NCBI GenBank assembly: GCA_016235825.1
Contig: JACRIL010000001.1
Coordinates: forward strand, 1-36,626
Length of the DNA stretch: 36,626 nucleotides
Source: Planctomycetota bacterium
GTDB taxonomy: Bacteria; Planctomycetota; Phycisphaerae; SM23-33
Direction of reading: 5' to 3'
Of this stretch, positions 1-36,626 are shown one piece after another. The stretch's first letter is position 1. Every line of letters starts with the position of its first letter. The notes beneath the pieces were generated by a model. The model made no database searches and was not told the DNA's origin. It was given only the letters and a program-made list of their open reading frames with translations. A program made the position numbers and the translations under genes.

Positions 1-45
1 GCCGGTGAAGTCGAAAAATGACGGGAATTGGTGCCATGTTTTTTG

Positions 46-160
46 GTGGCACGGCCGTCCCGGCCGTGTGTTCCATGGGCGTCTCGCCCATGGACGAAAA
101 CCAACAACTACCACGACAGGGACGGTCGCGGGACACGCGGGCGAGACGCCAGTGCCACGA
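46..160. repeat. Dispersed palindrome cassette, family A copy 1
   Basis: The copy is bounded by GTGGCAC (46-52) and GTGCCAC (152-158) as outer inverted arms. Inside are compact hairpins: ACGGCCG/CGGCCGT around 51-67 and CCATGGGCG/CGCCCATGG at 73-92. The same design recurs at 4547-4659, 13830-13892 and 23149-23197. Read as protein it gives phrases like GETPVPR, which explains many spurious short frames. Confidence 0.75.
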
Positions 161-222
161 ACAACGCGAGCATGTGCTTTTTTATGGAAATCTGACGCAC
201 AAAAGACTATGCCGGGTGCCGG

Positions 223-262
223 GTGCCATGGCCGCATCAGTTTGCGGCCATGTGTTGTTTTA
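223..262 (+). repeat. Palindromic repeat family B, copy 1
   Basis: The hairpin CATGGCCGCA / TGCGGCCATG sits around a short loop and is followed by TGTGTTGTTTTA. It aligns with the better copies at 2287-2345 and 20036-20092. A half copy lies just upstream at 160-186. The sequence following each (GAAATCTGACGC) is also repeated. Confidence 0.6.
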
Positions 263-540
263 TTGAAATCTGACGCTCAAAGGTGTATGCTCATGGCCAT
301 GGACGCTTGCGAGAAAAACACCCCGCACCGCAAGGCCTGCAAAAGGTGGGACATCCGGTGAGACGCCCATTATCTGACCTTTTCGTGTTATCGGAGGCAG
401 CCTGGCCGAATCGCCGGAGGACTGGCACTGGTCGAGTTGCCGTGCACATTATTTCGGGGAAATAAAACCCGTTGCCATCGATTCGCACAGCATCCCGGAA
501 TTATTGACATGAAAGGGAATGAATTGAATGACCCCGCAGA

Positions 541-600
541 AAATAAAAAAAACACATGCTCGCAAACAGATACGAGCCAGCCACCCATTTTTACCTCCTG
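541..600 (-). repeat. Palindromic repeat family B, copy 2
   Basis: Read on the minus strand this gives AGGTAAAAATGGGTGG, then a hairpin centred on ATCTGTTTG, then GCGAGCATG and a T-rich tail. This is the same order as the copies at 2287 and 20036. Confidence 0.7.
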
Positions 601-726
601 GCGCCAAACCGGTCATGCCGCCGGACCGACAAACAGTCATTCTTGCCGGCCTACTCGCCGAAGCAAGGATTCTAACGACTCAAGTGGTGTTGTTCTGGAA
701 TAGAATGTGCGTAAAGGATTTCTGTC

Positions 727-2187
727 ATGAGCGTCAAACCTAACATTATCTACATCTTTGCGGATCAACTGCGATATAGCGCCGTGGCCTGCAACGGCAA
801 CCGCGTGGTGCGCACCCCGCATATCGATCGACTGGCGAGGGAGGGGGCGACCTTCGACGAGGCCTATGCTTCCTGCCCTATCTGTTCGCCGTATCGTGGG
901 AACATTTTGACCGGCCGCTATGCGCATGCCAACGGCGTCATGGACAACCAGTACAAGGTTTGGGACGATCAGACCACCATTGCCCGGGTGCTCCGCGAAC
1001 ACGACTATCGCACGGCCTATGTCGGGAAGCTTCACCTGGGCCATGGGCCATATACGACGGATAAAAGGCGATTGGGTTTCGATGACATGATCGCCTACAA
1101 TTGCATTCATGACTACTTCGACGTCGCGTATCACCACAACGAACGCGGGCCGTTCCGGATTCGCGAATATGCGCCGCGCGGCGAAACGCAGTTGTTGCTG
1201 GATTATATCCAGGGGCATTCAAAAACACGCGAGGACCAGCCGTTCTGCGTTTTTTTGAGTTGGGGTCCGCCCCACTGGACGAAGTGCGACGGCCACCTGG
1301 ACGATTACGCATGTTACCCGCGGGAATACGACGTGTACAATCCGCAAACGGTGGACGTGCCCGGTAATGTTCCAATCCCGCTGCGCGAATACGCCAAACG
1401 CGAGATTGCCGACTACTACGCCATGACCACGTCTCTGGACGACTGCATGGGCCGCATCCTGAAAGCGCTCGACGAGTGGGGCTTGGCGGAGAACACTATC
1501 GTGTGCTTTTCATCCGACCACGGCGATCATCTGAACGCGCACGGCATCGGCAAGGAGCACTTCACATGGTTGCCGTCCTATCTTCGGATGAATAAAGGAA
1601 CCCCTTACGAGGAATCGGTGCATGTGCCCTTCATACTCCGATATCCCAAGAGAGTTGCCGGGAACCGACGAACGGAAACCCTGTTCAATTCAGTTGACGT
1701 CATGCCGACGCTCCTGAGTCTCTGCGATATTCCCATCCCCGCAGCCGTGCAGGGCAAAGATATCTCACATGCCGCGCTCGATACTCCGGGCACGGAGCCT
1801 GACTCCGTGTACCTGCAAATCCTGGGGCCGGGTTGGCCAAATCGCGCCGTGCAGGTCGGCCTGTGGCGAGGCGTACGCACACGAAGATACGCGTATGCCC
1901 GCTGGAAAGACCGCGACGGGCTACGTATGCTTTTCGACCGGAAGAAGGACCCGCTCGAAATGACGAATCTCGCCGATGATCCGGCATACGCGCAGATTGC
2001 CGGAGAGATGGAATCACTCCTCCAACGGTGGATGCGGGAGACTGACGACCCGTTCGACGCCGGTACTCGTCTGCCGCAAACGAACATGCTCGATCTGGGG
2101 CAGCAGTTGATCGATGAATACTCCTACTCTATCCTTCCAGCCGAGTATCGGGCGGCCATCGAAAAGTACAAGCCGAAGGAGTTCTGA
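727..2187 (+). CDS. Sulfatase (arylsulfatase A family)
   Basis: A 486-residue alkaline-phosphatase-superfamily sulfatase that should hydrolyse sulfate esters, probably on sulfated polysaccharides. The N-terminus has the metal-binding strand IYIFADQLR with D13-Q14. The formylglycine signature C53-S-P-Y-R57 follows, with Cys as the residue an anaerobic or aerobic maturase would convert. A second metal site is visible as SSDHGD with D264-H265, followed by a Lys/His-rich stretch. Length is normal. The start is supported by AAAGGA at 713-718, eight bases before the ATG. No signal peptide is apparent, so a cytoplasmic enzyme is possible. It stands alone, with repeats on both sides. Substrate cannot be told from sequence. 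Confidence 0.93.
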   Translation: MSVKPNIIYIFADQLRYSAVACNGNRVVRTPHIDRLAREGATFDEAYASCPICSPYRGNILTGRYAHANGVMDNQYKVWDDQTTIARVLREHDYRTAYVGKLHLGHGPYTTDKRRLGFDDMIAYNCIHDYFDVAYHHNERGPFRIREYAPRGETQLLLDYIQGHSKTREDQPFCVFLSWGPPHWTKCDGHLDDYACYPREYDVYNPQTVDVPGNVPIPLREYAKREIADYYAMTTSLDDCMGRILKALDEWGLAENTIVCFSSDHGDHLNAHGIGKEHFTWLPSYLRMNKGTPYEESVHVPFILRYPKRVAGNRRTETLFNSVDVMPTLLSLCDIPIPAAVQGKDISHAALDTPGTEPDSVYLQILGPGWPNRAVQVGLWRGVRTRRYAYARWKDRDGLRMLFDRKKDPLEMTNLADDPAYAQIAGEMESLLQRWMRETDDPFDAGTRLPQTNMLDLGQQLIDEYSYSILPAEYRAAIEKYKPKEF

Positions 2188-2286
2188 CCATACTGTTGCC
2201 GGCCGGCGGCACTGGTTCGGAGACACTGTCTACGCGGCTTGTCCGGCGTAGCTTTAGGCGGGTGGCATTGCCGGATTACGAGACAA

Positions 2287-2345
2287 GAGGTAAAAATTGG
2301 TGCCATATTCGCATCTGTTTGCGAGCATGTTCTTTTTTAAGAGAG
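2287..2345 (+). repeat. Palindromic repeat family B, copy 3
   Basis: AGAGGTAAAAATTGGTGCC leads into a hairpin centred on CATCTGTTTG (TTCGCA / TGCGAG arms), then CATGTTCTTTTTTA. It is clearly homologous to 20036-20092, including the upstream GGCA..GCCGG stretch. Confidence 0.75.
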
Positions 2346-2396
2346 AACGGCTAAAGGTCTTGGTTGAGTCATTCAATCTTCGTGGTGAAGCCCAAT

Positions 2397-2530
2397 CGCG
2401 GCCGGGACGGCCGCGTGTGCCGCAGGCGTCTCGCCTGCGGAAACCGCAGGAAAAACCATAACATTCGCGGGCAAGATGCCCTCGCACACGCGGGCGGGAC
2501 GCCCACGCTACATTTTCAACGGGCTGTTAG
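2397..2530 (-). repeat. Composite palindromic repeat, inverted partner of 31281-31443
   Basis: Reverse-complemented, this block reads CAGCCCGTTGAAAATGT, a GGGCGTCCCGCCC hairpin, GCGAGGGCATCTTGCCC, then TTATGGTTTTTCCTGCGG and CCGCAGGCGAGACGCCTGCGG. The same order with few differences occurs on the plus strand at 31281-31405. Confidence 0.8.
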
Positions 2531-2754
2531 CGAAGCCGGAAGCCTTTTGGCGAAGCCGGATGCCCGCGCCACAAACCATCCGATCCCGCTACGGCAGATG
2601 AAACGGGATCATGGAATGCCCCGGCCAATGGCTTTCACGAGTCATTCGAACGGCGTGGATGAAACTTTGCGAATGAATGAAAACATCTTTCTGACCGGCG
2701 GGAATGCCGAAGGTTCAATCGCCCCCGTTAAGGGGGCTCGAATCGGACGGAATC

Positions 2755-2845
2755 CGTTACCCCGCCCTCCGCTGCGCTCCGGGGCGGGGCTACTTTCAGC
2801 CGCCCTGATACGGGCTTAAAAAAGTTTCGTACCAGGAAAATTATC
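2755..2845 (+). repeat. Family C repeat, copy 1
   Basis: ACCCCGCCCTCCGCTGCG, then GGGGCTACTTTCAGCCGCCC, CGGGCTTAAAAAAGTTTCG and ACCAGGAAAAT. It matches 31751-31848 in the same orientation and 31441-31515 in reverse. Confidence 0.65.
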
Positions 2846-3080
2846 CGCAATCCGGAGCGATCCTCCATATACCTGCCCCAACACCATCCGTTCACGCCGA
2901 AGATCGAAGATGTTTATAACGGCATTGTTACGCCGCAAGGCAACGATCCCATGACCCATGTTTTTGGGAGGTGAACCGGAAATCACGAATCTGCCGGCAG
3001 TCGGGGGTTGCTTTAAGTGCTGAATCCGATTAGAGTTTTGGCCGGCATAAAAATATTCCGCAAAAAAGTTAGGATTTTGT

Positions 3081-3109
3081 TTGACTAACCCTAACGGCAA
3101 CCGTACAAT
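3081..3109 (+). promoter_or_regulatory. recA promoter, sigma70 type
   Basis: TTGACT at 3081-3086 and TACAAT at 3104-3109 are separated by exactly 17 bases. A perfect 6-base inverted repeat (GTTAGG 3068-3073, CCTAAC 3090-3095) straddles the -35 box, and a second CTAAC lies at 3085-3089. This placement would suit a repressor such as LexA, but the operator for this lineage is not known to me. Transcription should begin near 3116. Confidence 0.7.
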
Positions 3110-3152
3110 CTCCGAGGAAGATGAAAAGGCCAGTTAATTCGGAGATACTGAC

Positions 3153-4307
3153 ATGACGGCGACCATTGAAACGAGCAGGAGAATCCAGATGAGCAAGTCG
3201 GGCAAGGCGGACGGCAAAAAGGAGCCGGCGGAACGGGCGGACGGCGAACTGGACCGCAAACGCGAGCAGGCGCTCGACGCGGCGGTGAAGCAGATCGAGA
3301 AGAGCTACGGCGTGGGGAGCATAATGCGCCTGGCGGAGGACCAGATAGTCTCCGTGCCGGGGATTCCGACCGGGGCGCTGAGCCTGGACCTGGCCCTCGG
3401 CGGGCAGGGGATGCCGCGGGGCAGGATTTGCGAACTCTTCGGCCCCGAGAGCAGCGGCAAGACCACGCTGGCCCTGCACGTGATAGCCGGGGCACAGAAG
3501 CTCGGCGGGATAGCCGCGTTCATCGACGCCGAACACGCCATGGACCCGACATGGGCGCGGAAACTGGGCGTGAACCTTGAACAATTGCTGGTCAGCCAGC
3601 CGGACACAGGCGAGCAGGCGCTCGAGATATGCGAGATGCTGGTGCGGTCCAACGCGGTGGATGTGATAGCGATCGATTCGGTGGCGGCGCTGATACCCAA
3701 GGCCGAGATCGAGGGCGAGATGGGCGACAGCCATATGGGCCTGCAGGCCAGGCTGATGAGCCAGGCCATGCGAAAACTGGTCGGGGCGGTCGCCAAGAGC
3801 CGAACCTGCATCATATTCATCAACCAGATCCGCATGAAGATAGGCGTGATGTTCGGCAACCCCGAGACGACGCCAGGCGGAAACGCCCTGAAATTCTACA
3901 GCTCCGTCCGAATAGACGTGCGGCGCATCCAGACGATCAAAGAGGGCGAAAACGCGGTGGGCAGCCGCGTGCGGGCAAGGGTGGTCAAGAACAAGGTGGC
4001 CCCGCCGTTCCGCACGGCGGAATTCGACATAATGTTTGATTCCGGCATAAGCGCGATAGGCGATCTTATGGACCTGGGATTGACTTACGGCGTTGTGGAC
4101 AAGGCAGGATCCTGGCTGAGCTTCGGCGACACGAGGCTGGGGCAGGGGCGCGAGGCGGCAAGAACCTTCCTTGCCGGCAACAAGGACCTGCTGGACGAGA
4201 TACGCAAGGCAGTCGTGGCAAAGGCGATCGAAAATCCGGCTAACGTCGGTTTGCCGGCCTCGCCGGACAAGGCCGAAGCGGAGGAATCGTCTGAAAAAGA
4301 AGGATGA
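3153..4307 (+). CDS. recA: Recombinase RecA
   Basis: RecA forms ATP-dependent filaments on single-stranded DNA for homologous recombination and SOS induction. The 384-residue product shows the family order: N-terminal helix [23 protein letters not shown], Walker [10 protein letters not shown] at residues 97-105, then [15 protein letters not shown], the DNA-binding loop L2 region [16 protein letters not shown] and an acidic C-terminus. Two starts are credible: ATG 3153 with GGAG eight bases upstream, and ATG 3189 with AGGAG seven bases upstream. The second removes 12 residues that are not typical of the family. A clear promoter lies at 3081-3109. It stands alone between repeat regions, with a strong hairpin downstream. 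Confidence 0.98.
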
Positions 4308-4380
4308 CGCTGCCCGGCAAGGAAGCCGAAAAGGCGGAGTATAAAAACGACGAATCGGGTCTCTGTGGTCTGTAACACGC

Positions 4381-4450
4381 GACAAGGCCCGCAGCGTCGC
4401 ATGGGTTCCCGACAGTGAGAACCACATGCGGCCATGCTGCGGGTTTTGTC
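4381..4450 (+). terminator. Long hairpin downstream of recA
   Basis: The 70-base element has outer arms GACAA-GCCCGCAGC and GCTGCGGG-TTTGTC, and inner arms CGCATG/CATGCG and GGTTC/GAACC. The descending arm runs into GGGTTTTGTCGTTTTG. It could terminate recA transcription, but the U-run is interrupted, so a structured RNA or a repeat is also possible. Confidence 0.5.
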
Positions 4451-4546
4451 GTTTTGCGGCTGGGGAAATTTTCAAAGATGTTTCCCGACTTGATTGTGAT
4501 GCCCCATCGCGGATAGTATTTCATCTGGCAGCAGTTGAAAAAGCGG

Positions 4547-4659
4547 CACGGGCATCTTGCCCGTGTGTACCACGACCGTCTCGGTCGTGGCGTTTGTTGT
4601 TTTTCCAGGAATTCCAGGGGCGCGACGCCCCTGGGGCACACGGACGAGACGTTTGTGCC
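4547..4659. repeat. Dispersed palindrome cassette, family A copy 2
   Basis: Three successive hairpins are exact or nearly so: 4547-4565 (CACGGGCA/TGCCCGTG type), 4570-4590 (CCACGACCG TCT CGGTCGTGG) and 4614-4634 (CCAGGGGCG CGA CGCCCCTGG is the arm pattern). They are followed by GGCACACGG ... GTGCC. The block occupies the leader of aroA and keeps an open frame that falsely extends aroA upstream to 4535. Confidence 0.75.
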
Positions 4660-4699
4660 ACGAACGAAAGGCTTTTTCAGAGGCCCGCCAGAGGCAAGC

Positions 4700-5983
4700 A
4701 TGAATCTGACAGTCGGACCATCGCCGAATATCGAGGGCGCGGTAAGGATTCCGCCCAACAAGAGCCACTCGTTCCGGGCGCTGATAATGGCGGCCCTGGC
4801 CGACGGCGTCAGCCAGATCGCCGACCCGTCCGTGTCCAACGACTGGATGCGCGGTATCGAGGCGTTGGAGATGTTCGGGGCCAGCGTCGAGCCAAAGGCC
4901 GACAAGGTCTGGCACGTCGTCGGCACGGCCGGCAAGCTCAAGACGCCCGACGATATTGTGGACTGCGGAAACAGCGGGATCATACTGCGGTTTTTCATGG
5001 GCCTGGCGTCCTGCTGCGACGGCTACACGATCCTCAACGGCGACCATTCGCTGCGGCACATCCGTCTCTGCCAGCCGCTGATCGACGCCCTGAACAATCT
5101 CGGAGCGTGGGCCATATCGACCAAGGGCGACGGCCACGCCCCGGTCGTGGTCCGGGGGCATCTCAAGGGCGGCAGAGCCGAGATCGACGGCATGGACAGC
5201 CAGCCGGTCTCGTCGCTGCTGATCGCCGCCAGCCTCGCCGACGCGCCGACCGAACTTGTCGTCCGCAACCCAGGCGAAAAACCCTGGGTAGGCGTTACGC
5301 TGGACTGGATGGCCCGCTGCGGCGTGGAGTTCAGCAACGAGAACTTCGAGAAGTATCGCGTTCGCGGCAAGAGCGTCTGGAAGGCCTTCAACACGAAGAT
5401 CGCGCTGGACTGGTCGGCGGCGCTTTATCCGATAGTTGCGGCCGTCATAACGTCGCGGAGCAACGTTCAGATTCCCGGCCTGGACTGGCGAGACAGCCAG
5501 GGCGACAAGGCCGTCGTGGATATTCTCAAACAGATGGGCGCCGACATCGAAGTCGGCGACTTCGGCGTGCGGGCCAGGTCAAGCAGGCTCAAGGGCATAA
5601 AGATCGACTGCAACGATTTCGTGGACCAGTTCATGCTGCTGGCGGTCGTCGGGGCGTGCGCCGAGGGGCAGACCGAGCTTTTCAACGCCGAAATCTGCCG
5701 GCACAAGGAGTGCGACCGCATCGCCGCGATGGGCAAGGCCCTTTCGGCCATGGGCGCCGACGTGCAGGAGCGGCCCGACGGGCTGGTCATCCGCAAGAGC
5801 CGCCTGCGAGGCTCGACGATCGACAGCCAGGCCGATCACAGGATGGTCATGACCATGGCGGTCGCCGGCCTGGTGGCCGACGGCCAGACGAACATCAACA
5901 ACTGCGATTGCGTCAAAAAAACCTTCCCGCATTTCATAGAGCAGATGCAGGCCATCGGCTGCGACATGGATAGGGTTAACTGA
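4700..5983 (+). CDS. aroA: 3-phosphoshikimate 1-carboxyvinyltransferase (EPSP synthase)
   Basis: Sixth step of the shikimate pathway: transfer of enolpyruvyl from PEP to shikimate 3-phosphate. The 427-residue product has the substrate loop NKSHSFRAL, the GNSGIILRF loop corresponding to the NAGTAMR segment, HKECDRI with the conserved Glu and Arg, DHRMVM and a C-terminal KKTFPHF. The shikimate-3-phosphate loop reads GMDSQPVSS instead of the usual SxSSQ, and the GDxRMxxRP stretch is altered, so it is a divergent member. The start is ATG 4700 with GAGG at 4691-4694; the open frame continues upstream only through a palindromic repeat. It leads the unit that also contains aroC. Confidence 0.92.
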   Translation: MNLTVGPSPNIEGAVRIPPNKSHSFRALIMAALADGVSQIADPSVSNDWMRGIEALEMFGASVEPKADKVWHVVGTAGKLKTPDDIVDCGNSGIILRFFMGLASCCDGYTILNGDHSLRHIRLCQPLIDALNNLGAWAISTKGDGHAPVVVRGHLKGGRAEIDGMDSQPVSSLLIAASLADAPTELVVRNPGEKPWVGVTLDWMARCGVEFSNENFEKYRVRGKSVWKAFNTKIALDWSAALYPIVAAVITSRSNVQIPGLDWRDSQGDKAVVDILKQMGADIEVGDFGVRARSSRLKGIKIDCNDFVDQFMLLAVVGACAEGQTELFNAEICRHKECDRIAAMGKALSAMGADVQERPDGLVIRKSRLRGSTIDSQADHRMVMTMAVAGLVADGQTNINNCDCVKKTFPHFIEQMQAIGCDMDRVN

Positions 5984-6010
5984 TGAATCCGCAAGACAGG
6001 AGAATGCACA

Positions 6011-7243
6011 ATGATTGAAGGATACAGTGTCCAAAACTTTAAAAACATCGCAAAATTGCCGCAGTACGGCGAATATGTGGAATTTGATCGATTAAATGTT
6101 CTAATCGGTCCGAATGGCAGTGGCAAATCTTCGCTTTTGCAATCGATGGATTTTTTAAAGGCTTTTTTTCGTACTTCAGTCGAGCTTTATCTTCAGGAAC
6201 GCGAGTGGAATTATCGTGATTTGCCAAATCTGAGGAATACTGGAAAAGAATTGGGATGGAAAATCAAGGCTAGGCTTGCCCCTGATGAAAATGGCGAAGG
6301 CGGAGGCATTTATGTATATCAGGTTTCTCTTCAACCTAAGAGATATTTGGGGATAGGAGCCGAGTGTTTGACTTACCAAAAGAACGATATCTCCACACCA
6401 GAGACATTGATTGAACGCCATGGAAGAAAATGTTCGTATTTTGACAGGATATTAGGTCGAAGGGTTGATATTCAATTTCCGAGATTGCCTGCCAGTCTTG
6501 CAAGTACGTGGGACTGGGATTCTACCAGCGATAGGAAAAGGCATCCTGAAGCCCTGAGATTTCGTCGTTGGGTAGAAAGTTTTCGCTATTATTTGTTGTG
6601 GGATCCTAAGGTGTTGCGAGTTCCGGTTCGTGGCAAGCACGATGAACTCGGCACATCTGGCGAGCATCTCGCATCAGTGATTGGAAAAATGCGAGATAAG
6701 CATCCAGATGAGTACAAACGGTTGATAGATAGATTAAAGAATATTTTTCCGAACATGAGCAATTTGTCTGTTTTTGGGAAGGGTTGGGGGTGGAGATTTA
6801 TTCAATTGCATGAGAGAGGCAATCTAAAGGATGTGGTTTTCAACAGCCAACATGTTAGCGATGGCATTTTGAGAATGATTGCTATCGTAAGTCTCTTGTA
6901 TCTTGACAAGGTACCGTCGGTCCTGATGTTAGAGGAGCCGGAGAATGGCATGCATCCACAACTGGTACGAAGCGTTGTTCAAATATTGCGAGAAATTACA
7001 CATCGAAAGTCGCCTAACCAGTGTCAGGTGTTTTTTAGCACACATAGTCCATATATTTTGGACGAATTCTTGGATCATCCTAGCGAGGTTTATTGCTTGG
7101 ATCGAATATCTCCACAGTCAGGCACTACTATTGCAAGATTGGGCGACAATAAAGAACTCGTCGAAATGCAAAAGAAAATGGAATATTCGCTCGGGGAAGC
7201 ATGGTTTAATGGTTTATTCGGTCCGGCCAAGAAGATACGGTGA
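6011..7243 (+). CDS. AAA-family ATPase (OLD/ABC-type, DUF4276-associated)
   Basis: A 410-residue SMC/ABC-like ATPase of the AAA_21 kind. Walker A is GPNGSGKSS at residues 33-41. The middle is a long variable insert. Walker B is VLMLEEPENG near residues 304-313, followed by the H-loop segment FFSTHSPYILD near 341-351. Such ATPases pair with a TOPRIM-type partner in OLD, Gabija-like and Abi-type anti-phage systems. The next gene overlaps it and encodes a DUF4276 protein, supporting a two-gene defence module. The ribosome site AGGAGA is seven bases before ATG 6011, only 27 bases after aroA. Base composition is clearly AT-richer than aroA and aroC, which suggests horizontal acquisition. The exact system type is not established. 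Confidence 0.88.
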   Translation: MIEGYSVQNFKNIAKLPQYGEYVEFDRLNVLIGPNGSGKSSLLQSMDFLKAFFRTSVELYLQEREWNYRDLPNLRNTGKELGWKIKARLAPDENGEGGGIYVYQVSLQPKRYLGIGAECLTYQKNDISTPETLIERHGRKCSYFDRILGRRVDIQFPRLPASLASTWDWDSTSDRKRHPEALRFRRWVESFRYYLLWDPKVLRVPVRGKHDELGTSGEHLASVIGKMRDKHPDEYKRLIDRLKNIFPNMSNLSVFGKGWGWRFIQLHERGNLKDVVFNSQHVSDGILRMIAIVSLLYLDKVPSVLMLEEPENGMHPQLVRSVVQILREITHRKSPNQCQVFFSTHSPYILDEFLDHPSEVYCLDRISPQSGTTIARLGDNKELVEMQKKMEYSLGEAWFNGLFGPAKKIR

Positions 7244-7248
7244 TTGTT

Positions 7249-7902
7249 ATGAAGATTGGACTCATTACAGAAGGTACGATAGATGATATTCTGCTTCGGC
7301 CTTTATTGCGGCGGATAGCAAAAGAAAAGGCGAGCATAGATTGGCCGGTTCAAATCGACGATGGCATCGGCGAGATTCCAATCAGGCGTAGAGGATTCGG
7401 AGGAGTGCAAAAGAACCTGGAAAATTTGGTGAAATTACTTGCGACAAAGGATTCAGATTATGATATTTATGTCGCAATCCTTGATCGACGGACGGACCAA
7501 GTGCAGGACAAGATTGCAAAGGATATAAGGGGGAAAGATGTGGTTCTCGGAATAGCTATAGAGGAGATTGAGGCTTGGTGGCTTGGAGATCGAAGCAATA
7601 CGTTGGCATGGACAGGACTGAAGGATGACCGGCTAGAAGATGATTATAAAAGACCGCCATATAATGCGGAGAAAGACCCATTTCCAAAACGAACTCTTAA
7701 TTCTCTAATTGAGAGGTCTGGAAAGTTTGGCCGGTCCTATGGCGATGGCGATACGGTGTTGGCGAAAGATTTCGTTGAAAAACAATGGGATGTTGAGGTT
7801 CATCTGAAGGAAATAATTGCCGAATGCCCCAAGGGATTTGGCGATTTTCAGCAGAAAATGGCCGACGCGTTCAAAAGGACAAAGGCAAAGCAAAAACGGT
7901 AG
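7249..7902 (+). CDS. DUF4276 family protein (TOPRIM-like)
   Basis: A 217-residue protein beginning MKIGLITEGTIDD, the usual opening of DUF4276 proteins, with a Glu in the TEG turn. Further acidic motifs are AILDRR near residue 80 and AIEEIEAWWLGD near 105-115. This layout fits a TOPRIM-like metal-dependent nuclease fold; that is family knowledge, not seen directly. An alternative GTG start at 7240 overlaps the ATPase stop (GTGA). Coupling to the ATPase and shared AT-rich composition imply they work together, with the ATPase sensing and this protein acting as effector. There is no independent promoter before aroC, which follows after 34 bases. Confidence 0.82.
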   Translation: MKIGLITEGTIDDILLRPLLRRIAKEKASIDWPVQIDDGIGEIPIRRRGFGGVQKNLENLVKLLATKDSDYDIYVAILDRRTDQVQDKIAKDIRGKDVVLGIAIEEIEAWWLGDRSNTLAWTGLKDDRLEDDYKRPPYNAEKDPFPKRTLNSLIERSGKFGRSYGDGDTVLAKDFVEKQWDVEVHLKEIIAECPKGFGDFQQKMADAFKRTKAKQKR

Positions 7903-7936
7903 CACATCGCGAAAAAGATAAATAAGGAGCCTGTTG

Positions 7937-9148
7937 ATGTTAGGCAACACATTCGGAAGGCTGTTTCAGGTAACGTGCAGCGGCGAGTCTTACGGCTGGA
8001 GCATGACGGCCGAAGGCGCCGGCCGCTGGGGCGGGGCGCTGCTGACGATAGTCAACGGCGTGCCGCCAGGGATAAAGCTGGACGTGGCGAAGATACAGGC
8101 CGAACTGGACAAGCGCCGCCCCGGCCAGAGCAAGCTCGATTCGCCGCGCAAGGAGACCGACCGCGTGGAGGTTTGCAGCGGCCTGCAGGAAGGCCTGACG
8201 ACCGGCGCTCCGGTAGGCATGATCATCCGCAACGTCGACACGCAGGATATCCACGTGCAGCAATATCGCGACGTGAAAGACGTCGTCCGGCCCGGCCACG
8301 CGGAACTGAACTTTTTCTACAAGTACGGCGAGCACGGCGACTGGTGCGGGGCCGGCAGGGCCAGCGGACGCGAGACCGTCGGCAGGGTGGCCGGCGGGGC
8401 CGTCGCCAAACAGGTGCTCGGGCGCGAGAAGATCGAAATCCTGGCGCACGTCATCGAGTCGCGCGGAATCAAGGGCAGGAGCGTCATAGAAGGCACGATG
8501 ACCTTCGAGGAACTGAAGGAAAACTATCGCGGGAACGACCTGAACTGCTGCGACCTCAAGGCCGCCCAGTCGATGATCGACGACCTGCTCAAGGTCCGAG
8601 CCGACGGCGACACGGCCGGCGGGGCGATCGAAGTCGTCGCCCGCGGCGTGCCGGCCGGGCTGGGCGAGCCGGTCTTCGATAAACTGAAGGCCGCCATCGC
8701 GCACGGGATATGCAGCGTCGGGGCGGTTACGGGCATCGAGTTCGGCGCCGGCGCCAAGGCCGCCGCGACGGTCGGCAGCAAGTGGAACGACCAGCCGTTC
8801 CTTCAGGACGGCCGCGTGAGGTTCCGGACAAACAACTGCGGCGGCTTTCTGGGCGGCATGAGCAACGGCGAGGACCTGATTTTCAAGGTCTTCATCAAGC
8901 CGACGCCGACAATCTCCAAGCCGCAGCGGACGGTCGAGATGACGGCCATGCGGGAGCAGGAACTTGCGGCGATCACCCGCCGCGACATCAGCATCTGCCC
9001 GCGGATTTACCCCGTCGCCGAGGCGATGACGGCCATCGCGGTCCTCGACGCATTGTACATGGCCAGGGCGTGGTACGGCCTGGCGCATCTTGATCCAAAG
9101 TGGGAAACCCTTGCCAGGCCCAGACACGAAGGCGACTACACGAAATAG
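7937..9148 (+). CDS. aroC: Chorismate synthase
   Basis: Converts 5-enolpyruvylshikimate 3-phosphate to chorismate with reduced FMN. The 403-residue product has the expected order: NTFGRLFQVT, RRPGQSKLDSPRKETD, TTGAPVGMII, RPGHAELNFFYKYG, AGRASGRETVGRVAGGA and the C-terminal NNCGGFLGGMSNGEDLIF. Two invariant positions differ. The GESHG motif reads GESYG, with Tyr19 from codon TAC replacing the conserved His, and the GGGRSSARET motif reads AGRASGRET. The start is ATG 7937 with AAGGAG at 7924-7929; a TTG three bases earlier is less likely. It probably shares a transcript with aroA despite the intervening ATPase pair. A minus-strand open frame across it is a shadow. Confidence 0.93.
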   Translation: MLGNTFGRLFQVTCSGESYGWSMTAEGAGRWGGALLTIVNGVPPGIKLDVAKIQAELDKRRPGQSKLDSPRKETDRVEVCSGLQEGLTTGAPVGMIIRNVDTQDIHVQQYRDVKDVVRPGHAELNFFYKYGEHGDWCGAGRASGRETVGRVAGGAVAKQVLGREKIEILAHVIESRGIKGRSVIEGTMTFEELKENYRGNDLNCCDLKAAQSMIDDLLKVRADGDTAGGAIEVVARGVPAGLGEPVFDKLKAAIAHGICSVGAVTGIEFGAGAKAAATVGSKWNDQPFLQDGRVRFRTNNCGGFLGGMSNGEDLIFKVFIKPTPTISKPQRTVEMTAMREQELAAITRRDISICPRIYPVAEAMTAIAVLDALYMARAWYGLAHLDPKWETLARPRHEGDYTK

Positions 9149-9653
9149 CCGTTCGCCCGTCGAAGCCGGGGCGATTGCCGTCCGTCAGATGAGGCCGGCC
9201 GACTATTCGCAGGTTCTCCGGCTCTGGAAGGCCGCGGCCGGCGTGCACGTCGGAGTTGCCGACGATCGCGCCGGCGTGGGCAGATATCTTCGCCGCAATC
9301 GCGGCATGAGCTTTGTCGCCGTCCGCGGCGGTGAAGTCGTCGGCGCGATCCTGTGCGGCCACGACGGAAGAAGAGGCTACCTGCACCATCTTGCGGTCGG
9401 CCGGCTTTTCCGTAAAATGGGCATCGGTAAAATGCTGGTTGGAAGAGGCCTGACCGCTTTACGGGATTGCGGTCTGGCCCGATGCGAGATATTAGCCATC
9501 AACGACGACCCGGGCAGGATTGCCTTCTGGAAAAAGGCGGGCTTCAGGGCCTATCCGGACGTGTTGTTCATGGCGATTGACAGTCGCGGCCGCCGCGGCC
9601 GGGCCGGCAGAAAAAAAGTTTACAGACGCAACCGCAAAAGGACGCAACAATGA
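9090..9653 (+). CDS. GNAT family N-acetyltransferase
   Basis: An acetyl-CoA-dependent acetyltransferase of the GNAT fold. It shows the first strand AIAVRQMRPADYSQVLRLW, the central strand YLHHLAV, the acetyl-CoA loop FRKMGIGKML and the C-terminal NDDPGRIAFWKKAGF typical of RimI-like members. The tail is short and basic. The only in-frame ATG (9189) lies inside the first beta strand, so translation may start at TTG 9090 or TTG 9111, overlapping the end of aroC. The start is therefore uncertain. It overlaps rpiB by ATGA. Substrate is unknown. Confidence 0.8.
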   Translation: MIQSGKPLPGPDTKATTRNSRSPVEAGAIAVRQMRPADYSQVLRLWKAAAGVHVGVADDRAGVGRYLRRNRGMSFVAVRGGEVVGAILCGHDGRRGYLHHLAVGRLFRKMGIGKMLVGRGLTALRDCGLARCEILAINDDPGRIAFWKKAGFRAYPDVLFMAIDSRGRRGRAGRKKVYRRNRKRTQQ

Positions 9654-10090
9654 AAATAGCCATCGGTTCAGATCATGCGGGTTTTCAATACAAGGATGTC
9701 ATCAAAAAGTTGCTCGTCGCCGCCGGGCACGATGTGAAGGATTTCGGCACTTTTACGGACACAAGCTGCGATTATCCGGTGTTTATCCGCCCGGTCGCGA
9801 TCGCTGTGGCCCGCGGCGAGTACGACCGCGGCATCATACTGGGCGGCAGCGGCAACGGCGAGGCGATGGTCGCCAACCGCATCCCGGGCATACGCTGCGC
9901 GGTCTGCTGGAACCTCGATTCGACCGTAATGGCACGCAGGCACAACGACGCCAACATGATCGCGATTGGCCAGAGGATGATGATGGAAGATATGGCCCTG
10001 GCGATCGTGAAGGTCTGGCTCAACACTCCATTCGACGGCGGAAGGCACGAACGGCGGATCAAACAAATCGACGTGCCGGCCAGAAGTTAA
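9650..10090 (+). CDS. rpiB: Ribose-5-phosphate isomerase B (RpiB/LacAB family)
   Basis: Interconverts ribose 5-phosphate and ribulose 5-phosphate. The 146-residue protein starts MKIAIGSDHAGF with D8-H9. The active-site loop reads ILGGSGNGEAMVANRIPG, with Glu71 in place of the Cys found in the E. coli type. This is the mycobacterial-type arrangement, where a Glu serves as base. H98 in RRHND and R135-R136 near the C-terminus match phosphate and ring-opening positions. It starts inside the stop of the acetyltransferase (ATGA), so the two are translationally coupled. Other LacAB-type sugar isomerases are possible, but the loop and length fit RpiB best. Confidence 0.93.
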   Translation: MKIAIGSDHAGFQYKDVIKKLLVAAGHDVKDFGTFTDTSCDYPVFIRPVAIAVARGEYDRGIILGGSGNGEAMVANRIPGIRCAVCWNLDSTVMARRHNDANMIAIGQRMMMEDMALAIVKVWLNTPFDGGRHERRIKQIDVPARS

Positions 10091-10463
10091 GCCGCCGACG
10101 AAGGCTTCTTTGCCGTTATCAGCGAATCCTGATGCGCAACTATGAATCGCACGATATCTCCAAGGGTAAGTGTCGCGGACGGGCGCGTGTCTTTTACAAC
10201 TGCGGATAGATTCCGGGCAATACAAGCTGGTCTGCCAGTGTCGTGTAACAGGCCGTGAGCTTCAGCGGGGGTTCAGCGATGGTCCAGTTTTTATTGCTTT
10301 ATTTTTTAATGTGGCGTTTCGTTTTTATGCAGGCGCCACGGAAAGATCAACACATCACAACAAAAAACAGATTTGTAGTCCGCCAAACCCCCGATAAATC
10401 GGGGGCCTGTCAAACAGCCCAAGCCCGATGAATCGGGCTTTGAATCTTCACGTAGTTTTGTGC
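10091..10463. other. Convergent intergenic region with two hairpins
   Basis: No gene is supported. The region separates rpiB (plus) from the Sel1 protein (minus), and its only clear structure is the pair of hairpins at 10388-10440. A 75-codon open frame at 10170 has no start signal or family resemblance. Confidence 0.6.
10388..10440. terminator. Bidirectional hairpin pair
   Basis: Two perfect stems lie back to back: CCCCCGAT-AA-ATCGGGGG at 10388-10405, and AAGCCCGAT-GA-ATCGGGCTT at 10421-10440. They sit between convergent genes, and the second ends in CTTT on the plus strand with AAAG pairing on the other, so both directions could be served. Confidence 0.65.
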
Positions 10464-11372
10464 CTACTTGCCCTGTTTCTTCGTCTCGATCATCTTTTTT
10501 AGTTCCTCGGCCCGCTTTTTCGCCGCCTGGACATTCTCATTGCCAATCTTATTTTCAAGAAATTTGATCTTAGATAGAAGCAGTCCGCCATAAGGCCTGC
10601 CCTCACGACTGTTGACGATATAAAGCCAAGCCAATCCCTCCGTCTCATCCTCAGCCACGCCTTTGCCTTCGATATGGCAATAAGCAAGATTTAATTGTGA
10701 CGTATAATCGTCCCGCTCGGCGGCCTTGTGGTACCACTTGACAGCCTCGGCCGCGTCTTTTGTTACGCCCTCGCCTTGCAGGTAGCAATTGCCCAAATTG
10801 CATTGTGCGGATAGGTTTCCCTGTTCGGCGGCTTTGCGATACCACTTGACCGCCTCGTTCATATCTTTGGTCGTGTTAATGCCATTTGCGTACCATGAAC
10901 CGATGCCATACTGCTCAAAAGCATAACTCTGTTGGGCTCTTTTAAGGATGTAATCGAATGTGGAGTTGGAGAAGAGGCATCCGTGAGCCTTTGGGTATGC
11001 CGGCATGGTCGCCACGTCGCCGGGCGGTTGGGCGTCTGTGGGATTTTTGTCGCCCCATAATCCGCCGCCGGAATTTTCAACCCTTCCCTGTAAATCCAGA
11101 CGGACGGCGAGCGTTATGCGTTTTGCTGGGCAATGTGCCGACAAGGTCCATCCAGCGATCCCATCGTGGGCGGTGATTGGTCCATGTTCAAGTCCTCGCT
11201 TTTCCCAGAATGCCCGTGCTATTTCTTTGGCCTGTTCGAGCGAAATCGGGGGAAGGGAGGACGCCGACTGGGTTGCCTGTGCAGCCTCCGGGTTTTGCAA
11301 TGGCGCACATGCTGTAGTCAGTGCGGTGGAGATTATCGGCAGGAGAAGAACAGCGAAGGCTGTTGTTTTCAT
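10464..11372 (-). CDS. Sel1-repeat lipoprotein
   Basis: A 302-residue protein with an N-terminal hydrophobic signal and a lipobox-like LTTAC22, suggesting lipid anchoring in the envelope. Residues about 40-120 form an unassigned domain. From about 150 to 250 lie Sel1-type TPR repeats, for example DMNEAVKWYRKAAEQGN, AQCNLGNCYLQGEGV and DAAEAVKWYHKAAE. The C-terminus is a charged helix. Sel1 repeats mediate protein-protein contacts, often in envelope signalling. GGAG lies about ten bases before the start on the minus strand. Composition is less GC-rich than neighbours. It faces the divergent dehydrogenase gene across a 115-base gap. Partner unknown. Confidence 0.85.
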   Translation of the reverse strand: MKTTAFAVLLLPIISTALTTACAPLQNPEAAQATQSASSLPPISLEQAKEIARAFWEKRGLEHGPITAHDGIAGWTLSAHCPAKRITLAVRLDLQGRVENSGGGLWGDKNPTDAQPPGDVATMPAYPKAHGCLFSNSTFDYILKRAQQSYAFEQYGIGSWYANGINTTKDMNEAVKWYRKAAEQGNLSAQCNLGNCYLQGEGVTKDAAEAVKWYHKAAERDDYTSQLNLAYCHIEGKGVAEDETEGLAWLYIVNSREGRPYGGLLLSKIKFLENKIGNENVQAAKKRAEELKKMIETKKQGK

Positions 11373-11487
11373 GTTGCGGACTCCTTATTATTGCCAGCCG
11401 ACATATTACATGCTCCAATCGCCGCGGGCAATGCAATTTACCGGCAGCGAGTTGCGGGTTTGGCATAATTTCATACAGGAGATTCGG

Positions 11488-12435
11488 ATGAAAAGCAGGG
11501 CGATAATTTTTCCAAAAAAAGGCAAGGCGGTCCTGGACGAGGTCGACATTGGCGAGCCGGGCGACGATCAGGTGCTGGTGAAAAACGCCGGCTGCGGCAT
11601 CTGCCAGGTGGAGATCAAGAAGTTCAAGGGGCTGCTGGACGATGCGTTCCCCCAAAAGCAGTTGGGGCACGAGGGCGTCGGCACGATCGTCAGGGCCGGC
11701 AAGGCCGTAAAGGATTTCAAGGAAGGCGACCGGATTACGACGCTCTGGTATAACGGCTTCACCGAATACAATGTCGCCGACCTGAATCGCATCCGCAAGA
11801 TTCCGCTGCAACACGAGGCTGATTTTCCGTACTGGATATCCGAGCCGGCCGCGTGCGCGGTCAACGGCTACAAGGGGTGCGAGATAAATCCCTCCAGCCG
11901 CATATTGCTCATAGGGGCGGGGTACATGGGGCTGCTGCTGTTGCAGGTAATCTCCCGCTCGCTGGCCGACGAGATCGTCGTGGCCGACCTGGACAAGAGC
12001 AAGCTGGCCATGGCGAAAAGGTTCGGCGCCGGCCGCGTGTTCGACAGCGGCAGCGGCGACCTCGCCGCCATGGCCAAAGAGTCCGGCAAGTTTGACATAG
12101 TCATCGAGGCCACCGGCGCAAGCGGGATGATCGAACAGGCCGCGAGTCTGTGCGGGCCGCGAGGCCAGGTCATTGTCTTCGGCGACCACCGCCCGTGGAC
12201 CTGCCAGACCCGCTGGGCGTTTTTCGCCGGCCTGACGCTGAAGTTCACTCAGCCGGGCTTTTCGCCCGATTTTTTCGTCGAGTGGCGGCAGGCATGTCGG
12301 CTTATCGAGCGGGGCGTCATCAGGCAGAAAGACCTTATCTCGCACATCTTCAAGGCAAAACACTGTCAGGTGGGCATGGACACGGCCGTCTCGCGGGCCG
12401 GAAACTACATCAAGGGCTATTTCACATGGCTGTAG
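11488..12435 (+). CDS. Zinc-type alcohol/polyol dehydrogenase (MDR family)
   Basis: A medium-chain dehydrogenase/reductase of 315 residues, shorter than the usual 340-360. The catalytic-zinc motifs are present: C36-G-I-C39, G60-H61-E62 and E119 in SEPAACAV. The four-Cys structural zinc lobe is absent, which explains part of the length difference. The Rossmann nucleotide-binding turn is GAGYMGLL at 143-150, followed by VVADLDKSK with the Asp that favours NAD. Similarity is to sorbitol/threonine dehydrogenase-like members. The start is ATG 11488 with AGGAG six bases upstream; the frame stays open far upstream over the Sel1 gene, but that part is antisense shadow. Substrate is not predictable. 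Confidence 0.88.
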   Translation: MKSRAIIFPKKGKAVLDEVDIGEPGDDQVLVKNAGCGICQVEIKKFKGLLDDAFPQKQLGHEGVGTIVRAGKAVKDFKEGDRITTLWYNGFTEYNVADLNRIRKIPLQHEADFPYWISEPAACAVNGYKGCEINPSSRILLIGAGYMGLLLLQVISRSLADEIVVADLDKSKLAMAKRFGAGRVFDSGSGDLAAMAKESGKFDIVIEATGASGMIEQAASLCGPRGQVIVFGDHRPWTCQTRWAFFAGLTLKFTQPGFSPDFFVEWRQACRLIERGVIRQKDLISHIFKAKHCQVGMDTAVSRAGNYIKGYFTWL

Positions 12436-12439
12436 CGGA

Positions 12440-13492
12440 TTACTTCGCCGCCGGTTCGGCCAGGGCGGTCTTGACTTTTTCGGCCAGGTCGGAGGTTATC
12501 TTGTCGCCGGCGACGATCTCGCCCTGCGAGTCCGAAATGATGCCGCTGGCAAGGTCGTCCGTGAGTTGGTCGATCTTCAGATAGCCCAGGAATTTGTCGG
12601 CCCGATAGATGGTGAGCCTCTGCCCGGCGGCCAGGCCGTGGCGCTTGCCGACATTGACAGCCGCCAGGTTGTCCTTGACCGTGGTTATCAGGCCGTTGAT
12701 GTCGCGGGGTTTTTCCTTCTGGCCGGCGTCGGCGGAAGCGCCGGCGGTTTTGGCCTTCAGGTCGCGCACCTGCTGCTCCAGTTCGGTTACCCGCACCATG
12801 AGGGCCTTGTTGAGCGTCTCATACCGGCCGGCAAGGTCGGTGGTCAGCGCCAGCCGCCCCTCGACCTCCTTGCGGGTCGCGGTCTCCACGTCCAGCTTGT
12901 CAATGAGGGCCCTGTTCTGCTTTTCCTTCGCGGCGAGCTGCTGATCGAGTTCGGCGGTCTTCTTTGTCAGGGTCTCAAGCTCGGCGGCGAGTTTTTTGTT
13001 CCGGTCGGACAGGCCGGCAAGGTCGGATTGCAGGCCGGCGATTTTGGCCTGGCTCTCCTTTTCCTGCGCCTGCATCTGCTTTTCCTGGGCCTGCAACTTG
13101 TCCTTGAGGGTTTCCAGGTCCTTCTGCGCCGACGCGAGTTTGGTCTGCGTCCCTTTGAGGTCCTCCGCCAGTTTGTCGGCCCGCGACCTGCTGTCGGCCA
13201 GTTGCAGGGTGAGGGCGGCGTTTTGGTCCTTCTGGTCGTTCAGGTCGGTCTGCATCTCCTGGTAGGCCGCGAATATCACGTCGTACTCGCTCTGCATCTG
13301 GCGGGTGGTCCGGTTGAGTTCGTCAACCTGACCCTGGAGTTCCCGGGCTTGGGCGAGGCTGTCGGACAGGTCGATTTTGCAGAACCGCAGGGAGATCATG
13401 AGCTGGTTGAATTCATCCAGCGACACGCAGCCGGCCGACAGCGGCAACGCCAGACACGCCGCGGCTATTGATATCCTGATTCCGTTCGACAT
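12440..13492 (-). CDS. Coiled-coil envelope lipoprotein
   Basis: A 350-residue lipoprotein with the lipobox LSAGC22. Residues about 30-230 are an uninterrupted coiled coil rich in Gln, Lys, Asp and Leu, with repeats like LQAQEKQMQAQEKE. A linker leads to a C-terminal beta domain (about 255-335) with KRHGLAAGQRLTIYR, FLGYLKI and IVAGDKI, resembling domains found at the C-terminus of planctomycete and flagellar-accessory proteins. The start is ATG at 13492 with GGAG eight bases upstream; an upstream extension to 13630 passes through repeats. It ends four bases from the stop of the convergent dehydrogenase. The long antisense frame at 12566-13471 is an artefact of the periodic coiled coil. Function unknown. 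Confidence 0.85.
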   Translation of the reverse strand: MSNGIRISIAAACLALPLSAGCVSLDEFNQLMISLRFCKIDLSDSLAQARELQGQVDELNRTTRQMQSEYDVIFAAYQEMQTDLNDQKDQNAALTLQLADSRSRADKLAEDLKGTQTKLASAQKDLETLKDKLQAQEKQMQAQEKESQAKIAGLQSDLAGLSDRNKKLAAELETLTKKTAELDQQLAAKEKQNRALIDKLDVETATRKEVEGRLALTTDLAGRYETLNKALMVRVTELEQQVRDLKAKTAGASADAGQKEKPRDINGLITTVKDNLAAVNVGKRHGLAAGQRLTIYRADKFLGYLKIDQLTDDLASGIISDSQGEIVAGDKITSDLAEKVKTALAEPAAK

Positions 13493-13543
13493 TTTCGCGA
13501 CTCCTTTCAGAGGACGCATTTTCCGTCCGAAAACTGCAACTTT

Positions 13544-13660
13544 AAAGCCCCGCGTGTTAACGCGGGGAACGCTGTTTTCTTTTAAAGCCCCGCATGTTAA
13601 TGCGGGGAAATTCTTTACATCCTGCCGCAACTAATTTCCCCATGCTGACGCATGGGGCTT
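13544..13660. repeat. REP-like hairpin cluster (two direct, one inverted)
   Basis: Three stem-loops share the head AAAGCCCC and 8-base stems with 4-base loops: CCCCGCGT-GTTA-ACGCGGGG (13548-13567), CCCCGCAT-GTTA-ATGCGGGG (13588-13607) and, inverted, CCCCATGC-GTCA-GCATGGGG (13638-13657). Direct plus inverted order resembles BIME arrangements of REP elements. A further AAAGCCCCGC occurs near 13733. Confidence 0.75.
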
Positions 13661-13829
13661 TATAACCCAAAACACAACCGCGTCTTTCGGCACGAGGATG
13701 CGCACGATGCATTTCATCCCTGCCCTAAAGCCCCGCTGTTTTGCGATCGCAAAGGCGATCCTTTGATTCTTCGGCAAAATGGACGGCCCGACGTGTGTGT
13801 TTTTGCGGATGATAGTCGCCTGTCGAAAA

Positions 13830-13892
13830 GTGGCACGGGCATCTCGCCCATGCTTATCCGGCAGATTCCCACGGACGAGACGTCCGTGCCAC
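13830..13892. repeat. Dispersed palindrome cassette, family A copy 3
   Basis: Outer arms are GTGGCACGG (13830-13838) and CCGTGCCAC (13884-13892). Inside are GGGCATCTCGCCCATG and ACGGACGAGACGTCCGT, the same phrases as copies 1 and 2. Confidence 0.75.
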
Positions 13893-13948
13893 GAAAGAAA
13901 CATGTGCGGCATTTACTATCGGGCGGCGGGCGGGTAATTTGTGCGGCC

Positions 13949-14578
13949 ATGCGGATAATCGTTACAGCGGGTCCGACTCGTGAATACATAGATTCGGTGC
14001 GGTATATAACGAACGCGTCGAGCGGGCGGATGGGATTTGCCGTTGCAACAGCGGCCGCCGCTGCCGGGCACGAGGTGCTGCTGCTGGCCGGGCCGGTCAG
14101 TCTGCCCGTGCCCAAGGGTCTGGCCGTCATGCCGTTTCAGACGGTGGATGATCTTAAACGTGCCCTTGACGAGTATTTCGACTCGTGCGACGCCATGGTG
14201 ATGTCCGCGGCGGTGGGGGATTTCCGGGTCGAAAAACCGTTTGAGGGGAAGATTCCCCGCAGCGGCGGGCCGGTTGACGTGCGGCTGCTGCCGACGGAGG
14301 ACCTGCTGGCGGGATTGGCGGTGAAAAAAAGGCCGGGCCAGATCGTGGTGGCCTTCGCGGTCGAGCAGGGGCAGCCCGAACAGATCGAGCGGAAGGCCCG
14401 GGCCGAGATGCGGAACAAAGGGGCCGACTTCGTGGTCGTCAACACGCCGGCGGCGATGGGAACGCCGGCGAGCATGGCCTGCATTCTGGGTCCGGAAGGC
14501 CCGGTGCTGCCGTGGGCCGTCAGGAACAAAGAGGAACTTGCAAACGAAATCGTGGAATTGCTCGGGCGAGACTCATGA
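13949..14578 (+). CDS. coaB: Phosphopantothenate-cysteine ligase domain protein (CoaB type)
   Basis: A 209-residue protein matching the CoaB half of CoaBC, which joins cysteine to 4'-phosphopantothenate in coenzyme A synthesis. Key segments are VTAGPTREYIDSVRYITNAS with SSGRMG near the start, the MSAAVGDFRVE strand, GKIPR, and NTPAAMGTPASMACIL. The CoaC flavin decarboxylase half is missing, so CoaC must be encoded elsewhere if the pathway is complete. ATG 13949 begins directly at the first strand; upstream open frame comes from repeats. No strong ribosome site is visible, which leaves the start slightly uncertain. Its stop overlaps the next start (ATGA). Confidence 0.87.
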   Translation: MRIIVTAGPTREYIDSVRYITNASSGRMGFAVATAAAAAGHEVLLLAGPVSLPVPKGLAVMPFQTVDDLKRALDEYFDSCDAMVMSAAVGDFRVEKPFEGKIPRSGGPVDVRLLPTEDLLAGLAVKKRPGQIVVAFAVEQGQPEQIERKARAEMRNKGADFVVVNTPAAMGTPASMACILGPEGPVLPWAVRNKEELANEIVELLGRDS

Positions 14579-15624
14579 AAAAAGATTTACCGGAACTGCT
14601 TGCCGACATTGAGGCCCGCATCGACGAGGCCCAGGAAGAGAAGTTGCTTTCGCAGTGGAAGGATTTTCTGGAAGGCCGGTGCCGGGACGAAATTTTCCGC
14701 GCCAGGCGGAACGAGAGCCCTGCGAAGATTTCATGGCCGGACATCAACATCAACGACACGATCGGGGATTGCGACCTTATGCTGGCCAGCCAGTTCAAGG
14801 CGATCTCGAATGCGCTGGCCGGCGGCGGCGGACACATCCTGAACGTGCGGGCGAATTACGGCACTGGGATATTGCCGTCGCTGTTCGGCTGCGAGTTCTT
14901 CGCCATGCCGCGCGAGAGCAACACGCTTCCTGCGGCCCGGCCGCTGGCCGACATCGACAAAATCCGCCGCCTCGCCGACTCCGGTCCGCCCGACATGAAA
15001 GGCGGGCTGGGCGGCAGGGTCTTGGAGTTTGCCGGGCGATACCTGGAAATCACCCGGAAATTCCCCAAGATTGCAAAATACGTCTGGCTGTACCATCCCG
15101 ACGTGCAGGGGCCTATCGACGCGCTGGAGGTCATCTGGGGCAGCGACATTTTTCTGGCCTTTTACGACGAACCGGACCTGATGAGGCGGATGCTGGACGT
15201 GGTAACGCAGACCTACAGCCTGTTCATGCGGAAATGGCACGAACTTGTACCGCCTGACGGACCGTATTCGGCTCATTGGGGAATGCTCCAGAAGGGCAAG
15301 CTGATGTTGCGCAACGATTCACTCATGAACCTCTCGCCGGAACTGTACGTCGAATTCATCCGGCCGCTGGACCAGAGGCTCTTCGACGAGTTCGGCGGCG
15401 GGGCGGTGCATTTCTGCGGCAGGGGGGACCACTACATTGAAGCCATGTCGGGAATGAAGGGGCTGACGGCGATAAACATGAGCCAACCCGAATACAACGA
15501 CATGGAAATCATTTTCAAAAACACGGTGGACAAGGGGATCGCGATCCTCGGCCTGTCTGGAAAGACCGCCCAAGATGCCGCCGAGCGGAGGAGACCGCTG
15601 CGAGGGCGGGTGCACTGCTGGTGA
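14575..15624 (+). CDS. Uroporphyrinogen decarboxylase-like methyltransferase (MtaA/CmuA type)
   Basis: A 349-residue TIM-barrel protein of the URO-D superfamily. Near the C-terminus it has H279-x-C281 in VHFCGRGDHYIEAMSGMKGL, the zinc-thiolate motif expected for MtaA/MtbA-type methylcobamide:thiol methyltransferases rather than true HemE. It also has RANYGTGILPSLFG and the middle segment DVQGPIDALEVIWG. Family members pass methyl groups between corrinoid proteins and thiols or folate. A corrinoid protein is encoded at 34252 in this window, but pairing is only inferred. It overlaps coaB by four bases, an unusual partner that may reflect simple operon packing. Methyl donor unknown. Confidence 0.82.
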   Translation: MKKDLPELLADIEARIDEAQEEKLLSQWKDFLEGRCRDEIFRARRNESPAKISWPDININDTIGDCDLMLASQFKAISNALAGGGGHILNVRANYGTGILPSLFGCEFFAMPRESNTLPAARPLADIDKIRRLADSGPPDMKGGLGGRVLEFAGRYLEITRKFPKIAKYVWLYHPDVQGPIDALEVIWGSDIFLAFYDEPDLMRRMLDVVTQTYSLFMRKWHELVPPDGPYSAHWGMLQKGKLMLRNDSLMNLSPELYVEFIRPLDQRLFDEFGGGAVHFCGRGDHYIEAMSGMKGLTAINMSQPEYNDMEIIFKNTVDKGIAILGLSGKTAQDAAERRRPLRGRVHCW

Positions 15625-15697
15625 TAGATGCCATAACTCGTTATTCGCAAAGGTGTTCAGCGATTCGAAGAAGGGCTGATTTACTGGAGAAAAAACA

Positions 15698-16150
15698 ATG
15701 TCCGGTCCGATAACAATACAGATGCGCCGCAAGGCCGGCTGCGAGGACGTTCCGCTGCCGCAGTATATGTCAGCGGGCGCTGCCGGCATGGATTTGTGCG
15801 CCGCCTGCGAATCGGACGTTATGATCGCGCCGGGCGAGATCAAACTGGTGCCTTGCGGTTTTTACATGGCCGTGCCAGAAGGTTTCGAGGCGCAGGTGCG
15901 TCCGCGGAGCGGGCTGGCGGTGAAGCACGGAATAATATTGCCCAACTCGCCGGGCACGATAGACGCCGATTATCGCGGCGAGGTCTGCGTGATACTGGGC
16001 AACATAGGATCGCAGCCGCTGGCGGTCAAACGGGGCATGCGGATCGCCCAGATGGTGATATCGCCCGTAACCCGCGCGGATGTGCAGGTTGTGCAGGAAC
16101 TGGATGAAACCCGGCGAGGCGCCGGCGGTTTCGGGCACACCGGCGTGTGA
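15698..16150 (+). CDS. dut: dUTP diphosphatase
   Basis: Hydrolyses dUTP to dUMP, limiting uracil in DNA and supplying thymidylate synthesis. All five motifs of the trimeric dUTPase family are present in 150 residues: AAGMDL (28-33), PRSGLA (69-74), GTIDADYRGE with catalytic D89, RIAQMVISP (115-123) and the mobile C-terminal RRGAGGFGHTG. ATG 15698 has TGGAG about eight bases upstream. Located between the URO-D-like gene and ftsK, on the same strand. Confidence 0.97.
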   Translation: MSGPITIQMRRKAGCEDVPLPQYMSAGAAGMDLCAACESDVMIAPGEIKLVPCGFYMAVPEGFEAQVRPRSGLAVKHGIILPNSPGTIDADYRGEVCVILGNIGSQPLAVKRGMRIAQMVISPVTRADVQVVQELDETRRGAGGFGHTGV

Positions 16151-16237
16151 GACGGCTTGAGCCGGTGCGAGATTGAATCGGATTTGCGATTCAGTTGATT
16201 ATCACGACAGGATTTTTTTCAGGGAAGGCGGCCAGGG

Positions 16238-18838
16238 ATGGCTAAGGCGTCAAAACAGTCGGTTGAGAGCAGGGGACCCAAGGGGTCGGCGTGGCGGTTC
16301 ATCAGGTATTGCATGGTGCTGCTGCTGACCGGCGGGGTTGTGCTGGCGTGGATGAGCCTGATCACCTTCAGCCCGACCGATCCCCCTTCGACGGCCATAT
16401 ATCCGGTCAAGGCCCACGTCGATAACGCCGCGGGCGTCGTCGGGGCGTTTTTCGCCCACTCGCTGAGATACTGGCTGGGCGGCGGGGTCTTCATGGGCCT
16501 GGTGGCGCTGACGGCGTGGTCGGCGGGGATGGTCTTCGGCGGGATAGTAACGCACGTGCCCTGGCGGGTCGTCGGTGCGGCCATGTTGATCGCGTCTGCA
16601 AGCACGGCCCTTTTCCTGCTCAACCCCGGCTACGAAGGCGAACTGGCGGCCGGCAAGGCCGGCGTGCTGGGCGCGGCCCTGGGGCAGCTTTCGACGGCAA
16701 AGTTCGGGACGGCCGGGAGCTGGCTGATCCTGATACTGGTCCTGTGCGCCGGAATAATGTTCACGGCCGACAGCCTCGTGCTGCGGCTGCCGGCGCTGGG
16801 AAAGAAGGTCTGGCAGAAGGGCCAGGACATTCACGCGATGATAGTCGAGGCCCGCGAGGAGGCGGCCAGGCGGCGGGCGATAGAGGCCGCTCAGCGCGAG
16901 GCCATGGCCGATTCGATCCCGCCGGGGCAGACCGTTTCGGCCCCGAGAAAAATGCCCGCTCGTCAGGAGATACAGATGACCCCAAACGCTCAGTCAACTG
17001 TCCCGGTTCAGCCATCCAGGAATCAGTATGCCAAAGCCGCGGCCCAGGCCGCGCCTGTGGCGGCGTCTGCGCCCGTTCAGAACAGATATCCGGCCCAGCC
17101 GGCCAGGGCCGCTATGCCCGCGGCGATTCCGCTTGTCGCAAAGGGCGTATCGCCGATCCGGGCAATGGGCGTTTCAACTCCCGCCACTGCCGCCGCGCCC
17201 GCAAAACCTCAGGCCGCGTCGGCCCCGGCCGCGGACCTGGCGGTTTCCCAGCCGCCCAGACCGGCCGAGAAACCTCAACCCCGCCCGGCCCGGGCCGACG
17301 CCGCCGCAGACGACGGCAAAGAAACCTTCACGCTGCCGCCCATCGGCCTGCTGGCCGAGCCGACCAACGGCTATCAGCAGTCGCAGGAAGCCCTGGCGCA
17401 GGAAAAGGCCGGCATCCTCCAGCAGACGCTCAACGACTTCAACATCCAGGCCCAGGTGGTCGGGCATATGACCGGGCCGGTCATAACCATGTACGAATTG
17501 GCGCTGGCCGCCGGCGTGAAGGTGGCCGCCATCGTCAACCTCTCGCAGGACATCGCCCGCGCCCTTGCGGTGCCGGGCGTGCGGATCGTCTCGCCCCTGC
17601 CGGGAAAAGACACCGTCGGCATCGAGGTGCCCAACCTCCAGCGGGAAAAGGTCCGCATCCTGGAGTTGATGCGGATGAATCCGGAATCCAAAAAGAAGAT
17701 GCGCCTGCCGGTCTATCTGGGCAAGGACAGCGCCGGCTCGGCCATTGTCGAGGACCTGACCGGCATGCCGCACATCCTGATCGCAGGCACCACAAATTCG
17801 GGCAAGAGCGTGTGCATAAACTCGATCATCATGTCGGTGCTGATGACCCGCTCGCCGCAGGAGGTGCGGCTGATACTGGTCGATCCGAAGATGGTGGAGA
17901 TGGCCGCTTACGAGAACATCCCGCACCTGCTTTGCCCGACGATCACCGACATGCGCAAGGCGGCGGGAATTCTGGAATGGGCCGCCACCAAGATGGACGA
18001 GCGTTACGAGATACTCAAGGAGGCCGGCGTCAAGAACGTCGCCGAGTACAACAACCTGTCCAAAGAGGAACTCTACGAGCGGTTCAAGCCGGAAAACGAC
18101 CAGGAAAAGGCCCTGGTCCAGCTCAAGCTGCCGTATTACGTCATCATCATCGACGAGCTGGCCGACCTGATGATGTCCTACGCCGAGGTCGAGGAGCACA
18201 TCATCCGCATCGCCCAGAAGGCCCGCGCGATCGGCATCCATCTTGTGCTGGCGACCCAACGCCCCAGCGTCGACGTGGTAACCGGCCTCATCAAGGCCAA
18301 CATGCCATCGCGAATCGGCTTCCGCGTGGCGGGCAAGAACGACAGCCGCATCGTGCTGGACCAGAACGGCGCCGAGGTGCTGCTGGGCCACGGCGACATG
18401 CTTTATCTCAAGCCCACCGCCAGCACGCTGCTGCGGGCGCAGGGCACGTTCGTCGAGGACAGCGAGATACGCGCTATCGTCAAGGAGGTCCGCAAGGCCG
18501 GCGACCCGAAGTTCGACCCGGAACTCACCAAAATGCAGGCGGCGGCGATGGGCGATGACGCCGGTGAAAAGGACGAACTGTTCGACCAGGCCGTCGAGAT
18601 CGTCCTGGCCAATCAGCGGGGGAGCGTCTCGCTGCTCCAGAGGAAGATGGAGATCGGCTACGGCAGGGCCAGCAGGATCATCGACCAGATGGCCGAGGCG
18701 GGGATTCTGGGCGATTACAAGGGCAGCCAGGCCCGCGAATGTCTGATGACCGTCGAGGACTGGCAGACGATGAAGGCGTCGATCTCCGCCGACAGGTCCG
18801 GGGCCTCGGCCCTCAACGGCCAGCCGACCTGCGCCTGA
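16238..18838 (+). CDS. ftsK: DNA translocase FtsK
   Basis: An 866-residue septal DNA translocase that moves chromosome ends during division. The N-terminus has about four membrane helices within residues 20-190. A Pro/Ala/Gln-rich linker covers about 220-360. The motor has the alpha/beta region (DFNIQAQVVGHMTGPVITMYE), Walker A IAGTTNSGKSVCIN near 515-525, Walker B YVIIIDELADLMM and ATQRPSVDVVTGLIKAN. The C-terminal gamma winged helix reads DQAVEIVLANQRGSVSLLQRK, suggesting recognition of KOPS-like polar sequences. Length and order are typical. The start is ATG 16238, preceded by GGAAGGCGGCC. Alternative-frame long ORFs over it are shadows. It follows dut after 87 bases. Confidence 0.97.
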   Translation: MAKASKQSVESRGPKGSAWRFIRYCMVLLLTGGVVLAWMSLITFSPTDPPSTAIYPVKAHVDNAAGVVGAFFAHSLRYWLGGGVFMGLVALTAWSAGMVFGGIVTHVPWRVVGAAMLIASASTALFLLNPGYEGELAAGKAGVLGAALGQLSTAKFGTAGSWLILILVLCAGIMFTADSLVLRLPALGKKVWQKGQDIHAMIVEAREEAARRRAIEAAQREAMADSIPPGQTVSAPRKMPARQEIQMTPNAQSTVPVQPSRNQYAKAAAQAAPVAASAPVQNRYPAQPARAAMPAAIPLVAKGVSPIRAMGVSTPATAAAPAKPQAASAPAADLAVSQPPRPAEKPQPRPARADAAADDGKETFTLPPIGLLAEPTNGYQQSQEALAQEKAGILQQTLNDFNIQAQVVGHMTGPVITMYELALAAGVKVAAIVNLSQDIARALAVPGVRIVSPLPGKDTVGIEVPNLQREKVRILELMRMNPESKKKMRLPVYLGKDSAGSAIVEDLTGMPHILIAGTTNSGKSVCINSIIMSVLMTRSPQEVRLILVDPKMVEMAAYENIPHLLCPTITDMRKAAGILEWAATKMDERYEILKEAGVKNVAEYNNLSKEELYERFKPENDQEKALVQLKLPYYVIIIDELADLMMSYAEVEEHIIRIAQKARAIGIHLVLATQRPSVDVVTGLIKANMPSRIGFRVAGKNDSRIVLDQNGAEVLLGHGDMLYLKPTASTLLRAQGTFVEDSEIRAIVKEVRKAGDPKFDPELTKMQAAAMGDDAGEKDELFDQAVEIVLANQRGSVSLLQRKMEIGYGRASRIIDQMAEAGILGDYKGSQARECLMTVEDWQTMKASISADRSGASALNGQPTCA

Positions 18839-19038
18839 GCGGACGATGATAACGAGGCGTGCATGTGTTTGAATTCGTGGTCTGCGCCGCGGCCGAACCG
18901 TATAATCTATATAGGACGGGACTTTTGAAACGCTGAAGAATCATGTCGGCCGTGCAATCTGTCGGATGGATAACGTGCGCGCCCCCGCATGGGCGATGTT
19001 GGTGCTGTCGGGCGACGGCAGGCGAGAGGATGCCGGAA

Positions 19039-19362
19039 ATGGCCGAGCAGAATATTGTCATAATATTGGCGAGATGCAGCCGCTCCGGGAAAAACTACGG
19101 CATACGCCTTGTGCAGACTTCGCCGGGCAAGTGGTTGGGGACATGGGCGTTTCCAATCAAGAAAGCGGCGGGGAAAGAAAAGGGGTATGACTCAGAAACC
19201 ATGCCGGGTACATTTGCACTTTCCGACACATTTCCCGGATGCCCCTATTGTAAAAACCCGCACATCTTCGAATGTGAAGAGTGCGGCATGGTCGGCTGCT
19301 GGAACGGAAAGATGTCGGTGGCCGCCTGCCCGTGGTGCGGTAGCCTCGGCCGGCCCTGGTAG
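19039..19362 (+). CDS. Small TerY-C-like zinc-binding protein
   Basis: A 107-residue protein with three clustered Cys pairs: CPYC, CEECGMVGC and CPWCG. Before them is IILARCSRSGKNYGIRLVQ and WLGTWAFPI. The order F-x-L, then gCPyC, then eC-eCG, then CPWCG matches the TerY-C metal-binding domain usually found at the C-terminus of VWA-domain TerY proteins, but here it stands alone. Start choice is uncertain: ATG 19039 has AGAGG nine bases upstream, while ATG 19030 and ATG 18943 are in frame. A TATAAT box lies at 18901 without a convincing -35. Function unknown, possibly stress or surveillance related by analogy with Ter proteins. Confidence 0.62.
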   Translation: MAEQNIVIILARCSRSGKNYGIRLVQTSPGKWLGTWAFPIKKAAGKEKGYDSETMPGTFALSDTFPGCPYCKNPHIFECEECGMVGCWNGKMSVAACPWCGSLGRPW

Positions 19363-19457
19363 GCAATGATGCCGGATGGCGAAACAACCTGACGATTGCC
19401 TTGTGCATTCTTGTGACGTAGTATGACTAGCCGTCGAATAGATTTAAGGAATCCACT

Positions 19458-19889
19458 ATGCAGACAACCGGAATCATTCTTTCTAGCTCGTTTATTGCGA
19501 TAAATCTTTCCACGGCATTAACCATTCTTGGCATCTCGTTTATCGTGATAATCGCTACCGCGGCGATTGGCATCCGAATGGATCGCAAACGTATAAGGGT
19601 CTACATTAAGTCCCAGAGTGGCAAGGTGTTGAGGATCAGATGGACTGTGTTCGGTCCAGGATGGTTCGGAGACCGAACAGTTTGAATATATGATGTCCGG
19701 TATACGGACCAGGAGGGGAATTTACATTGGGCATATTGTAAAACCCGCATGTGGTCCGGGGTATACTTTACGCAAGACAGAATAGTCGAGTATGCAGAGC
19801 AATCAGATAAAAAGAATGATCCATCTTTCACGAAACAGAATCGCCAATTGGTTGGCGAGTTGAAACGGGTGAAAGGCGATGGTGGTTAG
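19458..19889 (+). pseudogene. Small membrane protein gene interrupted by in-frame TGA
   Basis: The frame opens at ATG 19458 with a membrane helix at about residues 18-42, followed by RKRIRVYIKSQSGKVLRIRW and WFGDRTV. At codon 76 there is TGA (19683-19685). The same frame then stays open for 67 more codons to TAG 19887-19889, giving IYDVRYTDQEGN, AYCKTRMWSGVYF and a charged tail. This composition looks like a continuous domain after the stop. A single CGA-to-TGA change would explain it. Readthrough, recoding or an assembly error are alternatives. If only the first part is translated the product is 75 residues. Family not identified. Confidence 0.65.
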
Positions 19890-20035
19890 CACGACAGCGC
19901 GACTTTTGGTTGAAACACACGAGAATGTTAGGAAACTCAAATAGTCGTCTGTCAAGTTTGAACGGTAGAATAAGGACTTACGATCAAAATCGCGATGTCG
20001 TGTTAGACTGATGGCAAGTTTGGTTTTGCGGCAAC

Positions 20036-20092
20036 AGGTAAAAATGGGTGGCATGCTCACATCTGTTTGTGAGCATGTGTTTTTTTTTACAT
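20036..20092 (+). repeat. Palindromic repeat family B, copy 4 (best copy)
   Basis: AGGTAAAAATGGGTGG leads into the near-perfect hairpin CATGCTCACA-TCTGTT-TGTGAGCATG, then a nine-base T run. This is the cleanest family member in the window. The T-run would also allow it to act as a transcription terminator. Confidence 0.8.
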
Positions 20093-20151
20093 TGTTCATA
20101 AACCAGATGAGCGTGTTGTTATGAACAAAATGAATTTGACGACAGGAAATG

Positions 20152-20194
20152 AAAAGTGAGCATGGCTGCAAACAGATGCGGTCATGGTACCTTT
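20152..20194 (-). repeat. Palindromic repeat family B, copy 5
   Basis: On the minus strand it reads GGTACCATGACCGCATCTG then TTTGCAGCCATGCTCACTTT, matching the family core CATCTGTTTG. It faces copy 4. Confidence 0.65.
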
Positions 20195-20270
20195 TCCATA
20201 CCTTTCGGCGATAAAGTCGAACATACCTCTGGACCTTTCTAAAACAACGGCGACGGAATACAATTAGGAA

Positions 20271-21488
20271 ATGACCGGTTTGCACAATCAAAAAGGTTTT
20301 GACAGTTCCGATGGCCAGCCTGGGTCGGCGCTGCCAAGTCAGACCGGATCAGGCTCACAGACCGGGCCGGCGTCGCCCGTTCAGTCGCCGGCGAAGATGT
20401 CGGTCGCCTGGCTGGCGGCGGAGGGCCTGGTGGAGCGGATAATCTGTTCGCTTGAGCCGCTGGCTGTGGGCCTGATCGACGAGTTTGTCAATCTGACCAT
20501 CCTGTGTCCGGCCGGCGCAAGCGTGCAGGGAATCCCCAGCCCTCCAGCCGAAGTGATTGTCCACGACCGGATCGGTTGGCTGGGCATGCGGACTTCGCCG
20601 GCGGAGGAACTGGCGGGCCAACTGGTGGACAAAGGCATTCGGATCATACATGCCCTGGACAGCCGCTGCGCCGCCCTGGCGTGCAGGCTTGCCGAATTGG
20701 CCGGCGTTCCGTTCCTCGTCAGCGCCGACAGCCCGCACGACGCCGCCGCGATCAAGTCTTTGCCCGCCGCGCCGGCGGCAGTTCTGGCCGCGTCCGAACC
20801 GGTCCGCCAGGCGGTGGCCGCCCAGCATGTCCTGCCGGCCGAAGCTATCCGGCTGGTCCGGCCCGGCCTGCATCAGGTCAGGCACGCCACGTGCTTCGAC
20901 AACCCGTTCTGCCGCACCAGCGTTCTTGCGGGCGGCGACCTGGGCGACCTGAGATCGTTCCAGGCGCTCCTCCAGGCCTTCGACGAGCTTCGCCAGAAAT
21001 CCTTCGACTGCATGTTCTTCATCATGGGCCGGGGCAGATGCGAAAGCCGGCTCAGGAAGATGGCCGTGGATATCGGCCTCAACGAGGACGTGTCGTTCAT
21101 CGAGGACAGGCCGCTTTGGGAACTGCCCACGGTCATCCGCGCCTGCGATATATACGTCAGCCCCGGCTCGATCCGGCGGGTGGACGTCTGGTCGCTGGTG
21201 GCGATGTCCTGCGGCGTGCCGGTGGTGGCGGTTGGCGGCAGGGCCGGCGATCATCTCATCGACTGCCAGACCGCCACGCTGGTCAGACCGTATAACGCCC
21301 CGAATCTGGCGGCGGCGGTGCAGGCGTTGCTGGACGACAAGGCCCTTGCCCGAGCGCAGGCAGAACGCGCGCTGGATTATCTCAGGCAGAACCACTCCGC
21401 CGCCGGCATGGTCGCTCAGGTCGCCGAGATTTACAGGCAGACTGTGGAATCAGCGAAATCGCCGGCAGCAAGCCTCGCCGGCAGTTGA
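20271..21488 (+). CDS. GT-B fold glycosyltransferase (GT4-like)
   Basis: A 405-residue probable glycosyltransferase for cell-surface glycans. The N-terminal Rossmann half includes VDKGIRIIHALDSRCAALACR and LAASEPVRQAV. The C-terminal half includes FIMGRGRCESRLRKMA, FIEDRPLWELPTVIRACDIYVSPG and SLVAMSCGVPVVAVGGRAGDHL, the usual nucleotide-sugar binding region. The first Glu of the E-x7-E motif is not evident. The first 40 residues are low-complexity (Ser/Gln/Pro). ATG 20271 has AGGA almost touching it, so ATG 20397 at MSVAWLAAEG is an alternative start. Donor and acceptor unknown. It is followed by a hydrolase gene after about 100 bases. Confidence 0.8.
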   Translation: MTGLHNQKGFDSSDGQPGSALPSQTGSGSQTGPASPVQSPAKMSVAWLAAEGLVERIICSLEPLAVGLIDEFVNLTILCPAGASVQGIPSPPAEVIVHDRIGWLGMRTSPAEELAGQLVDKGIRIIHALDSRCAALACRLAELAGVPFLVSADSPHDAAAIKSLPAAPAAVLAASEPVRQAVAAQHVLPAEAIRLVRPGLHQVRHATCFDNPFCRTSVLAGGDLGDLRSFQALLQAFDELRQKSFDCMFFIMGRGRCESRLRKMAVDIGLNEDVSFIEDRPLWELPTVIRACDIYVSPGSIRRVDVWSLVAMSCGVPVVAVGGRAGDHLIDCQTATLVRPYNAPNLAAAVQALLDDKALARAQAERALDYLRQNHSAAGMVAQVAEIYRQTVESAKSPAASLAGS

Positions 21489-21590
21489 CGGTTTCCGCAA
21501 CTGACCCATTACGTTCGTCAAACATCATCGGATGGAAAAATCAGGTTATTGATGTTATAAGGTTTCCCGGTAAAATGCGGGAGACATGCA

Positions 21591-22946
21591 ATGCCGAACA
21601 TCGGAAATAAGCCGCTGTGCCGTGTGAAGACAAACATCTCATATGGGTCGCATGGCCAGCGGAACCTGCTAGACGCCTACCTGCCCATGGGCGCCAAGTC
21701 GCTCCGACCGGGAATTGTGTTCATTCACGGCGGCGGGTGGATGGGCGGCGACAAGGCCTCGCTGGGCTGGATGGCGGAGGATGCGGCCAGGCGCGGATTC
21801 TGCGCGTTTTCCATTAATTACCGGTTTTCGACCCACGGCCCGTATCCCGTCCCATTTCTGGACGTGCAAAGGGCGGTTCGGTGGATCAGGGCTCATGCCG
21901 GCAGGTTCAGGCTCGACCCGGCCCGCATCGGAGCGTGGGGCGACTCGGCCGGCGGGCATCTGGCGTCGCTGTTGGCCCTGACCGAACTGACCGAAAGCGA
22001 TCCGAAACTGGCGAAATATTCCAGCCGGATCCGGTGCGCATGCGACGTCTACGGGCCGGTGGACCTGGTGGACATGATGAACAACGAGTCGGCCCCGATA
22101 GTCCAGCAATTGATCGGCCGGCCGCTGCAAGGCTCAGAGGCGCTCTATCGGTACGGGTCGCCGACGCATTACGTCCATGCCGGCGCTCCGCCGTTTCTGC
22201 TGATACACGGCACACTGGACGACGGCAGGAGGCGAGGCAGCGTGCCGTGGACGTTGTCGCGGAATTTTTACCGGCAACTGAAAAATGCCGGCGTTAAGGC
22301 CAGGCTCGAAATATTGAAAGGCGCCGACCACGGTTTTGGCGGGCGGCCTGAAATAATCCATGCCCGAAAGGCATGGGATCTGGCCGTCCGGTTTTTCGAG
22401 CAGACATTGGATCACAAGTCGCCGGCAAACCTCGGCCCGATGATGAAGCACTACGCGTCGATGGTCGACCGGATGCAGGCAAGCAGGCTCCTGCCGCCGC
22501 CGGCCAGAATTCAGCAGGCCCGCTGCCCGAACTGGAAAGAAAATCTCGGCTGGCGACAGGCGCCGTTTCTGAACAACTTCTTCTTCAGCCTGCACGAGGA
22601 GATAATGAAGACCGCGCCGGCGGAAAAGTTGGTCTATTTTCGCTGCCGGTTCAATTGCCCCGAGCCGATGAAGGTCGCCCTGATGTTCGGCTACGACGGA
22701 CCGGTCAAAGTTTTCTGCGACGGCAAAGAGGTTTTCTGCGACCCCAAGGGAATCAATCCGATCCGGATTGACGAGGCAAGGGCGGTCTGCGAGTGCGGCA
22801 AGGGGCGGCATGAGATTGTCTTCGCCCTGATGACCAACAAGGGCCTGGCATGGGGCGTCTGCCTGAGGATTCAACGGGTCGATATTACCCAAGGCCGCGC
22901 CGGCAGAAAAGCCAAACGCCTTGCCGTCCCAAAACTGGTCGTGTAG
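21591..22946 (+). CDS. Alpha/beta hydrolase (BD-FAE/HSL-like) with C-terminal extension
   Basis: The first 280 residues are an esterase-type alpha/beta hydrolase: HGGGW oxyanion motif, nucleophile elbow GDSAGG, acidic residue in IHGTLDDG and catalytic His in GADHGF. This pattern is common in feruloyl or acetyl xylan esterase-like enzymes. About 170 further residues follow, with beta-rich segments such as KLVYFRCRFNC, VKVFCDGKEVFCD and RHEIVFALM, resembling an accessory beta-sandwich. No signal peptide is visible. ATG 21591 has GGGAGA six bases upstream. Substrate may be an esterified polysaccharide, which would suit an organism carrying sulfatases; this is inference. Confidence 0.85.
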   Translation: MPNIGNKPLCRVKTNISYGSHGQRNLLDAYLPMGAKSLRPGIVFIHGGGWMGGDKASLGWMAEDAARRGFCAFSINYRFSTHGPYPVPFLDVQRAVRWIRAHAGRFRLDPARIGAWGDSAGGHLASLLALTELTESDPKLAKYSSRIRCACDVYGPVDLVDMMNNESAPIVQQLIGRPLQGSEALYRYGSPTHYVHAGAPPFLLIHGTLDDGRRRGSVPWTLSRNFYRQLKNAGVKARLEILKGADHGFGGRPEIIHARKAWDLAVRFFEQTLDHKSPANLGPMMKHYASMVDRMQASRLLPPPARIQQARCPNWKENLGWRQAPFLNNFFFSLHEEIMKTAPAEKLVYFRCRFNCPEPMKVALMFGYDGPVKVFCDGKEVFCDPKGINPIRIDEARAVCECGKGRHEIVFALMTNKGLAWGVCLRIQRVDITQGRAGRKAKRLAVPKLVV

Positions 22947-23216
22947 GCGTGCAACTTGTTGCATGCAGAATTTACTTTAAAAAGAATTTGGCCGGACGCC
23001 GACCCAGGGTCAAAGGCCCCTGACAGGGGCCTGAAAAAATCGGCGGGTGGAACGGCTTGCTCGCAAGCCGTGTTCCAAAATCCAATCGGCACAGCTTGCA
23101 AGCAAGCTGCGGCGCCCTCGCCTCTGGATACATAAAAAACGACAACTGCCACCGCCGGAACGGCCGTGGAACACACGTGCAAGATGCCCGTGCCACGAAA
23201 GAAGGAAGATCCTTCA
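22947..23216. repeat. Convergent intergenic region with hairpins and family A remnants
   Basis: The region lies between the convergent hydrolase and lpxB. It contains AGGCCCC-TGACA-GGGGCCT near 23013-23031, GGAACGGCTTGC/GCAAGCCGTGTTCC at 23047-23076, CAGCTTGC/GCAAGCTG at about 23091-23108 and a family A copy at 23149-23197 (GTGCCACG end). The first stem could act as a bidirectional terminator, though its U-run is poor. Confidence 0.6.
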
Positions 23217-24398
23217 TCAGGCGGTTCGGAGGTTTTTCCAGGTGTTTAGTATGAGTGCGGCGGCGCGGAGGCAGGCGGAGTCGGGCGGGGAGACGATGAG
23301 GGGTTTGACCAGTTCAAGCAGGGCTTGTCGGATTTCGGTGAGGCGTGGGGCGTCTTGCATAGCGTTTAGCACGGCAGAGGTGAGTTGGCCGATATCGCCG
23401 AACCAGGGCATCAGTTCGGGCACGACAGGCCTGCCGGCAAGGATGTTCACCAGCGAAAAACGTTGTGTGCGGATAAGGCTTCGGGCAAGCAGTTTGTATG
23501 CAATGCGGTTGGTGCGATAGATGATGACCATGGGCAGGCCTAAGTAGGCCGCATCGAGAGTTATCGTTCCGCTTTTAACCACGGCGAAGTGCGATTCCGC
23601 CATCACCTGTTTTGTCCGGCCGGTGGCTATCTGGATGTCGGCTGCGTCGGGGCAGTGTCGCCTGATCGCGGCCGCGCAGGCGTCGGTGCGCGCGGTGAAG
23701 GTGCATGTTGCGCCGGGCCATCGCCGGCGGATAGCCCTTGCCACGGCGGCCATCGCCGGCGAGTGATGTGCGATCTCCGATTCCCTGCTGCCGGGCACCA
23801 GCGCGACCCGCCAATTGCCTGTTGCGGCGGCCTGGGCAATGTCCGGCAGTTGCGCTGGTCGCGGCGAGACCGAATCGAACAGCGGGTGTCCGACGTACTG
23901 AACCGACCGGACGCCGCGAGCAGAGAGATATTCCTGCTCGAAGGGCAGTATGCAGGCGACGCAGTCCGCCAGCCGGGCCAGCTTGCCCGCCCGCCATGTC
24001 GCCCATGCCCAGACCTGCGGGGCGATGTAGTAGGCCACCACCGATCCGGACTGTTTTGCCCGCCCGGCCAGGTGCCAGTTGAGCGCGGGCGAATCGACGG
24101 GGATGAAAATATCCGGCCGGATCTTACGGATAGCTGCCTTCATCCGCCGGATGTTGGCCAGGTAGTAATCGAACTTGAGCAGGGGGCCGAACACCATGCT
24201 CGCCCTGGCCGTCAGGTCGGCCAGCACTTCGCACCCTTCTGCGGCCATAAGCGGCCCGGCCAGGCCGATAAAACTCGCCGCGGGCGCCAGCTTCCGGAGC
24301 GACTGGATGAGCTTTGCGGCGTGGGTGTCGCCGCTTGCCTCGGCGGCCGAGAGAAAAATCGTGACAGGCCGATCAGTAATGATTCCAGGTCCGCTCAA
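23217..24398 (-). CDS. lpxB: Lipid-A-disaccharide synthase
   Basis: LpxB condenses UDP-2,3-diacylglucosamine with lipid X to form the lipid A disaccharide, at the inner face of the cytoplasmic membrane. The protein shows SAAEASGDTHAAKLI, IPVDSPALNWHLA, APQVWAW, VPGSRESEI, KSGTITLDAAYLGLPMVIIYR and VNILAGRPVVPEL, all family landmarks in order. I place the start at TTG 24398, which overlaps the acpS stop (TTGA) and has GGGGA six bases upstream, giving 393 residues. The longer frame to 24527 is antisense to acpS frame content. Presence of lpxB indicates a lipid A outer membrane. Confidence 0.93.
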   Translation of the reverse strand: MSGPGIITDRPVTIFLSAAEASGDTHAAKLIQSLRKLAPAASFIGLAGPLMAAEGCEVLADLTARASMVFGPLLKFDYYLANIRRMKAAIRKIRPDIFIPVDSPALNWHLAGRAKQSGSVVAYYIAPQVWAWATWRAGKLARLADCVACILPFEQEYLSARGVRSVQYVGHPLFDSVSPRPAQLPDIAQAAATGNWRVALVPGSRESEIAHHSPAMAAVARAIRRRWPGATCTFTARTDACAAAIRRHCPDAADIQIATGRTKQVMAESHFAVVKSGTITLDAAYLGLPMVIIYRTNRIAYKLLARSLIRTQRFSLVNILAGRPVVPELMPWFGDIGQLTSAVLNAMQDAPRLTEIRQALLELVKPLIVSPPDSACLRAAALILNTWKNLRTA

Positions 24399-24808
24399 TC
24401 GCCGATCCCCAGTGCGTGGCCGGAGTCCTCGGCCGCGCCTATCGCCGAGGCTATCGCGTGCGTGCTTATGTGACTGATCGAGATGAGAATCTTCGCCAGG
24501 CCCATCTGGTCGGCAAGCTGCCTGCATTTGCCAGACAGGTAGACCTTCGGCTCGCCCGACGGCTCGTTGCGGACCTCGATGTCAGTCCAGTTGATCCCAT
24601 TCCGCCAGCCGGTGCCAAGCACCTTGAGCACGGCCTCCTTCGCGGCGAACCGCCCGGCCAGGTGCTCGATCCGCCGCTTCCTCCCCTGGCAGTATTCCAG
24701 TTCGACCGGCGTGAAGACCCGCTCCAGAAATTTCCGGCCGTGCCTGTCTATCGACTGCTGCAACCTGCCGCAGTCCACCATGTCCACGCCGTGGGCGACG
24801 ATCTTCAT
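24395..24808 (-). CDS. acpS: Holo-[acyl-carrier-protein] synthase
   Basis: Transfers 4'-phosphopantetheine from CoA to acyl carrier protein. The 137-residue product has HGVDMVDCGRL with metal-binding D9, RFAAKEAVLKVLGTG with E58, and the C-terminal SISHISTHAIASA. The usual Asp after SH in SHD is Ile here, a mild deviation. It overlaps the upstream small gene by ATGA and the downstream lpxB by TTGA, so the three are translationally coupled. Sharing an operon with lpxB makes sense because acyl-ACP feeds lipid A synthesis. Confidence 0.93.
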   Translation of the reverse strand: MKIVAHGVDMVDCGRLQQSIDRHGRKFLERVFTPVELEYCQGRKRRIEHLAGRFAAKEAVLKVLGTGWRNGINWTDIEVRNEPSGEPKVYLSGKCRQLADQMGLAKILISISHISTHAIASAIGAAEDSGHALGIGD

Positions 24809-25125
24809 GCCTGTTCCTGTTCCTCGATAACCTGCCTGACTTCCGGCGGGATGAATCGGTCGTTCAACTGCTGTCTGTCTTGCAGCGCGGCCGCGGCCGC
24901 GGCGATCTGGTCGGCCAGGCCGGCCGAAGGGTCCAGAAAGAGAATCTCCTTGCCCTTGAGCCGCACGACCGACCCGCCCGGATGCTCATCCGTGCCGGCG
25001 GCGGGGGTGTGGCGGACCTCGATGGCCAGTTCCTCGGCCAGTTCGAGCAGCTTTTCCAGAATTGTATGCTGTTCCACGCGGTCCTTGCCCGATCTATTGA
25101 CATTATCGCATGTATTTGCTAACAT
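24805..25125 (-). CDS. Small unknown protein leading the acpS-lpxB unit
   Basis: A 106-residue protein of unrecognised family. The N-terminal half is helical (ILEKLLELAEELAIEVR). The middle has VVRLKGKEILFLDP, and an Ala-rich helix ADQIAAAAAALQD follows. The C-terminus is charged. The first ATG (25125) has AAGGG only two bases away; GTG 25074 with AAGGA four bases upstream would give a product starting at EQHTILEKLL and may be the true start. Overlap with acpS argues that it is a real gene. A MITE-like element sits nine bases upstream of ATG 25125. Confidence 0.65.
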   Translation of the reverse strand: MLANTCDNVNRSGKDRVEQHTILEKLLELAEELAIEVRHTPAAGTDEHPGGSVVRLKGKEILFLDPSAGLADQIAAAAAALQDRQQLNDRFIPPEVRQVIEEQEQA

Positions 25126-25133
25126 TTCCCTTA

Positions 25134-25187
25134 GAGCCTATCCGGATAACTACAATGGCAGCTCATCGTAGTTATTCGGATAGGCTC
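25134..25187. mobile_element. MITE-like palindrome with TTA target duplication
   Basis: A 54-base element with near-perfect inverted arms: GAGCCTATCCGGATAACTAC and GTAGTTATTCGGATAGGCTC, about 20 bases each, around a 14-base loop. It is flanked by TTA on both sides (25131-25133, 25188-25190). A 3-base TNA duplication is characteristic of some IS5-family subgroups. A shorter relative with TAA duplication lies at 31974-31993. It separates the divergent genes at 25125 and 25244 and could influence either promoter. Confidence 0.7.
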
Positions 25188-25243
25188 TTATAACGGGTGA
25201 GCAGAGATTAACCAATCCCCAGTGGGGGGGCAAGGAGTTCATA

Positions 25244-26458
25244 ATGATCGCCAGGCTTTTTGCGATTGGGTGGATTTTATCCGCGATGGTCTTTTGCGCG
25301 CCGTCCTACGGACAGAATGCGCAGTCGGCCGGCAGAAACGTCATCGCATACAAGGAACTGGAAAAGCAGGTTCTGGCGGAGCTGCGCAAGCCGGTAGATC
25401 AGCGCGACCTGGCCGGATTGCTGGCTAAGCTCAGGTCGGCCGATATGCCGGCCGAAAGTTCGATGGCCGTGCAGGTCCGGGACTGGATCGACGCGATCGA
25501 GCAGGCCGGGAAGGCCGACTCGCAGACCAGGCAGATGATCAACCAGATCGATCAGACGGTGGAGCGGCAGAAAGATTACGCCAGACGTCTTGCGGAACTT
25601 CAGGAACAGGCCAAGAATCCGCCCGGCAGGGAGGGCAAGGCGCAGGGCGTGCTGGGCGAAAGCGGAATGTCGAGTCCCAGCCCGGCGATTCCGAAGCGGT
25701 ACGAACTTCGCGATCCCAAGACCGGCAAGGCAGCGGCCAGGGCGCTGAATTCCAATGGAAAGATCGATCTGGAAAAGTATCTCGATCAGCAGGTGAAGGT
25801 TGTCGGCCCGGCGTCTTTCGTCCGGGAACTCGGGATGGACGTAATCGACGTAACCAGCCTGACGGTGGTGGACGGCGGCAAGGAAAAGATAAAGCCGGTC
25901 GAGGACAACTACGGCAGCACCGGCAATACGGGCGGCGCGGTCAAGCCGGCCGACGGCGAAACCTCAAAGGTAAACACGCCTGTTGTCCCGCCTGACCGGA
26001 CGGCGGATGTTCGCAGGCCGGTGGATCAGCAGACTGGCGGGCAGAAACCGGCCGAACGGACCGCCGATAACGATTCGGGCAGAAAACCACTTGAAACGGC
26101 GGACATTCCCGTCCAAGTGGCTGACAATTCGCGGCAGGGCAGGACGCCGACGGACAATCCGCCCGGCGGAAAGACCGTGTCTGACAAGATTCAAACCGAT
26201 CAGACGACGGTTCAGCCGGCGAAACACCAGGGGACGGTAAAGCCGCCGGACAAGGCCGAAACCATCGTCTCTCCGATCGACCGACCCACCCGCCTGGAAG
26301 ACCTGGGCGGCGGCCCGACGAAGGTCGACAATCCAGCCGGCGCTAATGATCGGCCAAACCTGACTTCCGGAAACACTACGGGCCTGTCCGCCGGAAATAC
26401 ATCCGGAAAACCGCCGGCAGACCTCAAATCTCCGGCAAATGAGATCGAGTACGATTGA
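25244..26458 (+). CDS. Secreted coiled-coil/OB-like protein, paralogue 1
   Basis: A 404-residue exported protein with a signal peptide ending near SYG-Q. A helical segment (YKELEKQVLAELRKPVDQRD, LLAKLRSADMPAES) is followed by a coiled coil (QIDQTVERQKDYARRLAELQ). A beta domain comes next (GVLGESGMSSP, RYELRDPKTGKA, IDLEKYLDQQVKVVGPASFV, ELGMDVIDVTSL). The last 180 residues are low-complexity Pro/Thr/Asp-rich and end EIEYD. The next gene has the same modules in the same order and ends EREFD, so they are tandem paralogues. AAGGAG six bases before ATG supports the start. Likely envelope-associated; function unknown. Confidence 0.8.
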   Translation: MIARLFAIGWILSAMVFCAPSYGQNAQSAGRNVIAYKELEKQVLAELRKPVDQRDLAGLLAKLRSADMPAESSMAVQVRDWIDAIEQAGKADSQTRQMINQIDQTVERQKDYARRLAELQEQAKNPPGREGKAQGVLGESGMSSPSPAIPKRYELRDPKTGKAAARALNSNGKIDLEKYLDQQVKVVGPASFVRELGMDVIDVTSLTVVDGGKEKIKPVEDNYGSTGNTGGAVKPADGETSKVNTPVVPPDRTADVRRPVDQQTGGQKPAERTADNDSGRKPLETADIPVQVADNSRQGRTPTDNPPGGKTVSDKIQTDQTTVQPAKHQGTVKPPDKAETIVSPIDRPTRLEDLGGGPTKVDNPAGANDRPNLTSGNTTGLSAGNTSGKPPADLKSPANEIEYD

Positions 26459-26507
26459 CCGATAACAGCTAAATGGGGTAAAAGACTCTTTGCCAGCCTG
26501 TTGGCAG

Positions 26508-26536
26508 TTGACAGGCCCGGTCGGAACTGTTAATAT
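26508..26536 (+). promoter_or_regulatory. Sigma70-type promoter for the SH3 protein gene
   Basis: TTGACA at 26508-26513 and TAATAT at 26531-26536 with exactly 17 bases between. It lies 66 bases before the next start codon and nothing else is in the gap, so it most likely drives 26603 and possibly the gene after it. Confidence 0.7.
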
Positions 26537-26602
26537 TATAAGACTTTACATTAAAGCCTTGTTTTCGATGGACAGGGGCTTGGATTTTTCGAGGAGCAGC
26601 AG

Positions 26603-28162
26603 ATGAGACAAATACAGGCAATGGCGGCGGCGGTCCTGTTGATAGCCTCTTGCGCTATCGCCCAGAGCGGCACGGACCTGAAGTACACCGGCACGGTCAA
26701 GGGCGCAAATGTTCTGGTCCGCTCCGGGCCTAACACGAGCGCATATGAGTGCGACAAACTCTCGGCCCTGACCAAGGTGCAGGTGGTCGGCAAACTTCAG
26801 GATTGGCTGAAGATAATGCCCACCGACGGCTGTTTCAGCGTGGTGGCCAAGTCGTTTGTCGTGGCCGACGCCGACGGCAAGGCCGGCACGATAAAAGGCG
26901 ACAATGTCAACATTCGCGCCTACGGCGAGAAGGCGAATGTGGCGGACTTCAACGCGCTGTCGCTGCACGTGCAGTTGAGCAAGGGCGCCAAGGTGTCGAT
27001 CCTCGGGACGATTAGCGATTCCAGGGGCGCGGCGTGGTACAAGATTGTCCCGCCGAAGGACAGCTACTACTGGATATCCGACAAGTATGTAACCAGGCCC
27101 GGCGAGGCGGCGGTGCCTGTGGTTGAAGACCCACGCGAGGTTGCGACCAGGCCTGCCGTAAGGCCGCCAGATGGCGAAGGTCCGTCCGCCAGGCCGCCGG
27201 CGACGCAGCCTGCGCTGCCGGCTGTAACCACCGAGCACCTGGCCCTGTACAATGCCCTGGAAAAGGAACTGATCGCCGAATTCCAGAAGCCCGCCGAGCA
27301 GCGGAACCTGGCCGCGCTGCTGGCTAAGTTCAAGGCGGCAGACCTCCCGGCCGGAAGCAGGATCAGGAGCCAGATCAACGAAATGACGGCTGCGATCGAA
27401 AAGGCGATTGAGATGGACCGCCAGAGGCAGCAGGTCAGCGACAATCTCAGCAAGACCACGGACAAGCAGGATGATCTGGCCAGGCAGCTCGCGGAATTGC
27501 AGAACAAGCGGGTCGAGATCGAGCGGACTCCGAAATACGCCGCCAGGGGCGTCCTGTCGGCCAGCGAGATTTATTCCGGCGGGCCGCTGGCGGCAAGGCG
27601 GTTTATCCTGCGAGACATCAAGACCAATCGCGTCAACGCATATATTCAGTCCACCGGCGCAGGCGCAATCGATCTGAGCACGTATATCGGCTCGGAAGTG
27701 GGCGTTTACGGCAAGGTGTCTTTTGTCAAGGAACTGGGCCTGGAGGTCGTGGACGTCCAGAAGGTGGATGTCCTGACGGCCGACGTTAAGCTGCCGCCGC
27801 TGTCGCAGGCGACCGTGGTGGCCGGGCCGAAGATTGTTCCCAAAGTCGCTCCGACCATTCCGACGCAGACCCAACCTGTGTTTATCCCCGATCCGGAACC
27901 CAAGCCGGAACCAAAACCCGAACCGAAACCTGAACCCAAACCGGAGCCAAAACCGGAACCTAAGCCTGAGCCCAAGCCCGAACCCAAACCCGAGCCGAAA
28001 CCGGACCCCGAACCCAAGCCGCTGGTCAATCCGAATCCGGCCACGACCGAGCCGGCTTTCGTCGTCCCGCACCCTCCGCCGGCCACGCAGAAGGTCCCAT
28101 TGCTGCCGGAGGGCGAAATGGAACCCCTGAATACGCCCAAGGGCGAACGCGAATTCGATTAA
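26603..28162 (+). CDS. Secreted SH3/coiled-coil protein with EPKP repeat linker, paralogue 2
   Basis: A 519-residue exported protein with a signal peptide ending near AIA-Q. Two SH3b-like modules follow at about 28-95 (GANVLVRSGPNTSAY) and 98-175 (GDNVNIRAYGEKANV, WYKIVPPKDSYYWI). The helical and beta modules shared with paralogue 1 come next (LEKELIAEFQKPAEQRN, RRFILRDIKT, SFVKELGLEVVDVQ). A linker of nine EPKP units plus DPEPKP lies at about 432-473, encoded by varied synonymous codons, which points to selection at the protein level. The C-terminus is EREFD. Such linkers can span the periplasm, and SH3b modules often bind peptidoglycan. GAGGAG precedes the ATG. Role unknown. Confidence 0.82.
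   Translation: MRQIQAMAAAVLLIASCAIAQSGTDLKYTGTVKGANVLVRSGPNTSAYECDKLSALTKVQVVGKLQDWLKIMPTDGCFSVVAKSFVVADADGKAGTIKGDNVNIRAYGEKANVADFNALSLHVQLSKGAKVSILGTISDSRGAAWYKIVPPKDSYYWISDKYVTRPGEAAVPVVEDPREVATRPAVRPPDGEGPSARPPATQPALPAVTTEHLALYNALEKELIAEFQKPAEQRNLAALLAKFKAADLPAGSRIRSQINEMTAAIEKAIEMDRQRQQVSDNLSKTTDKQDDLARQLAELQNKRVEIERTPKYAARGVLSASEIYSGGPLAARRFILRDIKTNRVNAYIQSTGAGAIDLSTYIGSEVGVYGKVSFVKELGLEVVDVQKVDVLTADVKLPPLSQATVVAGPKIVPKVAPTIPTQTQPVFIPDPEPKPEPKPEPKPEPKPEPKPEPKPEPKPEPKPEPKPDPEPKPLVNPNPATTEPAFVVPHPPPATQKVPLLPEGEMEPLNTPKGEREFD
27896..28022 (+). repeat. Twelve-base tandem coding repeat (EPKP units)
   Basis: Nine EPKP units plus DPEPKP. Units differ at third codon positions (gaa/gag, aag/aaa, all four Pro codons), so it is an old repeat kept by protein selection, not a recent slippage array. 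Confidence 0.85.
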
Positions 28163-28189
28163 CCCGCGAGGCTATGGAAAGGGCTAGTA

Positions 28190-29869
28190 ATGAGCAACAT
28201 CAATGTCAGCATCATTGATCAACGAGTTGGCAAACTAGCACAGGAATTCGCATCAGAATTTGCGGAACGGTTGAACATCAAGAACGACGTTATCAAACAA
28301 CGGTCCGCAGCTTTTGTATTTCTAGTCGTCCAAACAGTTCTTGATATTCCTGACGATGAAGCCTTGGACTGCCTCACCGAGGGGGGCAATGACTTCGGTG
28401 TAGATGCGATCCATGTCGGTGATATACAAGATGGGGAGTTTGCCGTCACACTCTTCCAGGGCAAATACAAGCAAAATCTTGATGGAGACAGCGCATTTCC
28501 TGAAAATGGTGTAACGAAAGTCATTCAGGCAGTGAGGTATCTGTTTGATCCCAGTGTTTCAATTCAAGTAAACAAACAATTGCTTGGGCGAGTAGAGGAA
28601 ATCCGCTCTTTCGTCCGCGACGGTGAGATTCCACAGGTTCGAGTCATACTGTGCAACAACGGTCAAAAATGGAATACTCAGGCACAGGATCTGATTAATG
28701 CCGCCGGATTTGGCACCCAAGTTACTTGGGATCACATGAATCATGATGACCTAATTGGGATAATGCAGTCGGCAAAATCAGTTGATGACACGCTACGGTT
28801 GTCTGGTAAGGCACTCATTGAAGAGTTTGATTTTCGGCGCGTGCTTGTCGGGAAGATTCCGGTAACCGAACTGGCATCGCTTTTTGAACGACATGGGGAT
28901 CGGTTATTGGAGCGGAATATCCGCAGGTATCTCGGATTGACGGGAAACCGCGTGAATGAAGCAATAAACAAGACCCTGAATGACTCGAAACAACAGAGTA
29001 ACTTCTACTTCTACAACAACGGAATTACGTTGATATGCAGCAAATTTTCCCACAATGCGCTACAGGGCGAGAACTACCAAGTGAAGGTTGAAGCCTTGCA
29101 GGTCATAAACGGCGGACAAACATGTAAAACGATTCAAAAATCGCTTGCAGACAGACTGCCATTTCCAGTCACGGCATCCGTGTTATTGCGATTGTATGAA
29201 CTTCCCGGCGAAGAACAAGACCTAGTGCGAAGCATAACATATGCAACCAATAGTCAGAACCCTGTTGACTTGCGTGACTTGCGTTCCAATGATGATAGAC
29301 AGCGGCTCTTGGAGACTTCGATTTCCGAACTGGGGTATCAGTATCGTCGCCAGCGCGGTGACTTTGCGATCAAGTCGACGGACATTACAAGCGCAACGGC
29401 TGCGGAGGCAGTTTTATCAGTCTGGCGGAAACATCCAAATCAAGCCCGATTTCGGTCTCGAGAACACTTCGGCAAACTTTATGATGAAATTTTCACTAGT
29501 GATCTGAATGGCGCTCAGGTGGTGATCGCCACGCTGGTATACCGGATTGCCGAGAACAAGAGGCGAAGGCCTCCCAATGGAGCCCCAGAGTTTCTTCCTT
29601 ACGCCTCATGTTTTCTGGCGATGCTCATGGGGCAGTATCTGCTGAAAGAAATTGGCATTCCATTAGGCAATCTGGACCACCGCAACTTCAAACAAGCCAA
29701 GGTTAAAGTGGAAGAGAAAGGCGAAGAATATTTTGAGAAAGCTGTCGAAGCTGTGCATGATGCAATTCTGAGACTGTACGGCGTGAAGCAGATATCCATC
29801 CTGTCCCTTCAGCGGCTTTCGGCGACTTTCCGACGAGGTGACCTTATCCAAGAGCTTGGAGTGAAGTGA
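28190..29869 (+). CDS. AIPR family abortive-infection phage resistance protein
   Basis: A 559-residue AIPR protein. The N-terminal region has an Mrr-like PD-(D/E)XK signature, GGND68-F-G-V-D72 followed by Q90-G-K92, consistent with a DNA or RNA nuclease. The AIPR core shows FYFYNNGITLIC near 271-282, VINGGQTCKTIQKSL near 305-319, YATNSQNPVDLRDLRSND and later LRRLYGV-like helices. Known AIPR proteins protect against phage by aborting infection, sometimes alongside BREX or DISARM genes; none is seen here. AAAGGG is six bases before ATG. Base composition is AT-richer than the secreted proteins upstream and scpB downstream, suggesting acquisition. It appears to be a single-gene system. Confidence 0.87.
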   Translation: MSNINVSIIDQRVGKLAQEFASEFAERLNIKNDVIKQRSAAFVFLVVQTVLDIPDDEALDCLTEGGNDFGVDAIHVGDIQDGEFAVTLFQGKYKQNLDGDSAFPENGVTKVIQAVRYLFDPSVSIQVNKQLLGRVEEIRSFVRDGEIPQVRVILCNNGQKWNTQAQDLINAAGFGTQVTWDHMNHDDLIGIMQSAKSVDDTLRLSGKALIEEFDFRRVLVGKIPVTELASLFERHGDRLLERNIRRYLGLTGNRVNEAINKTLNDSKQQSNFYFYNNGITLICSKFSHNALQGENYQVKVEALQVINGGQTCKTIQKSLADRLPFPVTASVLLRLYELPGEEQDLVRSITYATNSQNPVDLRDLRSNDDRQRLLETSISELGYQYRRQRGDFAIKSTDITSATAAEAVLSVWRKHPNQARFRSREHFGKLYDEIFTSDLNGAQVVIATLVYRIAENKRRRPPNGAPEFLPYASCFLAMLMGQYLLKEIGIPLGNLDHRNFKQAKVKVEEKGEEYFEKAVEAVHDAILRLYGVKQISILSLQRLSATFRRGDLIQELGVK

Positions 29870-29971
29870 TAATCTCAAGCATCCCATGCATTACCTCCTC
29901 AACACGTGAAATACCAATAAACCTTATGGTTTTGCCTTGCGACTCCGGGCAAGTTCTGTAAACATCAGGGC

Positions 29972-30199
29972 ATGGACCAGCAGCAGGAAGAACTTTCAGG
30001 TCAGGCCGGGCAGTTGCCGGCCGAAACACAGGAATAGCCGCGGGAATCCCGCGAGCAATCGCACGAGGATGTTCCGGACAGTTCCACGCCGGCGGTCTCG
30101 GGCCGGTCGCGCGAGCCGGCCAGCCTGGTCGAGGCCGTCCTGTTCGGAAGCGACATTCCGCTGACGCCCGCCCGCCTGGCCGAGGTTGCAGACCTGCCC
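29972..30199 (+). pseudogene. Original N-terminal part of scpB, interrupted by TAG
   Basis: ATG 29972 opens in the scpB frame and codes MDQQQEELSGQ and AETQE, then TAG at 30035-30037 (codon 22). The frame continues without other stops and encodes SLVEAVLFGSDIPLTPARLA, the expected first helices of ScpB, directly into ATG 30200. No ATG, GTG or TTG lies between the stop and 30200, so intact ScpB needs readthrough, a rare start codon or a sequence correction (CAG to TAG would fit). Confidence 0.65.
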
Positions 30200-30811
30200 A
30201 TGAAAGAAGTCCGCAAGGCCGTCGCGGAACTCAACGAGCGATACGAAAAAATGGGCTGCTCGTTCCGCATCGACTCGGTGGCCGGCGGATACCAGATGCT
30301 CACCCTGCCGGAGTACCATCAGGTGCTTGAGCGGCTCATCGACACCCGCAAGGAGTCGCGGCTGACGCAGGCGTCGATGGAGACGCTGGCCATAGTCGCG
30401 TATCGCCAGCCGATCATCCGGGCCGACGTCGAGGCCATCCGCGGCGTAGCATGCGGCGAGGTGCTCCGCGGCCTGATGGAAAAACAGCTCGTCAAGATCG
30501 CCGGCCGGGCCGAGGTCGTCGGCAGGCCTATGCTCTACGGCACTACAAAGCATTTTCTGGAAGTCTTCGGCCTCAACAGCCTCGAAGACCTCCCCAAGGC
30601 AGAGGAACTTCGCGGCATGGCTGAAAAGAACGCCCAAGCCCGGAAATCCGACCAGGCCCCGCTGCCTTTTTCCGACCAGCAGCAGGCCTCGGACCAACCG
30701 CAGACCCCGCAGCAGACGCCCGCCTCGCAGAACGCCGAAACACTCCCGCCTTCCGGGCAGACATCCGGTCCGCCCTCCCAGCAAGCCGAACCCAACGCCA
30801 ATCCCGGTTAG
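30200..30811 (+). CDS. scpB: Segregation and condensation protein B (N-terminally truncated as read)
   Basis: ScpB pairs with ScpA and Smc in chromosome condensation. This 203-residue product has the first winged helix from VRKAVAELNERYEKMGCSF to GYQMLTLPEY, and the second from LTQASMETLAIVAYRQPIIRADV to GRPMLYGTTKHFLEVFGL, then a Gln/Pro-rich tail of about 65 residues. The first winged-helix helix is encoded upstream of ATG 30200, in frame but beyond a TAG (see 29972-30199). As read, the protein lacks about 25 conserved residues. ScpA is not in the window. A membrane protein gene follows after 12 bases. Confidence 0.88.
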   Translation: MKEVRKAVAELNERYEKMGCSFRIDSVAGGYQMLTLPEYHQVLERLIDTRKESRLTQASMETLAIVAYRQPIIRADVEAIRGVACGEVLRGLMEKQLVKIAGRAEVVGRPMLYGTTKHFLEVFGLNSLEDLPKAEELRGMAEKNAQARKSDQAPLPFSDQQQASDQPQTPQQTPASQNAETLPPSGQTSGPPSQQAEPNANPG

Positions 30812-30823
30812 CAGGGAACGATA

Positions 30824-31216
30824 ATGGGTTATGAGGATTCCAGACGGACCAGAATCAGGCGATTTCTGCTTCTTCTGCTTGTCGCCGCGGCCGGAAGTTT
30901 CGGAATCAGCGGTTTGATGTCTTATGGAAGATATGATCCCGCGATTGGCTTAACGTTATTAATAGCGGGTGTTTTGGTGGCAATACTCGGCTTATTATCA
31001 CGCAGGATGATTTTGGGATGCATATTGGGCTTTACGGCCGGACTTTTCGGGACTTTTGGAACGATATTGGCGGTCGCAGGCATCGCGATATTCGGTGAAA
31101 ACGCCGAACATGTTTTAATTGGTCTCGGAATTCTTTTCGGAGAATATGGAATTGTTTTCGTTATTATCGGCTCAATCTTCGGGCTTATCGGCGATCGGCG
31201 TTCAACGAAAAAATGA
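30824..31216 (+). CDS. Small four-helix membrane protein
   Basis: A 130-residue hydrophobic protein with about four transmembrane segments: 13-30, 40-60, 64-90 and 97-122, and charged ends (RRTRIRR at the start, RRSTKK at the end). The Gly-rich helices look like those of small multipass proteins of unknown function. GGGAA lies about five bases before ATG 30824. It is 12 bases after scpB and probably co-transcribed. No family recognised. Confidence 0.7.
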   Translation: MGYEDSRRTRIRRFLLLLLVAAAGSFGISGLMSYGRYDPAIGLTLLIAGVLVAILGLLSRRMILGCILGFTAGLFGTFGTILAVAGIAIFGENAEHVLIGLGILFGEYGIVFVIIGSIFGLIGDRRSTKK

Positions 31217-31280
31217 TTCTTATCCCAAAACGTGGCAGGGTATTGTGCATATCCGACGCCAGACATGTCCATCCAATTAT

Positions 31281-31443
31281 CAGCCCGTTGAAAATGTGCC
31301 GTGGGCGTCCCGCCCGCGTGCGGCGAGGGCATCTTGCCCTCGAGGGTTATGGTTTTTCCTGCGGTTTCCGCAGGCGAGACGCCTGCGGCACGCGCGGCCA
31401 AGATGGCTGCGACACATAGACGCCTTTTCAACGGGCTGTTAGC
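31281..31443 (+). repeat. Composite palindromic repeat, partner of 2397-2530
   Basis: Flanked by CAGCCCGTTGAAAATG at its left and CTTTTCAACGGGCTG at its right, it is itself bounded by inverted ends. Inside are GGGCGTCCCGCCC, GAGGGCATCTTGCCCTC and CCGCAGGCGAGACGCCTGCGG hairpins, in the same order as the reverse complement of 2397-2530. Confidence 0.8.
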
Positions 31444-31515
31444 CCGGAGGGCGTCTGAAAATAGCCCAGGGTGAAGCGAGTCCGCTGAAGCGGATGAAGC
31501 GAAACCCTGGGGAAG
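31441..31515 (-). repeat. Family C repeat, copy 2
   Basis: The reverse complement reads CCCCAGGGTTTCGCTTC, then CCTGGGCTATTTTCAGACGC, then CCTCCGGGCT. It matches the two forward copies in the CTATTTTCA-CGCCC core. Confidence 0.6.
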
Positions 31516-31750
31516 AGTTGCCATTCAGAGGATTCCAAAAGTTGCGATCCCGCCACTGGCAGACGATCCTCAATACCGAAATGCCCCGGCCAAAATTCTG
31601 GTTCGTTTATTCATCGGCTTTGGTAAAGGTGTTGCTTTTTCATCACAACGGATAAAAGTCGAATCGAAAATCCTCGGCTGGGACGTTTCGGAGTTTGTCG
31701 CGTCTGCCGTGGCGGGATCAGGAATTTAGAAACACTATGAATGACGACCG

Positions 31751-31848
31751 CACCCCGGGTTCCGCTTCGTTCGCACGGCGAATGAAGCTCCACGCCGGGG
31801 CTATTTTCAGTCGCCCTGCCGGGCTGAAAAATTTTGTGCCGGGAAAAT
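31751..31848 (+). repeat. Family C repeat, copy 3
   Basis: ACCCCGGGTTCCGCTTCG, CCGGGGCTATTTTCAGTCGC, CCGGGCTGAAAAATTTTGTG, then CCGGGAAAATC. It matches 2755-2845 over most of its length. Confidence 0.65.
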
Positions 31849-31973
31849 CAACCGCGTTCCGGCGTGCCCATCTCGGAAGAGGACTGGCGGGCGATTGCTG
31901 AAACGCTCTATCTTGTGCCGATTCCCGGGATGCGGAAAAGCATTGTTGCGGGGTTGAAAATGCCTGTCAGTAA

Positions 31974-31993
31974 GAGCCTATCCAGATAGGCTC
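31974..31993. mobile_element. Minimal MITE-like palindrome with TAA flanks
   Basis: GAGCCTATC-CA-GATAGGCTC, 20 bases, flanked by TAA (31971-31973 and 31994-31996). The ends equal those of the element at 25134-25187, as if internal sequence had been lost. A three-base TNA duplication again fits IS5-type transposition. Confidence 0.6.
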
Positions 31994-32165
31994 TAAATGC
32001 AGCAGGGAGCCGGGTTGGTGAAGTGGCGTACTATATGAGTAAAAATAAAAAGAAAAATATTCGACGGATTCAGATACTTTGAGGACGGCTGAAATTGAAT
32101 TCTGTATACCGCTATCTTAAATATTCACCTGTGATGAATCATTCTTGCAGCCATTAGAACCGCTT

Positions 32166-32519
32166 TTATCCCTGCTGGCGGCCGTTGTGGATGTTCTCCA
32201 GGTGGTCGGCGGCGGCGTTCATGGAATCAAAGGCCTCTATCGCCGTCAGGACGTAGTTGCGGGTGGAATTGTCCCGCAGCGGGCGTATCTTTTCAAAGTC
32301 GGGGTCGCGCGAGAGTTTCTTCAGGTCGCCCAGGCTCCTGTACGAGATCAGGCCGCAGTATTCCTGCGTGATTCCGCCCATGTAGATCATCCTCGTCAGG
32401 CCGTACAGGAGCACCTTGGCCCCGTAGCGGTCCAGGATGGGCTGGACCCGCCGGAGATACTCGGCGTAATCTTTTTCCTTGCCCGGCACTATGTCGAACA
32501 GATTTAAAACTACGACCAC
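32166..32519 (-). CDS. Small dimeric alpha/beta-barrel-like protein
   Basis: A 117-residue protein starting VVVLNLFDIVPGKEKDY, followed by YLRRVQPILDRYGAKVLLYG and EYCGLISYRSLGDLKKLSRD. The strand-helix-strand order with acidic/aromatic residues resembles the dimeric ferredoxin-like barrel (ABM or DUF1330-like) fold. I chose GTG 32519 because GGAG lies seven bases upstream and the first strand begins there; the open frame to 32606 gives an unlikely basic extension. Monocistronic on the minus strand. Function not assigned. Confidence 0.65.
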   Translation of the reverse strand: MVVVLNLFDIVPGKEKDYAEYLRRVQPILDRYGAKVLLYGLTRMIYMGGITQEYCGLISYRSLGDLKKLSRDPDFEKIRPLRDNSTRNYVLTAIEAFDSMNAAADHLENIHNGRQQG

Positions 32520-32824
32520 GTCCAGTCTCCGCAAAATCAGCCTGCCCCGGCCGCTTTGGCCGGCCAGCCGGCTAAAAGTACGAAGATTCCGGCGTTTTGA
32601 CAACAACTTTCCCGCCTGCCATTTTTCATCCCGTGAAAACCCCGTAAGTCCGATGTAGTATTAAGGGACCTGAAAACAGATAACCCGATGCGAAAAAGCT
32701 TGACTTCCCGCCCGGATTGCAAAAAATCTCCTGCACGGCGGTTTCGAGGAACGGCCTCGTCCGGCGAATGCCGGGAAATCCGGCTTAAAAATGGATTATC
32801 GCATAGAAAGACAGGGAGGTAACG

Positions 32825-33265
32825 ATGAAGACATTGATAGCTGCTTTGCTGTTCGTGGCGGCCGGCGCTGTTGGGGGGTGCACTCCGCCCGATCCGAACG
32901 CCGATCTTTCCTCGCAGGCCGTCTCGCCCATTGCCGACGTGCCCCTGCCCCTGAGCTTCGAGATGGATGAGAGCCAGAGCAAAAACCTCACCGAGCCTGG
33001 CAGCGGCTTCAGAACCGTCGATCATCTCTTCAAGGGCAAGGATGACAAGAACGCCGTCGCAAAATTCTACCGCAATCGCATGAAAGATACCCGCTGGACC
33101 AACACGCTCGACAGGTTCGACGGCGGCACCTGGTCGCTTCAGTTCCAGAAGGAGAAGGAACAGTGCGACATCAGGATTTTTGAAAAGGGCTTATTCCCCA
33201 AGACCTACATAGCCATAAAGCTGTCCCCCGTCGGCAAACCGGTTGATGGCGGGGATAAAAGATAG
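32825..33265 (+). CDS. Small envelope lipoprotein
   Basis: A 146-residue lipoprotein with signal peptide MKTLIAALLFVAAGAVGGC19 (lipobox VGGC). The mature part begins TPPDPNAD, then PLPLSFEMDESQSKN, VDHLFKGKDDKNAVAKFYRN, WSLQFQKEKEQCDIRIFEK and YIAIKLSPVG. The pattern of a short strand, then K-x-x-V-x-x-F-Y-R-x-x-M, is seen in small planctomycete lipoproteins of unknown role. GGGAGG five bases before the ATG gives a strong start. Confidence 0.8.
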   Translation: MKTLIAALLFVAAGAVGGCTPPDPNADLSSQAVSPIADVPLPLSFEMDESQSKNLTEPGSGFRTVDHLFKGKDDKNAVAKFYRNRMKDTRWTNTLDRFDGGTWSLQFQKEKEQCDIRIFEKGLFPKTYIAIKLSPVGKPVDGGDKR

Positions 33266-33336
33266 GGAAAGGCAAGGATTCGTCCCGATAGCCCGCCGGC
33301 GGGCGGGACAGACCGTTTCAGTAGCAAGATTGGACC

Positions 33337-34107
33337 ATGAAATCACAACGACGCCACGAATTGCAGCATAACGTACTGGATGCCAAGTTGGGCCAGATCG
33401 CCGCTTTCATCAAAAAGCGGGCCAACACGATCCTCTGGGCGGTCCTGTTGGCGGCGATCGCGGTCTTCATCGGCACATGGGGTTGGCGCAAATACAGCGA
33501 TTCCATCCGCCAGCCGCAGATGGATTTCGAGGCTCTGACCGTCAGGCTCAACGCCCGGGACGCCAACATGGACGACGTCCTGACGAAGCTCAAGGCCCTT
33601 GCCGGGCAGGATTCCAACCGCAAAGTGGCCGCCGCCGCCTCGCTCTCCGCCGCCGTCGAATACGCCAATCAGGCCCTGATGGCCCGCGATCAGCTCACAA
33701 AATCGCAGCAGGAGTCCGCCGCGTCCGAAATGTATAACAGCGTGATCGGCAGATTTTCGGACATGCCCGAGCAGGTCGCCAAGGCTTATCTGGGGCTGGG
33801 CGAACTGGCGGCGGGAAAAGGCGAGATCGCCGCCGCAAAGTCGAATTACGAGCAGGCCCTGAAGCTCGCCCCCAACGGCTATCCGGTTAAGGAGTTCGCC
33901 AGCAAGGCCCTGGCCGACCTGGACAGGCTTGCTGTCCCGGTTGCGCTGGCGGCCACCGCGCCGTTTGAGCCGTCCTCGGCCCCCGGCGTCCCGGCCCCTT
34001 CCCTCCCGAAAAATCCCGTAAACCCCGGCCAACCAGGGACCCCAGCCAGTCCGGACCCGACTCCCCCGGCAAGGGACGTTCCAATCCACAGAAATCCGCA
34101 AAAATAG
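33337..34107 (+). CDS. TPR-containing inner membrane protein (YfgM-like)
   Basis: A 256-residue protein with a cytoplasmic N-terminus (RRHELQHNVLDAKLGQ), one membrane helix at about 31-50 and a periplasmic TPR-like domain (AKAYLGLGELAAGKGEIAAA, KSNYEQALKLAPNGYPVKEF). The last 45 residues are Pro-rich and disordered. Topology and repeats resemble YfgM-type accessory proteins that work with envelope protein export, a tentative link. It has no close ribosome site beyond AGTAGCAAG. The gene after it has its own promoter. Confidence 0.75.
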   Translation: MKSQRRHELQHNVLDAKLGQIAAFIKKRANTILWAVLLAAIAVFIGTWGWRKYSDSIRQPQMDFEALTVRLNARDANMDDVLTKLKALAGQDSNRKVAAAASLSAAVEYANQALMARDQLTKSQQESAASEMYNSVIGRFSDMPEQVAKAYLGLGELAAGKGEIAAAKSNYEQALKLAPNGYPVKEFASKALADLDRLAVPVALAATAPFEPSSAPGVPAPSLPKNPVNPGQPGTPASPDPTPPARDVPIHRNPQK

Positions 34108-34124
34108 TTTTTGATTTTTGGGTC

Positions 34125-34153
34125 TTTACATATATGCCGATCTACGCTATAAA
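34125..34153 (+). promoter_or_regulatory. Sigma70-type promoter for the corrinoid protein
   Basis: TTTACA at 34125-34130 and TATAAA at 34148-34153 with 17 bases between. The predicted leader is about 90 bases long before ATG 34252. I do not recognise a cobalamin riboswitch in it. Confidence 0.6.
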
Positions 34154-34251
34154 TGCTTCCCGATTCCCGATGACTACCCGGCCGGCCCAAGGGTGGACCC
34201 GTATACCGGAAGAAATTGGGCAAGACAATTAAATATAGGAGAAATGCGCAA

Positions 34252-34881
34252 ATGGCGAACCTTCAGGCACTGTCAGAAGCTCTCATAAAGGGTGATCGCA
34301 ACAAGGTTGCCGAGTTGACCAAGGCGGCAATAGCCGAGAAAGTGGCCCCAAGGGAAATCCTCGAAAACGGGCTTATCGCCGGCATGAACGTCGTCGGCAA
34401 GCGTTTCAAGGCCAATGAAATCTACGTGCCTGAAGTCCTGATCGCGGCACGCGCCATGCACGCCGCCCTGGCGATCCTCAAGCCGAGCCTCGAGGCCGCA
34501 GGCGTAAAGCCGCTGGCAACCGTCGTCCTGGGCACCGTAAAAGGCGACCTGCACGACATCGGCAAGAACCTGGTGTCCATGATGCTCACCGGCGGCGGGT
34601 TGAAGGTCGTAGATGTCGGCACCGACGCCCCGCCGCAGAAGTTCGTCGACGCCTGCAAGAAGGAAGCCGCGGCCGTTTGCGCGATGTCGGCCCTGCTGAC
34701 CACCACCATGCCCTACATGAAGGACGTGGTCCAGGCGCTCAAGGACTCCGGCGTGAAGGTCAAGACGATCATCGGCGGCGCACCGGTTACGCAGGCCTAC
34801 GCCAAGGAGATAGGCGCCGACGGCTACGCGCCAGACGCGGCAAGCGCCGTTGACGTCGTCAAGCAGCTCCTCGGCGCCTGA
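34252..34881 (+). CDS. Corrinoid (cobalamin-binding) methyl carrier protein
   Basis: A 209-residue MtaC/MtbC-type corrinoid protein. The N-terminal helical B12-binding-2 cap runs from LSEALIKGDRNKVAEL to about residue 85 (EIYVPEVLIAARAMHAAL). The B12-binding Rossmann domain has D99-L-H101-D-I-G104, where the His ligates cobalt, then NLVSMML, VVDVGTDAPPQKFV, SALLTTTM and IIGGAPVT. It would carry methyl groups between methyltransferases in one-carbon metabolism. AGGAGA precedes ATG 34252; an upstream frame to 34216 lacks a ribosome site. A URO-D-like methyltransferase at 14575 is a possible partner. Substrate methyltransferase is not in the window. Confidence 0.93.
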   Translation: MANLQALSEALIKGDRNKVAELTKAAIAEKVAPREILENGLIAGMNVVGKRFKANEIYVPEVLIAARAMHAALAILKPSLEAAGVKPLATVVLGTVKGDLHDIGKNLVSMMLTGGGLKVVDVGTDAPPQKFVDACKKEAAAVCAMSALLTTTMPYMKDVVQALKDSGVKVKTIIGGAPVTQAYAKEIGADGYAPDAASAVDVVKQLLGA

Positions 34882-34939
34882 CGCAGCGACAACAGAATAT
34901 AACAGCGCCCAACGGCTGGCCGATTCGTGCGACAGATTC

Positions 34940-36169
34940 ATGTCCGACGCTTCGGCCGGCCGTTCGGTTTTTTATCCGCCGATGGTCCGACCTACACATG
35001 ACAATCCGCCGCCCGCGTCGAGCGATCCGGACTCACCTGCCGGTCGCGACCCCCTCGCCGCCGCCTCGCTCTCCGCCGCCGGCGATGCCGCGGATGCCGA
35101 AAGTATTGAGACCCCGCTGGAGGCCGAAGAAGACGGCCTGGAGCATCTGCGGATCGAGATCCGCAAATCGCTGCCGGGCAGGCGGCTGGACAAATATCTG
35201 GCCGGCCGGCTCGGCGACAGACTCTCGCGGACAGCCTTGCAGGCTTATATAAAGGGCGGCAACGTTACAATCGGCGGAAAAACCGTCAAGCCTAGCTGCG
35301 AGATCCGCGTCGGCGACGTTATCGACATGGCGCTGCCGCCGGACAAGCCTCACGAAATCCCGCCCGAGTCGATCCCGCTCGATATCGTTTACGAAGACGA
35401 CGATCTGATCGCGATCAACAAGCAGGCCGGCCTCATCGTCCACCCGGCCCGCGGCAACTGGACAGGCACGCTGATAAACGCCCTGGCGTGGTATTTCAAG
35501 AAGAACTGGCGGGACATCGCCGACCTGCCGACCAGCGGCGAGGCCTTTCGGCCTGGAATAGTGCATAGGCTCGACAGGGATACGACAGGCATCATGCTGG
35601 TCGCCAAGACGGAACTTGCCCTCTGGCGGCTGGGACATCAGTTCGAGCATCGCAACGTGCACAAGACCTACACCGCCATCGTCCACGGCCTGCTCGACCG
35701 CGACCAGGACGTCATCGACGAGCCTATCGGCAAACACCCAAAGATACGCGAAAAATATTCCGTGCACCGCAAGACCGGCCTGCCCTACCCCGCCGCCACC
35801 AGAGACGCAGTAACCGCATATAAAGTCCTTCAACGGATCGAGAAGGTCGGGCCTACGCGGGCCGCGTTCTGCCTCGTCGAACTGTATCCCAAGACCGGCA
35901 GGACGCACCAGCTTCGCGTGCATATGAGCCACATAGGCCATCCGATGGTCGGCGACAGAATGTACGGCGGCGGACCTTTGTATCGCAGCCAGTTGCTCGG
36001 CCGGGCCGATGTTGCCGAAGGCCCCCTCATCACGCGCCAGGCCCTGCACGCACACACCATCGAGTTCCAGCATCCCCGCACCAACAAGATGATGAAACTC
36101 GATGCCCCCTGGCCCGCCGATTTCACCGACACCCTCAAAGAGTTGCAACAACTGGCCGAAAAGGTATAA
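34940..36169 (+). CDS. RluA/RluD-family pseudouridine synthase
   Basis: Isomerises uridines in 23S rRNA (RluD type by similarity). The 409-residue form from ATG 34940 has a disordered N-terminus, an S4 RNA-binding domain (GRRLDKYLAGRLGDRLSRTA, IKGGNVTIGG) and the catalytic domain with IVYEDDDLIAINKQAGLIVHP, HRLDRDTTGIMLVAKT (catalytic Asp) and YPKTGRTHQLRVHM. A central insert, from NWRDIADLPTSGEAF, is moderate. Starts at TTG 34850, ATG 34940 and ATG 34982 are all in frame and none has a good ribosome site. TTG 34850 overlaps the corrinoid gene and is least likely. Confidence 0.9.
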   Translation: MSDASAGRSVFYPPMVRPTHDNPPPASSDPDSPAGRDPLAAASLSAAGDAADAESIETPLEAEEDGLEHLRIEIRKSLPGRRLDKYLAGRLGDRLSRTALQAYIKGGNVTIGGKTVKPSCEIRVGDVIDMALPPDKPHEIPPESIPLDIVYEDDDLIAINKQAGLIVHPARGNWTGTLINALAWYFKKNWRDIADLPTSGEAFRPGIVHRLDRDTTGIMLVAKTELALWRLGHQFEHRNVHKTYTAIVHGLLDRDQDVIDEPIGKHPKIREKYSVHRKTGLPYPAATRDAVTAYKVLQRIEKVGPTRAAFCLVELYPKTGRTHQLRVHMSHIGHPMVGDRMYGGGPLYRSQLLGRADVAEGPLITRQALHAHTIEFQHPRTNKMMKLDAPWPADFTDTLKELQQLAEKV

Positions 36170-36217
36170 TAATCGATTAAACGTCAGATGTCTGGTTTTG
36201 ACCTATTACAACTGAAT

Positions 36218-36475
36218 ATTTATTTCGCCCCTTCAGGGCTTCAGGGCTTAATATTGGGACGGTCGGGTTCCTGGGCGTTGCCCCAGGCTTTCATATTGCG
36301 CCCCTTTGGGGCTGCGCGATTTTATCGCATTGGAAAAATCGGCAATTAAAAGTATGGCATGATGGCCGATAGATTTTCCGCCCTGAAAGGGCAACAATAT
36401 GACAGCCCATGGCAACGCCCTGGAAAAAGTTGTGAAATAAAGACGTTAAGCCCTGTAGGGGCGAAATTAAAAATC
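36218..36475. repeat. Large imperfect inverted repeat
   Basis: The left arm (about 36218-36315) reads TTTCGCCCCTTCAGGGC, then GGGCGTTGCCCCAGG, TTTCATATTGCGCCCC. The reverse complement of the right arm (about 36378-36475) reads ATTTCGCCCCTACAGGGC, CAGGGCGTTGCC, TGTCATATTGTTGCCC. About 60 bases separate the arms. No gene is present; the element lies between rluD and the IS. Confidence 0.7.
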
Positions 36476-36562
36476 TGTTATCTTCATTAGGCACTCTAAC
36501 AAAACCTAGTTTTTGAGCAATGGTTTGGCCGATAAATATTCTGTGTCAGGGAGGACACAACT

Positions 36563-36626
36563 ATGGCCAAACCGCTGCTTACGGACGAATTATGGCGACG
36601 CATCCAACCACTTTTGCCGCCGGAGC
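36563..36626 (+). mobile_element. IS5-family transposase, 5' end (runs off the window)
   Basis: The 21 visible codons give MAKPLLTDELWRRIQPLLPP, the usual N-terminus of an IS5-family (DUF4096-type) transposase. GGGAGG lies eight bases upstream. The left end of the IS lies before about 36540 but cannot be fixed without the right end. No GAGCCTATCC is seen, so its ends differ from the MITE-like elements. Confidence 0.8.

Follow-up and report, generated by a model that had tools for sequence, protein, structure and literature searches.

Background

AIPR proteins (Pfam PF10592) make up a defence family that is known but little understood. The family or its accession is named in PMC9122126, PMC3506569, PMC2292703, PMC8546572, PMC10121019, PMC9523054, PMC5379612 and PMC5608340, and the accessible portions of two of these papers (PMC2292703, PMC3506569) associate it with DndB and with operons of restriction-modification systems. 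A combination of Z1, PD-(D/E)XK and AIPR is already in print (PMC9523054), and AIPR also occurs with Z1 in PMC5608340. The sole mechanism found stated for AIPR in the available text is an N-terminal HEPN domain, put forward in 2012 (PMC3506569).

BrxU is an NTP-dependent restriction enzyme that restricts DNA directly (PMC8565348, accessible part). The available portions of PMC4619093, PMC11662687 and PMC12704722 place GmrS and DndB among the ParB-type proteins. Mrr and MspJI nucleases use a (D/E)..(D/E/Q)xK motif (PMC3874153, in part). According to the accessible text of a 2026 survey (PMC12839542), BREX operons hold auxiliary nucleases, including ParB-HNH GmrSD and standalone PD-(D/E)XK proteins, as well as PD-(D/E)XK domains fused to helicases or other ATPases; a PD-(D/E)XK-ParB fusion is not described among the auxiliary nucleases in that text. 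Likewise, no description of AIPR as a combination of PD-(D/E)XK and ParB-type domains, or as a gene of BREX, was found in the literature searched, which comprised papers other than subscription articles and preprints.

Here we analyse an AIPR gene lying in a 36,626-nucleotide stretch of planctomycete DNA, referred to as the window.

Results

The AIPR gene and its surroundings

The open reading frame was recovered exactly as it had been delimited in a preliminary description of the window, and its features are listed in Table 1. Assignment to the AIPR family was borne out by a profile search, with PF10592 spanning residues 240–493 at 168.6 bits against a gathering cut-off of 25, and no other Pfam family matched the protein at E ≤ 0.1. 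The best PADLOC match was AbiU (PDLC02357, E = 7.4e-46), with residues 38–532 aligned to profile positions 21–517 of 537. The gene thus resembles AbiU/AIPR systems in having a core above the PF10592 cut-off, an AbiU profile match along residues 38–532 and a single-gene format. It differs in its taxonomically distant host, and in being known here from sequence rather than from a phage phenotype.

Table 1. Positions, in window coordinates, of the AIPR gene and of its predicted domains and motifs
Feature	Position	Strand	Basis
AIPR-family gene, 559 aa, whole ORF with stop, ATG start	28190..29869	+	PF10592, 168.6 bits; PADLOC AbiU
Predicted N-terminal PD-(D/E)XK (Mrr/MspJI-type) nuclease domain, residues 1–196	28190..28777	+	Predicted model, VIA
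Conserved D68	28391..28393	+	55/55 in A4, 95/112 in A3
Predicted catalytic D72	28403..28405	+	55/55 in A4, 105/112 in A3
Predicted catalytic Q90-x-K92 (QxK)	28457..28465	+	Q 55/55, K 54/55 in A4; with D72 94/112 in A3
AIPR core, about residues 205–400, predicted ParB/sulfiredoxin-like nucleotide-binding fold	28802..29389	+	VIA on models
NGGQT motif, residues 307–311, proposed counterpart of DGQQR/DGQHR	29108..29122	+	N307, Q310 in 112/112
TNSQN motif, residues 353–357	29246..29260	+	N354, Q356 in 112/112
C-terminal region, residues 401–559, mostly helical	29390..29866	+	Model secondary structure

As had been noted, the gene is AT-richer than its neighbours (GC 0.476, GC3 0.498): the gene upstream has a GC of 0.615 and a GC3 of 0.767, and scpB, the 3' neighbour, 0.637 and 0.799. 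The placement between secreted-protein genes and scpB also stands, two upstream genes having signal-peptide-like N-termini (judged by eye). PADLOC gave no convincing defence match for the three upstream ORFs or for the ORF after scpB, in keeping with the reported single-gene locus, and a genome search returned no second AIPR match in the window's genome. This AT-rich gene looks horizontally acquired. When stretches of nine relatives were checked for an empty site, one (genome G403, locus L200) had a homologue of the window's upstream SH3 gene next to scpB, with ~400 bp between them and no AIPR; the DNA fetched for the other eight held no SH3-gene match, the contig end being reached in several.

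Two further observations concern the rest of the window. The scpB frame opens at 30038 (+), the ORF list contains no ATG, GTG or TTG start before 30200, and the ScpB domain seems to start upstream of the opening; near 29972 (29972–30200, +), hand counting gave an in-frame ATG and, after it, a stop whose last letter is 30037. At 6011–7902 (+) lies an AT-rich pair (GC 0.43–0.45) of an AAA_21 ATPase gene and a DUF4276-like gene, the latter scoring below the Pfam cut-off, which PADLOC finds HEC-01A/B-like. This pair is a candidate for a second defence locus in the window, which agrees with the earlier count of two such loci in 37 kb.

Predicted N-terminal nuclease domain

A Mrr-like nuclease had been proposed from a D68-x3-D72 … Q90-x-K92 pattern, and these residues are present at the positions given. 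Conservation was assessed in two alignments, one of 55 chosen homologue sequences with the long class left out (A4) and a wider one of 112 homologue sequences (A3). D68, G70, D72 and Q90 were identical in 55/55 sequences of A4 and K92 in 54/55, while D72, Q90 and K92 were jointly kept in 94 of the 112 in A3. Within residues 1–200, nine positions were kept in at least 50 of the 55 (G65, D68, G70, D72, A73, Q90, K92, N128 and G158). Judged by these alignments, the D68-x3-D72 / Q90-x-K92 motif is more than a chance pattern; the conserved Mrr-cat arrangement D..(D/E/Q)xK is represented by D72, Q90 and K92.

An AlphaFold2 model of the whole protein (mean pLDDT 92.4, pTM 0.74) has N-terminal strands at residues 73–80, 83–92, 147–156 and 178–183. 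Foldseek alone yielded no PDB match to the full model at E ≤ 0.001; one PDB sequence search with the protein returned nothing and another four matches with E of 0.11–0.78, taken as chance. VIA-align, which re-ranks Foldseek's own candidates only and has a guide value of Z 8, placed restriction endonucleases in the top five entries. FokI ranked first (Z 9.3, rmsd 3.4, 139 aligned), with MspJI (Z 8.8, rmsd 3.4, 129 aligned) and AspBHI (Z 7.6, rmsd 4.0, 137 aligned) among them, all three alignments falling inside residues 1–249. Next in rank came Hachiman HamA (Z 6.5), RNA polymerase subunit E (Z 6.2) and EndoMS (Z 6.0); subunit E (RPB5) has the same fold as the PD-(D/E)XK nuclease domain matched here.

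A PD-(D/E)XK-like fold is thus predicted for residues 1–196, nearest to FokI, MspJI and AspBHI, and the putative catalytic residues D72, Q90 and K92 are kept in both alignments, so that the Mrr-like reading of the N-terminus held on both counts. Model and conservation together support assignment of residues 1–196 to the PD-(D/E)XK domains of the Mrr/MspJI (QxK) type, and likewise support a nuclease reading of this domain. MspJI, AspBHI and Mrr share with the protein the predicted nuclease fold and the motif, but differ from it in domain order, the nuclease being N-terminal in the window protein; the SRA-like reader of modified cytosine present in MspJI was not found in it by Pfam.

These data also bear on the HEPN statement of 2012, which would make the protein a toxic RNase whose HEPN domain lies at the N-terminus. 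In a later survey of HEPN proteins AbiU2 is counted as HEPN, and the accessible text does not contain the word AIPR (PMC3710099). The N-terminus of the window protein is modelled as alpha/beta and not as all helical, residues 1–200 contain no R-x(4-6)-H (the single occurrence is at 420), and no histidine in that range is kept in more than 42 of the 55 sequences of A4. The statement of 2012 does not fit the modelled protein, and we rejected a HEPN RNase, which we regard as extremely improbable, on account of the modelled strands and the lack of R-x(4-6)-H in residues 1–200.

The AIPR core and its likeness to ParB-type proteins

Residues N307, Q310, N354 and Q356, in two core motifs, are invariant in A3. 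From residue 212 on, the full model was matched by VIA-align to ParB N-domains (Z 5.7 and 5.4), BrxU (Z 5.0, rmsd 11.1) and SspE (Z 4.6). Residues 200–402 were modelled separately as the core (pLDDT 87.0). Foldseek returned no PDB match to the core model at E ≤ 0.001; its own list, not significant, began with three rows of poxvirus RNA polymerases, ParB coming fourth at E 0.39. After re-alignment of 997 Foldseek candidates, 18 chains reached at least Z 2. The 11 entries reported were all ParB, Noc, KorB, PadC or BrxU, with Z of 4.6–6.5, below the guide value of 8, and the re-aligned list contained no superfamily other than ParB-type. BrxU matched the core alone with Z 5.0 and an rmsd of 4.7 over 115 aligned residues. 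Structures of sulfiredoxin, SspE and DndB were absent from the core-only list, an absence that does not exclude likeness.

Profile comparisons of the core with GmrSD (0.2% probability) and with DndB (0.7%, four DndB sequences) were not significant, and their registers put NGGQT on DGQQR and on DGQHR, respectively; GmrSD and DndB profiles compared with each other gave 87%. A ParB-type core would also follow indirectly, because AIPR is associated with DndB in print and DndB is ParB-type. Going by the models, a ParB-type fold of the AIPR core is likely, though short of proven. This fold does not figure in the preliminary description. A weak BLAST similarity of AIPR residues 102–238 to BREX PglZ was dropped, profile comparison giving a probability of 0.5% (0.1% for the core).

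BrxU/GmrSD proteins, which are type IV restriction enzymes, have the ParB-type fold matched by the core, but carry a C-terminal HNH nuclease and DGQQR, whereas the window protein has a predicted N-terminal PD-(D/E)XK domain and NGGQT; neither GmrSD_N nor GmrSD_C was detected in it by Pfam (E ≤ 0.1). Elsewhere in the window's genome GmrSD_N was matched at G000:C44:11226-11807 and, below the cut-off, at C220:7827-7922.

DndB would have in common with the window protein its reported ParB-type fold, and likeness between DndB and an AIPR protein is reported from a published HHpred comparison (PMC8546572, accessible part); it differs as a reported ATP-dependent repressor. The protein might then be a DndB-like regulator devoid of nuclease activity. 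We consider this very unlikely for a protein whose QxK motif is retained by most homologues in A3, in a genome with no Pfam DndB match and hence no Dnd system to regulate.

Fused and separate nucleases

The QxK motif is missing from 17 AIPRs in A3, one of them N-terminally truncated. A DUF4420-like gene, DUF4420 being a putative PD-(D/E)XK member according to Pfam, adjoins 11 of these 17 (AIPR lengths 592–718 aa), and a Z1 gene is also present at 10 of the 11 loci. By the same search (tblastn with three DUF4420 proteins, E 1e-4), none of the 95 AIPRs keeping QxK or QxR has a DUF4420 gene beside it, the window's own AIPR counting among the 95 by way of its short copies L001 and L002. Pfam confirmed DUF4420 for seven genes and Z1 for two. 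A second set came mainly from same-phylum genomes with short flanks; here QxK was kept in 0/7 AIPRs with DUF4420 nearby (two of the seven having identical motif letters) versus 20/22 without, the two exceptions reading QAS and SFK. The contrast follows clades and does not amount to 112 independent events. The exclusion of DUF4420 from the neighbourhood of QxK-keeping AIPRs still supports a nuclease role for the fused N-terminal domain.

The DUF4420 arrangement corresponds to MZA. Two MzaE-like phage AIPRs were scanned (L165, L178). Neither has QxK, both have Z1 and DUF4420 genes as neighbours, and PADLOC calls the three genes of each locus MzaC, MzaD and MzaE; Pfam AIPR_N was matched by the AIPR of L165. 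An AIPR core is common to MzaE and the window protein, but the latter scored 57.7 bits against an NCBIfam equivalog cut-off of 1050, and its membership of MzaE was rejected; AIPR_N had no match in it at E ≤ 0.1.

Distribution of homologues

A scan of genome contigs yielded 348 relatives, of which the best 80 (56–67% identity in the best segment) come from bacteria and methanogenic archaea. Of 392 genomes of the same phylum, 23 had a match, the window's own among them. AIPR was matched in 95 plasmid records, 12 of them with 80% or more of the query covered, and in 20 phage records, 3 of them with such coverage. Among viral contigs a single-sequence scan found no relative and an alignment scan found 63. 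The P2-like phage RE2010 carries the AIPR gene with a DinI gene on one side and the portal gene on the other; its record bears the remark 'prevents superinfection', an annotation and not a test. A same-phylum genome (L003, G308) and a Candidatus Brocadiaceae contig (L106) have AIPRs of identical sequence, which makes a planctomycete the probable host of the window. The scattered spread, together with carriage by plasmids and phages, points to movement of the gene by horizontal transfer. In genome G088 (L005, L026) the AIPR gene is in two separate frames and apparently broken.

BREX context

Genomic context was examined in 88 loci, namely the best 80 of the 348 relatives and eight others. BREX representatives were identified by PADLOC (BrxC, PglX, PglZ and BrxL in L041, PglX in L038 and PglZ in L035), and the remaining BREX genes were assigned by BLAST clustering with them. 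A BREX-cluster gene occurred within about 6.5 kb in 19/88 loci; 14/88 have AIPR with a preceding PglX and a following PglZ, all in one orientation. The other 69/88 are solo, with no BREX gene nearby; both flanks reach 2 kb or more in 44 of these 69, so that BREX genes may have escaped notice at some solo loci. Solo loci had no recurrent partner: among 119 adjacent proteins (100–899 aa) the commonest Pfam families occurred in 5, and BLAST clustering of the neighbours gave small groups only, mostly from related cyanobacteria. The 119 adjacent proteins gave 58 PADLOC families at E ≤ 1e-15 and 72 distant proteins gave 7 (families, not proteins), a weak hint that solo loci lie in defence surroundings.

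The window itself contains no BREX gene. Its genome has no match to BrxL or to the PADLOC PglZ and PglX profiles, which were used because they fit the homologues' proteins; as the genome is 93.7% complete, absence of BREX is not certain. A genome search with Pfam PglZ was uninformative, that profile not matching the homologues' PglZ. A tblastn search of the window with the homologues' BREX proteins revealed no relic, its two best hits (PglZ against the AIPR gene itself) not being upheld. The earlier remark that the gene has no recognised defence partner therefore holds for this locus and, for PglX, PglZ and BrxL, for the genome as searched, but not for its nearest homologues: of the ten most similar loci (at least 63% identity), nine adjoin BREX genes, L045 being the exception.

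This raises the question whether the gene is an orphaned BREX part, now idle for want of the BREX proteins that it needs. Besides the nearest loci and the lack of BrxL, PglZ and PglX matches, a tree grouping the window protein with 10 BREX and 2 solo rows (SH-aLRT 83) would agree with this, as would loci L051, L079 and L095, where the BREX call rests on PglX or PglZ fragments of 92–113 aa; because only fragments are kept there, BREX can be lost around AIPR. The ORF is nevertheless intact with all motif residues present, no relic was detected in the window, the incomplete genome leaves BREX absence uncertain, and most homologous loci are solo. In the same tree, a quick one of 89 rows with long-branch warnings (e.g. 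L035, L004), the BREX label would have to change 11 times, and well-supported branches force no fewer than 8 of these changes. We regard an idle, orphaned part as improbable.

In L104 (11602-13485) a GmrSD (BrxU-like) gene follows AIPR inside the pglX-pglZ interval, so that both NTPase-nuclease candidates stand together. PglX of L038 (5496-9998) has 1501 aa, ~350 aa more than most full-length relatives; the extra stretch, near residues 275–540, is an insertion. L043 (3049-9970) has a tandem pair of PglX-like genes upstream of AIPR.

Discussion

From the family, conservation, predicted folds and genomic contexts of the AIPR protein we infer a defence function. On balance we lean towards a defence protein of AIPR/AbiU type, encoded by one gene and gained by horizontal transfer, in which a PD-(D/E)XK domain cuts DNA and a ParB-like core gates it via nucleotide, with cleavage of incoming DNA as the outcome. 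The N-terminal Mrr/MspJI-type domain (D72, Q90-x-K92) would cut DNA, and the ParB/sulfiredoxin-like core would bind, and perhaps hydrolyse, a nucleotide and gate the nuclease, as modelled on BrxU, in which a ParB-type domain gates an HNH nuclease. Entry of a phage or plasmid might then release the nuclease to cleave the incoming DNA; both this trigger and the preference for incoming over host DNA are guesses.

The same parts could serve abortive infection, with the core holding back the nuclease until infection is sensed (perhaps by way of an anti-restriction protein of the phage, in the manner of PARIS and Ocr), whereupon host DNA is destroyed and the cell dies before phage release. The best PADLOC match is named after an abortive-infection protein, the single-gene format fits, and back-up suicidal effectors have been proposed in BREX operons in the accessible text of PMC12839542. 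The preponderance of loci without a nearby BREX gene, however, makes sensing of BREX inhibition unlikely as the sole mode, and direct restriction of DNA is what BrxU performs, the closest NTPase-nuclease of solved structure among the core's matches (PMC8565348, accessible part). We rate abortive infection as less likely than not, yet as one of the two outcomes that stand out; by analogy with BrxU, direct restriction of foreign DNA would be at least as likely.

A wider reading of the family, which we offer tentatively and with some doubt, is that AIPR may be a nucleotide-gated DNA cutter whose ParB-type core works with interchangeable nucleases, either fused at the N-terminus (QxK) or supplied as a DUF4420 subunit in MZA, where the motif of the fused domain is lost. 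The fused form would shuttle repeatedly between solo loci and the pglX-pglZ interval, acting there as a second restriction layer beside BREX, like BrxU.

For this poorly understood family the ParB-like core and the BREX placement are new information. The window gene probably encodes a one-protein defence enzyme that combines a DNA-cutting domain with a nucleotide-binding switch. AIPR is annotated in many genomes, and a nuclease with a ParB-type switch would direct attention to residues D72, K92, N307, Q310, N354 and Q356, would link AIPR to BrxU and SspE and would propose a reason for the separate nuclease gene in MZA, while the BREX placement suggests where the function of AIPR may be sought.
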